From contig NZ_CP051630.1 in the NCBI RefSeq assembly GCF_012848855.1, positions 413,501 through 477,500 on the forward strand: DNA of 64,000 nt, in the 5' to 3' direction. The translations under genes were made by a program, and so were the position numbers. Under the pieces are notes generated by a model that saw only the letters and a program-made list of their open reading frames with translations, did no database searches and was not told the DNA's origin. This stretch comes from Pyruvatibacter mobilis. GTDB lineage: Bacteria > Pseudomonadota > Alphaproteobacteria > CGMCC-115125. Positions 1 through 64,000 of this stretch are shown here, in pieces. The number at the start of each line of letters is the position of its first letter. Positions within the stretch are counted from its first letter, which is position 1.

Positions 1-1
1 T

Positions 2-301
2 GATTCAGAGAGCGAAGCGCTGGTGCAGGACGCGCTGGAGCGCCTGATGGCCGGGCGTACGGTGCTGGTGATCGCGCACCGGCTGGCGACAGTGACAAAG
101 GCAGACCGGATCATCGTGATGGACAAGGGCGGCATTGTGGCCCAGGGCACCCATGCATCGCTGGTGCAGGAGGGCGGGCTTTATGGCCGCCTGGCAAAAC
201 TGCAATTTGATGTGGACAGGCTGCCGGATGCGGCGGATATGACTACCCCGGAAACGGAAGAGACTGCGGCCATTGCCGCTGCCGGCCATAAGGCCGGATG
301 A
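2..301 (+). CDS. ABC exporter, ATP-binding C-terminal end (partial)
   Basis: Only the last 99 codons are present; the start lies left of the window. The reading frame opens with D-S-E-S-E-A-L-V-Q, the D-loop that follows Walker B in exporter-type ATPases, then has the H-switch I-A-H-R-L-A-T-V and the usual tail [13 protein letters not shown]. This is the nucleotide-binding domain of a fused membrane-plus-ATPase exporter of the MsbA/lipid-exporter kind, acting at the inner membrane. The substrate cannot be read from this fragment. It ends with an Ala/Glu-rich tail; the first paraoxonase-like gene begins about 50 bases downstream and may be co-transcribed. Confidence 0.85.
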
Positions 302-352
302 CGCCCCGAACGGGCGCATCCTGATTGGGACTTGAGGAGAGGGGAGCCGGGC

Positions 353-1486
353 ATGAGCCGGACACTGAAAATCTTGCTGATTGTTGCCGGCCTCGTGGTG
401 GTGATCGCCAGCGTGTTTTACGTGCGGACCATGACCTGGATGGGCGAGTTCACGTCCATCAACCGCTACTTCACCGGTGAGAGCTGCACAAGGGTGCAGG
501 GTGTTCCGGGGCCGGAGGATATCGCGATCGACCGTGAGCGCGGCATTGCCTATATCTCGGCCTATGACCGCCGCCTTGCGGCGAGTGATGACCCGGGTGC
601 CGGTGCCGTGCGCGGCGGCATCTACATCATGGATCTCAATGCGCCGGCTGAGGGGCTGTTCATGCGGCCGATCACGCCGATCCTGCCTGACCGGTTCCGC
701 CCGCACGGCATTTCGCTGTTCAAGGGGGACGACGGGCGCCGCACACTGATGGTGGTCAACCATCCGGGCGGCAGCGAGCACACGGTCGAGATCTTCGATC
801 TTGGTGCGGACAATGTGCTGACCCACCGCAAGACCGTGACGGACCCGCTCATCATGTCGCCCAATGATGTGGCGGCGGTATCTCATGACGCGTTCTACGT
901 GACCAATGACCATGACCGTCCGAGCCAGGACGGCCGGACCATGGCTGCGCTCTTTGCCTCGGAGATTACGAGCGTTGCCTATCATGACGGCGAGACGACG
1001 AGGACGGTGGCCGATGGGCTTGCGCTGGCCAATGGCGTGGCGGTCTCGAATGATGGCGGCAAGGTCTATGTGACGGAGACGCTGGGGCGCAGGCTCCGGA
1101 TCTACGCCCGCGACGTTGCCACGGGTGACCTTGAGGAGACGGACCGGGTCTTCCTGGGAACCGGCCTTGATAATATCGACGTGGCCAGGGACGGGGCGCT
1201 GTGGATCGGCGCGCACCCCAAGCTTGCGACTTTCCTCGACCATGCGTCTGACCCTGCCAATCTCAGCCCGAGCCACATCGTGGTGGTGCGTGAGAATGAC
1301 GGTGGCGGGGGTGTCGGCTCCACGGCCTATCTCGACAAGGGAGCGGAGCTGTCTGCGTCTTCAGTCGGGGCGACCTACAGGCAGCGGCTGGTGATCGGTG
1401 CCGTGTTCGACCCTGCGGTGCTGGTGTGCGAGATGGGCGGTTCTGTTACCGCGGCGCCTGCGACGCCCGCGCCGGACGCCGAATAG
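353..1486 (+). CDS. Paraoxonase/arylesterase-like six-bladed propeller, membrane-anchored (copy 1)
   Basis: A 377-residue protein with an N-terminal membrane anchor (residues 5-23) and a periplasmic beta-propeller. It carries the complete signature of the PON family: E55, N171, N227 and D273-N274 correspond to the calcium ligands of human PON1 (E53, N168, N224, D269, N270), H118 in P-H-G-I-S and H137 in V-N-H-P to its His dyad (H115, H134), and C45 and C359 to its N-to-C-terminal disulfide. A calcium-dependent lactonase/arylesterase activity is expected from the family; the natural substrate is unknown. The ATG at 353 is chosen over an in-frame TTG at 332 because a GGAG-rich site lies just upstream. 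A diverged copy follows. Confidence 0.85.
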   Translation: MSRTLKILLIVAGLVVVIASVFYVRTMTWMGEFTSINRYFTGESCTRVQGVPGPEDIAIDRERGIAYISAYDRRLAASDDPGAGAVRGGIYIMDLNAPAEGLFMRPITPILPDRFRPHGISLFKGDDGRRTLMVVNHPGGSEHTVEIFDLGADNVLTHRKTVTDPLIMSPNDVAAVSHDAFYVTNDHDRPSQDGRTMAALFASEITSVAYHDGETTRTVADGLALANGVAVSNDGGKVYVTETLGRRLRIYARDVATGDLEETDRVFLGTGLDNIDVARDGALWIGAHPKLATFLDHASDPANLSPSHIVVVRENDGGGGVGSTAYLDKGAELSASSVGATYRQRLVIGAVFDPAVLVCEMGGSVTAAPATPAPDAE

Positions 1487-1573
1487 ATCCGCTCACAGCA
1501 TCTGACACGGGCCACGCCTTTAGCTATGGTCTCGCCGTCATCTTCCGGGGGAAGAGCATGGGGGGACTTGGTT

Positions 1574-2614
1574 ATGCGCGGCATTCTGCTGATTTTCGTT
1601 CTGTTGCTGCTGGCGGCGGCCGGGCGGCTCTTATGGGTCGTCGTGCCTGCGTCCGGGGCGTTTGCATCGCTTGAAGCAAAGCGGGTGGAGACCTGCAGCC
1701 GTGTTGAAGTGGCGCCGGGCACTGAAGATGTGCAGGTGGACCGGCAGACCGGCCTGGTTTTCGTTTCTGCTTCCGACCGCAGGTCGCCCGAACAACCGTC
1801 CGGCGGCATTCATGTCTTTGACCTCGCCACCATGGGATCAGCCCAGCTGGTTTCACAGGATGCGCCGGACGACTTCCGGCCGCACGGGATTTCACTGTGG
1901 CGCGGTGAGGACGGGGCGGCCCGGCTGTTCGCGATCAATCACCCCGCAGCCGGCGGTCATGCGGTTGAGATATTCGATATCGGTGATGGCGGTGTCCTGA
2001 GCCATGTGCGCACGGTGTCGTTTGACGCCATGTATTTCCCCAATGATGTGGTGGGCGTCGGGCCCGAGCAGTTCTACGTGTCCAACGACCGGGCGCGCAT
2101 GGGCGGTTTCGTGCGCGCAGTCGAGCCCTATTTCGGTTTGCCGCTCACCAGCGTCGCCTATTGGGATGGCACGGACGGGCGGATGGTTGCGGACCAGCTG
2201 ATCTATGCGAATGGCATCAATGTGAGTGCCGATGGGGCATCGCTGTATGTGGCGGAAGTCCTCGGGCGGCAGGTGAGCATCTATGACCGCGATGCTGTCT
2301 CCGGTGATCTCACCTTCGTGCGGGCGCACAAGGTCGGCACCAACCCGGACAATATCGACGTGGATGAAGACGGCTCCCTGCTCATCGCCGGCCATCCGCG
2401 CATTTTCGATTTTCTGGCCCATGCGGAAGACCCCGGCGCCGTCGCGCCGTCGGAAGTAGTGCGGCTTGATGTGCCAAGCGGCGACGTGACCAGCGTGTTC
2501 GTTGATCTGGACGGTGCAATCTCAGCTTCGAGCGTCGGGGCCGCGGGGGCGGGGCATCTTGTGGTCGGCGCTGTCTTCCAGGGGCATGTCCTTGTCTGCC
2601 CGATGGAGACTTGA
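1574..2614 (+). CDS. Paraoxonase/arylesterase-like propeller, membrane-anchored (copy 2)
   Basis: A 346-residue tandem paralogue of the preceding gene, separated by 87 bases. The N-terminal hydrophobic anchor spans roughly residues 3-24. The PON-type residues are all retained: E51, H104 in P-H-G-I-S, H123 in I-N-H-P, N157, N213, D259-N260 and the terminal cysteine pair C41/C342. The sequences have diverged considerably between these motifs, so this is an old duplication and the two copies may differ in substrate. The ATG at 1574 fits the anchor; the in-frame start at 1526 would add an unlikely polar leader. It probably forms an operon with copy 1 and faces a leftward hydrolase gene at its 3' end. 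Confidence 0.83.
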   Translation: MRGILLIFVLLLLAAAGRLLWVVVPASGAFASLEAKRVETCSRVEVAPGTEDVQVDRQTGLVFVSASDRRSPEQPSGGIHVFDLATMGSAQLVSQDAPDDFRPHGISLWRGEDGAARLFAINHPAAGGHAVEIFDIGDGGVLSHVRTVSFDAMYFPNDVVGVGPEQFYVSNDRARMGGFVRAVEPYFGLPLTSVAYWDGTDGRMVADQLIYANGINVSADGASLYVAEVLGRQVSIYDRDAVSGDLTFVRAHKVGTNPDNIDVDEDGSLLIAGHPRIFDFLAHAEDPGAVAPSEVVRLDVPSGDVTSVFVDLDGAISASSVGAAGAGHLVVGAVFQGHVLVCPMET

Positions 2615-2616
2615 GG

Positions 2617-3777
2617 TCAGGCCGCTGAATTCGACCGTTGAACCGGGGCGTAATGAAGGGCAAGCCATGCCCGGAGCTCGTCGATGAGGCAGCCGAGATT
2701 GCCAACCTGGCAGTGATTGTGGGCCTGTTCCTGGCGCGAAAACACACGTGCGGTCACGGAGCTCGCACGTTTCAGGTGCTCAACCTGCCTGTTGAGTTGG
2801 TGGAACGGGACGAGATGGTCTTCCGTACCAGCCATTGTCAAAACCGGCTGGGTTACCAGGTGTGAAAAGGTTCGGGTGTTGAAGTTCTCCATCCAGCTGA
2901 GAAGGGCATATGCATCTGGAGCGCCCGACACGTTGTATGCGTGTTCCAATGCCCAACGGGTGAATGGTTCCCGGCGTGCGGCGAGGCTGAACAAGCCATT
3001 TACCAGGGTGCGTGCCTGCCATTCGCATAGGCGGTTCACGATTTTCTGCATGCGATTGGGCAGCCGCGCCAACATGCATTCCCGGAAGTCCTCCATGACG
3101 TCACACTGAATGACGCCGGAGATGCGCGGTTCGAAGGCGGCAGCACGCAAAGCGAGATAGCCGCCGAGAGATATGCCTATAAGGGCGCAGCATTCGATCT
3201 TAAAGTGGTCCAGCACCGCTGCGACCGGGCGTTCCCAATCATGGGGCATCGTCAGCCCGTGCCCTGCAAGGGCACCTCCCTGGCCCGGCCCGTCAAATAG
3301 GATCACGTCATATCCATCGCGCCGCAGTGCGTCGGCCATGTGGAAGAACTCTTCCATCGAGCTGTCGAACCCACCATGGATCACCAGTGTGCCCCGTGCT
3401 GGGGTTTCTGCTCCCAGCAGGGTGGCGGGCATGGCGCCCTCGTCATAAGGGACCTGATGACGTGTGTGTGGGATGGACGCATTGGCTTTGTAAAAGTTGT
3501 CCAGATAGGCCTCATAGGATTTGTGGCGCCTGTCATCGGACCAGCTCATGAAGAACTCGGCGGCGCGAAAATAGAACGCTGTAGCTTCTCCCTCGCCGGC
3601 AGGGCGCGCCTTGTTCGCGGCGTCGAGCATGACTGGCACCCAGTCGTCATATCCTGAAATCTGGGATGAGAGCGTGCGTGTCTCTTCGAGGTTCCAGTAG
3701 GGAAGCCAGCGGTTGAGGGCGTAGTTCAGAGCTTCGTCAGGGTGCAGATCATAGTACCGCGTTGGAAAGGCCTTCAT
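2617..3777 (-). CDS. Alpha/beta hydrolase with N-terminal helical cap
   Basis: A 386-residue cytoplasmic enzyme. The hydrolase core begins near residue 125, with oxyanion-hole strand L-V-I-H-G-G-F-D (131-138), nucleophile elbow G-I-S-L-G-G (Ser203), acid D320 in G-T-E-D-H and His355 in Q-A-H-N-H. The helical N-terminal 110 residues resemble the cap of FrsA-like or 2,6-dihydropseudooxynicotine hydrolase-like enzymes, so C-C or ester hydrolysis of a small hydrophobic substrate is possible; no substrate can be named. The start ATG overlaps the stop of the upstream TetR gene in an ATGA junction, so the two are translationally coupled and the regulator probably responds to this enzyme's substrate. 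Confidence 0.8.
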   Translation of the reverse strand: MKAFPTRYYDLHPDEALNYALNRWLPYWNLEETRTLSSQISGYDDWVPVMLDAANKARPAGEGEATAFYFRAAEFFMSWSDDRRHKSYEAYLDNFYKANASIPHTRHQVPYDEGAMPATLLGAETPARGTLVIHGGFDSSMEEFFHMADALRRDGYDVILFDGPGQGGALAGHGLTMPHDWERPVAAVLDHFKIECCALIGISLGGYLALRAAAFEPRISGVIQCDVMEDFRECMLARLPNRMQKIVNRLCEWQARTLVNGLFSLAARREPFTRWALEHAYNVSGAPDAYALLSWMENFNTRTFSHLVTQPVLTMAGTEDHLVPFHQLNRQVEHLKRASSVTARVFSRQEQAHNHCQVGNLGCLIDELRAWLALHYAPVQRSNSAA

Positions 3778-4412
3778 TTGATGTCTCCCAGCGTTGGGGC
3801 GCTCAAGCCTGCGGTTGCGAATGTCTTGAGCTGTGCGACGATTGCGTCGTCCGGAATCGGGGTGTCCTCTGCGAGGATGTCTCGCGACAGGTTGCGGCGG
3901 ACGGGATCGCTGAGAGCGTGGCCCAGGGCGCCGATGACGAATGTCAGTCTTACGGACGCTTCCGCCGCGCTGAGATGGGGCAGGCAGTTGTGCAGTGCTC
4001 CGAAGAAGGCCAGGGAATAGTCTCTCAGGTCAGTCGCAAATATCTCTCCGATTTCCGGTGTCGGATCGGTGAGAGTGCGGCCGAAGAGCTGGAGGAAGCG
4101 CTGTGGGCCCGGGCCCTGGCGCGCCAGTTCCACGAGTGGATCAATGAACGCGTCGAGCAAATGGGCAAGGCTGGGTTGTCCTCCCTGCTGCAGGGCGTAG
4201 AGCCTTGCCAGGCGTTCTGAGGTGAGTGGTGCAAGGCGTCGCAGGAAGACGGCTCGGGTAAGGCCCGACTTGCCGCCGAAGTGAAAGCTCACAGCCGCCA
4301 CGTTGGCCTTTGCCGTGTCGGTGATCTGTCGAACTGATGTCGCCGAGATGCCGTTGGCCGCGTAGAGCCGCTCAGCTGCGTCCAGCAGTCTGGTCTTGGT
4401 GTCTTTTTTCAT
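3774..4412 (-). CDS. TetR-family transcriptional regulator
   Basis: A 212-residue repressor with an N-terminal TetR helix-turn-helix (about residues 6-52, with the recognition segment around V-A-A-V-S-F-H-F-G-G-K) and a helical ligand-binding C-terminal domain resembling the C-terminal domain of CerR/PsrA-like regulators. It is the first gene of a two-gene operon with the alpha/beta hydrolase, overlapping it by four bases. A near-perfect 20-bp palindrome sits 28 bases upstream of its start and is the likely operator, which suggests autoregulation of the pair. The inducer is unknown. Confidence 0.88.
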   Translation of the reverse strand: MKKDTKTRLLDAAERLYAANGISATSVRQITDTAKANVAAVSFHFGGKSGLTRAVFLRRLAPLTSERLARLYALQQGGQPSLAHLLDAFIDPLVELARQGPGPQRFLQLFGRTLTDPTPEIGEIFATDLRDYSLAFFGALHNCLPHLSAAEASVRLTFVIGALGHALSDPVRRNLSRDILAEDTPIPDDAIVAQLKTFATAGLSAPTLGDIK

Positions 4413-4440
4413 GCTCAGAGCGTACGCTAGAACCCGAAAT

Positions 4441-4460
4441 TAAATCAAACGTTTGTTTTA
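4441..4460. promoter_or_regulatory. Palindromic operator for the TetR gene
   Basis: A 20-bp inverted repeat with a perfect 10-bp core CAAACGTTTG at 4446-4455 and flanking TAAA/TTTA arms; only the pair 4445/4456 mismatches. It lies between the TetR start (4412) and the end of the MotB-like gene (4504). Size and symmetry are typical of TetR-family operators, and the surrounding bases are unusually AT-rich for this chromosome. Binding is inferred, not shown. Confidence 0.65.
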
Positions 4461-4503
4461 GTTTCGGGCCTGACGCGGTGCGGCTGATGACGGGTGGGAG
4501 GTC

Positions 4504-5520
4504 CTAGCGTTCTGTTAGCTTGAACTCGATGCGGCGGTTGCGGCGCAGGGCGTCCGGGTTTTCGCCTGCGGCGAGAGGCTGATACTCGCCGAAGCCTGCG
4601 GCCAGCAGCCGGTTGGGGGCGACGCCCTCATCGGTGAGGAAGCGGACCACGGAGATGGCGCGGCCGGCGGACAGGTGCCAGTTGGAGGGGAATTCCGGGG
4701 TCGAGATCGGCTGGCTGTCCGAATGGCCGTCGATGCGCAGCACCCAGTTGATGTCCGACGGCACGTCCTTGGCGATTTCCTTGATGGCGGTGGCGATCTT
4801 GCGGAGTTCTGCTTCACCGGCCGGGTTGAGGGCCGCGGAGCCTGAATCGAAAAAGATCTCGGACTGAAAGACGAAGCGGTCGCCGACGACCTGAATGTCG
4901 TCGCGGTTGCCGAGGGCCTGCCGGAGGCGGCCGAAGAATTCTGACCGGGCGCGGGCGAGTTCCTGGACCTTCTGGGCCAGGGCGGAGTTGAGGCGGCGGC
5001 CCAGATCGGCGATCTGCGCCTGGCTTTCCTTATCCTTGGCTTCGGCGGCCTCGAGAGCTGCTTCGAGGCTCGCGAGCTGGCTGCGGAGCGCGGCCAATTG
5101 CTGGTTGAAGAGTTCGACCTGCGCCTGGGCCTCCGCTGTCAGCTCTTCCTGTTCCGACAGGGCCGCGCGAAGCCCTGCGGCTTCCTCACCGCCGGCTTCG
5201 GCATCAGCCAGAAGGCCGGACAGGCGGGTGTTTTCCTGTTCCGCGGTCGCCAGGGAGGCCGAGAGGGACGCAAGGGAGCTTTCAAGGTCGGCGCTGCGGC
5301 CTTTTTCGAGGGCCAGAAGGTCCGTCAGCTGTGCGATTTGCGCCTGCATGGATTGCAGGGCCTCATCACGGCCGGTGATTGCCTGGCTCAGATAGAACTG
5401 CGCCAGCATGAAGATGGAGAGCAGGAAGATGATGACCAGCAGCAGCGTGGCCATGGCATCGACAAAGCCGGGCCAGTAATCGGCGCTGCCCTGGCGCAGG
5501 CGGCGGGAGGCGAGCGCCAT
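4504..5520 (-). CDS. MotB/OmpA-like stator subunit with long coiled coil
   Basis: A 338-residue inner-membrane protein. Residues 15-45 form one transmembrane helix with a conserved aspartate at its start (D21 in P-G-F-V-D-A-M), as in MotB/ExbD-type proton channels. Residues about 50-205 are a long Ala/Glu/Gln-rich coiled coil, and about 215-335 is an OmpA-like peptidoglycan-binding domain (I-D-G-H-S-D and L-S-A-G-R-A motifs). It follows the ExbB-like gene by three bases, so the two should form a proton-driven stator complex anchored to the cell wall. No flagellar genes are nearby, so a role in motility is not implied. The family is widespread in Alphaproteobacteria without a firm function. 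Confidence 0.82.
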   Translation of the reverse strand: MALASRRLRQGSADYWPGFVDAMATLLLVIIFLLSIFMLAQFYLSQAITGRDEALQSMQAQIAQLTDLLALEKGRSADLESSLASLSASLATAEQENTRLSGLLADAEAGGEEAAGLRAALSEQEELTAEAQAQVELFNQQLAALRSQLASLEAALEAAEAKDKESQAQIADLGRRLNSALAQKVQELARARSEFFGRLRQALGNRDDIQVVGDRFVFQSEIFFDSGSAALNPAGEAELRKIATAIKEIAKDVPSDINWVLRIDGHSDSQPISTPEFPSNWHLSAGRAISVVRFLTDEGVAPNRLLAAGFGEYQPLAAGENPDALRRNRRIEFKLTER

Positions 5521-5523
5521 GGT

Positions 5524-6510
5524 CTAGCTCCGGTCCTGCTGGTTGCGGGCGGCCAGTTGGGCGATCTGTTCAAGGACAGGGCGGAGGTCCGCCTGGTTGC
5601 TGGCCACCTGTTTCAGGAGGTCGCTTTCAGCGCGCATCTGGTCGGTCAGCATCGACAGCCGCTCGGTGAGGGCCATGAGGGACGCCGTGGTGGCGGAGCG
5701 CTCACCGGATGAAGAGCCGAGGTCCCGCTGCATTTCATCAAGGCGGCGCGACAGCTCACCGAGCAGCGGACTTTCCTCGCCGCCGGCCGCATCCAGCCGG
5801 GTGACGGTGGACAGCCATTCCTCAAGCTCGTTGTAGAAACGGTTCTGGGCCTGGCCGGCCTGCAGGTCGAGGAAGCCGACAATGAGGGAACCACCGAGGC
5901 CGAGCAGGGAGGACGAGAAAGCCGTGCCCATGCCGGTAAGCGGCGCCTCAAGGCCTGCGCGCAACTCCTCGAAGACATCGCCCGCGCCGCCGCCGGCCGG
6001 TGACAGGGTGCGGATGGTTTCAGCGATGGACGAGACCGTATCCAGCAGGCCCCAGAAGGTGCCGAGCAGGCCGAGAAAGATCAGCAGGCCGATCATGTAG
6101 CGGGAGATGTCCCGGGCCTCATCAAGGCGTGAGGCGATGGAATCGAGAATTGACCGCATGGCAGGGGCGGAGATGGCGACCCGGCCCTTGCGCTCGCCCA
6201 GGAGGGTTGCCATCGGTGCCAGCAGACGGGGCGGCGGCGGCAGGGTGAGGCCGGGGTCGGCCCGGCGGAAGGCGTTTACCCACTTGATCTCGGGGCTGAG
6301 GACCATGACCTGGCGGAAGGCGTAGAGCACACCGATCAGAAGGACGCCCGCAATCAGCCCGTTAAGCGCGACATTGGCCAGGAAGGCTTCCTGAAGCTGT
6401 GGCCAGAGGACCGCCAGCACGAGGCCCACGATCACCAGAAAGGTGAGCATGCGCGAGATGTGCCTGCTCGGCTGAGTGAGGCTGAGCGTGTCGGCGCCGC
6501 TTTTGGCCAT
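5524..6510 (-). CDS. MotA/TolQ/ExbB-type proton channel protein
   Basis: A 328-residue inner-membrane protein with hydrophobic helices near residues 20-38 and 46-66 and a TolQ/ExbB core at about 140-220 (I-G-L-L-I-F-L-G-L-L-G-T-F-W-G-L and the G-M-G-T-A-F-S-S-S-L-L-G motif). The C-terminal 100 residues are a cytoplasmic coiled coil. It heads the unit with the MotB/OmpA-like partner, preceded by a GGAGA ribosome-binding site seven bases before the ATG. The pair probably converts the proton gradient into force on the envelope. It is distinct from the tolQ gene in this window. Confidence 0.83.
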   Translation of the reverse strand: MAKSGADTLSLTQPSRHISRMLTFLVIVGLVLAVLWPQLQEAFLANVALNGLIAGVLLIGVLYAFRQVMVLSPEIKWVNAFRRADPGLTLPPPPRLLAPMATLLGERKGRVAISAPAMRSILDSIASRLDEARDISRYMIGLLIFLGLLGTFWGLLDTVSSIAETIRTLSPAGGGAGDVFEELRAGLEAPLTGMGTAFSSSLLGLGGSLIVGFLDLQAGQAQNRFYNELEEWLSTVTRLDAAGGEESPLLGELSRRLDEMQRDLGSSSGERSATTASLMALTERLSMLTDQMRAESDLLKQVASNQADLRPVLEQIAQLAARNQQDRS

Positions 6511-6658
6511 GGGTTGTCTCCTGATCCACAGTCCGGGCGCGTCTTAGGCCCGGTCCCCTCGCTGTGTGCCGCGCACGGTCTCCCCGTCCGCGTGCCCCGC
6601 AGTGTGCCATGGTTTGGGGCAGCAGTGTGACGGCAGTGGCTTGCGTGATTGGTGGGGA

Positions 6659-7522
6659 TTAGCTGCCGGAGAAGGTTACGTCCACCCGGTCGGCGGGGCC
6701 CGTGTCGGTGACCCCGCCCAGAGCCCGCACGTCGATGCGGCTCTTGTCGATGCCCAGATCAATCAGATAGCCGTGGACCGCAAGGCCGCGGCGGAGGGAC
6801 TGGCGGCGCGCATCGCTGGCCTTGTCGCCCGGCTCACCCGCGTAAGCGCGCAGCTCGATCCGGCGGCGGTCATAACGCAGGGACTGGCCGATGGACTCAA
6901 GTTCCGACCGGGCCTCGCCGAGAATGGCGACACTGCCGGGGTCAAACAGGATGCGGGCAATGGCCGGGTCCGGCTGGGGCAGGGGGGGTGCTGCCGCCGG
7001 GGCTGGCTGCGGTGCGGTCGGTGCGGCCAAAGCGGCGCTTTCCGTCGGCGGGGCCTTGGTTTCAACAGGAGCCAGCGTCTGCGCAGGGGCCGGTTCGGGG
7101 GTGGAGGAGGCGGCCGGCGTGGCGGCGGCCTGGTTCACAGCCGGTGTCGCTTCAGGCTTTGGTGCTGCAGGCGCTGCGGCGGCAGCCTTGGGCTGCGTGG
7201 CCGGCTTTGCCGGGGCAGGCTTGGCTGACGCCTTGTTGGTGTCCGGTTCCGGCCTGGGCTTTGCGGCGGCGCGTGGGGTCGGGCGCGGGCTTGGCTCCGG
7301 TACGTCCGGGTAGCGCAGCGTGGGGACTTCCCGCGTTGCCGTGTCCGACCCCGGATAGCGCAGAATCAGGCGCGGCTGTTCCGGCTGGCTGCCGCGCAGG
7401 CCGAGGGCATCAAGATTGACGTCGACATCCCCGTCAATGCTCTGTGCGGTCGCTGCAGTTGCCGCAAGCGACAGGGCGACAGCCAGGCAGGGAAGAAGAG
7501 TGCGGGAGAAAAAACTGATCAT
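6659..7522 (-). CDS. Secreted OmpA-like protein with Pro/Ala-rich linker
   Basis: A protein of about 287 residues with a cleavable signal peptide (cut after A-T-A-Q near residue 27), a long Pro/Ala/Lys linker (about 75-185) and a compact C-terminal OmpA-like domain (A-R-I-L-F-D-P-G-S near residue 193 to the end). The domain is weakly conserved, so peptidoglycan binding is likely but not certain. A GTG at 7543 would add seven residues; the ATG at 7522 gives a cleaner signal peptide, though neither has a clear ribosome-binding site. It lies 148 bases upstream of the ExbB/MotB-like pair on the same strand, suggesting a periplasmic partner of that stator. Confidence 0.7.
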   Translation of the reverse strand: MISFFSRTLLPCLAVALSLAATAATAQSIDGDVDVNLDALGLRGSQPEQPRLILRYPGSDTATREVPTLRYPDVPEPSPRPTPRAAAKPRPEPDTNKASAKPAPAKPATQPKAAAAAPAAPKPEATPAVNQAAATPAASSTPEPAPAQTLAPVETKAPPTESAALAAPTAPQPAPAAAPPLPQPDPAIARILFDPGSVAILGEARSELESIGQSLRYDRRRIELRAYAGEPGDKASDARRQSLRRGLAVHGYLIDLGIDKSRIDVRALGGVTDTGPADRVDVTFSGS

Positions 7523-7628
7523 GCCGGGCACGCGCAAGAGCACCTGAAGAGGGGAGAATGCCCCGCTGAGCGCGGCATTCCTTTAAATCATGGTGCTAAG
7601 GGGTTAACCGGTTGCGCGGCGTGCGTAA

Positions 7629-7651
7629 AGCCCCGGCAGCCTGCGGGGGCT
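7629..7651 (-). terminator. Weak terminator-like hairpin after suhB
   Basis: On the minus strand, AGCCCC and GGGGCT arms enclose a GC-rich loop and are followed by TTTA. It sits 17 bases beyond the suhB stop. The U-tract is short, so the call is tentative. Confidence 0.35.
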
Positions 7652-7667
7652 GTGTGCCGGGCGCGCG

Positions 7668-8474
7668 TCAGCCGGCGGCACGGCCTGCCTTCTTGATCAT
7701 TGCCTGCAGGTGCGGCAGCAGGTCGGCATTGGCGGCGATGATGCCGTTGGTATCCATCTTCTTGTCAGCGCCGTTGATGTCGCTGACAAACCCGCCAGCC
7801 TCCTTGACCATCAGCACGCCCGCAGCGATGTCCCAGGGCTGCAGGCCGTGTTCCCAAAAGCCGTCGAAGCGGCCTGCTGCGACCCAGGCCAGGTCAAGGG
7901 AGGCTGCGCCGAAGCGGCGGATGCCCGCGACCTGCGGCATGATGTGATCGATCTCGCGGGTGAACTTGGCGTGCCAGTCCAGGCCCTTGAAGGGAATGCC
8001 GGTGGCAAACACCGCGTCGTCGAGGCGGGTGCGCGCGGCGACGCGCAGGCGGCGATCATTCAGATAGGCGCCATTGCCCTTTTCGGTGACGAACAGATCA
8101 TCCGTGACCGGATTGTAGATGACGCCGTTGACCAGCTGGCCATCCCGCTCAAGGGCGATGGAAATCGCGAAGTGGGGGATGCCGTGCAGGAAATTGGTGG
8201 TGCCGTCGAGCGGATCAATGATCCAGCGGTGGGTCTTGTCCGGCCCTTCAACCGTGCCGGATTCCTCCATCAGAAAGCCGTAGCCCGGCCGCGCCTTGGA
8301 CAGCTCCTCGAAGATGATCTTCTCGGCCCTGAGGTCGGCGGCGGACACGAAATCGCCGGGGCCTTTGCGGGACACCTGGAGATTTTCAACCTCGCCGAAA
8401 TCGCGGGCGAGTTTGCGGGCCGCCTTGCGGGCGGCCGTGACCATCACGTTGATGACAGGACTGTTGAGGGGCAT
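7668..8474 (-). CDS. suhB: Inositol-1-monophosphatase family protein
   Basis: A 268-residue cytoplasmic phosphatase of the IMPase/FIG superfamily. Metal ligands are visible: E70-E71 in L-M-E-E-S-G, the D-P-L-D-G-T-T-N-F motif at 87-95, and the C-terminal W-D-I-A-A-G motif. The length is normal for the family. It would hydrolyse inositol-1-phosphate or related sugar phosphates; in bacteria SuhB also assists ribosomal RNA transcription. It lies downstream of efp on the same strand with a 71-base gap. Confidence 0.9.
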   Translation of the reverse strand: MPLNSPVINVMVTAARKAARKLARDFGEVENLQVSRKGPGDFVSAADLRAEKIIFEELSKARPGYGFLMEESGTVEGPDKTHRWIIDPLDGTTNFLHGIPHFAISIALERDGQLVNGVIYNPVTDDLFVTEKGNGAYLNDRRLRVAARTRLDDAVFATGIPFKGLDWHAKFTREIDHIMPQVAGIRRFGAASLDLAWVAAGRFDGFWEHGLQPWDIAAGVLMVKEAGGFVSDINGADKKMDTNGIIAANADLLPHLQAMIKKAGRAAG

Positions 8475-8545
8475 GGGGCGATCTGCTTGCGGCGTTCGGG
8501 CGGGTCGTATGCGGGCGGACTTGAGTGAGGCTGGTCGGCTGTGTC

Positions 8546-9112
8546 CTACGACTCGGCGCGCTTCACATAGGTGACTTCGTTGGTGTCGACCACAATCTTC
8601 TCGCCGACGCCGACGAAGGGCGGCACCATGGTGCGCACGCCGTTTTCAAGAAGGGCGGGCTTGTAGGAGGAGGCCGCCGTCTGGCCCTTGATGGTGGGCT
8701 CGGTCTCGGTGACTTCGAGGGTCACCTGCTCCGGCAGGTTGATGCCGATCGGCTTGTCCTCGTAAAGCTCGAGGGTCACGGCCATGCCGTCCTGAAGGAA
8801 GGCGGCGCGCTCGCCGACGAACTCGGCGGAGAGCTCGATCTGCTCGTAGGTCTCGTTGTCCATGAAGGTCAGCATGTCGTCGGACTGAAACAGGAACTGG
8901 AAGTCCTTGGTATCGACCCGCACGCGCTCGACGGATTCTGACGAGCGGAAGCGCTCGTTCAGCTTGGTGCCGTCGATCAGATTCTTGAGTTCGACCTGGG
9001 CATAGGCGCCGCCCTTGCCCGGTTTCACGCTCTGCACCTTCACGGCGGCCCAGAGGCCACCCTTGTGCTCGATGACGTTGCCGGGGCGGATTTCGTTACC
9101 GTTGATCTTCAT
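8546..9112 (-). CDS. efp: Elongation factor P
   Basis: A 188-residue, three-domain translation factor that enters the ribosomal E site and rescues stalling at polyproline stretches. The loop K-P-G-K-G-G-A-Y places the modifiable lysine at K33, the type that is beta-lysylated by EpmA; no epmA or epmB gene lies in this window. Length and sequence are typical throughout. The Pro-rich TolA and OmpA-like proteins in this window are the sort of products that depend on EF-P. Confidence 0.96.
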
Positions 9113-9276
9113 GTCTCGCGGGCCTTCATGCGGATTCTTGATCTTGGGGGACGGGGGCGGGATTGGGTATCGCGGGCGCCCCGTCAGGCGGCCTCACATG
9201 CACCACTGGCGCATTGTGCGCAAGGGGCAGGGCTTTAAAAGGTGAAGAAGCCCGAAAGACGCTAGAAAGACGCTTT

Positions 9277-10437
9277 CTACCGTGCGGCGCGTCCGTCGAG
9301 CCATTGGGCGACGCGCGCATCTCCGGTGGCGCGGTCATCGGCGGTCAGATGCTTGGCGAAGCGGGCGTCGAGTTCCTTGTCCTCGAAGCCTGCGCGGGTG
9401 GACAGGGAGTGCCATTTCCAGGCTTCTGCCATGTCTGCCTCAACGCCACGGCCCATCACGTAGAGGCGGGCAAGGCGGTTTTGCGCCACGAGGTGGCCCT
9501 GATCCGCTGCCTTTGCGTAGAGTTCTGCGGCCTTTGCCTCATCCTTCTGGACGCCGAGACCCTGATAGGTGAGGTAGGCGAGGCCGGATTGGGCATCGGC
9601 GACACCCTGGTCGGCGGCGCGCTTGAACCATTTGGCGGCGACGGCATTGTCCACGGGGCCGCCAAGGCCCTGGGCGGCGATCAGGCCGAGATTGTATTGC
9701 GCATCCGCATGGCCCAGCTCGGCAGCGCGGGTGAACCATGTGCGGGCGGTGGCGTGGTCTGGCGTGCCGTCATTCAGAGCACCTGAGGCGTGCAGGGCCC
9801 CAAGATTGAATTGCGCGTCCGGGCTGCCGGCGTCCGCCGCTTCGCCGAACCATCGTGCGGCTTCTGTCAGGTTCTGTGCCGTGCCGACGCCGCGGACATA
9901 GCGCAGACCGGTTTCGATCTGCCCGGGGACCGAGCCGTGATTGGCGGCGGCAAGGTAGAGGCGGGTGGCCTCGCTGTCGCGCGCTTCCCGGTTGGCGGGG
10001 TCCATGCCCGGCGGGGTAAGGGTGCCGTCATCGGTGAGGGTTGCCAGGGCATAGGCCCCTGTGGGTTCACCATTGGCGGCGGCTGCGCGGAGCCACCGGC
10101 CTGCCTCGAACAGGTCGCGCTCAACTCCGTTTCCGTCGGCATAGAGCTGGCCCAGCAGGGCCTGGGCGGCGGGGTCGCCGTTTTCTGCGGCGGTGCGGAG
10201 AAAGGCTGCGGCGCGGGCCGGCTCGCCCTGTTTGAGGGCGTCGACGGCGTTGGCCACTTCCGGCGACACGGTCTTGACGCCGCGCTCGGTTGCGGGCGGT
10301 GCGATGTCAGGAGGCGTCTCCGCCCTGGCCGGAAGCACGGCTGCGGCGAGCAGGGCCCCGGCAATGACGGGCATCATGCGGGTCTGCAGGCGGAAGCGTG
10401 GGAAAGGGGGGGTGACTATCGGCGTTGGTTTACGCAT
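9277..10437 (-). CDS. Secreted Sel1-repeat (SLR) protein
   Basis: A 386-residue protein with a signal sequence (hydrophobic segment about residues 22-38, cut after A-R-A) followed by about seven Sel1-like repeats. These are 36-residue helical hairpins recognisable by A-A-E-x-G-x-x-x-A-Q-x-x-L-G-x-x-Y/H patterns (for example [14 protein letters not shown]). Such repeats form protein-binding solenoids; in Alphaproteobacteria secreted members often work in envelope or polysaccharide processes, but no partner can be read here. Its ATG overlaps the thiE stop by eight bases and is preceded by GGAG, so it is the last gene of the leftward unit. Confidence 0.82.
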
Positions 10438-11104
10438 CGAACTCCAGAAGCGACATCGGCGTCGCGGCGATCACCTCATTGATCGCCTTGACGGCTTGGG
10501 CCGGACCCCCTTCGTCCGAGGGGTAGGACCATACGCCAGATGAGACCGCAAGGAAATCCGCGCCCGCCGCGACGAGGGGCGCTGCGTTTTCGACATTGAT
10601 GCCGCCGATGGCGACACAGGGCACTTCGAAGAGCTGCTGCCACCAGGAGAGGATTTCCGGCGTTGCCCGGGTCGGGGCCTGCTTGGTGGCGGTGTCGTAG
10701 AACGCGCCGAAGGCCACGTAGTCCGCCCCTTGCTCGCCGGCCTTCATCGCCAGGTGGCGGCTGTCATGGCAGGTGACGCCGATGATGGCATCCGGGCCCA
10801 GCAGCTTGCGGGCCTCTGAATAGGGGGCGTCGTCCTGACCGATATGCACGCCATCGGCCCCCACCTTTTTTGCGATGTCGGGCCGATCATTGATGAGGAA
10901 TGCCACGTCATAGTCGTGCGCGATGGGGATGAGGGCCGTGGCGGCTTCAATCACCTCGTCGTCGGGCACATCCTTGAGACGAAGCTGGACGCAGGCGACG
11001 TCACCGGCCTTGAGCGCTGCTTCGAACACGCGCGAAAACGCCGCCACGTCATCAAGACGCGGCGGCGTGATCAGATAAAGGCGGCAATTGGAGGCGCTAG
11101 GCAG
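10430..11104 (-). CDS. thiE: Thiamine-phosphate synthase (apparent CTG start)
   Basis: ThiE joins HMP pyrophosphate and thiazole phosphate to give thiamine phosphate. The TIM-barrel core is clear: [21 protein letters not shown], and phosphate-binding A-I-G-G-I. The first ordinary start codon (GTG at 11047) falls inside the conserved N-terminus: the upstream codons in frame encode [13 protein letters not shown], which is the normal first strand of ThiE. No ATG, GTG or TTG exists between there and an in-frame stop at 11153-11155. A CTG at 11102-11104, seven bases after GGAG, would give a normal 224-residue protein and overlaps the end of fba by eight bases. Confidence 0.85.
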
Positions 11105-12131
11105 CTTCTTTCTCCACCTGTTCGGTCCAGTTGCCGGTGGCGGCGAGGCCGTTCATCCGGGCGCGGTGCAGGAAGGCCGCCTGCGCCTTGGACCAGTTGT
11201 TGTTGTCGCCGCCCCATGCGGCCAGGGGCGCTGCCTGCAGCGCGCGGCCATAGGAGAAGGACAGGTTCCACGGAAGATCATAGCCGGCATTCATGGCATT
11301 GAGATGGGCCGTTGCATCGACATCGGACTGGCCGCCCGACAGAAAGACGATGCCGGGCACTGCCGACGGGACACAGGCTTTCAGCACCTTGACGGTGCGC
11401 TCGGCCACTTCCGCGACGCTGGCCTGAGTGGGGCAGAGCTTGCCGGAGATGATCATGTTGGGCTTGAGCACGGTGCCTTCGAGATCGACGCCGGCGAAGT
11501 AGAGTTCCTGATAAAGCTCCTTGAGGGCCCAGGTCGTCACTTCCTCGCAGCGGGCGATGTCGTGATCGCCGTCCATCAGCACTTCCGGCTCAACGATCGG
11601 AACGATGCCGCGCTCCTGGGCCAGCGCCGCGTAGCGGGCCAAGGCGTGGGCATTGGCGTGGATGCAGTTGTGGGACGGCATGGAGGTATCGCCGCCACGG
11701 GAGATGTCGATCACCGCGCGCCACTTGGCGAAGCGGGCGCCGAGGTCGTGATATTCGGCAAAGCGCTCGCGCAGGCCGTCGAGGCCTTCGGTCACCTTTT
11801 CGCCGGGGCTGCCTGCCAGGTCCTTGGCACCTGCATCGACCTTGATGCCCGGTACTGAGCCTGCGGCCTTGATGAGCTCGACGAGTGGGGTGCCGTCCTG
11901 GGCCTTCTGGCGGATTGTCTCGTCGTAGAGGATCACGCCGGAAATGTAGTTGTGCATCGCCTCGTCGGTGCGGAACAGCATTTCGCGATAGTCGCGGCGG
12001 CTGTCCTCGGTCGAGGTTGTGTTGATCGAGTCAAAGCGCTTCTTGATGGTGCCGGTGCTTTCGTCGGCGGCAAGGATGCCCTTGCCGGTGGCGACCATCT
12101 TCTGCGCGATGTCGTGGAGTGTTTCGGTCAT
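11097..12131 (-). CDS. fba: Class I fructose-bisphosphate aldolase
   Basis: A 344-residue Schiff-base aldolase of the class I type familiar from animals and plants, splitting fructose-1,6-bisphosphate into DHAP and glyceraldehyde-3-phosphate. The N-terminal [11 protein letters not shown] motif and the lysine of G-T-V-L-K-P-N-M, which forms the Schiff base, are both present. It lies 45 bases after pgk and its last codons overlap thiE. A class I enzyme does not need zinc. No class II aldolase is visible in the window. Confidence 0.95.
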
Positions 12132-12176
12132 GGCTGGGCAGTCCCCTCATACATCGCCAGTCTGGGTGCCGCGGGT

Positions 12177-13394
12177 TCAGGCGCGGCTGAGAGCCTCCAC
12201 GCCCGGCAGTGCCTTGCCCTCGAGCCATTCGAGAAAGGCGCCACCCGCGGTGGACACGTAGGAAAAGTCGTCAGCGGCGCCCGCATTGTTTAGGGCGGCC
12301 ACCGTGTCGCCACCACCGGCGACGGAGGTGAGCTGACCCATCTTGGTCAGCATGCCCACATGGCGCGCGGCGGCGTTGGTGCCGTTGTCGAACGGCGCGA
12401 TCTCAAAGGCGCCCAGCGGGCCGTTCCAGACAGCAGTCTTTGCGGCTTCGAAGCGGGCGGCCAAGTCTGCGATGGTATCGGTGCCGACGTCCAGAATCAT
12501 GTGGCCGTCGGGCACTTCGGTGGCAGGCACGGTCTTGCAGGGCGCCATGGCCTTGAACTCCTCGGCCACGACAACGTCACGCGGCAGCAGCACCTGGCAG
12601 CCGGCGGTCTCAGCCTTTGCCAGAATGTCGCGCGCGGTATCGCCGAGGTCGTGTTCGCAGAGGGAGGCTTTCACGTCGATGCCCTGGGCGGCGAGGAAGG
12701 TGTTGGCCATGCCGCCGCCGATGACGAGGTAATCCACCTTGCTGACCAGATTGCCGAGAAGGTCGAGCTTGGTGGAGATCTTGGCGCCACCGACAATGGC
12801 CACCACGGGCTTCTCCGGCGTGGCAAGCGCCTGGCCCAGGGCGGTCAGCTCGGCCTGCATGGCGCGGCCTGCATAGGCAGGCAGGCGGTGAGCGATGGCT
12901 TCGGTTGAGGCATGGGCGCGGTGGGCAGCAGAGAAGGCGTCGTTGACGTAGATATCGCCCAGCTTGGCGATTTCGTCGGCGAAGGCGCCGTCATTGTCGG
13001 TCTCGCCCTTGTGGAAGCGGGTGTTTTCCAGAAGCACGACGCTGCCGGGCTTTGCGGCGGCGATCACGTCGGCGGCGGACTGGCCGATGCAGTCATCCGC
13101 GAACGCTACATCAAGACCGGCTTCTTCAGCGACGGCGGGGGCTACGGGCTTGAGGGAGAATTCCGGGTTCCGTTCGCCCTTGGGGCGGCCGAAATGGGAC
13201 AGCAGCACCACGATCGCGCCCTTGCCTGTGAGGTCGCGGATCGTCGGTACAATACGTTCGATGCGGGTGGCGTCGCTGACGGCGCCATCCTTGACCGGCA
13301 CGTTCAGGTCGGCGCGCATCAGCACGCGCTTGCCGGTGACATCCTGGCTGGCGAAAAGATCATCGAGGGTTGCAAACGACGTCTTTTCACTCAT
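12177..13394 (-). CDS. pgk: Phosphoglycerate kinase
   Basis: A 405-residue two-domain enzyme transferring phosphate from 1,3-bisphosphoglycerate to ADP. The N-terminal R-A-D-L-N-V-P substrate strand, L-S-H-F-G-R-P-K-G, the A-I-V-G-G-A-K hinge motif and the C-terminal nucleotide site (G-A-F-E, G-G-G-D-T) are all present. The N-terminus is slightly longer than in E. coli. It is the third gene of the tkt-gap-pgk-fba series and is preceded by a hairpin in the gap-pgk spacer. Confidence 0.96.
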
Positions 13395-13451
13395 GGCACG
13401 GTCCTGAATTTCCGAGGGTCTTGGGGGTGGTTCTGGGTGTCTGGATCAGAG

Positions 13452-13482
13452 AGGGGCGGAAGCCTTGTCAGCTTCCGCCCCT
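13452..13482 (-). other. Perfect 12-bp stem-loop in the gap-pgk spacer
   Basis: AGGGGCGGAAGC at 13452-13463 and its exact complement at 13471-13482 enclose a seven-base loop, just beyond the gap stop codon in the direction of transcription. No U-tract follows on the minus strand, so it may be an mRNA-stabilising or processing hairpin that sets the gap/pgk ratio, or a partial terminator. Confidence 0.6.
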
Positions 13483-13499
13483 GGTAGTCGTTGCCGGTA

Positions 13500-14507
13500 T
13501 CAGATGAGCTTTGCCATCGCGACCGCGGTGTCGGACATGCGGTTCGCAAAGCCCCACTCATTATCGTACCAGGACAGGACGCGGCCCATCTTGCCTTCGA
13601 TGACCTGGGTCTGGGTCAGGTCGAAGGTCGAGGATGCCGGGTCGTGGTTGAAGTCCATGGACACGAGCTTGCGGTCGTTGACGGCCAGCACACCCTTGAG
13701 CGGGCCGGAGGCCGCTGCCTTCATGGCGTCGTTGATGGCGTCCACCGACAGGTCCTTGTTGGCGGTGAAGACGAGGTCGATCATCGACACGTTGGGGGTG
13801 GGCACGCGCACGGCGGTGCCGTCGAGCTTGCCGGCGAGCTGCGGCAGCACGAGGCCGACGGCCTTGGCGGCACCGGTCGAGGTCGGGATGATGTTGCTGG
13901 CAGCGGCGCGGGCGCGGTGCAGGTCCTTGTGCAGGGTATCGAGCGTCGGCTGGTCACCCGTATAGGCGTGCACCGTGGTCATGTAGCCGCGCTCGAGGCC
14001 GAAGGTGTCGTCCAGCACCTTGGCGACCGGGGCCAGGCAGTTGGTGGTGCACGACGCGTTGGACACAACAGTGTACTCGGCCTTCAGGTCCTGGTGGTTG
14101 ACGCCGTAGACGACCGTGAGGTCGGCACCGGAGGCGGGGGCGGAGACCAGGACGCGCTTGGCACCGGCGGTCAGGTGCGCGGAGGCCTTTTCCTTGTCGG
14201 CGAAGATGCCGGTGCATTCCAGCGCAATGTCGACGCCCAAATCGCCCCACGGCAGCTTGGCCGGATCACGCTCGGCGGTGACCTTGATTTCCTTGCCGTT
14301 GATGGAGATGGAGGAGTCCGTGTTGGTCACTTCGGCGGGGAAGCGGCCGTGGACGGTGTCGAACTGCAGCAGGTGGGCGTTGGCTTCGGCGGAACCGAGG
14401 TCGTTGATGGCCACCACTTCGATATCCGTGCGGCCGGACTCGATGATGCCCCGGAGAACCAGACGGCCAATGCGGCCAAACCCATTAATCGCGACCTTCA
14501 CGGACAT
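13500..14507 (-). CDS. gap: Glyceraldehyde-3-phosphate dehydrogenase, type I
   Basis: A 335-residue NAD(P)-dependent enzyme. It opens with the Rossmann motif I-N-G-F-G-R-I-G-R and has the catalytic cysteine in S-N-A-S-C-T-T-N-C near residue 154 and the family's [11 protein letters not shown] end. The ATG at 14507 gives the normal start and follows AAAGGTG by eight bases; an in-frame TTG at 14525 would add six residues. It lies between tkt and pgk and fits glycolysis, gluconeogenesis or pentose phosphate recycling. Confidence 0.96.
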
Positions 14508-14822
14508 AATGCTTTCACCTTTCAACGGAGTGCGGAATGCCGCGCTGATCCAGGTGCCGGGCCAGAAGCCTGACCAGTGATGGAGCTTGGTTCCGCGCGG
14601 GATTGGGCGTGGGTATAGCGAATGGTCCGGCGGGTGAAAAGGACCACTTGACAGGAATCCCGGCGCGCCAAACCGCCCGGGGTGATTTTTCGGGAGTGAG
14701 CGTTAATAGGGGAGGGATGCGGGTGCCGCTTTCCCTCCCCGATTGCCGCAGGGACAGCCTTGCGCTGTGTCCCCTGGGATGGCCATGCGGGGCGGCCTTG
14801 AGACCGCCCCGGGCCGGGTGTC
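14508..14822. other. Spacer between tkt and gap with one hairpin
   Basis: A 315-base stretch without a credible gene. GGGGCGG at 14789-14795 pairs with CCGCCCC at 14804-14810, just beyond the tkt stop, but has no U-tract on the minus strand. The remainder presumably carries the gap promoter; I could not single out a convincing -35/-10 pair. Confidence 0.45.
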
Positions 14823-16862
14823 CTAGAGACGTTCGCGGACGGCCTGGGCCACGGCGTCCGGCGTGATGCCGAAATGCTCATAGAGCTGCTTGTAAGGAGC
14901 GCTGGCACCGAAGCCCGTCATGCCGACGAAGCCGCCGCTGTCGCCGATGAGGCGGCCCCAGCCCTGCTCGATGCCCGCTTCCACGGCCACGCGCACGGTG
15001 TTGGGGCGGATGATGTCCTCCCGGTAGGCGGCGGGCTGCTCGAGGAAGAGGTCCAGGCACGGCATCGACACCACGCGGGTGGAAACGCCTTCGGCCTGCA
15101 GCTGCTTCTGGGCGGCCAGGGCGATCTCCACTTCCGACCCAGTAGCGAAGAGGGTGGCTTTGGCGTCGCCATCGGCCGGGGAGAGCTCGTAGCCGCCGCG
15201 GGCGGAGAGGTTCTCGTCGGTGTGCTTGGTGCGCACGGTCGGCAGGTTCTGGCGGGTCAGGGCGATGACGCTCGGGCGATCAAGCGCCTTGAGAGCCAGT
15301 TCCCAGGCTTCTGCGGTCTCGACAGCATCCGCCGGGCGGAACACGTTGAGATTGGGGATGGCGCGCAGGGCGGCCATGTGTTCCACCGGCTGGTGGGTGG
15401 GACCGTCTTCCCCGAGGCCGATCGAATCGTGGCTGAACACGTAGATCGCGCGGCGCTCCATCAGGGCCGACAGGCGGACCGAGGGGCGGCAATAGTCGGA
15501 GAACACCAGGAAGGTGCCGCCATAGGGAATGAGGCCCTTGTGCAGCGCCATGCCGTTCATGGCGGCGGCCATGCCGTGCTCGCGGATGCCGTAATGGATA
15601 TAGGAGCCGGAGAAATCGTCTGCGGTGACGGATTTCTGCGACTTGGCGCGGGTGTTGTTGGAGCCCGTCAGGTCGGCGGAGCCGCCTACCAGCTCCGGTA
15701 CCACATCGGCCAGGCCGTTGAGCACATTCTCGGAGGCCTTGCGGGTGGCCACCGACGGCTTGTCGTCACTGAAGGCGCGCTTCAGCTTGTTGACTGCGGC
15801 GTGCAGTTCGTTTGGCAGGGAGCCGGCCATGGTGCGCTCGAATTCACGGCGCTGGGCTTCGGGGGCGGCGTCCAGGCGCTCGGCCCAGGCAGTGCGGGCC
15901 TTGCTGGCGCGCAGGCCGGCGACGCGCCAGGCGTCGAGCACGTTCTGCGGGATCTCGAAGGGGGCGGCTGACCAGCCGAGGGCCTTACGGGTGCCTTCAA
16001 TCTCCTCGGCACCGAGCGGGGCGCCGTGGGAGCCGGATGTGCCTTCCTTGGTGGGGGCGCCGAAGCCGATCCTGGTCTTGCAGGCGATGAGCGAGGGCTT
16101 GTCGGTTGTCTGCGCGTGCTCGATGGCAGCGGCGATGGCATCCGGATCATGGCCGTCGATGCGGGTGGTATCCCAGCCGGCGGCTTCGAAACGGGCGAGT
16201 TGATCGCCCGATTCAGACAGGTCCAGTGCACCGTCGATGGTGATGCCATTGTCGTCGAACAGGACGATCATGCGCGACAGCTTGAGGTGGCCGGCCAGGG
16301 AAATGGCCTCGTGGCTGATGCCTTCCATCAGGTCGCCATCGGAGGCGATGACATAGGTGAAGTGGTTCACCAGGTCGTCGCCGAAACGCGCATTGAGCAT
16401 GCGCTCGGCCAGTGCCATGCCAACGGAGGTGGAGATGCCCTGACCAAGCGGGCCGGTGGTCATCTCGACGCCGGGGGTGTGATCCACTTCCGGGTGACCC
16501 GGCGTGAGGGAGCCCATCTGGCGGAAATTCCTGATCTGGTCGATCGTCATGTCCTCATAGCCGAGGAGATGCAGCAGGCTGTAGATCAGCATGGAGCCAT
16601 GACCGGCAGAGAGCACGAAGCGGTCACGGTCGGCCCAGTTGGGATCACGCGGGCAGAACTTCATGAAGCGGGTGAACAGGACGGTGGCCACGTCGGCCAT
16701 GCCCATGGGCATGCCGGGATGGCCCGACTTGGCGTTCTCGACCGCATCCATGGCCAGGGCGCGGATGGCGTTGGCCATCATCGCGTGGTCGGCATTGGCG
16801 GCTGAAGATGTGGAAACGGGTTTGTCCGCCCCGGCGGAGGCGGTGTCTGCTGCTGTGCTCAT
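14823..16862 (-). CDS. tkt: Transketolase
   Basis: A 679-residue TPP- and magnesium-dependent enzyme moving two-carbon units between sugar phosphates. The N-terminal part has [11 protein letters not shown] and S-A-G-H-G-S-M-L; the TPP motif begins at G-D-G-x-L-M-E-G (here [10 protein letters not shown]) and the central domain has G-I-R-E-H-G-M and [15 protein letters not shown]. The ATG at 16862 is preferred to an in-frame start at 16925, which would add 21 basic residues. About 20 Ala/Ser/Asp-rich residues precede the conserved core. It leads the series tkt-gap-pgk-fba-thiE, coupling a TPP enzyme with a TPP-biosynthesis gene. Confidence 0.96.
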
Positions 16863-17246
16863 TGCGTGGTTACCCTTGGGGTTGCCCTTGGTCCCGTGAG
16901 CGCCCCTGTTGAAAGCGCATGTCACGGCTGCCTCAAAATCTCCCCATGCCGGTCTTACGCCAGTCTGCCGGGAAGCAAATCGGTTCAGGTGCAGGGGCGC
17001 TGGTCCCTAAGCTCAGCGACCCTGTCGAATTGGGCCGGGAGAATGACGAGGTGGTCTTGCAACGTCAACATGCCCATGGCACCCCGTGCGCGAGGATTCA
17101 TGTGGCGTTGACCAGCCTTGAGCGCGGTGCATACGTTATGTCACAAACCTGTTGCATATTCGCCGCGCTCGCGGGGCGGGGCGCGGCAGCCTTAATCGGT
17201 GTATTTCATTCAGTATCTCCTACGAGTCGGGATCGGCCTCTGACAT
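16863..17246. other. Divergent promoter region, tkt / DUF4164-zapA
   Basis: 384 bases between two divergently transcribed units. An open frame runs through on the plus strand but its Arg/Ser/His-rich composition does not look like a protein. The region becomes AT-richer at 17120-17220, where promoters for both sides would be expected; no element was clear enough to annotate. Confidence 0.5.
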
Positions 17247-17510
17247 ATGAGCAAGCTTGATTCAGCCATGGAGCGGTTCTCCGCCGCTCTCGATCAGCTG
17301 GAAGCGGGAATCAACCGGCGCAGCATCAAGTCCCAGAACGCATCTTCCGCGGAGCGGGAGATCGCAGCGCTGCGCGAGGACCGCTCGCGGCTGGCCGACG
17401 AGCTGGACCAGGTGAAGTCGCAGGCCAGGCAGCTGGACGAGACTGCCGGTGATGTATCGACCCGGCTGGAAGAAGCCATTGCCGGCATCCGCGCCGTGCT
17501 GGAGCCATAG
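17247..17510 (+). CDS. DUF4164-type coiled-coil protein
   Basis: An 87-residue protein that is almost wholly coiled coil, rich in Glu, Arg, Ala and Gln with heptad-like leucine/alanine spacing (residues 5-85). It resembles the DUF4164 family found immediately upstream of zapA in many Alphaproteobacteria. It precedes zapA by ten bases, so the two are co-transcribed and it may join the Z-ring-associated layer with ZapA. The molecular function is not established. Confidence 0.75.
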   Translation: MSKLDSAMERFSAALDQLEAGINRRSIKSQNASSAEREIAALREDRSRLADELDQVKSQARQLDETAGDVSTRLEEAIAGIRAVLEP

Positions 17511-17520
17511 GAACGCGCCG

Positions 17521-17880
17521 ATGCCGCAGGTAACCGTGAAGATCAATGGCCGCAGCTACACGCTGGCCTGTGACGATGGCGAGGAAGAGCACCTGGAAGG
17601 GCTCGCCGCCTATCTGGACAAGCACGTGACCACATTGGCCCAGGGCGTGGGGCAGGTGGGCGACCAGCGGCTGATGCTGATGGCGGGACTTCTGGTGGCG
17701 GATGAATTGTCCGAGGCGCTGGGCGAGGTGCAGGCCCTGAAGGACGAGGTGGCCACGCTCAAGCAGGACCGCGTGGGAGCTGCGACCAAGAGCCAGGACG
17801 CGGAAAACCAGGTGGCCGAGGTGCTGGAAGCAGCCGCCCGCCGCCTTGAAGACATTGCCGGACGCCTTGAGGCTTCCTAA
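17521..17880 (+). CDS. zapA: Cell division protein ZapA
   Basis: A 119-residue FtsZ-associated protein that stabilises Z-ring bundles in the cytoplasm. The N-terminal globular head has V-T-V-K-I-N-G-R-S-Y-T-L and E-E-H-L-E-G-L-A-A-Y-L-D; the L-M-L-M-A-G-L-L-V-A-D-E-L helix follows and the C-terminal half is a dimerising coiled coil. The ATG at 17521 is chosen because the longer frame from 17449 adds a Trp/Pro/Ser-rich leader that overlaps the upstream gene. The 6S RNA begins 20 bases downstream, the arrangement seen in many proteobacteria. Confidence 0.9.
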   Translation: MPQVTVKINGRSYTLACDDGEEEHLEGLAAYLDKHVTTLAQGVGQVGDQRLMLMAGLLVADELSEALGEVQALKDEVATLKQDRVGAATKSQDAENQVAEVLEAAARRLEDIAGRLEAS

Positions 17881-17899
17881 GTAAGACGGCTACAAGATC

Positions 17900-18052
17900 A
17901 GGGCTGCCTGGTGCGCCAGGAGCCATATTGCTCGGGGCCTTACGGTCTCCTAGGGAGCTGTCCCTGCCTCGGCCCGTGGGCTGGGGCATCACGGCGCCCA
18001 CCTACTTATGTAGGTTCCCGGGGATCTCCGCTCCAGCGGCCAAGGCGGCCCT
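17900..18052 (+). ncRNA. ssrS: 6S RNA
   Basis: A roughly 153-base element between zapA and the 5-formyltetrahydrofolate cyclo-ligase gene, the classical 6S RNA locus. The ends pair: AGGGCTGCCTGG at 17900-17911 with CCAAGGCGGCCCT at 18040-18052 (one bulge, one G-U). Internally it folds as a long, interrupted hairpin with a central bubble region, the shape that mimics open promoter DNA and captures the housekeeping RNA polymerase. Exact 5' and 3' ends are estimated from the stem. Confidence 0.82.
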
Positions 18053-18085
18053 ACCTTGTATCCTTCTTCCTCGAAGTCCTCCGGA

Positions 18086-18688
18086 ATGACCGAGCCCTCC
18101 TTTCCGACAGCCGGTGCACAGCCCGTCAGCAAGGCTGAGCTGCGGCGTCACGCGGGGCTGGTGCGCCAGCGCGAGGCGCGGCGGCTGGGACAGGCGGCGG
18201 GTGACCGGATTGCGCGTCACGTGCTGGATGCGGTGCCGCTGCGGCCATTCGAGATGGCAGCGGGCTACTGGCCCGTGCGGGCGGAGGCTGACCCGTTGCC
18301 TCTGATGCTGGCCCTGAAGGCGATGGGGCACGGGCTGTGCCTGCCTGAGGTGGCGGCCCGCAACGCGCCATTGCTGTTTCGCCGCTGGCTGCCCGGCGAG
18401 CCGCTGACGGCGGGGGCATATGGTATTCCGGCACCGGGGGCGGGGGCGCGGCTGGTGACGCCCAGCTTGGTGCTGGTACCGGGCGTGTGGTTTGATAGAC
18501 AGGGTGCGCGGCTGGGCTATGGCGGCGGGTTTTATGACCGGACGCTTGAGGCCCTGCGGCGCGGCAGACGGCCGACCATTGTCGGCATTGCCTATGACGC
18601 GCAGCTGGGGGACAGGCTGGCGCGCGAGCCGCATGACGCGGTGATGGATTTTGTTGTGACCGAAAGGCGGGTCATCCGGACACGGTAG
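18086..18688 (+). CDS. fau: 5-formyltetrahydrofolate cyclo-ligase
   Basis: A 200-residue enzyme converting 5-formyl-THF to 5,10-methenyl-THF with ATP. The family motif L-G-Y-G-G-G-F-Y-D-R-T-L is intact near residue 150, with the N-terminal K-A-E-L-R-R-H and the central L-V-L-V-P-G-V-W-F-D strand. Start at ATG 18086, since the frame from 18056 would run back into the 6S RNA locus. The ssrS-fau linkage is conserved from E. coli (ssrS-ygfA) to Alphaproteobacteria; the two may share a transcript. Confidence 0.92.
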   Translation: MTEPSFPTAGAQPVSKAELRRHAGLVRQREARRLGQAAGDRIARHVLDAVPLRPFEMAAGYWPVRAEADPLPLMLALKAMGHGLCLPEVAARNAPLLFRRWLPGEPLTAGAYGIPAPGAGARLVTPSLVLVPGVWFDRQGARLGYGGGFYDRTLEALRRGRRPTIVGIAYDAQLGDRLAREPHDAVMDFVVTERRVIRTR

Positions 18689-18728
18689 TTTGGAGAGCGG
18701 CCTTGTCGGCGAGTAGGAAATTGTCCTG

Positions 18729-19556
18729 ATGCGACTGATGTTTCTGGGTGACGTGGTGGGCCGGGCCGGCCGGGAAGCCGTTGTGGATGCCCTGCCGCGG
18801 CTGCGTGCCGATCTTGATCTCGATTTCGTGGTGGTGAACGGCGAGAACTCCGCCGGCGGGTTCGGCATTACGGAAAAGATCGCCACCGAGATACTGGACG
18901 CCGGGGCGGATGTGATCTCCGGCGGGAATCACTCCTGGGACCAGCGGGAAGCACTGGTGTTCATCGAGCGCGAGCAACGGCTGCTGCGGCCGGCGAATTA
19001 TCCTTCCGGCACGCCGGGGCGCGGGGCCGGGCTGTTCGAGGCGCGGGGCGGACGGCGTGTGTTGCTGGTGAATGTGCTGGGACGCGTGTTCATGGATGCG
19101 CTGGATGATCCGTTTGCCACCGTGGAACGGGAACTGGCGGCTGCGCCGCTGGGCGATGTGGCGGATGCGGTGATCGTCGACATGCATGCGGAAGCAACTT
19201 CCGAGAAGATGGCGATGGGCCATTTCTGTGATGGCCGGGCGTCGCTGGTGGTGGGGACGCACAGCCATATTCCGACGGCGGACGCGCAGTTGTTGCCCGG
19301 CGGGACGGCGTATCAGACCGATGCAGGAATGTGTGGCGACTATGACAGCGTGATCGGCATGCAGAAGGATGAGCCGCTGAACCGGTTCACCACCAAGATC
19401 TCTTCCGGGCGTTTTCAGCCCGCGGACGGGGATGCGACCGTGTGCGGTGTGTTCGTGGAGACGGACGATGCGACCGGCCTTGCGACCCGCGTTGAGCCGA
19501 TCAGGCTTGGCGGGCGGCTGAAGCAGACGATGCCGGGGTTGATGGCGGCGGAGTAG
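18729..19556 (+). CDS. YmdB-type metallophosphoesterase (TIGR00282)
   Basis: A 275-residue dimetal phosphoesterase. Metal-binding motifs are in place: M-F-L-G-D-V-V-G (residues 4-11), V-V-N-G-E-N-S-A-G-G-F-G-I-T, G-G-N-H-S-W-D, D-M-H-A-E-A-T-S-E-K and G-T-H-S-H-I-P-T-A-D. Family members hydrolyse 2',3'-cyclic nucleotides or other phosphoesters and influence biofilm and RNA turnover. It sits between fau and yebC on the same strand. Confidence 0.9.
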   Translation: MRLMFLGDVVGRAGREAVVDALPRLRADLDLDFVVVNGENSAGGFGITEKIATEILDAGADVISGGNHSWDQREALVFIEREQRLLRPANYPSGTPGRGAGLFEARGGRRVLLVNVLGRVFMDALDDPFATVERELAAAPLGDVADAVIVDMHAEATSEKMAMGHFCDGRASLVVGTHSHIPTADAQLLPGGTAYQTDAGMCGDYDSVIGMQKDEPLNRFTTKISSGRFQPADGDATVCGVFVETDDATGLATRVEPIRLGGRLKQTMPGLMAAE

Positions 19557-19640
19557 GCCCGGTCTAGCTTTTTCGGGTCGGAATTCTCTATAACCCCGGT
19601 CACTCACCTGACATGACTGACGCAGCTGGAGCTTGAGCCC

Positions 19641-20387
19641 ATGGCCGGCCACTCACAATTTAAGAACATCATGTACCGCAAGGGCGCGCAGGACGCGAAG
19701 CGGTCGAAGATTTTTGCCAAGCTGGCGCGCGAAATCACCGTGGCCGCGAAGCTGGGCATGCCGGACCCGGCCATGAACCCGCGCCTGCGCGGCGCCATCC
19801 AGGCGGCGCGGGCGGAAAACATGCCCAAGGACAATATCGAGCGCGCTATCAAGAAGAGCCAGGGCGGTGACGACGCGAATTTCGAGAATGTCCGGTATGA
19901 GGGGTTCGGCCCCGGCGGCGTCGGCATCATCGTCGAGGCGCTGACCGACAACCGCAACCGCACGGCCGGCGAAGTCCGTGCTGCCTTTTCAAAGAATGGC
20001 GGCAATCTGGGTGAAACGGGGTCGGTGTCCTTCATGTTCGACCAGGTGGGGCGGATTGAGTATGCCGCTGACGTCGCGGATGCAGACGCGGTGTTCGAGG
20101 CCGCGATCGAAGCAGGTGCCGATGATGTGACGTCGGATGATGACATCCACGAGATCATCTGTGCGGCTGACGCGCTCAATGAAGTGTCGACAGCGCTGGA
20201 AGCGCAGCTGGGTGAGCCGCGCAAGGCGGCGCTGGTGTGGAAGCCCCAGAATGTGCTGGATGTGGATCAGGATGCAGCCTCAACGCTGCTGAAACTCCTG
20301 GATGCGCTGGACGACAATGATGATGTTCAGCAAACCTATGCCAACTTTGAGATTTCCGATTCGGTTCTTGAGAGCCTGACAAGCTGA
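19641..20387 (+). CDS. yebC: YebC/PmpR-family protein
   Basis: A 248-residue cytoplasmic protein with the invariant start [17 protein letters not shown] and the [10 protein letters not shown]-x-L-T-D-N-R-N-R-T motif. Members have been described as DNA-binding regulators and, more recently, as ribosome-associated factors that relieve polyproline stalling. It lies immediately upstream of ruvCAB, a common arrangement, with a 49-base gap to ruvC. Note efp elsewhere in the window serves a similar need. Confidence 0.94.
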
Positions 20388-20436
20388 GGCACCGGTCCCC
20401 CAGAGGGCGGCCTGCTTGGAAGGCAGGGCAGGCTTG

Positions 20437-20982
20437 ATGGCATCTTCCATCCCCACAACTTCCGGCCACCGGCGGCGTCTGCTGGGCCTTGATCCGGGCC
20501 TGCGGGCCACGGGCTGGGGTGTCGTGGATGTCGAGGGCTCGCGGCTGTCGCATGTGGCAAACGGTACGGTGACCTCGCAGGCCCGTGACAGTCTGGCTGA
20601 GCGCCTGTTGGCCATTCATTGCGGGCTGGAGGCCGTCATCCGCGAATTCAACCCGCAGGAAGCAGCCATCGAAAGCGTTTTCGTCAATCGCGACGGGCAG
20701 GCGACGCTGAAGCTTGGCCAGGCGCGCGGGGTGGCGATCCTCGCAGCCGCGCAGGCGGGGCTGGAGGTTGCGGAATATGCGCCCAACCACATCAAGAAAT
20801 CCGTCGTGGGCGCGGGACATGCGGACAAGCGGCAGATGATGACCATGGTAACGATGCTGTTGCCGTCATGTGATCCGCATTCGGAGCATTCCGTGGATGC
20901 CCTGGCGGTGGCGATCACCCACGCCCATGGCAGCGCCGGGGCCGCGCGGGTGGCGTCTGCCATTGCAGGTGGGCGGGCATGA
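20437..20982 (+). CDS. ruvC: Crossover junction endodeoxyribonuclease RuvC
   Basis: A 181-residue Holliday-junction resolvase. The four acidic catalytic residues can be placed: Asp in L-L-G-L-D-P-G-L, Glu in A-I-E-S-V-F-V, and the two Asp/His-region residues in [10 protein letters not shown]. The ATG at 20437 is preferred over an in-frame TTG at 20416. Its stop overlaps the ruvA start by four bases. A short extra N-terminal stretch of Ser/Thr residues precedes the conserved core. Confidence 0.95.
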
Positions 20983-21614
20983 TCGGCAAGCTCAAGGGTG
21001 TGGTGGACGAGACAGGGCTCGACTGGGCGCTGATCGACGTGGGCGGTGTGTGCTATCTGGCGTCATGCTCGGGGACCACATTGCGGCAGATCGGCAGGCC
21101 TGGGGAGGCTGCCATCCTCCATATCGAAACCTATGTGCGGGAAGACCAGCTGCGCCTGTTCGGCTTTGCGACTGAAGCGGAGCGTGAATGGTTCAGGCTG
21201 CTGCTCAGCGTTCAGCGGGTGGGCGCCAAGGCGGCGCTGGCGATTCTGACGGCGCTTGATCCGCAGGCACTGGCGCGGGCGATTGCGTTCAAGGACGCCA
21301 AGGCCATTGCGACGGCGCAGGGCGTGGGCCCCAAGGTGGGTGAGCGCATCGTGGCCGAACTCAAGGACAAGGTGCCTGCATCCCTTGCCATGGCCAGCCA
21401 GGCCGGCGGGGGTGATGCGGGCGAGGAGGCATCTGCCGTACCGGATATGGCCCCCAACACCGCCGAAGCGGACGCTATCTCGGCACTGGTCAATCTCGGC
21501 TATGCTCAGGCGCAGGCGGCGCAGGCTGTGTCGCGGGCTGTGACCAAGGCGGGAGACGATGCTCCGGGGGCGGAGCAATTGATCCGCATGGGGCTGAAGG
21601 AATTGGCCGGGTGA
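20979..21614 (+). CDS. ruvA: Holliday junction helicase subunit RuvA
   Basis: A 211-residue protein that binds four-way junctions as a tetramer and loads RuvB. The N-terminal OB domain ([11 protein letters not shown]), the two helix-hairpin-helix segments ([10 protein letters not shown] and [10 protein letters not shown]) and a flexible linker before the C-terminal RuvB-binding helix bundle are visible. It overlaps ruvC by four bases and precedes ruvB by 22. Confidence 0.95.
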
Positions 21615-21636
21615 TCCGGCCAGGTAAGGGAAAGTG

Positions 21637-22671
21637 ATGTCGGACCGCGTGGTGCATGCGGATTTCCAGGCCGAGGACGGGGCGGACCAGAATATCCGTC
21701 CCGGGGCGCTGGATGCTTTTGTCGGCCAGGCGCGGGCGAAGGAGAACCTGTCTGTCTTCATCCAGGCGGCGCGGGCGCGCGATGAAGCGATGGATCATGT
21801 GCTGCTGTCAGGCCCGCCGGGCCTGGGCAAGACGACGATGGCGCAGATCGTGGCGCGGGAGCTGGGCGTCAATTTCCGTTCCACCTCGGGGCCTGTGATC
21901 GCCAAGGCGGGGGATCTGGCGGCGCTTCTGACCAATCTCGAACCGCGGGATGTGCTGTTCATTGACGAGATTCACCGTCTGTCTCCGGCGGTGGAAGAAA
22001 TTCTTTATCCGGCGATGGAGGATTTCGAGCTTGATCTGATCATCGGCGAGGGACCGGCGGCGCGGTCGGTGAAGATCGACCTTGCGCCTTTCACGCTGGT
22101 GGGCGCGACGACGCGGGCCGGGCTTCTGACCACGCCGCTAAGGGACCGGTTCGGCATTCCGGTGCGGCTTGAATTTTATACCGACGACGAGCTTGAGAAG
22201 ATCGTGAGCCGGGCGGCAACGATCCTGGATGCGCCGCTGACGCGCGACGGGGCACTCGAGATCGCGCGCCGGTCGCGCGGGACGCCGCGGGTGGCGGGGC
22301 GGCTTTTGCGGCGGGTCCGTGATTTCGCGGCGGTGGCGGGGGCGACCGAGATCAACGCCGTGACCGCTGACAAGGCGCTGAACCGGCTTGAAGTGGACAA
22401 TCGCGGGCTTGATAGCCTCGATCACCGCTATCTGCGGACCGTGGCGCTGAAGTTCGGCGGCGGCCCGGTGGGCGTGGAAACGATCGCCGCTGCCCTGTCG
22501 GAAGCGCGGGACGCGATCGAGGAAGTGATTGAGCCCTATCTCATTCAGCAGGGCTTCGTGCAGCGGACGCCGCGCGGGCGTCTGCTGACCGGTGCCGCCT
22601 TCGAGCATCTGGGACTGAGCATACCGGCGACGTTCGAGGGCGTTCAGACGCGGCTTTTTGAAGATGAGTGA
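21637..22671 (+). CDS. ruvB: Holliday junction helicase motor RuvB
   Basis: A 344-residue AAA+ motor driving branch migration. Walker A is G-P-P-G-L-G-K-T-T, Walker B is L-F-I-D-E-I-H-R-L, the G-A-T-T-R-A-G sensor and the C-terminal winged helix (T-P-R-G-R) are present. The ATG at 21637 follows AAGGGA; a GTG immediately before it is in frame but less likely. The 3' end overlaps the following thioesterase gene by eight bases. Confidence 0.96.
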
Positions 22672-23122
22672 TCGGGTGGCGGACGAGCTGGGCCCGGCGG
22701 GCAGCCTGAGCGATGACGGGCTGCATGTGATGCCGGTGCGGGTCTATTACGAGGATACGGATGCGTCCGGCATCGTCTATCACGCGAATTATCTGCGCTT
22801 CATCGAGCGGGCGCGCACGGATGTGCTGCGCTGCGCGGGGCTGGACCACCGGCGGATGATGGATGCCGAGGATTCAACGGCTTTTGCCGTGCGGCAGATG
22901 GACATCCGGTTTCACGCGCCGGCGCGGCTGGATGATGCGCTGGAGGTGCGCACCCGGTTCACGGAACTGAGGGGCGCGCGCATCCGGGCGGCGCAGAGCG
23001 TGTGGCGCGGGGAGACGTTGCTGTTCGAGGCGCAGGTGGAAGTCGCAGTGCTGGATGGAGCGGGCCGGGCCCGCAGAATTCCGGCATTTGTGCGCGACGC
23101 GCTTGCCGCCTATGTTGGTTAA
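22664..23122 (+). CDS. ybgC: Tol-Pal associated acyl-CoA thioesterase YbgC
   Basis: A 152-residue hotdog-fold thioesterase. The signature [17 protein letters not shown] includes the catalytic aspartate. YbgC hydrolyses short acyl-CoA or acyl-ACP and is encoded at the head of tol-pal clusters. The ATG at 22664 lies within the end of ruvB, giving an eight-base overlap, so ruvCAB and ybgC are probably one transcript. Confidence 0.92.
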
Positions 23123-23338
23123 CACGCTGGATGTGGACCAATCTGTTTCGGGGCGCTTCGTTGCGGCGGCACACGCCGCAGTTTCGACACAAAATCACGG
23201 GAACAAGGCGGAAAGGGCGGGATGCCGTGACTTTCCGGCTGAATATCTTTGTGCCGCGCGGCAGCTCTGCCGCGGGCGAAAATCGCTGCCCCTGAGGCGG
23301 CGAACAGGACACGAACCCAAGACCAGGACGGGGTGACG

Positions 23339-24061
23339 ATGGAGCCGGATCTCATCACCAACGCGGCGGCGCAGGTCGCCGAGACGGATTTTTCACTGAT
23401 AAGCCTGTTTCTGCGGGCGGATATCGTGGTCAAGGCGGTGATGATCGGGCTGTTCGCGGCATCGATCTGGAGCTGGGCGATCATCTTCGAGAAATGGGGC
23501 CGGCTGCGGACCGTCAACCGTAAGGCCGAGCGCTTCGAGCAGGTGTTCTGGTCGGGCCAGTCGCTTGAGGACATCTACCAGAATATGGGCCACCGGCCTG
23601 ACCACCCGATGTCGACGCTTTTCGTGGCGGCGATGCGGGAGTGGCGGCGGTCGGCTGAAATCGGTTCGCGGGCCATTCACGGGCTGCAGGAACGTATCGA
23701 CCGGGTGATGACCGTCTCGATCGCACGGGAAACGGCGCGGCTGGAGCGGGGGCTTCTGTTTCTGGCCACTGTTGGTGCCACGGCGCCCTTCATCGGGCTG
23801 TTCGGCACGGTGTGGGGTATCATGAACTCCTTCCAGGCGATTGCCGCGACGCGCGACACGAACCTTGCCGTGGTGGCGCCGGGCATTGCCGAAGCGCTGT
23901 TCGCCACGGGGCTTGGCCTTTTGGCCGCCATTCCGGCGGTGATCGCCTACAACGCCTTTTCCACCTCGCTGAACCGCTACGCGACGCGGCTTGACGGGTT
24001 TGCGGACGAGTTCTCCGCCATCCTGTCCCGTCAGATCGACGAAACCCGCGAAGGAGCCTGA
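23339..24061 (+). CDS. tolQ: Tol-Pal proton channel TolQ
   Basis: A 240-residue inner-membrane protein with three transmembrane segments (about 30-50, 138-160 and 180-202) and the TolQ/ExbB core V-G-A-T-A-P-F-I-G-L-F-G-T-V-W-G-I-M and A-L-F-A-T-G-L-G-L-L-A-A-I-P. With TolR it harvests the proton motive force to energise TolA. Start at ATG 23339 after GGGGTG. About 216 bases upstream lack a gene and may hold the tol operon promoter. TolR follows after two bases. Confidence 0.94.
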   Translation: MEPDLITNAAAQVAETDFSLISLFLRADIVVKAVMIGLFAASIWSWAIIFEKWGRLRTVNRKAERFEQVFWSGQSLEDIYQNMGHRPDHPMSTLFVAAMREWRRSAEIGSRAIHGLQERIDRVMTVSIARETARLERGLLFLATVGATAPFIGLFGTVWGIMNSFQAIAATRDTNLAVVAPGIAEALFATGLGLLAAIPAVIAYNAFSTSLNRYATRLDGFADEFSAILSRQIDETREGA

Positions 24062-24063
24062 CC

Positions 24064-24537
24064 ATGGCAGCCGGTCCGATGAAGCCGGCGGGGGGCGGCG
24101 GAGGCTCATCACGCCGCCGCAGCCGCCGTCCGCGCGCGCCGATGAGCGAAATCAATGTCACGCCCTTTGTGGACGTGATGCTGGTGCTGCTCATCGTCTT
24201 CATGGTGGCCGCCCCGTTGCTGACGGTGGGGGTGCCCATCGATCTGCCGCAGACGAAGTCGCAACCGCTCCAGGAAGACACGGAGCCGCTGACGGTGACG
24301 GTGAACGCGGATGGGGAAATCTATCTGCAGGAAACCGTGGTCGAGATCGACGAGCTGTCGTCGCGCCTGCTTGCCATCGCCAAGGGCGGCTACGAAGAGC
24401 GCGTCTATGTGCGCGGCGACAAGAACGTGGCCTATGGCGACATCATGCAGGTGATGGGCACGCTGTCGTCGGCTGGTTTCCGGCGCATCGGCATGGTGAC
24501 CGAACAGAGCGCACCTGACAGCGCGGACAAGAGGTAA
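24064..24537 (+). CDS. tolR: Tol-Pal protein TolR
   Basis: A 157-residue single-span protein. After a Gly/Ser/Arg-rich cytoplasmic tail comes [18 protein letters not shown], with the conserved membrane aspartate that carries protons, and a periplasmic ExbD/TolR domain (residues 55-150). It completes the TolQ-TolR channel. Spacing to both neighbours is ten bases or less, typical of a translationally coupled operon. Confidence 0.94.
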
Positions 24538-24547
24538 CCGGGAGCAG

Positions 24548-25471
24548 ATGCGCGGCGGCGTTCTCATCTCCGGTCTGTTGCATGTGGCACTCGTGGTGAT
24601 CGCGATTGTGGGCCTGCCTGCGCCGTCGCTTGCGCCCGTCGATGTGGCACAGCCCATTCCGATCGAGATCGTCGAGATCGATGAATTCACCCGCATCACC
24701 CGGGAGCCGGAACCTGAAGCTCAACCGGCCCCGCCGGAACCTGAGCCCGAACCGGAGCCGCAGGATGCACCGGAGCCGGAGCCCGAGCCGCAGCCGGAAC
24801 CCGAACCCGTCTCCGAGCCGGAGCCTGCGCCGGCGCCTAAACCCACCCCGGCACCGGCCCCCGAGCCTGAACCCGCTCCGGCTCCTGAGCCTGAGCCCGT
24901 TCCCGCGCCTGAGCCCGAACCTGCGCCTGAGCCTGAGCCGGAGCCGGAAGAAAAAGTGAATGTGGCGCCGCCCGCACCGCCTGCGCCGCGCCTGCGCCCC
25001 ACGCCACCCAAGCCCGTGGTGCAGGAGCGCAAGCCAGCTTTTGATCCCGGCCGCATCGCCGCCCTGCTCGACAAGCTGCCGGAAGAGCGCAAGCCCGCCC
25101 CCCAGCGGCCGCAGCCTGCACCGGAAACCCCGCAGCAGCCGCGCATCGGGGCGCAGACATCGCTGACGATCTCAGAGCTTGATGCAATCCGGCAACAGAT
25201 CAGCCAGTGCTGGTCACCGCCGGTCGGTGCCACAAATGCGGCTGATTTGGTGGTCACCATGCTGATATGGCTGAACCCGGACGGTTCCCTGGCGCGTCCC
25301 CCGCAGGTGAAGGGCGGACCGCTGGTGCCGTCCTCGTATCAGCGGGCTGCCCAGGATGCGGCGCTGCGCGCGGTTCGGCGCTGTGCGCCTTACCGTCTGC
25401 CGGTAGAAAAGTATTCGTCCTGGCGCGAAATCGAATTGACGTTTGACCCCAGCCGCATGTTCGGCGGCTAA
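24548..25471 (+). CDS. tolA: TolA, with a long Pro-Glu repeat linker
   Basis: A 307-residue inner-membrane-anchored periplasmic protein linking TolQR to Pal and TolB. Residues 5-25 form the anchor. Residues about 55-138 are a P-E/P-A dipeptide-type repeat (E-P-E-P-E-P and P-A-P-E-P-E runs) where the E. coli protein has an Ala/Lys helical domain, so the linker is TonB-like, stiff and extended. The C-terminal globular domain (about 205-307, [11 protein letters not shown] onward) is the conserved TolA part. The repeat coding region is a likely site of length variation. Confidence 0.92.
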
Positions 25472-25504
25472 GGTCAATCTAACCGAATGATCCGGGAGAC
25501 GGAT

Positions 25505-26848
25505 ATGATCGCTGGCAACACGGAACGTCGGGGGACGCGTTTTATGGGGTGGGTGCCTGTTATCGTGCTGGCTGTGCTGATGATGCCCGGGGCGGCGCTG
25601 GCGCAGCTGAAGATCGACATCACGCAAGGCAATATCGAGCCGCTGCCACTGGCGGTGACCGACTTCGTCGGCAGCGATGAGGCGGCCGCTGAAACGGGTG
25701 ACAAGATGGCCGGTGTGATCCGCGCCAATCTCGAGCGCTCGGGCCTGTTCCGGCCGATCAGCGAAGCGGCCTTCATCGAAAAGATTTCTGACCCCAACAC
25801 GGCGCCGCGCTTCGGTGACTGGCGCATTCTTGATGCCCAGGCGCTGCTGACGGGCGGTGTGACCCAGGAAGCGGACGGTCGGCTGCGTGTCGAGTTCCGG
25901 CTGTGGGACGTGTTTGGCGAAGAGCAGTTGATCGGCCTGCAGTACTTCACCAAGCCGGACAATTGGCGGCGGGTGTCGCACATCATTTCTGACGCCATTT
26001 ATGAGCGGCTGACGGGCGAGACCGGCTATTTCGATACGCGCATCGTGTTCGTGTCGGAAGCAGGCCAGAAGGGCCAGCGGGTGAAGCGGCTGACCCTGAT
26101 GGACCAGGACGGGCACAATCCGCGCTTCCTGACCAATGGCAGTTCGCTGGTCCTGACGCCGCGCTTCTCTCCGACCAATCAGGAGATCACGTACCTCTCC
26201 TATGCGGGGGGCAGCCCGCGAGTCTATCTCTACAATATCGAGACGCGCCAGCAGGAAGTGGTGGGCGAGTTTCCGGGCATGACCTTCGCGCCGCGCTTCT
26301 CGCCGGATGGCGACAAGGTGATCATGAGCCTGCAGCGCGGCGGCAATGCCAATATCTATGAGCTCGACCTGCGCACGCGGGCGACGCGGCGGCTGACCAA
26401 CTCCCCGTCGATCGATACGTCGCCCTCCTACGGGCCGGCGGGGCGTGAAATCACCTTTGAAAGCGACCGGGGCGGCACGCAGCAGATTTATGTGATGAAT
26501 GCGGATGGCTCGAATGTCCGCCGCATCAGTTTCGGCGAGGGACGCTATTCCACGCCGATCTGGTCGCCGCGCGGAGATCTGATCGCGTTCACCAAGCAGT
26601 ATAAGGGCCGCTTCCTCATCGGGGTCATGCGCCCGGACGGCACCGGCGAGCGCATTCTGACCGAGGGCTATCACAATGAGGGGCCCACCTGGGCGCCCAA
26701 TGGCCGCGTGCTCATGTTCTTCCGCGAGACACCGGGGGAGCGGGGCGGGCCGTCGCTTTGGTCGGTGGATCTCACCGGCTACAACGAAAGGCAGGTTCCG
26801 ACGCCGGGATTCGGCTCGGACCCGGCTTGGTCTCCCTTGATCCGCTAG
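25505..26848 (+). CDS. tolB: Periplasmic propeller protein TolB
   Basis: A 447-residue protein with a signal peptide (hydrophobic core about residues 15-32, cleavage after A-L-A), an N-terminal alpha/beta domain and a C-terminal six-bladed PD40 propeller with repeated F-S-P-D-G-x-K/x-I/x-F type blades (for example P-R-F-S-P-D-G-D-K). TolB cycles between Pal and TolA at the outer membrane. The ATG at 25505 has GGGAG seven bases upstream; an ATG at 25487 is in frame but less well served. Confidence 0.94.
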
Positions 26849-27115
26849 GGTGGTTGCGGCTACCGTCCAGCCTTGGGATCCAAGGGCATTTAGGGGTGTT
26901 TCCGGCGTATCTGTCCCATCCGGGGCGAAATGATTGGAAACCTTCGTCACATTCCGCGGTTAGGCTTGTTCCGGAGAACAGCGGGACGAGCCACATGCTG
27001 CGGCAGGTGGCGGCAAAGTTTGGAACGCAGTCCATTCCTGTTCTTGGGTTTGCGGTCCGGGGTGCAACCAGATTGTTGGGCTATATCGGCCCGCGTTGGC
27101 AGGAGACTTTTTGAT

Positions 27116-27691
27116 ATGACCACTGCGTTGATCCGTTCGCGGACAATGACTTTCGAGGGGACGGCCAAGGGCGCTTCCTTTGGCTTTTCGGGCCGCGCCG
27201 TGAAGATGGCGCTGGCCGGCCTCGCCGCCCTGGCACTGGCCGCGTGCAGCTCCGATCCGGAGCAGCCGACCGTGCAGGCCACCACCGCTCCGGCTCCCGC
27301 CGCGCCGGCCGGGCCGACCCCGGGTTCGCAGCAGGACCTGGTGGTGAATGTCGGTGACCGCGTCTTCTTCGACACTGACCAGTCGTCGCTGCGGGCCGAT
27401 GCCCGCGCCACGCTGCAGCGTCAGGCTGCCTGGCTGAACCAGTACCCGAATGTGCGGGTGACGCTGGAAGGCCATGCGGATGAGCGCGGCACGCGTGAAT
27501 ACAACCTTGCGCTGGGCGCCCGCCGCGCCAACTCGGCCAAGGACTACCTGGTGAGCCTCGGTGTCGCGCCGTCGCGCGTCCAGACCATCTCCTTCGGCAA
27601 GGAGCGCCCGGTGGCGCTTTGCTCCGATGAGAGCTGCTGGGCCCAGAACCGCCGCGCGGTGAGCGTGGTGACGCAGGGCGCAGGCTCGTAA
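27116..27691 (+). CDS. pal: Peptidoglycan-associated lipoprotein Pal
   Basis: A 191-residue outer-membrane lipoprotein. The lipobox L-A-L-A-A-C places the lipidated cysteine near residue 44, after an unusually long N-terminal stretch that includes several alternative starts (27116, 27149). The OmpA domain has V-F-F-D-T-D-Q-S-S-L, G-H-A-D-E-R-G-T-R-E-Y-N and the K-E-R-P-V end. A 267-base spacer separates it from tolB and AGGAG lies ten bases before the ATG, so pal may also have its own promoter. A strong terminator follows. Confidence 0.93.
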   Translation: MTTALIRSRTMTFEGTAKGASFGFSGRAVKMALAGLAALALAACSSDPEQPTVQATTAPAPAAPAGPTPGSQQDLVVNVGDRVFFDTDQSSLRADARATLQRQAAWLNQYPNVRVTLEGHADERGTREYNLALGARRANSAKDYLVSLGVAPSRVQTISFGKERPVALCSDESCWAQNRRAVSVVTQGAGS

Positions 27692-27717
27692 GCCACCTGC
27701 GATCCTGACAACGGAAC

Positions 27718-27752
27718 GGGGCGTGCATCCTTGGCGGATGCGCGCCCCTTTT
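27718..27752 (+). terminator. Intrinsic terminator after pal
   Basis: GGGGCGTGCATCC at 27718-27730 and GGATGCGCGCCCC at 27736-27748 form a 12-13 bp stem with one mismatch around a five-base loop, followed by TTTT. It separates pal from cpoB, so the last Tol-Pal gene is at least partly transcribed on its own. Confidence 0.8.
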
Positions 27753-27863
27753 CGTTTGCCGTGTGGTTCAGCGCGCGCCGGTGGTGCTTGCGCCGGGCCT
27801 CAATTTCGACAAGCTTGTCGGGATATTTTCCGTTCCGCTTTTCTGCCTTCCGTGAGACCCGTC

Positions 27864-28877
27864 ATGCCGAAATTCCGCATTGTTCTCCTTCTTGCCGCGG
27901 GGCTTTTGCCTGCGATTGCCGTCGGTAGCGTGCTGACCGCGGGGCCCGTGGCAGCGCAGCAATCGGTTACCGATACGCGGGCGCTCTATGACCGCCTGCT
28001 GCGGCTGGAGCGGGACCTGCAGGATGTGCAGCGGTCGGTCTATCAGGGTGGCGGGCAGGCCCAGAGCCTGGCGTCCGGTGCAGGGCAGGCGCCGAGTGGT
28101 GCGTCTTTGAACGCGACGGATGCGGCACGGATTTCCCTGCGGCTTGACCAGATCGAGCAATCGCTGCGCGACATGACCGGGCAGGTGGAGCGGCTGCAGT
28201 TCGAGGTGCGGCAGGCAAACCAGCAGCTGGAGAATTTTCGTGCGGACACGGATTATCGTCTTCGCGAACTGGAGGGGACGGGCGGCGGGTCGCGGCAAGT
28301 GAGCCAGGCACCGCAGGCTGCCGCTCAGACGCAGACACCGCAGCTGACGCCGCCGCCGACTGAAAAGCCGTTAAGCGCGGCCCAGCAGGCGAGCATCGGG
28401 ACGCTGGGTGCGGTGTCAGCCGGTGCTGCGGCCTCCACGTCCGGGGCGGCGCCGCGCCAGCTTGCAACGCCGTCGACCGGTCTGCCGGAGGGCGGGCCGG
28501 ATCAGGCGTATAAATATGCCATGAGCTTCCTCCGGCAGCGGGATTATGCGGCGGCGGAAACGGCATTCTCCCAGTTCCTTGAGCAGTATGGCGACACGAA
28601 TCTTGCCGGGAATGCCCAATACTGGCTGGGGGAGACCTATTATGTGCGCGAGCAGTACCAGGATGCCGCGCGGGCCTTTCTCACCGGCTATCAGCAATAT
28701 GCGTCCAGCCCCAAGGCGCCGGACAGCCTGCTGAAGCTGGGCATTACCCTGGCAGCGCTGGGGCAGACGCAGGATGCCTGCCTCACCCTGGCTGAGGTGC
28801 CGCGGACATTTCCCAATGCACCGCAGAGCGTGAAGGCACGGGCCGAGCAGGAGCGCTCGCGCGCGGGCTGCGTCTGA
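27864..28877 (+). CDS. cpoB: Cell division coordinator CpoB (YbgF)
   Basis: A 337-residue periplasmic protein with a signal peptide (cut near V-A-A-Q-Q, residues 30-33), an N-terminal trimerising coiled coil (about 40-130), a Gln/Thr/Pro-rich linker and C-terminal tetratricopeptide repeats (from about residue 215, Y-K-Y-A-M-S-F-L onward). CpoB links peptidoglycan synthesis with Tol-driven outer-membrane constriction. Start ATG at 27864 gives a normal signal peptide. tilS begins five bases after its stop. Confidence 0.91.
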   Translation: MPKFRIVLLLAAGLLPAIAVGSVLTAGPVAAQQSVTDTRALYDRLLRLERDLQDVQRSVYQGGGQAQSLASGAGQAPSGASLNATDAARISLRLDQIEQSLRDMTGQVERLQFEVRQANQQLENFRADTDYRLRELEGTGGGSRQVSQAPQAAAQTQTPQLTPPPTEKPLSAAQQASIGTLGAVSAGAAASTSGAAPRQLATPSTGLPEGGPDQAYKYAMSFLRQRDYAAAETAFSQFLEQYGDTNLAGNAQYWLGETYYVREQYQDAARAFLTGYQQYASSPKAPDSLLKLGITLAALGQTQDACLTLAEVPRTFPNAPQSVKARAEQERSRAGCV

Positions 28878-28882
28878 CGGCG

Positions 28883-30199
28883 GTGCGCGGGGCGGGTACA
28901 GTTCCCTCAGCCGAGGCGCTTCTGGCGGGTGTTGATCTGCCGGACGGGGCGCCGCTTGCGGTGGCGGTGTCCGGCGGGCCGGACTCGATGGCCCTGCTGC
29001 ACCTAGCGGCGGAGCACGGGCGGCAGACGGGCCGTGAGGTGACGGCGCTGACGGTGGATCATGGCATCAGGCCGGAAGCCGCGGAGGAAGCGCTTCAGGT
29101 CGCCGCATGGTGTGCGGCGCTCGGGGTTCCACACTATATTCTTGCGTCTGACGCGCCCGCGCCGGCTGCGGATATCCAGGCCTGGGCGCGGCGACTGCGC
29201 TACCGGCTGATGGGCGCATGGTGCCGTGAACGAGGGGTAGCAGCGCTGCTGGTTGCCCATAGCCGTGATGACCAGGCGGAGACTTTCCTGCTGCGGCTGG
29301 GCCGCGGCAGCGGCGTGGACGGGCTGGCGTCGATGGCACGGGACGTGACCCGTGAGGGCTTGCGTATCCTGCGGCCGCTGCTTGCGACCTCGCGGGAGGA
29401 CTTGCGGGTCTTTCTGGCAGAGCGCGGGCAGGACTTCATCCAGGACCCGTCAAATGACGACACGCATCACGCGCGGGTGCGGATGCGGCGGCTGATGCCT
29501 GCGCTGGCAGCCGAGGGGATGACGGCGGCGCGGCTTGCGGAAACGGCCGGGCGGCTGGCAATTGCGCGGGATGCGCTGGATGGGTGGATGCGGGCGCATG
29601 TGAAGGCCAATGTCCGTTTCTTTGGCACCGGCCACGCGGTGATGGACCGGGCGGCCTTCTGTGACGTGCCGGAGGATATCGGGCTCAGGGCCCTGGCGGC
29701 GCTGGTGCGGGGGGTCGGCGGCGGGGTCTATCGCCCGCGGCTTGCGCATACGACATCGCTGCTGGCGCGGCTGCGTGAGGCAGGGTTCAAGGGGGCGACG
29801 CTCGGGGGCTTGCGGTTTCAGGCCCGGGGGGCGGAGGTTCTGGTGTGCCGCGAGGGGCGGGCGCTGGCAGGACCTGCCGGCACGCGCGACGGGCGGTTTG
29901 ACTGGGACGGGCGGTTTTCAGTCAGTGTGGATGACGCAGCAGCGGCGGACTCCCTGCATGTAGCGGCGCTGGGCGCGGCAAACTGGCGGGATATCCGCCA
30001 TCAGCCCGGGATTCCTCAGCTTCCCGCGATGGTCGGCGGCAGCCTGCCGGCGCTCTACCGGGAGGGTGAATTGGTGGATATCCCCGGTTTTTTTCAACCG
30101 GATGAGGCAGGGGCGCTGTCGGCCCGAGCCTTGTTCGTTGCGCCTGCGCGGGCCGGACTGGCTGCGGGACCAATTGCCACGGGGCAGGCCAAGCCCTGA
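28883..30199 (+). CDS. tilS: tRNA(Ile)-lysidine synthetase
   Basis: A 438-residue enzyme that converts C34 of tRNA-Ile(CAU) to lysidine so that it reads AUA. The PP-loop S-G-G-P-D-S-M is at about residues 30-36, followed by V-D-H-G-I-R and the H-S-R-D-D-Q-A-E-T motif. The start is GTG at 28883, five bases after cpoB. The C-terminal half is less conserved, as usual. Position upstream of ftsH matches many proteobacteria. Confidence 0.92.
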   Translation: MRGAGTVPSAEALLAGVDLPDGAPLAVAVSGGPDSMALLHLAAEHGRQTGREVTALTVDHGIRPEAAEEALQVAAWCAALGVPHYILASDAPAPAADIQAWARRLRYRLMGAWCRERGVAALLVAHSRDDQAETFLLRLGRGSGVDGLASMARDVTREGLRILRPLLATSREDLRVFLAERGQDFIQDPSNDDTHHARVRMRRLMPALAAEGMTAARLAETAGRLAIARDALDGWMRAHVKANVRFFGTGHAVMDRAAFCDVPEDIGLRALAALVRGVGGGVYRPRLAHTTSLLARLREAGFKGATLGGLRFQARGAEVLVCREGRALAGPAGTRDGRFDWDGRFSVSVDDAAAADSLHVAALGAANWRDIRHQPGIPQLPAMVGGSLPALYREGELVDIPGFFQPDEAGALSARALFVAPARAGLAAGPIATGQAKP

Positions 30200-30260
30200 T
30201 TGGAACAGGGCTAAACCCTTGATGATCAAAGGGGGTTAACCGTGATTGGAATAGCTCTAA
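30197..30260. promoter_or_regulatory. Direct repeats flanking a hairpin upstream of ftsH
   Basis: An 18-base sequence TGATTGGAACAGGGCTAA at 30197-30214 recurs with three changes at 30243-30260. Between them AACCCTTGAT and ATCAA..GGGTT arms (30214-30237) can pair. The first copy contains the tilS stop codon. The arrangement, 114 bases before ftsH, could be regulator-binding or a terminator without a U-tract; function unknown. Confidence 0.4.
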
Positions 30261-30373
30261 TGACTGGTAATCCTTTATTGGCTGCCTATGTTTCACTATG
30301 CTGACTGATAGCCAGAAACCTGCAGCGCCAGGGCGAGTTGTGCCCGGGCGCGCTGAATAGGACAAAGCTTCCC

Positions 30374-32305
30374 GTGAACAATTTCCGCAACTTCGCGCTC
30401 TGGGCCATCATTGCTCTCCTGCTGGTCGCGCTGTTCAACCTCTTCCAGACGCCCACGCAGCAGGCCGGTGGCAGCAGTGAGATTTCCTTCTCGCAGCTTC
30501 TCGCCGAGGCTGATTCCGGGGCGGTGTCGGAAGTGACGATCCAGGGCGAGAAGATTACCGGCTCCTACTCCGATGGCCGGACCTTCTCTACCTATGCGCC
30601 GCCGAATGCCAATGTGACCGAACGCCTCTATGAGCGCGGTGTGACAATTTCTGCCCGGCCGAGCAATTCGGATTCTCCGACGCTGCTGAGCGTGCTGGTG
30701 TCGTGGTTCCCGATGCTGCTGCTGATCGCGGTGTGGATTTTCTTCATGCGTCAGATGCAGGGCGGCGGCGGCAAGGCCATGGGCTTCGGCAAGTCGAAGG
30801 CCAAGCTGCTGACCGAGCGGCATGGCCGGGTGACGTTCGATGACGTTGCAGGCGTGGATGAAGCCAAGGACGACCTGCAGGAAATCGTCGAGTTCCTGAA
30901 GGACCCGCAGAAGTTCCAGCGCCTGGGCGGCCGCATCCCCAAGGGTGCGCTGCTTGTTGGCCCTCCGGGCACCGGTAAGACGCTGATTGCGCGTGCCGTG
31001 GCGGGTGAAGCCAATGTGCCGTTCTTCACGATCTCCGGGTCGGACTTCGTGGAAATGTTCGTCGGCGTCGGTGCGTCCCGCGTGCGCGACATGTTCGAGC
31101 AGGCGAAGAAGAACGCACCGTGCATCATCTTCATCGATGAAATCGACGCCGTGGGCCGCCATCGTGGCGCGGGCCTTGGCGGCGGCAATGACGAGCGCGA
31201 GCAGACCCTCAACCAGCTGCTGGTGGAGATGGACGGCTTTGAGGCCAATGAAGGCATCATCCTGATTGCCGCTACCAACCGTCCGGACGTGCTGGACCCG
31301 GCGCTGCTGCGTCCGGGCCGTTTCGACCGCCAGGTGGTGGTGCCGAACCCGGACATCATGGGCCGCGAGAAGATCCTCAAGGTGCATATGCGCAAGGTGC
31401 CGCTGGCGCCGGATGTGAACCCGAAGACGATTGCGCGCGGTACGCCGGGCTTTTCCGGTGCGGACCTTGCCAATCTGGTCAATGAGGCGGCGCTGCTGGC
31501 TGCCCGCCGCGCCAAACGGCTGGTGACCATGGCCGAGTTCGAGGACGCCAAGGACAAGGTGATGATGGGCGCCGAGCGCCGCACCATGGTGATGTCCGAC
31601 GACGAGAAGAAGCTGACCGCCTATCACGAAGGCGGCCACGCACTTGTGGCGCTCAACGTGCCGTCCACCGACCCGATCCACAAGGCGACGATCATTCCGC
31701 GTGGCCGGGCGCTGGGCATGGTGATGCAGCTGCCGGAAAGCGACAAGCTGTCGATGAGCCGCCAGGAAATGGCGTCGCGCATGGCGATACTGATGGGTGG
31801 CCGCGTGGCCGAGGAAGTGGTGTTCGGCCATGACGCGGTGACGGCCGGTGCCGGCTCGGACATCGAGCAGGCCACCAAACTTGCCCGCAACATGGTGACC
31901 CGCTGGGGCATGTCGGATGATCTGGGCCCGCTGGCCTTCGGCGAGAACCAGGAAGAAGTGTTCCTGGGGCACTCCGTGGCGCGCAACCAGAACATGTCCG
32001 AAGAGACGGCCCGGCGGATTGATGCCGAGGTGACACGGCTGGTGAAGGAAGGCCACGAAGAGGCCACGCGCATTCTCACCGAGAAGCGTGACCAGCTGGA
32101 AATCATCGGGCAGGGGCTGCTTGAATATGAGACGCTCTCGGGCGACGAGATCAAGGCACTGCTCAACGGCCAGAAGCCGACGCGCGATGAGGATGACGAC
32201 ACGACGCCGGAGCAGGGGACAACGTCCTCCGTGCCGACGGCGGGCCGCCGCCACTCCAGCGAGCCGGGCTCCGTACCGCCGGGGGCCGAGCCGCAGGGCA
32301 CCTGA
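30374..32305 (+). CDS. ftsH: ATP-dependent zinc metalloprotease FtsH
   Basis: A 643-residue membrane-anchored AAA+ protease degrading misfolded membrane proteins and regulators such as RpoH and LpxC. Two transmembrane helices (about 6-23 and 104-124) flank a periplasmic domain. Walker A is G-P-P-G-T-G-K-T (196-203), Walker B is I-I-F-I-D-E-I-D, the SRH is present, and the zinc site H-E-G-G-H is near residue 418. The start is a GTG at 30374, giving the usual N-N-F-R-N-F N-terminus. The gene for its likely substrate RpoH is also in this window. Confidence 0.97.
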
Positions 32306-32340
32306 CGGGCGCGTCTTTTCAAAACACATGAGTGGTCATG

Positions 32341-32372
32341 AGGCCCGGAAGCGATATGCTCCCGGGCCTTTT
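32341..32372 (+). terminator. Terminator between ftsH and folP
   Basis: AGGCCCGG at 32341-32348 pairs with CCGGGCCT at 32362-32369 around a 13-base loop and is followed by a TTTT tract. The folP start lies 19 bases downstream, so folP expression may depend on read-through or on a promoter inside the ftsH end. Confidence 0.7.
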
Positions 32373-32390
32373 GATTATCCGGACCCTTCC

Positions 32391-33194
32391 ATGACGACGC
32401 CTGTGCTTCTCGGCATTCTCAACATCACCGCGGATTCCTTTTCCGATGGCGGGCGCTATCTCGACCCTGCCGCGGCACTGGCGCATGGGCGGGCGCTGAT
32501 GGCGGACGGTGCGGACGGGCTTGATGTGGGGGCAGCGTCGAGCCACCCGGACTCTCAGGACGTAGGCGCTGCGGAAGAGATACGCCGTCTTGAGGCCGTG
32601 GTGCCTGACCTGGTGCGGGCGGGTATCCCCGTATCGATCGACAGTTTCGAACCGGACGTGCATCTCTGGGCGCTGGAGCAGGGGGTGGCCTATCTCAATG
32701 ACATCCAGGGGTTTCCGCATGCCGATATCTATCCCCGGCTTGCAGCATCAGATGCGCGGCTGATCGTCATGCACGGGGTGCAGGGGCGGGGACGGGCGCG
32801 GCGGCAGGATGTACCGGCCGGTGAGATCTGGGGGCGGCTGTTTGACTTCTTCGATGAGCGTGTCGCGGCGCTGACGCAGGCAGGGGTGGCGCGGGACCGG
32901 CTCATTCTTGATCCGGGGATGGGGTTCTTCCTCGGGACTGACCCGGATGTGTCGCTGACCGTGCTGCGCGAGATGGCCAAGCTTGAGGAGCGGTACGGCC
33001 TGCCGGTGCTGATTTCCGTCTCCCGCAAGAGCTTTTTGCGGGCGATGACGGGGCGGGATGTGGCTGATATCGGCCCGGCGACTCTGGCTGCTGAGCTGCA
33101 CGCGACGCGACAGGGAGCGGTGTTCATCCGCACCCATGCGCCCGGCGCGCTGCGGGATGCCCTGGCGGTGATGGCGGCGCTTGAGGCTGAGTGA
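32391..33194 (+). CDS. folP: Dihydropteroate synthase, Sul-like chromosomal type
   Basis: A 267-residue enzyme joining p-aminobenzoate to dihydropterin pyrophosphate in folate synthesis. It is not the standard FolP: the motifs D-V-G-A-A-S-S-H-P-D-S (45-55), V-S-I-D-S-F-E-P (81-88), Y-L-N-D-I-Q-G-F-P (101-109), D-P-G-M-G-F-F-L (174-181), V-S-R-K-S-F-L (210-216) and A-E-L-H-A...R-T-H-A-P-G (234-252) match the plasmid-borne sulfonamide-resistance enzymes Sul1-Sul3 rather than the D-I-G-G-E-S-T-R-P-G and G-F-G-F-x-K motifs of ordinary FolP. F179 corresponds to Sul1 F178, reported to exclude sulfonamides. Its setting, ftsH-folP-glmM, is the normal chromosomal one, so it is probably the native gene. 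No second folP is in the window. Confidence 0.93.
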   Translation: MTTPVLLGILNITADSFSDGGRYLDPAAALAHGRALMADGADGLDVGAASSHPDSQDVGAAEEIRRLEAVVPDLVRAGIPVSIDSFEPDVHLWALEQGVAYLNDIQGFPHADIYPRLAASDARLIVMHGVQGRGRARRQDVPAGEIWGRLFDFFDERVAALTQAGVARDRLILDPGMGFFLGTDPDVSLTVLREMAKLEERYGLPVLISVSRKSFLRAMTGRDVADIGPATLAAELHATRQGAVFIRTHAPGALRDALAVMAALEAE

Positions 33195-33351
33195 GCCCGG
33201 CCATGCCCCCGGCGCATGGCATTGGGGGTGGCGGATCAGGGCATTAACCGGTAACACGCTGAAAACATTCGTTAACTTTCTTATCAAGCACAGCGGCTAT
33301 AGTGCGCCGCGATGAGGCGGCCTGAGTGCCTCAGAGCGTGCGGGGGACGAC

Positions 33352-34698
33352 ATGTCACGTAAGTATTTCGGCACGGACGGCATTCGTGGCCGGGCCAACC
33401 AGGAACCGATGACGGCGGCGACCGCCCTGAAAGTGGGCATGGCGGCGGGCCGCGTGTTCACGCGTGGGGAGCACCGCCATCGGGTGGTGATCGGCAAGGA
33501 TACGCGCCTGTCCGGCTACATGATCGAGAATGCGCTGGTGGCGGGATTTACGTCGGTGGGCATGGACGTGTTCCAGTTCGGTCCGCTGCCGACGCCGGCT
33601 GTTGCCATGCTGACGCGCTCGCTGCGGGCGGATCTGGGTGTGATGATCTCGGCCTCGCACAACAGCTATGGCGACAACGGCATCAAGCTGTTCGGGCCGG
33701 ACGGTTTCAAGCTCTCCGACGAGGTGGAGCAGGAAATCGAGCACCACATGGACAATGGCCTGACGGACGGGCTGGCCGCACCGTCGCGCATCGGCCGGGC
33801 CAAGCGCATCGAGGACGCGCAGGCCCGCTATATCGAATTTGCCAAGCGCACTTTCCCGCGCCGCCTCAGCCTTGAAGGCATCCGCATTGTTGTCGATTGC
33901 GCCCACGGCGCAGCCTACAAGGTGGCCCCCACGGCGCTGTGGGAACTTGGCGCGGAAGTGTTTTCTGTCGGCGTTGACCCGAACGGCACAAACATCAATG
34001 AAGGCTGCGGCTCCACCTCCACCGACATGATGGCGGGCAAGGTGCGCGAATTGCGGGCGGATATCGGTATTGCGCTTGATGGCGATGCGGATCGCGTGAT
34101 CATCGTCGATGAGCATGGTGAAGTGGTGGATGGCGACCAGGTGATGGCGGCCATTGCCACGTCCTGGTCCGGCAAGGACATGCTGCAGGGTGGCGGCATC
34201 GTGGCCACGGTAATGAGCAATCTCGGCCTGGAACGTTATCTCGAAGGCCAGGGTCTGAAGCTGGCGCGCACCAAGGTGGGCGACCGCTATGTGGTGGAAC
34301 ATATGCGGGCGCATGGGTTCAATCTCGGCGGCGAACAGTCCGGGCATGTGGTGTTGTCGGATTTCGCCACCACGGGGGATGGTCTCATCGCAGCGCTGCA
34401 AGTGTTGGCGGTGATGGCGGAAACAGAAAAGCCGCTGAGCGAGATCTGCCGCCTGTTTGACCCGCTGCCGCAGCTGCTGCGCAATGTGCGTTTCCGCGAC
34501 GGGGCGCCGCTGGAAGACGACGAGGTGAAGGACGCCATTGAGACCGGCACACAGGCGCTGGGCAATTCGGGGCGTCTGGTGATCCGCAAGTCCGGCACCG
34601 AGCCGCTGATCCGGGTGATGGCCGAGGGCGACGATGAGGCGCTGGTGACCCGGGTGGTCAACGACATCTGCACCGTCATCGAGGCCCGCGCGGGGTGA
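33352..34698 (+). CDS. glmM: Phosphoglucosamine mutase
   Basis: A 448-residue enzyme interconverting glucosamine-6- and -1-phosphate for peptidoglycan and lipopolysaccharide precursors. It starts with [10 protein letters not shown]; the phosphoserine is S102 in M-I-S-A-S-H-N; the magnesium loop D-G-D-A-D-R and the sugar-binding G-G-E-Q-S-G-H are present. Its stop overlaps the thiD start (GTGA), coupling the two. Confidence 0.96.
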
Positions 34699-35516
34699 CC
34701 CGGCTTACCCCTTCAACGCCTGCGCGCGTCCTGATCATTGCCGGCTCCGATTCCGGCGGCGGGGCGGGCATCCAGGCTGACATCAAGACAGTGACGGCCC
34801 TTGGGGGCTATGCGGCGACGGCGATCACCGCCATCACGGTGCAGGACACTACAGGCGTTCACGGCGTGGAAGGTCTGCCTGCCGACCTCGTGCGGCGACA
34901 GATGGACGTGGTGCTGGCGGATATCGGCGCGGATGCGCTGAAGACCGGCATGCTGCATTCCGCCGAGATCATCGAGACAGTGGCAGAGGCGATCGACGCG
35001 CTGGGGGATGTGCCGCCGCTGGTGGTGGACCCGGTGATGGTCGCAACGTCCGGCGACCGGCTGTTGCGGCAGGACGCGGAAACCGCCCTGCGCGAACGGC
35101 TGCTGCCGCTTGCCTTCCTGGCGACGCCCAATGTGCATGAGGCCGCGGTGCTGGCAGACATGCCGGTGCGGACGGCCGGGGACATGCGCGAAGCCGCGCG
35201 GGCGCTGCTGAGTGCGGGCCCTGAATGCGTGCTGGTAACGGGCGGCGACCTGGGCGGCGACATGGTGGTGGACGTGCTGGCGACGACGACGGAGATCCGC
35301 ACCTTTACCAGTCCGCGCATTGCGACCACATCCACCCATGGCACGGGTTGCACGCTGGCCAGTGCGATCGCCACGCTGCTGGGACAGGGGCGCGAGATTG
35401 CCGACGCAGTGGATGCCGCACGGGACTATGTGCACATGGCCATCGCCCATGCGCCGAAGATCGGCAAGGGAGCGGGGCCGCTGGACCATGGCTGGGTGCT
35501 GCGCGACACGGACTGA
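34695..35516 (+). CDS. thiD: Hydroxymethylpyrimidine/phosphomethylpyrimidine kinase
   Basis: A 273-residue ribokinase-fold enzyme that phosphorylates HMP and HMP-P for thiamine synthesis. The N-terminal [16 protein letters not shown] motif and the anion-hole [11 protein letters not shown] near residue 215 are intact. The start is GTG at 34695 inside the glmM end. It supplies the pyrimidine half for ThiE, encoded 24 kb away, from HMP-P made by ThiC, 13 kb further on. Confidence 0.95.
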
Positions 35517-35540
35517 TCGGCACTTGGCGGCTGCGGCGTA

Positions 35541-36938
35541 TCAGGCGGCGCTGAGCGGCCCTTCCTCCAGAAGATCCTTAACGATGCTGATGCCGCGGCG
35601 GCATTCGGCCATGTCGGCGGGCGGGCCGAGGGTTATGCGGACATGCCTTCTGCCCGACGGGGCGGTGATGGCGAAGTCCTCGTCCGCGGCGATGGCAACG
35701 CCGCGCATGCGTGCCGCTTCCACGAAATCATGCACGCGCCAAACCTCCGGCACCGGCAGCCAGAGATGGGCGCTGTGGGGATGGATGTCCGGCAGCCATG
35801 GGCGGAGGAGGTCCGCCGCCATTTTGTTCCGTTTACGGATTTCCACTTTCTGGCGGGTCAGCAGGTCGTGGGCTTCGCCGGTTTCGATCAGGTGGCGCGC
35901 GCACTCCGCGGTCATCGGCGGAAGGCCCTGGCCTAGCGCGTGCTGGGCGGCGCGGGCGCGGGCGGCATGGCGCGGCGGGCACAGCATCGCGCCGATGCGC
36001 AGGCCGGGGGCGACGGATTTCGACAGGCTGGATACGTAGAAGCTGCGGTCTGGGAGCAGGGCCGTGATCGGCAATTGCGCATCGGTGAATACGCCGTAGG
36101 TATCGTCTTCCAGAATCATAAGGTCATGGTCCTCGGCGATTGAGGCAATGGCCCTGCGGCGGGCAGCACCCATGATCGCGCCTGTGGGGTTGTGCAGGGT
36201 GGGGATCAGGAAGACGGCGCGGGCGCGGTGGGTGCGGGCGGCTTCCTCCAGTGCATCGGGGACGAGACCTTCGCCGTCGATGGCCACAGGGCGGAGGCGG
36301 CGGCCCATGAGCTGACACTGGCTGGCAATGATCCTGTAGGTCAGCGCCTCGGTGAGGATCAGGTCGCCCGGGTCTGTGGCGACGGCGATGGCGGTGGCGA
36401 GTGCCTGCTGGGCACCGGCGGTGAGCACGAGCCTGTCCGTGTCCGGAGTAAACCCGTCCAGTGACAGCCAGGATGTCATTGCGGCCCGCTGGGAGGCCGA
36501 GCCTGCCGGTTCTTCATAATCGGCGATGCGGGTGCGGAAGGCAGGATCGCGCAGGAGCGTTTCCATGGCGGCTGCCACGGCGCCGTTGTGGCCGACGGGG
36601 GCGGGCAGGTTGGTGCGCATGGGGATCAGCCCCACATCCCGCATCGCGGAAAACTCAGCCGAGCCCGCCCCGCGCGTCTGCCTGCCGGGATCCGCGATGC
36701 CGCGCACGAAGGTGCCGCGGCCGACACTGCCTTCGACAAGGCCCCGGCGGGCGGCCAGCTCATAGGCGCGGCTGATGGTGCCGACGGTGACGCCGAGATC
36801 GAAGGCAAGGGGCCTGTGCGCCGGCAGGCGGTCTCCCTGCCGGAGGTCCCCTGAGGTGACGGCTGCTTCGATGGCATCCGCAATGGCGACATAGCGCGGG
36901 CCGGACGGGGGAATGAGATGGGCCGGGAACAATGTCAT
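35541..36938 (-). CDS. MocR/PdxR-type GntR regulator with aminotransferase domain
   Basis: A 465-residue regulator. Residues about 8-75 form a GntR winged helix (R-Y-V-A-I-A-D-A-I then G-D-R-L-P-A-H-R-P-L-A). Residues 110-465 are a fold-type I aminotransferase domain with the PLP lysine in S-S-L-S-K-S-V-A-P. Such proteins sense PLP or an amino-compound and control an adjacent gene. It is divergent from the phzF-lysE pair, with an inverted repeat between the starts, so it probably controls those two genes. The start is ATG 36938; a frame from 36992 would extend into the operator. Confidence 0.88.
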   Translation of the reverse strand: MTLFPAHLIPPSGPRYVAIADAIEAAVTSGDLRQGDRLPAHRPLAFDLGVTVGTISRAYELAARRGLVEGSVGRGTFVRGIADPGRQTRGAGSAEFSAMRDVGLIPMRTNLPAPVGHNGAVAAAMETLLRDPAFRTRIADYEEPAGSASQRAAMTSWLSLDGFTPDTDRLVLTAGAQQALATAIAVATDPGDLILTEALTYRIIASQCQLMGRRLRPVAIDGEGLVPDALEEAARTHRARAVFLIPTLHNPTGAIMGAARRRAIASIAEDHDLMILEDDTYGVFTDAQLPITALLPDRSFYVSSLSKSVAPGLRIGAMLCPPRHAARARAAQHALGQGLPPMTAECARHLIETGEAHDLLTRQKVEIRKRNKMAADLLRPWLPDIHPHSAHLWLPVPEVWRVHDFVEAARMRGVAIAADEDFAITAPSGRRHVRITLGPPADMAECRRGISIVKDLLEEGPLSAA

Positions 36939-36946
36939 GGTGTCAA

Positions 36947-36978
36947 TATAACAATTGAATGGGTGCAATTTGGTTATA
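36947..36978. promoter_or_regulatory. Inverted repeat in the mocR/phzF divergent promoter
   Basis: TATAACAATTG at 36947-36957 and CAATTTGGTTATA at 36966-36978 are arms of an interrupted palindrome (two extra bases in the right arm) within an AT-rich 90-base spacer. Position next to the regulator start makes it a candidate binding site for that regulator. Confidence 0.55.
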
Positions 36979-37028
36979 GATTGCCGGGACACCAGATAGA
37001 AGCGGTTTCAACAAGGGGTGCTCGGGTC

Positions 37029-37841
37029 ATGGAGTTCAGGCTTTTTCAGGTTGATGCGTTTGCGGCGCGGCCGTTCGAGGGAAACCCGGCGGCGGTGGTG
37101 CCGCTTGATGCTTGGCTGAGCGAAGACCAGATGCTGGCGATCGCGGCGGAGAACAATCTGGCCGAGACGGCGTTCTTCGTGCAGGAAGGCGAGGGATACG
37201 GCTTGCGCTGGTTCACCCCCACGGTCGAAGTCGATCTGTGCGGCCATGCGACACTGGCGACCGCGCATGTGATCCTGAGCCGGCTTGCGCCGGAGCGGGA
37301 GGCGGTGTCGTTCGAAACGCGGTCGGGCACGCTGACGGTGACGCGAGGCCGAGAGGGCCGCTACGCGATGGATTTTCCGGCAAGGCCCTCGCGCCCCATG
37401 CCCGCGCCCAAGGATCTGGGGGCGATGATCGGTGTGCAGCCCCGCATGGTCTTCACCGGTACCAATCTCATTGCGGTGTTCGACAGCGCTGCCGATGTGG
37501 CACGGCTTAACCCGGCATTTGAGCCGCTGGCGCGTTGCCTGGGGCCGCGCAACCAGGGGCTGATCGCGACGGCGCCGGGGGATGACGGGTCCGGATTTGA
37601 TTTCGTGTCGCGCTTCTTTGCCCCGGCTCACGGCATCAATGAGGATCATGTGACCGGCTCTGCGCATTGCGACTCCGTGCCGTACTGGGCGAAGAAGCTG
37701 AAGAAGCCCGAGCTGGTTGCGCGGCAGATTTCCCCGCGGGGCGGGACTGTGTGGTGCCGCCTCGAAGGGGAGCGCGTGGTGCTGGAAGGTATGTGTGCGG
37801 ATTATCTCGACGGCACCATCACGCTGGGGCCGCGGTCGTGA
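37029..37841 (+). CDS. PhzF-family isomerase/epimerase
   Basis: A 270-residue two-lobed protein of the PhzF/diaminopimelate-epimerase-like fold. It begins F-Q-V-D-A-F, has the catalytic glutamate E46 in N-N-L-A-E-T-A-F-F, the V-D-L-C-G-H-A-T-L-A-T-A motif and I-N-E-D-H-V-T-G-S-A-H. Known members isomerise small acids, but most, including this one, have no assigned substrate. It overlaps a LysE-type exporter gene by four bases and is divergent from a MocR regulator, which hints at metabolism and export of an amino-acid-like compound. Confidence 0.87.
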   Translation: MEFRLFQVDAFAARPFEGNPAAVVPLDAWLSEDQMLAIAAENNLAETAFFVQEGEGYGLRWFTPTVEVDLCGHATLATAHVILSRLAPEREAVSFETRSGTLTVTRGREGRYAMDFPARPSRPMPAPKDLGAMIGVQPRMVFTGTNLIAVFDSAADVARLNPAFEPLARCLGPRNQGLIATAPGDDGSGFDFVSRFFAPAHGINEDHVTGSAHCDSVPYWAKKLKKPELVARQISPRGGTVWCRLEGERVVLEGMCADYLDGTITLGPRS

Positions 37842-38434
37842 ACTGGGACCTGCTGGGCGCTGCGGCCCTATTCGGGCTTGTGGTGGCGGGGACGCCGGGG
37901 CCTGCCAATCTCAGCCTGATGACAATGGGGGCGACGGTGGGGTTCCGCCGGTCACAGCGCTATCTCATGGGAATCTGGGCCGGCGGGCTGGCGGTGACGG
38001 CACTGGTGGGGCTCGGTGTCGGTGCCCTGCTGCAGGCGGAGCCTGTCATCTACCGGGTGCTGCAGCTTGCGGGCTTCTTCTACATCTGCTGGCTGGCCTG
38101 GCAGCTTGCCGGGATGACAGGAAGCGGCCGTACGGAGGCTGCGCAGCCGTCGTTCTGGGCGGGGGCGGTGCTGCACCCGATCAACCCCAAGGCCTATGTG
38201 ATGAATGTGACGGCCTTCGCGAGTTTCACGGCGCCGGGCATGGCCTATGGCCTGCAGGCGGTGATGACGGGTGTGACGCTGGCGCTGGTGATGGTCTTCT
38301 GCACCACGAGCTGGACGCTGGGCGGAGATGTGCTGCGCCACTGGCTGACGCAGGCGCGCTATGCGGCAGTGCTGCGGCGGGGGCTGGCGGTGGCCATGGT
38401 GGCCTCGGTCGGCGTGCCGATGCTGCTCAGCTGA
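37838..38434 (+). CDS. LysE/RhtB-family amino-acid exporter
   Basis: A 198-residue inner-membrane protein with about five or six transmembrane helices and the family motif G-T-P-G-P-A-N-L-S-L-M near residues 18-28. It starts at a GTG overlapping the PhzF stop (GTGA). LysE/RhtB proteins export amino acids and derivatives. The substrate is not known; coupling with PhzF suggests that enzyme's product or substrate. The end overlaps the convergent EamA gene by eight bases. Confidence 0.86.
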   Translation: MNWDLLGAAALFGLVVAGTPGPANLSLMTMGATVGFRRSQRYLMGIWAGGLAVTALVGLGVGALLQAEPVIYRVLQLAGFFYICWLAWQLAGMTGSGRTEAAQPSFWAGAVLHPINPKAYVMNVTAFASFTAPGMAYGLQAVMTGVTLALVMVFCTTSWTLGGDVLRHWLTQARYAAVLRRGLAVAMVASVGVPMLLS

Positions 38435-39377
38435 TGTCCGTGTCCTGGGGTGCGGGCCCGGCTGCGTGCTTGGGCGCACGGCGGAGTTCGGCCACGGCGA
38501 TGCCGGCCAGGATGAGGACGAGGCCCGCGAACGCCCACATGTTGGGGCTTTCATCAAGCAGCACGATGCCGGCAATGAGGGCCACCGGCGGCACCAGGTA
38601 ATTGGTGATCGACATGAAGGTGGGACCTGCCTCGTCGATCAGGCGGAAATAGATCACCGTGGCGAGGCCGCTGGCAAAGATGCCGGTGCCGACGACGCCG
38701 AAGATGGGCCACCAGCCGGGCAGGGCATCAAGCGACGGCGCCTCGTGGAGGGGCATCAGCGACAGGGCCAGCGGAAAGGCGATGAGGCAGGACAGGCCGT
38801 TGACCATCATGGCCCGCTGCCAGACATCCATCTGCGGCATGTTGCGGGCGATGATGGCGTTTGCCGCGAACATGACCGCGCCCAGCAGGATCGCCAGCTG
38901 GGACAGGATCTCGATGTCACTGACGCCGACATCAAGGAGCGCTTCGGGGCCGACAATGAGGGCCACGCCGCTGAGACCGATAACGAAGCCCGCGAGGCGG
39001 CGCGGCGTCATGCGTTCGCCGGGCACGAAGACATGGGCAAGGGCCAGGGTCATCAGCGGCATGGTGGTGACGAGGATCGAGGCGAGACCGGATTCAACCT
39101 CCTGCTGTCCCCAGCTGATGACATAGAAGGGCGCCATGTCGCCCATGATGGCGAGGGCGATGAGCCACAGCCACATGCGGCGCGGGATGGGCGCGATACG
39201 GCCGAAGGCAAAGGCCAGCGGGATCAGCACCAGCGTGGCGACAAGCTGGCGGAATACCACCACCCATTGCGGCGCAAAGCCTTCAAGGGCGATGGCCGTG
39301 AAGGTGAAGCCCGACGCCCAGCACAAGGTAAGCAGGCCGAGATCGACCCAGGCAGCGGTGCTGCGGGGGGCGCTCAA
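38427..39377 (-). CDS. EamA/DMT-family transporter
   Basis: A 316-residue inner-membrane protein with about ten transmembrane helices in two EamA repeats (L-G-L-L-T-L-C-W-A-S-G-F-T-F and a second half from about residue 165). It exports small metabolites in the drug/metabolite superfamily; substrate unknown. The start is given as TTG 39377 because no ATG or GTG precedes the first helix in frame, and no clear ribosome-binding site is visible, so the start is uncertain. Convergent with the LysE gene. Confidence 0.85.
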   Translation of the reverse strand: MSAPRSTAAWVDLGLLTLCWASGFTFTAIALEGFAPQWVVVFRQLVATLVLIPLAFAFGRIAPIPRRMWLWLIALAIMGDMAPFYVISWGQQEVESGLASILVTTMPLMTLALAHVFVPGERMTPRRLAGFVIGLSGVALIVGPEALLDVGVSDIEILSQLAILLGAVMFAANAIIARNMPQMDVWQRAMMVNGLSCLIAFPLALSLMPLHEAPSLDALPGWWPIFGVVGTGIFASGLATVIYFRLIDEAGPTFMSITNYLVPPVALIAGIVLLDESPNMWAFAGLVLILAGIAVAELRRAPKHAAGPAPQDTDIS

Positions 39378-39508
39378 GGTGAGACCGCCGGGCGGTGCGG
39401 GCAGCGATATGCGGGCCGTTGAAGCATGGGCGCGATGTCGCGCGCGCAGCGGGTCAAGTCAACCGCGCAAAAGATCAAATCATCTTGCTGCCAGTGACGG
39501 CATGCTCC

Positions 39509-41080
39509 TCAAGCAGGGCCGACGCGGGGTAGGCGTTCATCCGGCTCCTGTGGCCATTCATCCAGCAGGGCGGTCATCAATTCCTTGCGGATGGCGGCGC
39601 AGGCGGGGTCATCCCAGCGGTTGATACGCTGCAAGGGGTCGTCCTCAAGATCGTAGAGCTCGCCCTCGGTGCCGTCATAGATGGAGCCGGGCCGGTAGGC
39701 AGTCAGCACATGGGTGCGGGTGCTGATAGTGCGCAGGGCGAGGGTGTGTTCGGCCTTGTCCCGGTCACCGGAATTGCGGTGCACGCTGTCCCAGCCGGTG
39801 AGCACGGTCTCGCGTGACTGGTCGTCCGCTTCGGCGGAGGATGCCGGAAGGGGGGCACCCTCCATCCATTCCGGCACGTCGAGGCCTGCCAGGGCACAGA
39901 AGGTGGGGGCGAGGTCCACATGGCCCACGGGATTGGGCACCGCGCGGGGAGTGCCGGCTTCCGGGCCGGTGTCGTGGTCGGGGGCCGGGCGCCAGAGGAA
40001 GGGCAGGCGCATGAGGGCGTCCACATGAAAGGCGCCCTTGAACATGAGGCCGAAATCGCCCTGCATCTCGCCGTGATCGGTGGTGAAGAAGATGTCCGTG
40101 TCGCCGTCCCAGCCACGGGCGCTGATGTGATCGAAGACGCGGCCGCAGGCCTCGTCGATCAGCTCGTTTTCGATGTGGTTCATGGCGTTGATCTCGCGCA
40201 CCTGATCGTCGGTGAGATCGCAGGGGCGGAAATTGGGCGGGAACTCGAAATTGGTCCGCAGGCTGCCGTCCCAGGCGCCTTGCCAGTGGCGGGGTTTACG
40301 CTCAAGCAGTTCGGCGCGTTCCTCGTGGCTGCCTGCGTAGAGTTCGGGCAGGTCGAGGTCGCGCCAGTCAACGCGGCCGAGTTCGGATGCGGGCGGATCC
40401 CAGGGGTGGTGCGGATCGGGGAAGCTCATCCAGATGAACCAGTCTTCTTCCGTATCCAGACTATCAAGGAAGGCGATGACGCGGTCGGCCACCCAGTCGG
40501 TGTGGTAGAGCTCGCGCGGCATGTCGTTGACCCAGCACTGGATGGCACCGGTATCCGCGCCGCCGATATGGTTCTGCTGCCCGGTCTCGGACACGATGGG
40601 GTAGAAGCCGCCTATCTGATCCTTGTGCTCTTTCTGCATCCATTGGTCGTAGTGGAAGTTGCCGGTCATGAAGTGGTTGGCCAGTTCCATGCGGTCAAAA
40701 CCGCGATGGGGACCGGTTTCGCCGCGGCGGGCCATCTCGTTTTCATAGAAGCCGGGCGGTGCCATCCAGGGTTCGAAATGGGCCTTGCCGATCAGGGCGG
40801 TCTTGTAACCGGCGGTGCCCAGCACATGGGCGACGGAAGGCGCGTCTTCCGGCAGGGCGACACCATTCATCCAGACACCATGGGAGGCCGGGTATTGGCC
40901 GGTGACGATGGTGGCGCGGGCGGGCATGCAGACCACCGACTGGTTGTGTGCCCGGGTGAAGTTGATGCCCGACTGCGCCAGCGCATCAAGTCGCGGGGTG
41001 CGCGCGACCTTGCCGCCGGTGCAGCCCAGCGCGTCGTAGCGCATCTGGTCGGTGGTGATGAGAAGGATCTTGCGTCCCAT
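39509..41080 (-). CDS. Sulfatase (formylglycine type)
   Basis: A 523-residue alkaline-phosphatase-fold hydrolase without an obvious signal peptide. Metal-site I-T-T-D-Q-M-R-Y-D is at 8-16, the sulfatase signature C51-M-P-A-R55 would have Cys51 oxidised to formylglycine, and I-F-F-T-T-D-H-G-E-M-Q-G supplies further metal ligands. The substrate cannot be told; a soluble alkyl or carbohydrate sulfate ester, or a phosphonate ester, is possible. No formylglycine-generating enzyme is in the window. Start ATG 41080 has GGAGA upstream; the longer frame to 41185 lacks support. Confidence 0.88.
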   Translation of the reverse strand: MGRKILLITTDQMRYDALGCTGGKVARTPRLDALAQSGINFTRAHNQSVVCMPARATIVTGQYPASHGVWMNGVALPEDAPSVAHVLGTAGYKTALIGKAHFEPWMAPPGFYENEMARRGETGPHRGFDRMELANHFMTGNFHYDQWMQKEHKDQIGGFYPIVSETGQQNHIGGADTGAIQCWVNDMPRELYHTDWVADRVIAFLDSLDTEEDWFIWMSFPDPHHPWDPPASELGRVDWRDLDLPELYAGSHEERAELLERKPRHWQGAWDGSLRTNFEFPPNFRPCDLTDDQVREINAMNHIENELIDEACGRVFDHISARGWDGDTDIFFTTDHGEMQGDFGLMFKGAFHVDALMRLPFLWRPAPDHDTGPEAGTPRAVPNPVGHVDLAPTFCALAGLDVPEWMEGAPLPASSAEADDQSRETVLTGWDSVHRNSGDRDKAEHTLALRTISTRTHVLTAYRPGSIYDGTEGELYDLEDDPLQRINRWDDPACAAIRKELMTALLDEWPQEPDERLPRVGPA

Positions 41081-41283
41081 CCGGTGGTATCTCCCTGGAA
41101 GCGTGTGCTGGGGCCACCCGCGTTGCGGGCGGCCGGGCTCTTGTTGGTTTTCCGGGAGAATGGCGCATGCCACCGAAGGAAACAATGCGTGTCATTAATT
41201 TGATGTCGATGGAAAAAGCCCGCGGTCGCTTGGGGCGGCCGCGGGCTGGTCTTGTCAGGTCGGTGGCCTCAGGGGCCCGCGGG

Positions 41284-41778
41284 TCAGGCGGCCTTCTTGT
41301 TGATGCCGCCCATGGCGAGTTCGCTCATGGTGAGGTCGCCGGAGCGGGTTTCCTTGAGGCAGTCCTCGAGGGCGCGGGCTTCTTCGTCATGGCCCAGACG
41401 CTTGGCGAAGGTCTTGACGCAGCCATAGCCGGCAAGCGCGTAGTGCACCATGCGCTGATACTGGGTGATGATGACGGCGTCCTGCACCTCGTCATTGGTG
41501 AAGTCGGCATCCAGGGCGTGGGCCTGGGCTTCCTTCACGATGCCTTCCATGCCCTTGCAGAACTCGGCAGTGGGGGACTCGCCGTGACCCTTGATCATGG
41601 CGTCGAGGGCGGTCATGCCGTTTTCGATGCCGATAACACCGGCTTCGAGGGCTTTCTGAAGTTCAGGATCCTTGGCGGCGGCGGCGAGCTTCTGGGTGGT
41701 AAGCCGCGCCTGCTTGTTGGCGCTGTAGAGGTCCTGCAGCTGGTGGATATAGACGTCCTTGAGGCTGGCAAAAGCCAT
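41284..41778 (-). CDS. YciE/DUF892 ferritin-like protein
   Basis: A 164-residue all-helical protein of the DUF892 family (L-K-D-V-Y-I-H-Q-L-Q-D-L-Y-S-A at the start; E-x-x-H-like helices follow). The family adopts a ferritin-like four-helix bundle and is often stress-induced. ATG 41778 has an excellent AAGGAG. It is transcribed divergently from serC, with no evident functional link to serine synthesis. Confidence 0.82.
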   Translation of the reverse strand: MAFASLKDVYIHQLQDLYSANKQARLTTQKLAAAAKDPELQKALEAGVIGIENGMTALDAMIKGHGESPTAEFCKGMEGIVKEAQAHALDADFTNDEVQDAVIITQYQRMVHYALAGYGCVKTFAKRLGHDEEARALEDCLKETRSGDLTMSELAMGGINKKAA

Positions 41779-41927
41779 GATGTGCTCCTTCCGGTTGGTG
41801 TGAGCCTGGGGGAGTAACCGGGGGCGGGCGGACATGTTCCGACGGGCAGGCAGTTAACGGCCCGGTAGGCACGGCAAAAGCTTCATTTGACCTTTGAGGG
41901 GGGCTCGCCTATGTACGGCGCGGGCCA

Positions 41928-41964
41928 CGCTTCCCCAACGAAGCGCGACCCTCTGCAAGGAGGG
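41928..41964 (+). promoter_or_regulatory. serC-type RNA motif (tandem hairpins over the RBS)
   Basis: Two adjacent hairpins just before serC: CGCTTC/GAAGCG at 41928-41933 and 41940-41945, and CCCTC/GAGGG at 41949-41953 and 41960-41964. The second buries the GGAGGG ribosome-binding site ten bases before the ATG. This matches the description of the alphaproteobacterial serC leader motif (tandem hairpins near the serC start), a candidate cis-regulatory RNA. Confidence 0.7.
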
Positions 41965-41973
41965 AGATACACC

Positions 41974-43167
41974 ATGGCAGATACTACCAATGGCGGCGCG
42001 CCTGCAGCGGCAGCGGCCAACAAGCCGGGCATTCGTCCGGCAAACCCGAATTTCTCGTCCGGCCCCTGCGCAAAGCGCCCCGGCTGGACCCTTTCCAACC
42101 TCGAAGATGCATGCCTCGGGCGCTCGCACCGGTCCAAGCCGGGCAAGGCCAAGCTCGCTTACGCGATCGAGCTGACGCGCGAGGTGCTGGGCATTCCCGA
42201 CGACTACAAGATCGGCATCGTGCCGGCGTCCGATACGGGTGCTGTCGAGATGGCCATGTGGTCGCTGCTGGGCGCGCGTCCGGTGGACATGCTGGCGTGG
42301 GAAAGCTTCGGCTCCGGCTGGGTGACGGATGTCATCAAGCAGCTGAAGCTGGACGATGCCCGCAAGATCGAGGCGGGCTACGGCGAGCTGCCGGATCTGA
42401 GCCAGGTCGACCCCACGCATGATGTCGTCTTCACCTGGAACGGCACCACCTCCGGTGTGCGTGTGCCGAACGCGGACTGGATTGCCGCTGACCGGGAAGG
42501 CCTCACCATCTGTGACGCAACCTCTGCGGCCTTCGCGCAGGATCTCGACTGGGCCAAGCTCGATGTCGTGACCTATTCCTGGCAGAAGGTGCTGGGCGGC
42601 GAAGCGGCGCACGGCATGCTGATCCTGAGCCCGCGGGCGGTGGAACGGCTTGAGAGCTACACCCCTGCCTGGCCGATGCCGAAGATCTTCCGCCTCACCA
42701 AGGGCGGCAAGCTGATCGACGGCATCTTCAAGGGCGAGACCATCAACACGCCGTCCATGCTGTGTGTCGAGGACTATATCGATGCGCTGGAATGGTCGAA
42801 GTCGATCGGCGGTCTGAAGGGCCTGATGGCCCGCGCCGACGCCAACATGGCTGCTCTCACCAAGTGGGTGGAAGAAACCCCGTGGGTGGATTTCCTCTGC
42901 AAGGATGTGGCGAACCGCTCCAACACGTCGGTGTGCCTGACCATCGTGGATGAGGCGCTGACGGAAGAGCAGCAGGCGGCAGCATCGAAGAAGCTGGCAA
43001 GCCTGCTGGACGCAGAAGGCGTTGCCTACGACATCGGCGCCTATCGCGACGCGCCGGCGGGCCTGCGTATCTGGGCCGGTGCCACCATCGAAGTGGCTGA
43101 CATGCAGGCGCTGCTGCCGTGGCTCGACTGGGCCTATGCGGAAGCCAAGCAGGCCGAAGCAGCCTAG
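41974..43167 (+). CDS. serC: Phosphoserine aminotransferase (alphaproteobacterial type)
   Basis: A 397-residue PLP enzyme making O-phosphoserine from phosphohydroxypyruvate and glutamate. The PLP lysine is K205 in [10 protein letters not shown], and [12 protein letters not shown] is the N-terminal motif of the long variant common in Alphaproteobacteria. A 20-residue Ala/Asn-rich N-terminal tail precedes it. The ATG at 41974 follows AAGGAGGG inside the leader hairpin. serA follows after 95 bases. Confidence 0.95.
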
Positions 43168-43262
43168 GCGCCAAGAGACATGACGCAGGCGGGCAGGGAT
43201 GCCTGGCCGCCTGCCGCTCACCCTGATCCCGACATAGCAATTCACCTTCGAGGAGTTTCCCC

Positions 43263-44840
43263 ATGCCCAAGGTGCTGATTTCCGACAAGCTGTCTCCCGC
43301 CGCCGTGGAGATTTTCAAGAACCGTGGTCTCGACGTGGACTTCAAGCCGGGCCTCGACAAGGACGAGCTTCTGTCCATCATCGGCCAGTATGACGGCCTC
43401 GCCATCCGCTCTGCCACCAAGGTGACGGCGGATGTGCTGGAGAAGGCGGACAACCTCAAGGTCGTCGGCCGCGCCGGCATCGGTGTCGACAATGTCGATA
43501 TTCCGGCTGCGACCGCCAAGGGCGTGATCGTGATGAATACGCCGTTCGGCAATTCCATCACCACAGCCGAGCATGCCATCTCCATGATGATGGCGCTGGC
43601 ACGGCAGATCCCGCAGGCCAATGCGTCCACCCATGAAGGCAAGTGGGAAAAATCCAAGTTCATGGGCGTTGAGCTGACGGCCAAGACGCTGGGCGTCATC
43701 GGCTGCGGCAATATCGGCTCCATCGTGTGCGACCGGGCGCTGGGTCTGCGCATGAAGGTGGTGGGCTATGACCCGTTCCTGACGCCGGAGCGCGCCAAGG
43801 AGATGGGCATCGAGAAGGTGGAACTGGACGAGCTGTTCAAGCGCGCCGACATCATCACCCTGCACACGCCGCTGACCGACGCCACGCGCAACATCATCGA
43901 CGCGGCTGCGATCGAGAAGATGAAGGACGGCGTGCGCATCGTGAACTGCGCCCGCGGCGGCCTGATCGTCGAAGCAGACCTCAAGGCAGCGCTTGAAAGC
44001 GGCAAGGTGGCCGGTGCCGCGCTTGACGTGTTCGAGGAAGAGCCCGCCAAGGAGAACGCGCTGTTCGGTCTCGACAACCTGATCGCGACGCCGCATCTGG
44101 GAGCCTCGACGTCTGAGGCGCAGGAGAATGTGGCGCTGCAGGTGGCGGAGCAGATGTCCGACTATCTTCTGGATGGCGCCATCACCAATGCGATCAACGT
44201 GCCGTCGGTGTCTGCCGAGGACGCGCAGAAGCTGGGCCCGTGGATCACCCTGTCCGAACAGCTCGGCCTGTTTGCCGGCCAGCTGACCGAGACGGGCATC
44301 GAGGAGGTGACCATCGAGTTCGTGGGCGACGCTGCCGAGCTCAACACCAAGCCGCTCGTCAACTCCATGCTGATGGGGCTGATGAAGCCGATGCTGACTG
44401 ACGTCAACATGGTGTCCGCGCCTGCCATCGTGAAGGAACGCGGCATCAAGGTGAACGAGACCAAGAAGGGCCAGCATGGCGCCTATGAGGGCTACATCAT
44501 GCTGTCCGTCACCACCGAGCGTCAGACGCGCTCCGTTGGCGGCACGGTGTTCGGCGATGGCAGCCCGCGCATCATCCAGGTGAAGGGCATCGGCATGGAA
44601 GCCGCCCTGACGCGCGACATGCTGTATGTCACCAATGACGACAAGCCGGGCTTCATCGGCGGCCTCGGCACGGTGCTGGCGGATGCGGGCATCAACATCG
44701 CCTCGTTCAATCTCGGCCGCGTGGCGCCGGGCGGCGACGCCATTGCGCTGATCGACGTGGACCAGGAAGTGTGTGCCGAGACCCTGAAGAAGGTTATGGC
44801 GCTGCCGAATGTGAAGCAGGCCAAGGCGCTGAAGTTCTGA
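43263..44840 (+). CDS. serA: D-3-phosphoglycerate dehydrogenase
   Basis: A 525-residue enzyme oxidising 3-phosphoglycerate at the start of serine synthesis. The NAD motif G-V-I-G-C-G-N-I-G is near residue 150, the catalytic Arg/Glu/His lie in N-C-A-R-G-G, E-E-P-A and P-H-L-G-A-S-T, and the long form has an intervening domain and a C-terminal ACT domain (N-D-D-K-P-G-F-I-G-G-L-G-T-V-L, about 455-525), the usual site for serine feedback. It ends with a strong terminator. 3-phosphoglycerate comes from the Pgk encoded in this window. Confidence 0.96.
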   Translation: MPKVLISDKLSPAAVEIFKNRGLDVDFKPGLDKDELLSIIGQYDGLAIRSATKVTADVLEKADNLKVVGRAGIGVDNVDIPAATAKGVIVMNTPFGNSITTAEHAISMMMALARQIPQANASTHEGKWEKSKFMGVELTAKTLGVIGCGNIGSIVCDRALGLRMKVVGYDPFLTPERAKEMGIEKVELDELFKRADIITLHTPLTDATRNIIDAAAIEKMKDGVRIVNCARGGLIVEADLKAALESGKVAGAALDVFEEEPAKENALFGLDNLIATPHLGASTSEAQENVALQVAEQMSDYLLDGAITNAINVPSVSAEDAQKLGPWITLSEQLGLFAGQLTETGIEEVTIEFVGDAAELNTKPLVNSMLMGLMKPMLTDVNMVSAPAIVKERGIKVNETKKGQHGAYEGYIMLSVTTERQTRSVGGTVFGDGSPRIIQVKGIGMEAALTRDMLYVTNDDKPGFIGGLGTVLADAGINIASFNLGRVAPGGDAIALIDVDQEVCAETLKKVMALPNVKQAKALKF

Positions 44841-44866
44841 TCGAACCGGCAAGCCAATCGACATCA

Positions 44867-44899
44867 GGGGGCGCGTGCGGGTGCACGCGCCCCCTTTTT
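44867..44899 (+). terminator. Strong intrinsic terminator after serA
   Basis: GGGGGCGCGTGC at 44867-44878 and its perfect complement at 44883-44894 enclose a four-base loop and are followed by TTTTT. It closes the serC-serA unit. Confidence 0.93.
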
Positions 44900-44937
44900 C
44901 GTGGGATTTGGGGGGCGTGCAGCGGTGCGCCCGTGAT

Positions 44938-44952
44938 ATGCACCTGGTGCAT
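44938..44952. promoter_or_regulatory. 15-bp palindrome abutting the purA promoter
   Basis: ATGCACC-T-GGTGCAT is a perfect inverted repeat about one central base. Its right edge touches the -35 hexamer of the predicted purA promoter. The shape and place suit a repressor or activator site; the binding protein is not known. Confidence 0.6.
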
Positions 44953-44980
44953 TTGAGATTGCAGCGGGACTCGCTATAGT
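44953..44980 (+). promoter_or_regulatory. purA: Predicted purA promoter
   Basis: TTGAGA at 44953-44958 and TATAGT at 44975-44980 are separated by 16 bases, a good housekeeping-sigma match. The -10 ends 36 bases before the purA ATG. Confidence 0.65.
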
Positions 44981-45016
44981 CCCGCCGCTTTCCGGACATT
45001 TACAGGATTACAAGCG

Positions 45017-46305
<1,289 letters not shown>

Positions 46306-46309
<4 letters not shown>

Positions 46310-47238
46310 TCATCACTACGCGATGACTTCAACAAGCTTGCCAACATGCTTCTGAGTGCTTCCGAGTCGGAAGTGGATCGCAGTAGCTGTGGTGATATTG
46401 TCAGTTGTGATGGTTGCTCTACGAACGACCTCGAAGACTTGTATAAGCCAATAAGATCTTTTTCTTCCTTTACGTCGGTCTGTGTAACCGAGCCATTCAT
46501 CTTCTTAATAGCTTCTGTCAGCTTGTTGGACAGTTCGACTTTTCTACGGGTACCGACCCTTTCAGAAAACTCGTGCTTCAGCCAATCATTGAGGATTGGC
46601 GCACCATCAAACATTATTCCGTAGTCTTGATCTCTGGTGACAATCATCACATGTGATTTGTTTGGGCAATTCTGCGCGCAGTGAATGATCCATTCCCAGT
46701 TTACGGCATCACCGATGGATGTGTCGTTCGCCTTCCGTGGCGGATAACCTAAGGAGAACCTCTTTCTTGCTAAGCTTCTAATCTGAAAACGTCGTTTGTC
46801 GGGGCGCCGCAGATTGTACGGACTGTCGTTGGAAAAAATTCGTTTGAGAGACTGATAAACAGGATCGTGTTTCGATGGGTCTCGCAATACTTTCTCGATC
46901 TTGTCTCTTACCTTCTTGAGCTGTTTCTCAGATTCAGTGGTAGCCTTCCTGTACATCTTGAAAGGCTGATAATCCGTGACTATTGGAGGCGCGTTTCTCT
47001 GCGGGCTTTTTGCAAGATTTTTAATGGCATCCTCATGTATGACTTTTTGTCTATTCCTGAGAAATTCCGCCCAGACTTGATCCAGAATGATGATTACGCC
47101 TTTATGTTGCTCTAATGCCTTGAGTTGTCGTTCAGCGCTTGGACCGCCGAGCCGGTAGAAATCTAGCAACACATTTGTGTCAATGAAGAACAGCCAATTT
47201 TCGGCTTTTGCTCGCTTTGCCATATCGAATGCAACCAT
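46306..47238 (-). CDS. PIN-like domain protein (DUF4935 type)
   Basis: A 310-residue protein that starts with a PIN nuclease-like domain: [12 protein letters not shown] (D20), W-A-E-F-L-R-N-R (E58), I-G-D-A-V-N-W (D177) and V-T-R-D-Q-D-Y (D203, D205) are candidate metal ligands. This pattern fits DUF4935 (PIN_8) proteins, presumed single-strand RNases. The gene is plainly AT-richer than its neighbours and uses many A/T-ending codons, a sign of transfer. It is not paired with an antitoxin here. Its stop overlaps the purA stop. Confidence 0.78.
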
Positions 47239-47285
47239 AGATGTATAGTAGGTGGTGCATTTCTAGGCCTAATGCAGATGGTTGT

Positions 47286-48371
47286 CTACTTCGCCACCAC
47301 CAGCGGGCCTGCTTCTACGCCGAGGGCGCGTAGCCGTTCCTGCCGGATGTCTTCGATGACCGGGGCGAGGACTTCCTCGTGGAAGCGGTCGCAGCCGATG
47401 CAGAGGTTCTGGTAGTCGTTGCCCTTGGGGTCTTTGGTCTTTGACTTTTCATAAAAGGTGCCGACGTCCCAGCCGTGGCTGAGGCCCATGCGTTCCGGGT
47501 GGCCCATATTGATGGCTTCAAAGGCGGGGTGGCCGACGAGACTGTCGAGGATGTCGGTCAGCTTTTCTTCGGTGACATTGCCGATGGGGGCCTTGGTCTT
47601 GAGGCAGCAGGGGAAGACGTCGCCTGTGGGGTCGATGGAGACTTCGGAGCCCGCATAGCGGTGGTTGAGGAAGCCCAAGCCGCCGGACCAGGCGTTGCAG
47701 AAGTTGTCCTTCAGGGTGGCGCGGCTGAGGCCGTTGTCCCAGGCGCGGCCGCGGGGCCAGATCTTGCCGATCCAAGCGTCTTCGGTAGCGCCGAAAAAGA
47801 GATAGGTCGGCCCGTCATTCTTCTGCCATTCGCCGAAACCTGTGCGGGCTGAATGCTCCGTATAGCCCGTTTTTTCGAACATCGTGTGCAGCTTGTCGAT
47901 CAGCGGCTTGCGCTTGTCGCCTTCCATGCCGACGTGGAAATCATCCATGCCGGAAATGGCGATCATGCGGATGCCGCGCTCGCGGAGGTCTTCCAGTATC
48001 TGTTCGGTAACGAGGTCGCCGGTGGTCTGGATCGAGATATCAACGCCGCCCTGGTTGCGGTATCTGGCGTTCAGCGCCTCCAGCACCGGGTAAAGCACGC
48101 GCTCGCGGACGGGGTCGAGCAGCACCTCGCCGCCGGCCATGATGATGCGGCCGCGGCGCTCCTTGAAGCCCGCTTCGCTGTCATCGGGCGCGGACGTGTC
48201 GAGATAGGTCATCCGCTCGGGCAGGTTGGCGATGATCCGGGGGAAAGCGTCCTCCGCCTCGCGCACCACGGCCTCCAGCGCGCCGCGCACATAGGGGCGG
48301 AAGCGGTCCTCATAGCAGTGGGTGCATTTGCGGTGGCAGGCCCAGTTGAGGACCCAGTAGATCGATTCCAT
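47286..48371 (-). CDS. Radical SAM protein with SPASM-like C-terminus
   Basis: A 361-residue iron-sulfur enzyme. The radical SAM cluster cysteines are C12, C16 and C19 in C-H-R-K-C-T-H-C, very close to the N-terminus. A G-G-E motif (M-A-G-G-E-V-L-L-D-P) follows near 90. The C-terminal region has C-C-L-K-T and C-I-G-C pairs that could hold an auxiliary cluster as in SPASM enzymes. Substrate unknown; SPASM proteins often modify peptides, but no precursor peptide gene is evident next to it. The start at 48371 is chosen because the longer frame to 48689 would run across the thiC riboswitch on the other strand. Confidence 0.82.
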   Translation of the reverse strand: MESIYWVLNWACHRKCTHCYEDRFRPYVRGALEAVVREAEDAFPRIIANLPERMTYLDTSAPDDSEAGFKERRGRIIMAGGEVLLDPVRERVLYPVLEALNARYRNQGGVDISIQTTGDLVTEQILEDLRERGIRMIAISGMDDFHVGMEGDKRKPLIDKLHTMFEKTGYTEHSARTGFGEWQKNDGPTYLFFGATEDAWIGKIWPRGRAWDNGLSRATLKDNFCNAWSGGLGFLNHRYAGSEVSIDPTGDVFPCCLKTKAPIGNVTEEKLTDILDSLVGHPAFEAINMGHPERMGLSHGWDVGTFYEKSKTKDPKGNDYQNLCIGCDRFHEEVLAPVIEDIRQERLRALGVEAGPLVVAK

Positions 48372-48490
48372 GGCGCGTCCGGAAAGTGAACCAGTCCAGT
48401 CCGCAGCATGTGCGGGCGGTGGCGGGGGGTCAAATAACGGGTGGGTGAGGGGTTTTCGCGGGGGGCAAACGGAGTCACACTGCGGGCGTT

Positions 48491-50593
<2,103 letters not shown>

Positions 50594-50596
50594 GGG

Positions 50597-51337
50597 CTAA
50601 AAGAGTTCTTGCTGTGCCATTTCATCGACCCGGAGAACGCCTACAAGAAGCCATTGATCACTTCTCTTGCTATGCGTTCCTAGTGCGAAGGCTATGCCCC
50701 GCGACGCGTATTCGTTCTCATACGTTTGCTTGAGCGACTGCAGCGCTGCAGCTTCTCCGTAGGCCTTGCGTCTCCTGAAGAATGCGGCTGACGTCTCCCA
50801 ATCATCACATGTATGGGTATGTGTTTTGCCGTCGGGACTTTGCCATTTGAAACAAAACTCGAATGGACATGGTTCGACCGGTTTGACGTCGTTGTTATCG
50901 AACATGGAAAGCTGGTTTGCGAGGGCGGCGTGACGGATGCGCTCCTGCGCAATTGTTGTGCTGCTCTTCCTGCTCCAACTCAAATTTACATCAGCTGGTC
51001 TGATGAGCGTAAGGGACTCTCCGCGCGACGCAGCTTCTTCCGTACTTTCTCGAAACAAGGGCGCGACAAACCGTGCTCTCTCGTTGGGTGTAAGCTTGCC
51101 GACGACTCTGATCGACTCGGGAATTGCTTTCTGGCTTTCTTTCCTCCGATCATCCGAAGGAGGTACGTATGAGTACTTTATCCAAGACCAGCGTGCGAAC
51201 CTTTGATCATCTTGGAGTATTCGGTACGGAACCGGGTATTGCCGTCTCCACTTACGGTCCAACCCAACGCCGGCACAGCAAACCGTCTCAAAGTAGCGGC
51301 TGCTTCTATGTGGGAGCGCTTTAACTAGCACTACCAC
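50597..51337 (-). CDS. Conserved protein of unknown function paired with DUF488
   Basis: A protein of about 246 residues, not recognised as a named domain. Its N-terminus, V-V-L-V-K-A-L-P-H-R-S-S-R-Y-F-E-T-V-C-C-A-G-V with R-R-Q-Y-P-V-P-Y-R at 31-39 and W-S-W-I-K-Y near 50, resembles a widespread family that I recall as often adjacent to DUF488 genes. The middle is charged; C157, C162 and C177 are scattered. The start is set at GTG 51337, just after the DUF488 stop; a TTG at 51418 would overlap DUF488 by 68 bases. Base composition is AT-richer than the chromosome around it. Confidence 0.6.
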   Translation of the reverse strand: MVVLVKALPHRSSRYFETVCCAGVGLDRKWRRQYPVPYRILQDDQRFARWSWIKYSYVPPSDDRRKESQKAIPESIRVVGKLTPNERARFVAPLFRESTEEAASRGESLTLIRPADVNLSWSRKSSTTIAQERIRHAALANQLSMFDNNDVKPVEPCPFEFCFKWQSPDGKTHTHTCDDWETSAAFFRRRKAYGEAAALQSLKQTYENEYASRGIAFALGTHSKRSDQWLLVGVLRVDEMAQQELF

Positions 51338-51350
51338 ATGATCATTGCTC

Positions 51351-51809
51351 TTACGCTGCGGCCCTTTCAAGGCGACGTACTCCGAGGTGTCGAGTCTTTG
51401 TGCACAACCTAGACTCAACTATTTCGGATACGATCTTGCGGTGGCAAGTCTTTTCGTCTCGCTCATAGCAAAGCAAGCAAACGCTTCTTCCAGATGCGAT
51501 CGAAGAGATCCTGTCTATCCCCTCTTTGGCGCTGTTTGATCTCAGTACACCATTGAAGACCCGGCGAAACTCTTTCCAGTCGCCGCGGCGTGCGGCGTCC
51601 CGACCCTGTTTTGGGTCTCCCAACTCTCTTAGATGGATGTACTCAATCCCGGCATCTGCAAGCGCCTCGCTTAAAGCCGTCTTGGAGAACCCCTTTCGAC
51701 GGGACTGAGCGCGCTCACGTATATCAATAAGCACTTCGATCCCAGCTTCACGCATCGTCGAGATGAAGTCCTCCAAAGAGGCGCCTTCGTAACCAATCGT
51801 GCTGAGCAT
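51351..51809 (-). CDS. DUF488 family protein
   Basis: A 152-residue protein with the DUF488 pattern: T-I-G-Y-E-G-A-S-L-E-D-F at the start, V-L-I-D-I-R near 27-32, G-F-S-K, Y-I-H-L-R-E-L-G-D-P-K, and V-C-L-L-C-Y-E-R-D-E-K-T-C-H-R at the end, whose Cys/Glu/His residues look catalytic or metal-binding. The biochemical function is unknown. It is immediately upstream of the partner gene, forming a two-gene unit that looks foreign by composition. Confidence 0.82.
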   Translation of the reverse strand: MLSTIGYEGASLEDFISTMREAGIEVLIDIRERAQSRRKGFSKTALSEALADAGIEYIHLRELGDPKQGRDAARRGDWKEFRRVFNGVLRSNSAKEGIDRISSIASGRSVCLLCYERDEKTCHRKIVSEIVESRLCTKTRHLGVRRLERAAA

Positions 51810-51972
51810 TGTACTTCCCCGGCCAACTCAATTGTATGGAATGGCCAATTAGTTAACAAAAAGCAACCGTGCGGCTCTGGTGGGGTGGCTTGGTACGTTT
51901 TCGCGCTTGTCAAAATCGGCAAATCACCTCAGCCTCAATGGCGGTTTCAACGTATTGAAAGGAGGTGATCCA

Positions 51973-52053
51973 ATGTCGAGTGTCACGCAGCGGGGCTTTG
52001 GGTCCTTGTCGGTCGCGGGTCTATTTGGGGCAGCCTCTGAGGGGGTCCGCTAG
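51973..52053 (+). CDS. 26-codon ORF with a near-perfect extended Shine-Dalgarno
   Basis: Begins at ATG 51973 and encodes a 26-residue peptide, M-S-S-V-T-Q-R-G-F-G-S-L-S-V-A-G-L-F then G-A-A-S-E-G-V-R, ending in TAG. GAAAGGAGGTGATCCA at 51957-51972 is complementary over about 16 bases to the 3' tail of alphaproteobacterial 16S rRNA, far more than any other gene here. The frame stays open for 12 codons past the TAG (P-E-V-L-L-A-L-G-F-P-P-R, stop at 52090-52092). A terminator follows. It could be a leader peptide, a tiny protein or a ribosome-engaging RNA. It is not an artefact of a larger gene. Confidence 0.55.
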   Translation: MSSVTQRGFGSLSVAGLFGAASEGVR

Positions 52054-52101
52054 CCGGAAGTGCTTTTAGCCTTGGGGTTTCCACCCCGCTGAAGTCACGG
52101 G

Positions 52102-52142
52102 AAAGGGCCGTGCCTGGCAGAGCGCCGGGGCGGCCCTTTTTT
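52102..52142 (+). terminator. Terminator after the 26-codon ORF
   Basis: AAAGGGCCG at 52102-52110 pairs with CGGCCCTTT at 52131-52139, with further pairing possible inside, and is followed by a six-T run. It ends a short transcript that would include the small ORF, or acts as an attenuator before the methyltransferase gene 32 bases downstream. Confidence 0.8.
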
Positions 52143-52173
52143 GGGTCTGGAGGCTTTTGGTTCTGGAGGGACG

Positions 52174-52752
52174 ATGGGACAGGCACAGCCGCTTCCCGCC
52201 GCGCTGGAAGCCATTGAGGCGCGCGCGGCAGCACTAGGCTTTGACATGAATTCCGACCGCGAGGTGGGGCGTCTGCTTGCAGCGCTTGCCGCGTCAAAAC
52301 CCGGCGGGCGGATGCTGGAGCTCGGCACCGGCTGCGGGCTGGGCGCGGCCTGGCTGCTGCACGGGATGGATGCGCAGGCATCTCTGCTCACGATTGATAC
52401 TGATGAGACGGCGCAGGCCGTGGCGCGCGACACGCTGGGTGCGGACGGGCGGGTGCGGTTTCTGCTTGAGGATGGCGGCACCGCGCTGGCCCAGATGGCG
52501 GCTGCTGAATTCGACCTCATTTTTGCCGATGCCTGGCCGGGCAAGTTCTCCCATCTCGATGAGGCGCTTGCCGCGCTGGGCCCCGGCGGGGTTTACGTGA
52601 TCGATGATTTGCTGCCCCGGCCCAACTGGCCGGACGGGCACCAGGCCAATGTGGACCGGCTGCTGGCGGACCTGGCGGGGCGGGACGGATTTGTCTTTGC
52701 GCAGATGGGCTGGGCCACCGGGGTGGCGATGCTCGTCAGGCAGGCGGCGTAG
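52174..52752 (+). CDS. O-methyltransferase-like SAM-dependent enzyme
   Basis: A 192-residue class I methyltransferase. The SAM-binding motif M-L-E-L-G-T-G-C-G-L-G is at about 50-59, the acidic end of the second strand is T-I-D-T-D, and F-D-L-I-F-A-D and G-P-G-G-V-Y-V-I-D-D-L follow. It resembles catechol-O-methyltransferase-like proteins; the acceptor is unknown. ATG 52174 has TGGAGG four to nine bases upstream. The 3' end overlaps the convergent membrane gene by 17 bases. Confidence 0.8.
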   Translation: MGQAQPLPAALEAIEARAAALGFDMNSDREVGRLLAALAASKPGGRMLELGTGCGLGAAWLLHGMDAQASLLTIDTDETAQAVARDTLGADGRVRFLLEDGGTALAQMAAAEFDLIFADAWPGKFSHLDEALAALGPGGVYVIDDLLPRPNWPDGHQANVDRLLADLAGRDGFVFAQMGWATGVAMLVRQAA

Positions 52753-53254
52753 GGTCCTTGCCGGATGGGGTGGTGCGTCGGGATATGAGGCTGGTGGCGG
52801 CCAGCACCAGAAACGCCGCCATCCACACATAAAACCCCGCGCCCAGCCGCTCTATATAGGCATGGTGCGCAATCCAGTTGGTGGCGGTGAAGGACAGGAG
52901 CCCTATGCCGAAGGCGGCCGCGGCCAGCCCGAACGCGAGACGTGGCCGGTGCCGGAATGCGGCGATCACGGCTGCGGCGAAGAGCGGGTTGGCGAGCCAT
53001 GCGACCTGCAGGACCATGAGCCCGTACCAGCCGGTGAGCAGGATCCGGTAGCCCTCCACGGGCGGATAGTCCCTGAGATGCAGGCCGGGGAGGGCGAGGG
53101 AGATCGCGTAGAGCAATAATGCCAGCCCGAGGCCTGCCTGCCTTAGGGGCATGGGCTCAAGGCCCAGTTGCGGTGCTGATTGTGTTGGTGCCGATTTTGA
53201 CCTTGCCGAGTGTGAATCTGCCGATTGTGGGGGTGTCGGGTCGTCATCGGACAT
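52736..53254 (-). CDS. Small four-helix membrane protein, unknown function
   Basis: A 172-residue protein with a Ser/Asp/Pro/Gln-rich N-terminal 35 residues and four predicted transmembrane segments (about 41-59, 70-92, 105-127 and 140-157). Not recognised as a named family. The N-terminal region contains an imperfect hydrophilic repeat (S-A-D-S-H-S-A-R-S-K-S-A). It is convergent with the methyltransferase gene and divergent from msrA. Confidence 0.65.
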   Translation of the reverse strand: MSDDDPTPPQSADSHSARSKSAPTQSAPQLGLEPMPLRQAGLGLALLLYAISLALPGLHLRDYPPVEGYRILLTGWYGLMVLQVAWLANPLFAAAVIAAFRHRPRLAFGLAAAAFGIGLLSFTATNWIAHHAYIERLGAGFYVWMAAFLVLAATSLISRRTTPSGKDPTPPA

Positions 53255-53373
53255 CGGGCGTCCTATGTGTTCTGGTGTGATTTGTGCGGCACGCGAAAAC
53301 GGTATCTTATTCCGTCAATGAGCGCGCGTCTCCGCGCTGCCAGACATGCCGATCAAGACCGGAGGTTTGCCCG

Positions 53374-54030
53374 ATGATGTTTCTGCGCAAGAAGGCCGAG
53401 ATGGTGTCAGCCGATGCAGCGCTGCCGGGGCGCGACATGGCGATCCCGACAGCGTCCACCCATTTCGTGAACGGCCAGCCGCTCAAGGGGCCGTATCCCG
53501 AGGGGCTGCAGCAGGTGCAGTTCGGACTTGGGTGCTTCTGGGGGGCGGAGCGCAAGTTCTGGGAGCTGGACGGTGCTCATGTGACGGCCGTGGGCTATGC
53601 GGGCGGGGTGACGCCGAACGCGACCTATGAGGAAGTGTGTTCGGGGCAGACCAACCACACCGAAGTGGTGCTGGTGGTGTTCGACCCGTCCAAGGTGAGC
53701 TTCGAGACGCTGCTCAAAACCTTCTGGGAGGCCCATGACCCGACGCAGGGCATGCGGCAGGGCAATGACGTGGGCACGCAGTACCGCTCTGCGATCTATA
53801 CGTATACGGATGACCAGCTGGAGGCGGCCAAGGCCTCCAAGGCTGCCTATGAGGCGGCGCTCAAGGGGCAGGGCTTTGGCACGGTGACGACTGAAATCCG
53901 CCCGGCGCCGGAATTCTATTTCGCCGAGGACTATCACCAGCAATATCTGGCGAAGAACCCCAATGGGTATTGCGGGCTCGGCGGGACCGGCGTGTCCTGC
54001 CCCATCGGCACGGGCGTGGCCGCCCAATAG
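53374..54030 (+). CDS. msrA: Peptide methionine sulfoxide reductase MsrA
   Basis: A 218-residue repair enzyme reducing the S-epimer of methionine sulfoxide. The catalytic cysteine is C54 in G-L-G-C-F-W-G-A-E, and C-terminal cysteines near residues 203 and 211 are likely recycling residues. The N-terminal 40 residues resemble the long form of the family (F-L-R-K-K, then a Pro/Gly-rich lead). GGAGG lies eight bases before ATG 53374; the frame from 53284 is not supported. Confidence 0.93.
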
Positions 54031-54130
54031 GGCCCAGGCCTGATTGACCGGTGGTCGATCAGGCAATTGATCCAGTGGGCGCGCCCATTCGTAGGGTCTG
54101 TCAGACAGGCATTTCCTTGCGAGGGTTCAT

Positions 54131-54850
54131 ATGCGGCGCGTATTTTTTTCGGCTACAGGTGTGATCGGGGCTCTGGTGTCCGGTTTTCTGGCGGTTTCAA
54201 GCCAGTCACCGGCCTGGGCAGCGTCCGTGGATGAGGTTCGCTCGCTGTATGGTGAGGGGATCGAGTTCGGGATTTACCGCAATGGGTCGCCTATCGGCCG
54301 ACACAGTGTGAGCTTTGCGGCCGATGAGGACGGGCTCCGGGTCAACACGGACTTCGACCTCAAGGTGGGCGCGCTTTTCGTGACGCTGTACCGGCTCGAT
54401 TATGCGTCCGAAGCCCTGTGGCGGGACGGCAAGCTGGTGGCGCTTACCGCGCGCACGGACCAGAACGGTGACGTGGCCGAAGTTGAGGCGCGAGCCGAAG
54501 GCGATTTGATCCGGGTCGACGGGCCGAACGGCCCCTATGAGGCGCCGCTGACCGTCTATCCCACCAATCACTGGAATGCCGGCGTCATCGGTACCGACAA
54601 GGTGATCAACACGATCACCGGGCGGGTGGCCGATGTGCGGCTGGTGCCGAAGGGGACGGAGCAGGTGGAGACGGCCCACGGCGTGATCGAGGCCACGCGC
54701 TACCAGTATGAGGGGGCGATCGACAACGAGGTCTGGTATGACGCCCGGGGGCGCTGGGTGAAAATGCGGTTTCCGGGGACGGACGGCTCGACGATCGAGC
54801 TGCGCTGCCGCAAATGCAAGGCGGTGGATGTGGCGGACGCGGATTTCTGA
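54131..54850 (+). CDS. Secreted DUF6134-like protein
   Basis: A 239-residue protein with a signal peptide (hydrophobic core about residues 9-27, cleavage after A-W-A). The mature part is beta-rich, with F-G-I-Y-R-N-G-S-P-I-G and a T-N-H-W-N segment; the last residues hold a C-R-K-C pair. It resembles the DUF6134 family of uncharacterised periplasmic proteins in Alphaproteobacteria. Possible lipid- or envelope-related role, unproven. Convergent with rpoH. Confidence 0.68.
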   Translation: MRRVFFSATGVIGALVSGFLAVSSQSPAWAASVDEVRSLYGEGIEFGIYRNGSPIGRHSVSFAADEDGLRVNTDFDLKVGALFVTLYRLDYASEALWRDGKLVALTARTDQNGDVAEVEARAEGDLIRVDGPNGPYEAPLTVYPTNHWNAGVIGTDKVINTITGRVADVRLVPKGTEQVETAHGVIEATRYQYEGAIDNEVWYDARGRWVKMRFPGTDGSTIELRCRKCKAVDVADADF

Positions 54851-54868
54851 TCCGCGCCCGGCCTGATC

Positions 54869-55783
54869 CTAGTTTGCGTATTCCTCGGCCTTTTCGCGGG
54901 TGGCGCGGATCTCGTCCTTGTGCGCGGCCCGCATGGCCTTTTGCAGCTTCTCAAACGCGCGGACCTCGATCTGGCGCACGCGCTCGCGGCTGATGCCATA
55001 TTCCTGGCTCAGCTCTTCCAGCGTCGAGGGCTCATCCTTGAGGCGGCGCTCGGTGAGGATGTGCATCTCGCGCTCATTGAGGGTTTCCATGGCGGTGTGC
55101 AGCATTTCGCGGCGGCGCGTCAGCTCCTCATTCTCGGAGACGACATCCTCGGCGGTTTCGCTTTCATCCACCAGCCAGTCCTGCCACTCGCCGCCATCGG
55201 CGTCGGCCCGCAGGGGCGCGTTGAGGGACTGGTCGCCGCCATTGGACATGCGGCGGTTCATGTTGATCACGTCCTGCTCGGGCACGCCCAGCTTGGTGGC
55301 GATGGCCTGGACCTGGTCCGGATGCAGGTCGCCGTCTTCCAGCGCGTCGATCTTGCTCTTGGCCTTGCGCAGGTTGAAGAACAGCTTCTTTTGCGCCGCC
55401 GTGGTGCCGATCTTCACCAGCGACCAGGAGCGGAGGATGTATTCCTGGATGGCGGCGCGGATCCACCACATGGCGTAGGTGGCCAGGCGGAAGCCCTTTT
55501 CAGGGTCGAAGCGCTTCACGGCCTGCATCAGGCCCACATTGCCCTCGGAGATCACCTCGGCAATCGGCAGGCCGTAGCCGCGATAGCCCATGGCGATCTT
55601 GGCGACGAGGCGCAGATGGCTCGTCACCATCTTGTGGGCGGCGTCGGAATCCTCGTGCTCGGCATAGCGCTTGGCGAGCATGTATTCCTCTTCCGGCTCC
55701 AGCATCGGAAATTTGCGGATTTCCTGCAGGTAGCGCGTCAGGCTGCCGTCCGGCGTGAGGCTCGGAATCGTATTGTTCGCCAT
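54869..55783 (-). CDS. rpoH: Heat-shock sigma factor RpoH (sigma-32)
   Basis: A 304-residue sigma factor. Region 2 ([17 protein letters not shown]) near residues 101-117, the RpoH box [10 protein letters not shown] at 131-140, and region 4 ([17 protein letters not shown]) near 262-278 are all present. It directs RNA polymerase to heat-shock promoters and in other bacteria is degraded by FtsH, encoded here at 30.4 kb. It may be one of several RpoH paralogues. Confidence 0.95.
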
Positions 55784-55943
55784 AATCTGTCTCCCCTCCG
55801 GCCCGTCTGGTGGAAGTGGGCCTGTCCAGTCTACCCCAAACCCCCGGCATTTGTTCCGCCTGGGCGGGTTTACGCAGGGTTTTCCGGAGCCCTGCTTAAA
55901 TAAGGGTCAATGGTGAATTTTGAAGGGGATGTTCACAACTATT

Positions 55944-57098
55944 TTATAGCGCTTCTAAAGAGGCGAGGAGGGCTGTCATGTCTTCGGGCAGGGGAGCTTC
56001 AAAAACCAGCTTTTCTCCCGTTTCCGGGTGGGTGAAGCCCAGCAGATAGGCGTGCAGCGCCTGGCGCGAAAAGGACTTGGCGAGGCTTCTTGCCGGGTCC
56101 GGCAGGGCATTGGCCATGGTCATGTGGCTGCGGCCATAGACCGGGTCCCCGATCACGGGGGTGCCTTCGCGGGTGAGGTGGACGCGGATCTGATGGGTGC
56201 GGCCGGTTTCCAGCCGGCATTCGACGAGGGCTGCCACGGGCTTGCCGTCGGGCTCGAAGCGCTCGCGCACTTCCACATGGGTGACCGCGCGGCGGCCGGC
56301 TGCCTCGGACACAACCGCCATCTTCTTGCGGTCGTGGGGCGCACGGCCCAGGGGGGCGTCGATGATTGTCTTCTGGCGCTTGGGGCTGCCCCAGACGAGG
56401 GCCAGATAGGCGCGTTCCAGCGCCCCGTCGGCGCCATGGGAGGCGAACTGATCGGCCAGGGCCTTGTGGGCCTGATCCGTCTTGGCGGCGATCATGACGC
56501 CGGAGGTGTCCTTGTCCAAGCGGTGGACGATGCCCGGACGGGCGACGCCGCCGATGCCTGACAGGGAGCCCGCGCAATGATGCAGCAGCGCGTTCACCAG
56601 CGTGCCGTCCTCATTGCCGGCGGCGGGATGCACGACCATGCCGGCGGGCTTGTTGATGACAATGACGTGGTTGTCTTCGTAAAGCACGTCGAGGGGGATG
56701 GCCTGCGGCACAGGCTCGGCCGCCTTGAGGGGCGGCAGGGTGATATCGAGTGCTGTTTCGGGCTGGATCTTGGCGGACGCGCTCCTGACTGGGCGAGCGG
56801 TAGCGTCCTGCACGTCCTGAGATTCATCTTCCTTATACGGAGCATCCATCAGCGTCACCGCGCCTTCGGCGATCAGGGCCTGGAGGCGGGCGCGGGAGAA
56901 ATCAGGCAGGGCTTCGGCCAGCAGCTTGTCGATCCGCATTTTCGGGGCGTCAGGGCCGACAAAAACGCGCAAGACACTTGCGCCGTCCCCCTCGTCGCTG
57001 GCATCCATGTCGCTCAGCTCCAGGGGCTCGACGCGGAACCAGGCCTTGTCAGGTTCTGTGTGCGGAAGCTCCTGCTCACTCTTTTGGGGATCGGTCAT
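55944..57098 (-). CDS. rluD: 23S rRNA pseudouridine synthase RluD
   Basis: A 384-residue RluA-family enzyme. An S4 RNA-binding domain (about 48-78, M-R-I-D-K-L-L-A-E-A-L) precedes the synthase domain, whose catalytic aspartate is in H-R-L-D-K-D-T-S-G. A Gln/Asp/Ala-rich insert of about 40 residues separates them, longer than in E. coli. Its start codon overlaps the divergent DUF6476-like start (shared CATG at 57096-57099). Confidence 0.92.
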   Translation of the reverse strand: MTDPQKSEQELPHTEPDKAWFRVEPLELSDMDASDEGDGASVLRVFVGPDAPKMRIDKLLAEALPDFSRARLQALIAEGAVTLMDAPYKEDESQDVQDATARPVRSASAKIQPETALDITLPPLKAAEPVPQAIPLDVLYEDNHVIVINKPAGMVVHPAAGNEDGTLVNALLHHCAGSLSGIGGVARPGIVHRLDKDTSGVMIAAKTDQAHKALADQFASHGADGALERAYLALVWGSPKRQKTIIDAPLGRAPHDRKKMAVVSEAAGRRAVTHVEVRERFEPDGKPVAALVECRLETGRTHQIRVHLTREGTPVIGDPVYGRSHMTMANALPDPARSLAKSFSRQALHAYLLGFTHPETGEKLVFEAPLPEDMTALLASLEAL

Positions 57099-57495
57099 GG
57101 CCGCTCAGGACAGCAGGCCCGCGGGCGACGCGGGCGAAACGGAAGAACTGGACGAGGCCGCAGCCCGGACGCAGCGCGTGCTGCTGATCACGGTCATCGT
57201 CCTGGGTGTGCTCCTGATTATCGGGTTTGCCATTGTGGTGGCAACGATTGCCTCACGCATTTCCGCGTCCGGCGAGGAGGCGGAGACCGCGCCGGTGCCG
57301 CAGGTGGCGGTGACGCCGGCCGGGGAGTTCGAGGTGCCGGTGCCGGCGGGCTACACAATCCGGTCGGTGACCGGGGATGAGCGGCGGCTGGTGATCCACC
57401 TCGTAAGCGACGGGCAGCCGGAGCGGATCATGGTGGTCAACACCCGTTCGGGCCTTGTGATCCGCAATCTGGTGCTGACGCCGGACGTGCCCTGA
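57097..57495 (+). CDS. Single-pass membrane protein (DUF6476-like)
   Basis: A 132-residue protein with an acidic N-terminus, one transmembrane helix (about residues 29-54) and a C-terminal beta-rich domain (G-E-F-E-V-P-V-P-A-G-Y and R-I-M-V-V-N-T-R-S-G-L-V). It resembles the DUF6476 family seen next to rluD and rpoH in Alphaproteobacteria. GGGGA lies six bases before ATG 57097. The start overlaps rluD's on the other strand, so each gene's ribosome site lies inside the other's coding region. Confidence 0.72.
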   Translation: MAAQDSRPAGDAGETEELDEAAARTQRVLLITVIVLGVLLIIGFAIVVATIASRISASGEEAETAPVPQVAVTPAGEFEVPVPAGYTIRSVTGDERRLVIHLVSDGQPERIMVVNTRSGLVIRNLVLTPDVP

Positions 57496-57800
57496 GCTGG
57501 CGGGTCTTGAACCGCTGACACCCGGACGCCGGGGCAAAAAAAACCGCCAGCCAGAAATCCGGCCGGCGGCAGAGGTTCGCGCAGGCGCTGGATAGGGAGG
57601 AAACGCCTTTGCTGGTGCGGACAATGCCGTCGCGCTGACAGAATGTCAATCCAGGATGGGCGAAAAACCGGCGGAATTCCGGTATTTTTTACGTAACAGC
57701 GTCACGTAAAAGAGAGTGCTTGCATAAGCCGGGGCGGGGCGTGTATACCCCGCGCTCCTGATCGCCTGACGCTGCGTATGCGCTGCTGCGATCTGCCGCT
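57496..57800. other. Spacer before tRNA-Glu
   Basis: 305 bases without a gene. GCTGGCGG at 57496-57503 is complementary to CCGCCAGC at 57550-57557, and the sequence between holds a further GC hairpin; no proper terminator T-run follows on the plus strand. The tRNA promoter (57720-57749) occupies the distal part. Confidence 0.5.
57720..57749 (+). promoter_or_regulatory. Predicted promoter of tRNA-Glu
   Basis: TTGCAT at 57720-57725 and TATACC at 57744-57749, spaced by 18 bases, followed by a GC-rich discriminator. It lies 51 bases before the tRNA 5' end. Confidence 0.6.
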
Positions 57801-57875
57801 GGCCCCTTCGTCTAGCGGTTAGGACGCCGCCCTCTCACGGCGGAAGCAGGGGTTCGAGTCCCCTAGGGGTCACCA
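57801..57875 (+). tRNA. tRNA-Glu (anticodon CTC)
   Basis: A 75-base cloverleaf. Acceptor GGCCCCT pairs with AGGGGTC (one G-U), the anticodon stem CCGCC/GGCGG encloses the loop CTCTCAC with anticodon CTC, the T-arm has GGTTCGAGTCC, and the CCA end is encoded. No tRNA neighbour. Confidence 0.96.
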
Positions 57876-57900
57876 ATCTTCCTATCAGTTTGAGCCTGTC

Positions 57901-57992
57901 AGGCCGATGCGCTGTCGCCCATTAGGCCGGTGCACTGTCGCCCATTAGGCCGATGCGCCGTCGCACTCTAGGCCGACGCGCCGTCGCGCAGG
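57901..57992. repeat. Four tandem 23-bp repeats at the 3' end of the following gene
   Basis: Units begin at 57901, 57924, 57947 and 57970, all starting AGGCCGRYGC and containing GTCGC. On the minus strand the unit at 57970 encodes the end of the coiled-coil protein (D-G-A-S-A and TAG); the others repeat that end, including a stop in each, beyond the gene. This looks like slipped-strand duplication of the gene's end. Confidence 0.8.
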
Positions 57993-58756
57993 GCCCGGAT
58001 GCGGTCCGACAAGGATGGCTCCTGGGTCGGGACAGGCTCATGCGGGGTCTCGTCCGCAGCGTCTTCCGCCGTCATCGCAGCAGCGCCATTGGTTTCCGGT
58101 GCGTCGTCAGCGGCGGCGGTGTCCTCTGCCGGCTGCTCGACCGTGACGGAGATGGGTTCCGGTGTCGCAGGAGCCTCAACGGGGGCCGGTTCGGCTGTTG
58201 TGGCTGCCACGGCCGGTGTCGTTTCCGGGTGCAGGGACTGGGCGATGTCGTGGTGGGACTGGCCGAGATCGGCGATCTCGCTGCTGAGGGTGCCGGCACG
58301 GCTGCCAAGATCGGCGGCTTCGCGGCCCAGCGCATCCGCCCGGCTGCCGAGACCGGCGATCCTGTCGGCCAGTGCCTGGTAGCGGGTGTTTGCTTCTTCC
58401 AGGAGGTCGTCGCGGCGGGTGATTTCCTGTTCCAGCACGGCGATCTGCTGTTCCAGCGAGTTGCGGGTTTCCTCGAGCGTATTCACCCGCCCGGAGGCCT
58501 CCGCCGAAATCTTGTCGCGGGAGGCTTCCAGCTGTTCGATCTCGGAGCGCAGGGCGGATTCCCGCTCGGCCAGTTCCCCTTCATATTTGCGGGAGACGGT
58601 CTGGCTGGCCTCGTCGAAGGCTGCGGAATGGACGTCCTGCTGGATCTTTTCGGTGGTGACGCGCGCGGCGCGGGCCCACAGCACAGGCGCCAGCGCCAGC
58701 GAAATCAGGGTCATGACCAGCATGCCCAGAAGGACGAGCATCAACGCTTCCACCAT
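57968..58756 (-). CDS. Membrane-anchored coiled-coil protein, unknown function
   Basis: A 262-residue protein with one N-terminal transmembrane helix (about 3-25), a coiled coil of Glu/Arg/Ala-rich heptads (about 38-150) and a C-terminal Ala/Pro/Glu/Thr-rich tail. Not recognised as a named family; the design suggests a structural or polarity factor at the inner membrane. GTG 58768 is an alternative start four codons upstream. Its 3' end lies within the 23-bp repeat array. Confidence 0.65.
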   Translation of the reverse strand: MVEALMLVLLGMLVMTLISLALAPVLWARAARVTTEKIQQDVHSAAFDEASQTVSRKYEGELAERESALRSEIEQLEASRDKISAEASGRVNTLEETRNSLEQQIAVLEQEITRRDDLLEEANTRYQALADRIAGLGSRADALGREAADLGSRAGTLSSEIADLGQSHHDIAQSLHPETTPAVAATTAEPAPVEAPATPEPISVTVEQPAEDTAAADDAPETNGAAAMTAEDAADETPHEPVPTQEPSLSDRIRALRDGASA

Positions 58757-58987
58757 CACACTACTCACTTGTCAGAAGCGGATCTGCTGCGGCAGCACGG
58801 CCTTTCGGCGCCAGCCTATTGCAGCCTCCGCTCAATACCCCAAATAAGGAACAGGCCCCCTGAAACCCCAAATTCCCCCGGGTGCCGACCTTGAAGGCGA
58901 GACTGCCAAAAAGCCGGAAAACTTGCCACCTTCATGGTGAAATACCGTTAAGCTCTTGGCCCAACGCCCCGTGACAACGGAGTGCCC

Positions 58988-59383
58988 ATGCCGACCGAAG
59001 ACGATCCCCGACCTGCGGATAAGCCCCGACCTGCGGATAAGCCCCGACCTGCCGATGCGGCGGTGGCGGTGAAGGAGGTGCGGCCGGATGCTGCGGTGTC
59101 GCCCGCGGTGATCGTGCCGCCTCCCGTGCCCGATGATCCCGGCGTGCCTGACACGCTGGATGAGCCGAACGGCAGCGGTGTTGAATGGTTCGATGATGGC
59201 GGGCGGAAGACGGCGCTGGGCGCGTGGGCCGGAGTTGCGGTGCTGGCTTATGCGGCGATGCAGGTGTCGGGCTTCCTTGCCGACTGGCCGTTCGTGGCGC
59301 TGGTGGCCGGTGCGCTCGGCTATTTTGCGGTGCGCGGGGTGGCGGTGGTTCTGCGCGAGCTCAAGCGCAGCCGGGCTTCTTAA
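58988..59383 (+). CDS. Small membrane protein with P-R-P-A-D-K repeats
   Basis: A 131-residue protein. Near the start an 18-base unit (CCCCGACCTGCGGATAAG) is repeated, giving P-R-P-A-D-K twice and a third P-R-P-A-D. A Pro/Val/Asp-rich segment follows and the last 50 residues contain two hydrophobic helices (about 77-95 and 98-116) and a basic tail. No family recognised. ATG 58988 has CGGAG seven bases before it; a GTG at 58982 is also possible. Confidence 0.6.
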   Translation: MPTEDDPRPADKPRPADKPRPADAAVAVKEVRPDAAVSPAVIVPPPVPDDPGVPDTLDEPNGSGVEWFDDGGRKTALGAWAGVAVLAYAAMQVSGFLADWPFVALVAGALGYFAVRGVAVVLRELKRSRAS

Positions 59384-59453
59384 CCATTTGCCGTCAGGCT
59401 GATTATCTCACGCGGGGTTGCACAGCCCTGCCTGAGTTCGGCATGAATGGGTC

Positions 59454-59741
59454 ATGCAGCGTCCAGGGATGAGCACCGGCATGCGATTTGGCGTTTCACT
59501 TTCGAGGCTTTGCGCGGCGGTTGCCGCTGCGGCGCTTATGAGCGTGTCCGGCGCGATGGCGCAGGAAAGCTTCTTTTCCGGCGACTTCTTCATCGAGGAA
59601 GACGTGATGGTGGAGGGATCGTTTGATTCCGGCCATGTCACGGAGACCTATGAAGAGCGTGTCGAGGAAGCAGACGAAGACGAGCGTGGCCGCAGCGGCC
59701 GGGCCGATGAAGATACGCGCCGGGACCGGGACGACGACTGA
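59454..59741 (+). CDS. Small secreted acidic protein
   Basis: A protein of about 95 residues: a signal peptide (hydrophobic stretch about 18-34, cut after A-M-A), a short F-F-S-G-D-F-F-I-E-E-D segment and a highly charged Asp/Glu/Arg tail that ends D-R-D-D-D. ATG 59469 is an alternative start. It is closed by a strong terminator. Function unknown; the composition would suit cation binding. Confidence 0.5.
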   Translation: MQRPGMSTGMRFGVSLSRLCAAVAAAALMSVSGAMAQESFFSGDFFIEEDVMVEGSFDSGHVTETYEERVEEADEDERGRSGRADEDTRRDRDDD

Positions 59742-59768
59742 CGGTCTGGGTTTCTCCGCGCACAGAAA

Positions 59769-59796
59769 AGCGCCGGCCCTGAGGCCGGCGCTTTTT
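59769..59796 (+). terminator. Bidirectional-type terminator at 59.8 kb
   Basis: AGCGCCGGCC at 59769-59778 and GGCCGGCGCT at 59783-59792 form a perfect ten-base stem with a four-base loop, followed by TTTT and preceded by AAA. It ends the small secreted-protein gene and may also serve the convergent EipA gene. Confidence 0.9.
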
Positions 59797-59817
59797 GTTT
59801 CAGGGGGGGAGCCTGCG

Positions 59818-60453
59818 TCAGAAGGGCAGGATCTTGCGCTCGCGGGTGTAGCTCAGATAGCCGACATTGGCACCTGCGCGCAGGCCTGCACCGGCGCGCA
59901 TGGGAGCGAGGATGGTGTCGCCGGCCTGCTGGTAGTTCACGCCGACACCGCCGATCACGTATAGCGAGCCTTCCACGCCGGGGAAGCGGCGGTAGATACT
60001 GTCCACATTCGGCAGATTGTAGACCAGGGTGAACACCTTGGAGGCGTTGCCGCCGATGTCCCAGCCGATGGAAGGGCCCTGCCAGTACACCTTCTTCACC
60101 CGGCCGGGCTTCATGTTGAGCGTGCCGGAGCCGTAGCGCAGGCCGACGCCGATGGCGCCGGCACCTTCTTCGCCGACGATATAGGCATTGGGACGGCCCT
60201 GGTCGGCGAAGACCTTGTCGACAGCGCGGGCCATGTCTTCGGAGACGTCCCCGAAGAAGCCTTCGACGGCCTGCAGGACTTCATCCTTGGAATAGGTGTC
60301 GCCCGATGCGGCGGTGTCTTCGGCGCGGGCGGTACCGGCCGCGATCAGCAGGGCAGCCATCACCAGCGCTGTGACGATGGTGATGACGGCCAGCGCGGAT
60401 TGCCCGGTTGCGGCGGCGGCACGGCTGCGGGCTGGGCGGCGTGACGGGATCAT
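59818..60453 (-). CDS. DUF1134 family protein (EipA-like)
   Basis: A 211-residue periplasmic protein. A hydrophobic signal segment spans about 19-42 (cut near A-R-A). The DUF1134 core follows: Y-S-K-D-E-V-L-Q-A-V-E-G-F-F-G-D-V, then G-R-P-N-A-Y-I-V-G-E-E-G-A-G-A and the G-x-G-V-N-Y-Q-Q-A motif. EipA of Brucella, of this family, supports envelope integrity. It is transcribed next to a Rap1a-like gene 70 bases upstream. Confidence 0.85.
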   Translation of the reverse strand: MIPSRRPARSRAAAATGQSALAVITIVTALVMAALLIAAGTARAEDTAASGDTYSKDEVLQAVEGFFGDVSEDMARAVDKVFADQGRPNAYIVGEEGAGAIGVGLRYGSGTLNMKPGRVKKVYWQGPSIGWDIGGNASKVFTLVYNLPNVDSIYRRFPGVEGSLYVIGGVGVNYQQAGDTILAPMRAGAGLRAGANVGYLSYTRERKILPF

Positions 60454-60522
60454 GAGGGCTCACTCCAGATCATGGTCAGGCGTGGGCCGGGCCATCTGCC
60501 CGGCTGCCTGACCGGATGGGAA

Positions 60523-61017
60523 TTACTCTTCAGCGGGCAGGCCGAAGAGATCGGTCGGGGCGCTCTGCTGAGCGGGGTCCGCCGGTGCGTCGGTGGCCTC
60601 GAGCACTTCCTCCGGGCAGGGGAATCCGCGTTCGATGATGGCGGCGATAACCGTGAAGGCCGGGGTGGCTTCAAGCTCCGGCTCCTCCTTGCGCAGCTTC
60701 ACCAGGCGTTCGGCGATGGCCGAGAGCTTGGGCTGCTTTTCCACATCGATGCAGAACCGACCCTTGGGGAACATGTTCGGCGGCGCCATCAGCACATGCA
60801 ATGACCCGGCGACATAACCCGCGCAGAAGGCTGCATGTTCCGCGTCGTTGCTGTCGCAATATGTGTCGACCAGCTCCTTGGTGGAGACCCACTGGGCGTG
60901 GGCGGGGGAGGCGGAGGCGCCGAACAGGGCGATGGCGGCTGCCACGGCCAGGGCCGCGGTGACGGCCGGGCGCGCTGAGAAGATGAATGCAATACGCGGC
61001 AGGAACGGGATGGTCAT
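60523..61017 (-). CDS. Secreted Rap1a/Tai-like protein
   Basis: A 164-residue protein with a signal peptide (cleaved after A-H-A, near residue 40) and a helical domain with conserved cysteines: T-Y-C-D-S-N-D and F-C-A-G-Y-V-A-G-S-L, R-F-C-I-D and F-P-C-P. The spacing recalls the Rap1a immunity-protein fold, which also occurs widely as a general secreted domain in Alphaproteobacteria; no effector gene is near, so a toxin-immunity role is not implied. Confidence 0.7.
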   Translation of the reverse strand: MTIPFLPRIAFIFSARPAVTAALAVAAAIALFGASASPAHAQWVSTKELVDTYCDSNDAEHAAFCAGYVAGSLHVLMAPPNMFPKGRFCIDVEKQPKLSAIAERLVKLRKEEPELEATPAFTVIAAIIERGFPCPEEVLEATDAPADPAQQSAPTDLFGLPAEE

Positions 61018-61324
61018 TCTTGGTGCTTCCTCACTTTGGCTCCAGGGAGCCAGGGTCGTCCGGGGCCGGGCCGTGCCTGCCTGCCTAGGGCGGGCACCGG
61101 CGGAACCGCCAGTCTGCCGGTCTTGTTGCTCTGCCGGGTGTCAGTGCTGGCGGCCTGAGGCCTGATACTGTCTGCCTTCCTCGATAACGCGGGCGGCTGG
61201 GCTTGTACATGCCGCATTTCCGCACGAGGTAAATGACATAAACTTGCATTCATCCATGCGTCATCATGCAGGCGGCGGCTACACTCCGGCGATGGTTCGG
61301 CATCAATAAGGCAGGCAGCGGATT
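61018..61324. other. Divergent intergenic region, Rap1a-like / ydbH-like
   Basis: 307 bases with no credible gene. The centre (61200-61260) is AT-richer and presumably holds the two promoters; no confident promoter, operator or RNA element was identified. Confidence 0.5.
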
Positions 61325-63778
61325 TTGACGGATCACCGGCACGAGGCAGAGGGAGCAGGGAACGCCGCTCCAGCGCCACCGGGCGGCAGGAAGCGGCGCC
61401 GGGGACGGCGGCTGCTTGCCTGGGTGTTCGTCTTCCTGCTGGTGACCGGCGCGGCAATCGGGGCCGCGCTCGTGTATCTGCCGGTGCTTGCCCGGCCAGT
61501 GATTGTTCAGCTGGCTGAGAATGCGGGGATCGCGGGCGTTGATTTTACGATCGACAGCATCGGCTGGCGCGAGGCCAGCCTCACCGGCCTGACGCTGGCG
61601 GCTACGGATACGGACACTGGCACTGGCACTGGCACTGACGAGAACACGTCGCCTGATCTGACGGTGGGGGCTGCGCGCGTGACCTATGACGTGGCCGGGC
61701 TATTGCGCGGCCGGGCGGACCGGCTGGTGCTGGAGAGCGTGCGTCTTGCCGGGGAAGTGACCGAAGACGGCACGGTGCATCTGCCGTTGCTGTCACGGTT
61801 CAGCGGTGGTGAGGGTGCCGGGGCGTCCGGCGGATTTGCCGATCTGCCGCTTGACGGGATTGAGGTGACGGACGCGCAGCTGGCGCTGGCGACACCGGAA
61901 GGCCCGCATGTGGTGACGGTGGACGGGATGCTTGATCTGTCCACGCATCCGCGGGCGGAGCTGACGCTCGGGGTCGCGGGCGATGCGGTCTCCTTGTCCG
62001 GTGACATTACAGCCGGGATGTCCGGGCAGTGGATCAAGCTGGCGGCCGACGCGCTTGAGGCGGAGATTGACCTGCCGGGCCTGCCGGGGCGGCTGGCGCT
62101 GGCCAAGGGTGCGATTGCGCTTGAAGCGCCGGGGCTTGAGGGCGGAACCGGCACGCTGTCCGGTGATCTCCGCTTTGTGCGGCGGGACGGGGACGACCTG
62201 CCGCTGCGGGAGGCGTCCGGACGTCTCGATATCGGGATGACCTATGATCAGGGTCTGCTGCGGCTGGCGCTTCCGGCGTGCAGCCGGGTCGATCTTGTCT
62301 GGGACAGGGCGCAGCCGATCCGGGCGAAGTCCATTGATCTGTGTGCGGATGGCGGGCGCGACGTGGCCGGGCTGCGCCTTGGCCCGGCGGCGGGTGAGCC
62401 TGCCTGGACGGTGCGGGCGCTGGCGGAGGTCGAGGGGTTTTCCTACGGCACGCTGGTGACCGGGCAGATGCCGGATCTTGCCATTGACGCGCGGCAGGAC
62501 GCGGATCGCGGGCTGGTGGTGTCGGCGGATATGTCCGGCGGCAAGCTGCGGTTGCCGGGGCAGGGAATCGAGCTTGCGGGCCTGCGGGGGCGGGTGACGC
62601 TGGCGCCGGGGCATGCGGGGGAGGCCGGGCGCCTGGACCTGACGCGGGCTGACATGCGCGATCTGCAGGCGGCCCCGCGGTTTGCGCCGGTGGTGGCATC
62701 GGCTGACCTGTCGCTTGATGCGCTGGGCGAGGATGGCTGGACAAAGGGACGGATCAGCGGGCCGGTGCGTGTGGCGCTGCCTGCGGGGCAGTCGCTGGCG
62801 CGCGGCACTGTCACTCATGATCTGCGCAGCGGGCGCGGGCGGCTGAGTTTCGGCACGGGGACATTGCTGTTTTCGGAGAAGGGCATGCAGCCGCAGGCGC
62901 TGGCGCCTGTCCTGCGCGGGGTCGTGGCGGCGGTGAACGGGCAGGCGAGTGTGGATGGGTCGCTCAGCTGGACGCGGAACGGGGTGTCTGCCTCCGGGGC
63001 GACCGTCGAGATGGAGGGGCTTGGGCTGCAGGCGTCGGCGGCGCGCTTTGAGGGCATTTCGGGCACGCTTGAGTTTTCGAGCCTCGTGCCGGTGCGCACA
63101 AAGGGGCCGCAGGCGATCGCGATCGGCGTTGTCGATCCCGGCGTGCCGATTACCGGGGGTGTTGCCCTGGTGACGGTGGGTGACAACGGGGATGTGGTGA
63201 TCGAGAACGCGCAGTGGCCTTTTGCGGACGGGCAGCTGGTGCTGACATCGGGGGCGCTTAACACGCGGGCCAGCGTTCAGCATGCGGAACTTGCGGCGCT
63301 GCAGGTCAATCTCGCGACCCTGCTGACCCTGATCGACATGGATGGCCTGTCGGGCGAAGGGACGCTGGGGGGGCGGGTGCCGATCGAGATCCGCGACGGG
63401 ACGGTGTTCATCACCAAGGCGCGGCTGGCGGCGGAGCCGGGCGGCGTGCTGCGCTATTCCTCCGCCGGGACGGATGCCGCTGCCGAGCGCTCGGAAGGGG
63501 CGAATATCGCCTTCAAGGCACTTGAGAATTTCCGCTTCGAGGTGCTGAGCGTGGAGCTGGACGGGCCGATGGATGGCGACCTTGCGCTGACGGTGGAACT
63601 CAAGGGGGCCAATCCGGAGCTCCTGGAGGGCTATCCGGTGCATCTGACGATCCGCACGGAAGGCGCATTTCTGGAACTGTTGCGGCGTGGTACGGTTGGG
63701 TTCAGGGCGCTTGATGTTGTGCGGGGCACGGATCAAACCGGTGGTGTGACGATTGAACGGGTGCCGCCGGGCCCCTAG
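61325..63778 (+). CDS. YdbH-like AsmA-family envelope protein
   Basis: An 817-residue protein with a basic cytoplasmic tail, one N-terminal transmembrane helix (about 29-51) and a long periplasmic beta-rich repeat domain, ending in a conserved C-terminal module. Its order with a YnbE-like lipoprotein, 79 bases downstream, matches ydbH-ynbE of E. coli, where the two proteins bridge the inner and outer membranes for phospholipid transport. A TTG at 61325 is the apparent start. A six-base repeat (ACTGGC-type) at about 61613-61636 encodes T-D-T-G-T-G-T-G-T-D near residue 100. Confidence 0.75.
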   Translation: MTDHRHEAEGAGNAAPAPPGGRKRRRGRRLLAWVFVFLLVTGAAIGAALVYLPVLARPVIVQLAENAGIAGVDFTIDSIGWREASLTGLTLAATDTDTGTGTGTDENTSPDLTVGAARVTYDVAGLLRGRADRLVLESVRLAGEVTEDGTVHLPLLSRFSGGEGAGASGGFADLPLDGIEVTDAQLALATPEGPHVVTVDGMLDLSTHPRAELTLGVAGDAVSLSGDITAGMSGQWIKLAADALEAEIDLPGLPGRLALAKGAIALEAPGLEGGTGTLSGDLRFVRRDGDDLPLREASGRLDIGMTYDQGLLRLALPACSRVDLVWDRAQPIRAKSIDLCADGGRDVAGLRLGPAAGEPAWTVRALAEVEGFSYGTLVTGQMPDLAIDARQDADRGLVVSADMSGGKLRLPGQGIELAGLRGRVTLAPGHAGEAGRLDLTRADMRDLQAAPRFAPVVASADLSLDALGEDGWTKGRISGPVRVALPAGQSLARGTVTHDLRSGRGRLSFGTGTLLFSEKGMQPQALAPVLRGVVAAVNGQASVDGSLSWTRNGVSASGATVEMEGLGLQASAARFEGISGTLEFSSLVPVRTKGPQAIAIGVVDPGVPITGGVALVTVGDNGDVVIENAQWPFADGQLVLTSGALNTRASVQHAELAALQVNLATLLTLIDMDGLSGEGTLGGRVPIEIRDGTVFITKARLAAEPGGVLRYSSAGTDAAAERSEGANIAFKALENFRFEVLSVELDGPMDGDLALTVELKGANPELLEGYPVHLTIRTEGAFLELLRRGTVGFRALDVVRGTDQTGGVTIERVPPGP

Positions 63779-63857
63779 GCTGATGCGCGCCGAGGCGCCA
63801 TTCAGGTGCGGTTCAGGCCTGTTCTGCTGGACTGGGCCGATGACATGGAAGGGTGAA

Positions 63858-64000
63858 ATGAACGGATCACTCAAAAACAGGCCGGGCAGGGCATCCGCCG
63901 CTGCTGGCATTGCGGCCGTGGCGCTGCTGGTTGCGGCCTGCACGCCGACGGTGAAGGTCCAGGCGCCGGACAAGCCCATCGAGATCAATCTCAATGTGAA
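63858..64000 (+). CDS. ynbE: YnbE-like lipoprotein (partial)
   Basis: The first 47 codons are present; the gene runs off the right end. A lipoprotein signal ends in L-V-A-A-C (Cys about residue 30) and the mature start T-P-T-V-K-V-Q-A-P-D-K-P-I-E-I-N-L-N matches YnbE's A-P-D-K-P-I-x-I-N-L-N. AAGGG lies upstream of ATG 63858. It would partner the YdbH-like protein at the outer membrane. Confidence 0.85.
   Translation, partial: MNGSLKNRPGRASAAAGIAAVALLVAACTPTVKVQAPDKPIEINLNV

Follow-up and report, generated by a model that had tools for sequence, protein, structure and literature searches.

The window, i.e. the whole stretch of 64,000 nucleotides from Pyruvatibacter mobilis that was analysed, carries a two-gene insert between thiC and the genes to its right, in which a DUF488 gene is followed on the minus strand by the gene for a partner protein. 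The features of the locus, in window coordinates, are the following:

51351 to 51809, minus strand: DUF488 gene (protein P0002), 152 aa, PDC-M19A-like, a predicted PTP/rhodanese-like cysteine enzyme
C114, E116 and C122-H123-R124 of P0002: key residues of the DUF488 gene product, in the C-terminal motif
50597 to 51370, minus strand: partner gene (protein P0001), about 257 aa from a likely TTG start, PDC-M19B-like, with predicted tandem OB folds
50597 to 51418, minus strand: longest open reading frame of the partner, 273 aa from TTG 51418
50595 to 51904, no strand: accessory insert by comparison with congener G003, which has 33 bp at this site
51831 to 51859, minus strand: promoter-like hexamers upstream of DUF488 (TTGTTA-17-TACAAT, 9/12; a consensus match only)

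Both reading frames were confirmed at these coordinates and on the minus strand. The first-pass annotation had described them as abutting genes with a probable GTG start of the partner at 51337; the overlapping or abutting arrangement stands, while the start is probably TTG 51370, which fits better because homologues of the partner begin about 10-20 residues ahead of a conserved VLILVKA block in the alignment and a GGAG can be read from the sequence about 10 nt upstream of this TTG. Started at TTG 51370, the partner would share 20 bp with the stop end of the DUF488 gene. The earlier description of the pair as an AT-rich insert also holds on both counts. The GC contents of the partner and DUF488 genes are 0.523 and 0.536, whereas thiC reaches 0.633 and the gene to the right 0.678 (GC3: 0.55 and 0.575 versus 0.846 and 0.76), and the insert overall has a GC content of 0.53 between flanks of 0.63-0.68; furthermore, the stretch that separates the thiC end from a conserved element (window 51905) measures about 1.31 kb in the window and only the above 33 bp in the congener.

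Several other features of the window were recorded in passing. An element at 51949-52136 (plus strand), about 86% conserved in the congeners G001 and G003, gives a weak match to the Caulobacter sRNA CC2171 (RF01867, 30.5 bits, cut-off 75) and holds AAAGGAGGTGATCC right before the ATG of a 26-aa reading frame, largely conserved in all three. A TPP riboswitch lies upstream of thiC (48487-48597, plus strand), a 6S RNA at 17898-18055 and a serC leader at 41918-41969. Another likely accessory insert is formed by a PIN-domain gene (46306-47238, minus strand; GC 0.454, PIN_12 4.2e-21) between the genes at 45017-46309 and 47286-48689.

In Pfam, P0002 belongs to DUF488 (PF04343, 6.3e-33, 114.4 bits versus a curated cut-off of 22.2) and also matches PF22751 (DUF488-N3a, the ‘active DUF488-N3’ model) at 1.2e-11, and P0001 has no Pfam or NCBIfam match. 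Against PADLOC, P0001 matches PDC-M19B (PDLC04508, 1.8e-39 over residues 26-273) and P0002 matches PDC-M19A (PDLC04505, 8.5e-31) as a short form without the N-terminal extension, and the two subunit types are both present and adjacent in the window. Membership of the pair in PDC-M19, a named candidate defence system, is well supported by these profile matches, since both proteins match PDC-M19 subunits. In PHROGs, P0001 matches phrog_25907, of unknown function. According to the accessible part of PMC12988326, PDC systems stem from a guilt-by-embedding approach and most of those in its core set still await validation; our literature search for ‘PDC-M19’ returned no paper naming the system and no phage-challenge results for it. 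Long DUF488 proteins (about 290-340 aa), whose N-terminal domain of some 150 aa is uncharacterised and which are likewise paired with the partner, were seen at L006, L007, L009, L095 and other loci.

The association of the two genes was surveyed from the side of the partner, whose relatives were collected as the best 80 of 82 in IMG/VR and the best 80 of 196 in GTDB species genomes. A DUF488 reading frame lies within 250 bp of the partner in 154 of these 160 loci, which bears out the habit, ascribed to the partner's family in the first-pass annotation, of occurring near DUF488 genes; the supposition that the two are rarely adjacent elsewhere is wrong. The idea of a two-component system is upheld by this adjacency together with the match of both proteins to PDC-M19 subunits. 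Among the 154, DUF488 is upstream and co-directional in 137 (a class with overlapping reading frames, the window pair being co-directional and overlapping or abutting), downstream on the opposite strand in 16 and downstream and co-directional in one. As for the six exceptions, the partner is at or near a contig end in four (L112, L118, L174, L177), it is split in L115, with DUF488 361 bp away and tail to tail, and at L168 no DUF488 was found at the locus; the tail-to-tail loci, L115 included, thus number 17 of 160. That a single partnership is kept in two main gene orders speaks for a joint function and against a frozen operon. Trees and the mirror-tree analysis were based on 118 of 151 full-length pairs, near-copies having been removed. 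Across these 118 non-redundant pairs, the distances of the two proteins correlate with r = 0.76, the highest of 500 permutations giving 0.13; for the short pairs in co-directional order (n = 88), r is 0.69. In none of the 160 loci are DUF488 and partner naturally fused into a single reading frame. The converse pairing fails, as P0002-like DUF488 proteins are found in 156 plasmid records and the partner in 24.

The pair is patchily distributed, occurring in 6 of 96 relatives, 11 of 385 genomes of the class and 10 of 398 of the phylum (the source genome counted each time). The single DUF488 of the source genome is the window gene, and both the pair and DUF488 are absent from all three congeners searched. 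The pair is also found on 24 plasmids, in 7 records of temperate Gordonia phages and on 82 IMG/VR stretches. In phage Nymphadora it forms genes 43 and 42, with the immunity repressor on one side and the integrase side on the other; such genes are missing from this position in the related phage Kita. The HipA toxin label of Nymphadora gp42 (NC_031061 / KU963255) was rejected, the protein being DUF488 (1.2e-29). Among loci with at least 3 kb of flanking sequence, 148 of 149 have a pair that is richer in AT than the DNA around it (76/76 viral, 72/73 genome). At the ends and in the surroundings of the window insert, no flanking direct repeats, tRNA or integrase were seen. At the level of sequence, the survey thus establishes that the two proteins form one unit and travel jointly as cargo rich in AT.

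Two small adjacent genes, found on plasmids and in prophages and with overlapping frames in the co-directional class, could also be read as a toxin-antitoxin or addiction pair, and one Nymphadora record does name gp42 a HipA toxin. Nevertheless, this ‘HipA’ protein is DUF488, and the tail-to-tail loci place the two genes on opposite strands, so that the pair can do without co-transcription. Both proteins are, moreover, strictly conserved with enzyme-like or binding-like folds, and the partner, at 250-280 aa, has no resemblance to known antitoxins that could be found; a toxin-antitoxin pair is accordingly held to be highly improbable.

Structure prediction adds to the picture for both proteins, for neither of which was a convincing sequence relative found in the PDB. 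The partner model (pLDDT 94.2, 118 sequences) shows numerous strands in an OB-fold arrangement. By Foldseek its best match is CST (6w6w, 1.1e-4), followed by baculovirus LEF-3, the Oxytricha telomere-end-binding protein and Teb1, while the VIA comparison of residues 1-105 gives PriB (Z 8.8, rmsd 2.8, 83 aa), RecO (Z 8.4, 3.1, 90 aa) and SSBs (Z about 7.5). The first 105 residues thus answer to an OB fold in the predicted model. The second half is less certainly OB-like, as judged from its strands and from hints of DuOB in relatives: against the Pfam DuOB family (PF22557, cut-off 27 bits) the window protein has no match and two relatives reach 18.6 and 18.7 bits. The nucleic-acid link proposed in the first-pass annotation is in agreement with this predicted likeness to OB-fold, ssDNA-binding proteins. 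In a 21-row alignment, P36, C47, R59, P62, D90, R92, E94 and S95 are invariant, as are Q169, D206-W207-E208 and G247 (P0001 numbering), and the DWE motif is kept in 118 of 118 non-redundant partners; the high conservation of residues such as D90-x-R92-x-E94 and D206-W-E208 suggests a ligand or active site in the partner besides binding. Zinc binding was rejected as a general feature of the partner, C-x2-5-C-x0-2-G-H being present in only 7 of 118 pairs and absent from the window protein.

For DUF488 (pLDDT 93.6, 110 sequences), Foldseek gave no match under 0.001. The VIA lists, in which the absence of other families carries no information, include the laforin dual-specificity phosphatase (DSP; Z 9.1, rmsd 2.6, 113 aa), KAP (Z 8.8, 2.6, 110 aa) and SsoPTP (Z 8.7), and the methyltransferases CbiL (Z 9.7) and diphthine synthase (Z 8.8) score as well as these phosphatases. 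The catalytic-looking C-terminus remarked on earlier (C-Y-E and C-H-R) is real: C-x-E-x5-C-H-R, at a constant length of 11 residues, is invariant in all 118 non-redundant paired DUF488 proteins. The aligned ranges alone (KAP, with Cys140 named in the entry title) place C114 close to the catalytic cysteine of the phosphatases. The C-x5-R P-loop of PTPs was not found; the spacing is C114-x9-R124 in 118 of 118 pairs. DUF488 is predicted, from a modest fold match of its model, to be a cysteine enzyme with a PTP/rhodanese-like fold and an enlarged catalytic loop. The rhodanese-phosphatase superfamily is reportedly the subject of a 2020 paper by Burroughs and Aravind. Since the partner, of predicted tandem OB folds, almost invariably has a DUF488 beside it, nucleic acid is the likely substrate of DUF488. 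This is of wider relevance, as DUF488 occurs widely, in 6 of 14 control genomes, and its Pfam entry has no assigned activity; the few invariant residues of DUF488 and the partner provide targets for mutagenesis.

The site beside thiC is occupied differently in the congeners. In congener G001 the same slot holds about 1.6 kb with the gene for a reverse transcriptase of 525 aa (Drt8 match, 2.3e-94):

L122 1219 to 2796, minus strand: Drt8-type reverse transcriptase of congener G001, in the slot of the window's DUF488 pair

The comparison covers the two congeners with the region available, one empty (G003) and one with Drt8 (G001); in G002 (81% complete) no match to the flank was found. Drt families were unmatched among 126 control reading frames taken from arbitrary places in seven genomes. 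At a Rhodobiaceae locus, the nearest to the window in the tree (L142), the pair sits at the same thiC position with shared synteny and a ThiC 80% identical, and the window copy may therefore be an old resident and not a recent arrival. A more distant partner (37%) was found at L196, where some 260 bp separate the pair from a thiC in convergent orientation. The thiC slot may be old and re-used, and, holding the pair, Drt8 or nothing across three congeners, it provides a natural comparison.

A host housekeeping pair for nucleic-acid repair or RNA-end processing would draw on this thiC-side position in common with L142, on the wholly chromosomal nature of the window's clade and on the OB folds common to RecO, PriB and SSB. 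Against it stand the patchy occurrence (6/96, 11/385), with absence from the three congeners searched, and an AT-richness that is met almost everywhere in genes common on plasmids and viral contigs, so a housekeeping pair is considered improbable.

The first-pass annotation had also looked to a neighbourhood survey and to defence islands. Adjacency emerged clearly from the survey (154/160), while defence islands did not: with the nearest two reading frames on each side taken from 60 genome loci (139 of 240 used), PADLOC found no enrichment of defence genes over random genes (139 neighbour versus 126 control reading frames), the matches at 1e-10 among the 139 comprising one member per listed family and the controls being similar. 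The pair usually stands alone, with a phage integrase in 3 and a resolvase in 2 of the 139. For the viral side, 140 of 153 neighbour reading frames from 51 loci were used, near-duplicates and very long frames being dropped. Across the best 80 loci of each kind, a ParB-methyltransferase gene (in Pfam, N6_N4_Mtase with a weak ParB_N) immediately precedes the pair, in the same direction, in 21 viral and 6 genome loci. The recurrent order of ParB-methyltransferase, DUF488 and partner was seen in alphaproteobacterial phage-like contigs (L045, L055, L056, L206 and others), and three viral loci of the ParB-methyltransferase clade also have a terminase downstream. On the Sulfolobus plasmid pSOG1 (L221 3398-5820, plus strand), a ParB_N-HTH-DUF488 fusion is followed by the M19B partner; a 168-aa protein after this partner looks PD-(D/E)xK nuclease-like by eye, without Pfam support.

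As the pair follows a ParB-methyltransferase in one phage clade, a phage-serving role or DNA modification also fits. In a DNA- or RNA-modification module of this kind, the partner would present nucleic acid and DUF488 would install or remove a group (e.g. sulphur- or phosphate-linked), often shielding the mobile element from host restriction. The upstream methyltransferases, the pSOG1 fusion beside the partner and the CTP binding described for an archaeal ParB-fold protein fused to DUF488-HTH in the accessible part of PMC12704722 are all in its favour. Nevertheless, the association is concentrated, 12 of 13 non-redundant ParB-methyltransferase rows falling in one 24-row clade and one (L101) being distant, whereas the window's 21-row clade (support 100/100) is wholly chromosomal, with no viral contig and no ParB-methyltransferase; the window pair itself has no adjoining methyltransferase or ParB, and its slot is shared with a defence reverse transcriptase. 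A modification module is retained as a possible, if unlikely, reading because of its links to ParB and methylation.

Defence is the best reading of the pair's function and a probable one, on circumstantial evidence. The defensive role raised at the outset agrees with the PADLOC candidate listing, with carriage on phages and other mobile elements and with the Drt8 slot, and it draws no help from the nearest neighbours, which are not defence-enriched. The reading of the window pair as a chromosomal member of the candidate system PDC-M19, and as a mobile module of two genes that acts in conflict between host and phage or plasmid, has in our estimate about an even chance of being right. Under such a defence, the partner with its predicted tandem OB folds would recognise single-stranded or otherwise abnormal nucleic acid and bring DUF488 to the nucleic acid of the invader, where DUF488 would attack a phosphate or sulphur-type group and so damage or mark it. 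More speculatively, and rather doubtfully, the two proteins could together carry out a nucleic-acid chemistry other than methylation or known phosphorothioation, the tandem-OB protein presenting a single strand to a two-cysteine, PTP-like DUF488 that alters backbone or bases, hosts using it against invaders and some phages, together with ParB-methyltransferases, on their own DNA.

Comparison with known systems places the pair closest to PDC-M19, a phage defence candidate of PADLOC-DB 2.0.0, both subunits of which are matched and adjacent in the window. M19B is covered over nearly its full length, whereas M19A is matched only through its C-terminal DUF488 part, as the PDC-M19A models (234-294 aa) have an extra N-terminal part that the short window form lacks. 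Within the Pfam DUF488 families (PF04343, PF22751), the window protein lies above the cut-off and carries the full C-x-E-x5-C-H-R motif, but most members occur without a partner and the window DUF488 has one. The PTP and dual-specificity phosphatases, of rhodanese-like fold, resemble the DUF488 model through laforin DSP, KAP, SsoPTP and DUF442; they differ in that the DUF488 loop is C-x9-R and not C-x5-R, with a second cysteine and a histidine, and CbiL-type proteins are equally similar. The partner resembles tandem-OB ssDNA binders (CST, TEBP, LEF-3, Teb1), in that Foldseek and VIA both put OB-fold nucleic-acid binders at the top for it; the partner has no sequence relatives in the PDB, however, and its conserved residues suggest more than plain binding. 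In the accessible part of PMC6426606, CarolAnn gp43/gp44 and lambda RexAB, which serve in prophage defence, are two genes beside a temperate-phage immunity repressor, as are Nymphadora gp43/gp42, but the CarolAnn proteins are a membrane protein with four predicted TM segments and a DUF4747-like protein, unrelated to the pair. CarolAnn gp43/gp44 were thus rejected as homologues, being of other families. PDC-M19 was already known as a candidate, of which the window pair is a well-supported member; the evidence on the pairing, the mobility, the sharing of a slot with Drt8 and the likely folds is what the present analysis adds.

Follow-up and report, generated by a model that had tools for sequence, protein, structure and literature searches.

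The locus described here lies in a 64,000-nt stretch of Pyruvatibacter mobilis DNA (the window, whose coordinates are used throughout) and raises the question of why an ORF of 26 codons, encoding the peptide MSSVTQRGFGSLSVAGLFGAASEGVR, should directly follow a Shine-Dalgarno (SD) sequence, GAAAGGAGGTGATCCA, that complements the alphaproteobacterial 16S tail UGGAUCACCUCCUUUC at each of 16 bases. A preliminary description had noted this match, the ORF with its TAG, an extension of 12 codons and a run of six T, all of which were confirmed position for position. Below we ask what kind of gene this is, whether it is translated for the sake of its peptide, and what else translation could be doing for the RNA.

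Layout of the element

Taken together, the extended SD, the start, the 26 codons, the TAG and the strong terminator support a stand-alone RNA gene of about 200 nt (Table 1). Past the TAG exactly 12 codons are open before a TGA at 52090-52092. A simple terminator scan missed the hairpin of the window; folding predicted a strong stem ending in the T run. This terminator, together with an end-to-end match to the Rfam model RF01867, lends weight to the earlier suggestion of a self-contained RNA of 180-200 bases. The CC2171 RNA of Mesorhizobium huakuii is a 215-nt RNA-seq product (PMC5596092), and by analogy the window RNA would be expressed as a discrete small RNA. A consensus sigma-70 promoter scan of the element found no promoter; in the putative promoter listed in Table 1, CTTG and CAAATCACCTCAGC are kept in the sister genomes, and other lineages have TTGAC and a -10-like box at a spacing that, judged by eye, is similar.

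Table 1. Observed and predicted features of the element, in window coordinates
Feature	Position	Strand	Basis
Putative promoter (TTGTCA, 17 nt, CAGCCT)	51907-51935	+	Inferred; weak sigma-70-like
Predicted transcript, about 200 nt	51942-52142	+	End-to-end RF01867 match at 51949-52136; terminator; M. huakuii analogue
Extended SD, 16 bases complementary to the 16S 3' tail	51957-51972	+	Pairing and class-wide conservation
26-codon ORF, ATG (at 51973) to TAG (52051-52053)	51973-52053	+	Frame and stop kept in 152 + 20 relatives, amino acids unconstrained
P1 helix, 5' strand: GTG (51980-51982) and CAGCGGGG (51988-51995)	51980-51995	+	Codons 3-8; family-wide covariation
P1 helix, 3' strand: CCCCGCTG (52084-52091) and CAC (52096-52098)	52084-52098	+	Directly 5' of the terminator
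P2 hairpin with CAGC tetraloop, near the ORF end	52024-52041	+	Covarying 7-bp stem in 25 elements
Intrinsic terminator, long G+C-rich hairpin and six T (52137-52142)	52100-52142	+	Folding; 151/152 relatives have a terminator

The predicted pairing between the SD and the 16S tail amounts to -28.4 kcal/mol, compared with -17.1 kcal/mol for the best candidate start among ORFs of at least 150 aa and -18.0 kcal/mol for the best of 4000 random 22-mers. The tail sequence to which the SD is complementary is that of the S. meliloti 16S 39-mer (GGCUGGAUCACCUCCUUUCU..., PMC6943124). No other site in the 64-kb window matches 10 or more contiguous bases of the SD, which is also the sole match at up to one mismatch in the 3.33-Mb genome; a repeat or mobile element was rejected on the strength of this single copy.

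Relatives across the Alphaproteobacteria and in Rfam

Two congeners conserve the segment at 86-87% over about 240 bp, and in four other families of the class there are weak matches with the same order of extended SD, NTGTC start, short ORF and terminator. The exact pattern was found in 60 of 135 Alphaproteobacteria genomes and in 0 of 263 genomes of other Pseudomonadota, with a reversed-pattern control giving 0 in all groups scanned; when two mismatches were allowed, it was present in 80 of 289 genomes of the class, nearly always as one copy each. A scan of species genomes returned at least 119 stretches, and among the matches listed almost all titles were alphaproteobacterial, spanning Sphingomonadales, Rhodobacterales, Hyphomicrobiales, Caulobacterales, Acetobacteraceae and others. 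Family elements occur once, sometimes twice, per genome, and one genome has two paralogous elements (L006 and G015:C1:2922049-2922069). An element with a 20-codon frame was also seen on a contig labelled Gemmatimonadetes (L015, 7832-7852), which would be either a mis-binned alphaproteobacterial contig or a transfer. Within the SD, the class scan showed GATC to GGTC as the most frequent change, one that retains a G-U pair with 16S; as the elements were mostly gathered through the SD pattern, conservation of the SD is not an independent result. The pairing energy and the relatives across the class bear out the earlier impression of an exceptional SD joined to a conserved short ORF.

Several of these loci are assigned by Rfam to RF01867 (CC2171), a Caulobacter sRNA without an assigned function, and the earlier remark that no described element fits was wrong: RF01867 covers the same loci, described only as a non-coding sRNA. 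Against the window the model scored 30.5 bits, below its gathering cut-off of 75 (E 9e-5 in 451 bases; E 1.6e-4 genome-wide, where the element is the best match of its genome), and the window copy is a divergent relative, not a formal member. The alignment covers model positions 1-159 of 159, the 5' block CAACAAUCGAAAGGAGGUGAUCCAGUGUC matches almost fully, and the terminal intrinsic terminator that the model expects is present; in the closing helix several model pairs are non-standard, and P1 (8+3 bp) is suboptimal. The SD probably contributes most of these bits, so the comparison was extended to other parts of the element, and the window was found to have ATGTCGAGTG, a GGCARCCTY hairpin near the ORF end and, ahead of the terminator, TCACG in common with a diverse subfamily. 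Outside the SD, start, P1 and P2 the sequence is hypervariable, the 20 nt past the stop being about 40-59% conserved within lineages. Matches to RF01867 occur in 69 of the 289 class genomes, largely at the same loci, and only 9 of these 69 lie above the cut-off, which means that the Rfam threshold recognises only a small part of the family.

An open frame without a conserved peptide

The frame led by the SD is at least 14 codons long in all 152 distinct elements. Its length varies from 14 to 59 codons (sd 5.3, none below 14), whereas the first stop in frames +1 and +2 falls anywhere between codon 1 and codon 99 or beyond, and in the 20 held-out elements it measures 14-31 codons throughout. The position of the stop is fixed within lineages (29/31 sphingomonad-like, 16/16 rhodobacter-like and 9/9 Bradyrhizobium-like elements) while TAA, TAG and TGA interchange at it. 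The ratio pN/pS, counted without a tree, is 0.87-1.25 in four lineages, and changes are even over the codon positions with no third-position excess. Because the stop stays in place while its codon type swaps, and yet pN/pS is about 1, the frame seems, on these sequence comparisons, to be under selection for being translated and not for the peptide that it encodes. In other words, open frame and stop are kept relative to the other frames, as in a translated ORF, but pN/pS is not well under 1, as it would be in a functional small protein. No NCBIfam match to the family peptides was found, and a conserved peptide was rejected on this and on the pN/pS values.

Amber read-through into a longer small protein, one of the functions proposed in the preliminary description, was also rejected. 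Instead of a conserved TAG with a conserved downstream frame, the stop of the sister species is TAA, with an indel in the bases that follow directly, and the 12-codon extension is not conserved.

A separate observation concerns an Azospirillum (L083, 6757-6950) and a further genome, G133 (L152, around 1501, reverse strand), where the same extended SD precedes a frame of 57-59 aa with a signal-peptide-like part and a Ser/Thr-rich tail, which sets these two apart from the other family members; NCBIfam gave no match.

Structural elements of the RNA

A terminator hairpin closes 151 of the 152 elements, about 174 nt after the SD, with a median of -26.7 kcal/mol. In the helix that we call P1, the first codons pair with a segment just before this hairpin. 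Among 65 representatives, one per sequence cluster, the cognate segments pair at -19.5 kcal/mol and permuted ones at -14.7 kcal/mol (z -12.2), as against z +0.6 for an adjacent control segment; the hold-out set gives z -5.7. These values refer to a duplex between the two segments, since single-sequence folding fails to recover P1 in several lineages, including that of the window, where the minimum-energy fold prefers local hairpins over P1 and has a stability of only z -1.4 relative to shuffles.

In one subfamily, to which the window element belongs, a second helix, P2, lies near the end of the ORF; it is a covarying 7-bp hairpin capped by a CARY loop, and its outer pairs are of several types among 25 elements. 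In addition, complements of an element's own SD are over-represented in the RNA body (mean z -0.94 +/- 0.16; controls -0.33 to +0.08). The enrichment is moderate. The complement lies inside the ORF in 49 of 64 elements, where 37 would be expected, and its end precedes the stop by a median of 12 nt, although in the Rhodobacterales-like lineage it lies after the stop; in the window the best complement is at 52024-52039 and overlaps the P2 hairpin. One element (L075) has, 112-125 from its SD, a near-literal copy of the 16S tail, CGGATCACCTCCG, which could pair almost perfectly with that SD. On average about half of the SD and start is unpaired in the predicted folds, and sequestration is not uniform. 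P1 and masking of the SD cross, and would therefore have to be alternatives or form a pseudoknot.

Genomic neighbourhood

No neighbouring gene was found to be common across the lineages. The order in one congener is thiC, the element, a convergent rpiB-like gene, a methyltransferase gene and msrA, and in a second congener rpiB likewise lies between the element and the methyltransferase gene; it is because the rpiB-like gene is missing in the window that the methyltransferase gene adjoins the element there. The slot between thiC and the RNA gene holds different cargo in each species and looks like a defence hotspot: the window has a PDC-M19A/B-like candidate defence pair, consisting of a DUF488 protein and a 273-aa protein (50597-51809, minus strand), one congener (G001, L003 2-1471) has a DRT8-like reverse transcriptase, and G003 has nothing. 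The window also contains a 6S RNA (17898-18055), a serC leader (41918-41969), a TPP riboswitch upstream of thiC (48487-48597) and a tRNA-Glu (57801-57875).

A proposed ribosome-gated switch and its alternatives

What persists across the family is recruitment of ribosomes, a short translation of fixed extent and folding that translation would undo, while the peptide and most of the sequence do not persist; the simplest reading is therefore that the state of the RNA is set by ribosome loading. We consider a ribosome-gated RNA switch to be the best explanation, with a probability of about 0.4, and the statistics suggest that what the RNA responds to is the very fact of ribosomes reading it. It can be hypothesized that available ribosomes keep the RNA open: the SD is occupied by 30S subunits, P1 and the segment that masks the SD are unwound as translation proceeds, and a ribosome that has come close to the stop leaves the SD accessible to its successor. 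If initiation were to fail, or if free ribosomes ran short, the RNA would close, with P1 formed and the SD masked, and the closed form would have a different fate, either in its stability or in the presentation to a partner of segments that are otherwise covered. The peptide would then be a by-product. We infer every stage of this scheme, from transcription at the locus and translation in cells to the gating and any consequence that it has. More doubtful is the wider proposal of a class-wide sensor of free ribosomes or initiation capacity, in which the masking of the SD competes with 16S rRNA and the state of the RNA switches with translation of the mini-ORF. In an orphan sRNA family of the Alphaproteobacteria, selection that seems to act on translation and not on the encoded peptide sets the one apart from the other and gives CC2171 a concrete function that can be tested.

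One alternative is that translation only stabilises or recycles a trans-acting sRNA, with ribosomes on the SD shielding its 5' end from nucleases while some other part pairs with mRNAs. RF01867, the founder of the family, is listed as an sRNA, which fits this account, as does ribosome loading with a neutral peptide at a pN/pS of about 1; we nevertheless think it unlikely, because hypervariability outside the SD, start, P1 and P2 leaves no class-wide seed, and a stop at a constant place would not be required if protection were all. The preliminary description had also thought of a ribosome sensor or a decoy, both of which our findings support as possibilities. As a decoy or sponge, the SD would titrate 30S subunits or, in the manner of Caulobacter CrfA, CCUCC-bearing sRNAs such as those of the alpha-R8 / SisA-D family. 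The pairing energy of -28.4 kcal/mol favours this, and the alphaR8 sRNAs carry UUUCCUCCCU and are targets of the CrfA sponge in Caulobacter (PMC12559287), but the conserved GATC after GGAGGTG fits 16S and not the core of alphaR8, a decoy could do without a fixed stop, an open frame and a start codon kept at constant spacing, and titration of 30S subunits would require very high abundance. We regard it as distinctly unlikely.

A small mRNA for a functional micropeptide would account for the strong SD, the maintained frame and stop, and short common starts within lineages, such as MSH or MSS. It is difficult to reconcile with a pN/pS of 0.87-1.25, with peptides that are completely different between lineages and without an NCBIfam match, and with conserved residues that coincide with the RNA helices, and it is accordingly improbable. 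The preliminary description had listed a leader peptide for the methyltransferase gene (at 52174). Such a leader, or an attenuator, was suggested by the position of the element directly upstream of that gene in the window; a leader would be expected to keep one downstream gene in its transcription unit, but the convergent rpiB-like gene intervenes in the sister genomes, the terminator is strong, and neighbours vary by lineage so that the family has no common downstream gene. Synteny already refutes such a leader, short of a recruitment specific to the window, and we give it very little credence. Finally, the minus strand of the SD, TGGATCACCTCCTTTC, resembles the end of 16S, which would suit a chance SD-like string or a displaced minus-strand fragment of the 16S 3' end. 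This origin is refuted by the class-wide conservation of the SD with start codon, ORF, P1 and terminator attached, and by exact matches in 0 of 263 genomes of other classes.

Comparison with known systems

Among the closest known systems is RF01867 itself. Its loci and the family described here alike have a CAA-rich 5' end, the extended SD, NTGTC and a terminator, and the model contains a helix similar to P1, which joins the start region to the segment ahead of the terminator. RF01867 is annotated as a non-coding sRNA, whereas the family has an ORF under stop constraint and a complement to its own SD. In the literature searched we found no mention of the ORF, the stop constraint or the SD complement of CC2171, and literature on CC2171, RF01867, SD-like sRNAs and ribosome decoys gave no functional account of CC2171. 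From ribosome profiling in Caulobacter, Schrader 2014 reports translation of two RNAs that had earlier been predicted as ncRNAs and that the main-text passages leave unnamed. What is already known, then, is the family as a non-coding entry in Rfam, and what is new is the ORF with a fixed stop and a neutral peptide, P1, P2 and the complement to the RNA's own SD.

Short RNAs with a small translated ORF are also represented by rnTrpL / peTrpL of S. meliloti (PMC10117765) and by Pos19 of Rhodobacter (PMC5036791). However, rnTrpL is leaderless and linked to the trp genes, and Pos19 is a specific RpoE-dependent small coding RNA, while the present family has an extreme SD, no gene attached and a peptide that is not conserved. 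The CrfA sponge of the SisA-D (alphaR8) sRNAs resembles the window RNA in having a segment able to pair with CCUCC sRNAs, but the accessible part of PMC12559287 describes no translated ORF in CrfA, and the complement in the window RNA fits 16S better than alphaR8. Lastly, the extended SD sites of S. aureus (PMC13009471) share with the window element a pairing to 16S that reaches beyond the canonical SD helix. Those sites belong to ordinary genes, whereas the present SD leads into an RNA whose product seems to be of no consequence. In Caulobacter, 75.4% of genes are without an SD (PMC4117421), and the extreme SD of this family, unlike that of the S. aureus case, occurs in a class where many genes lack an SD.
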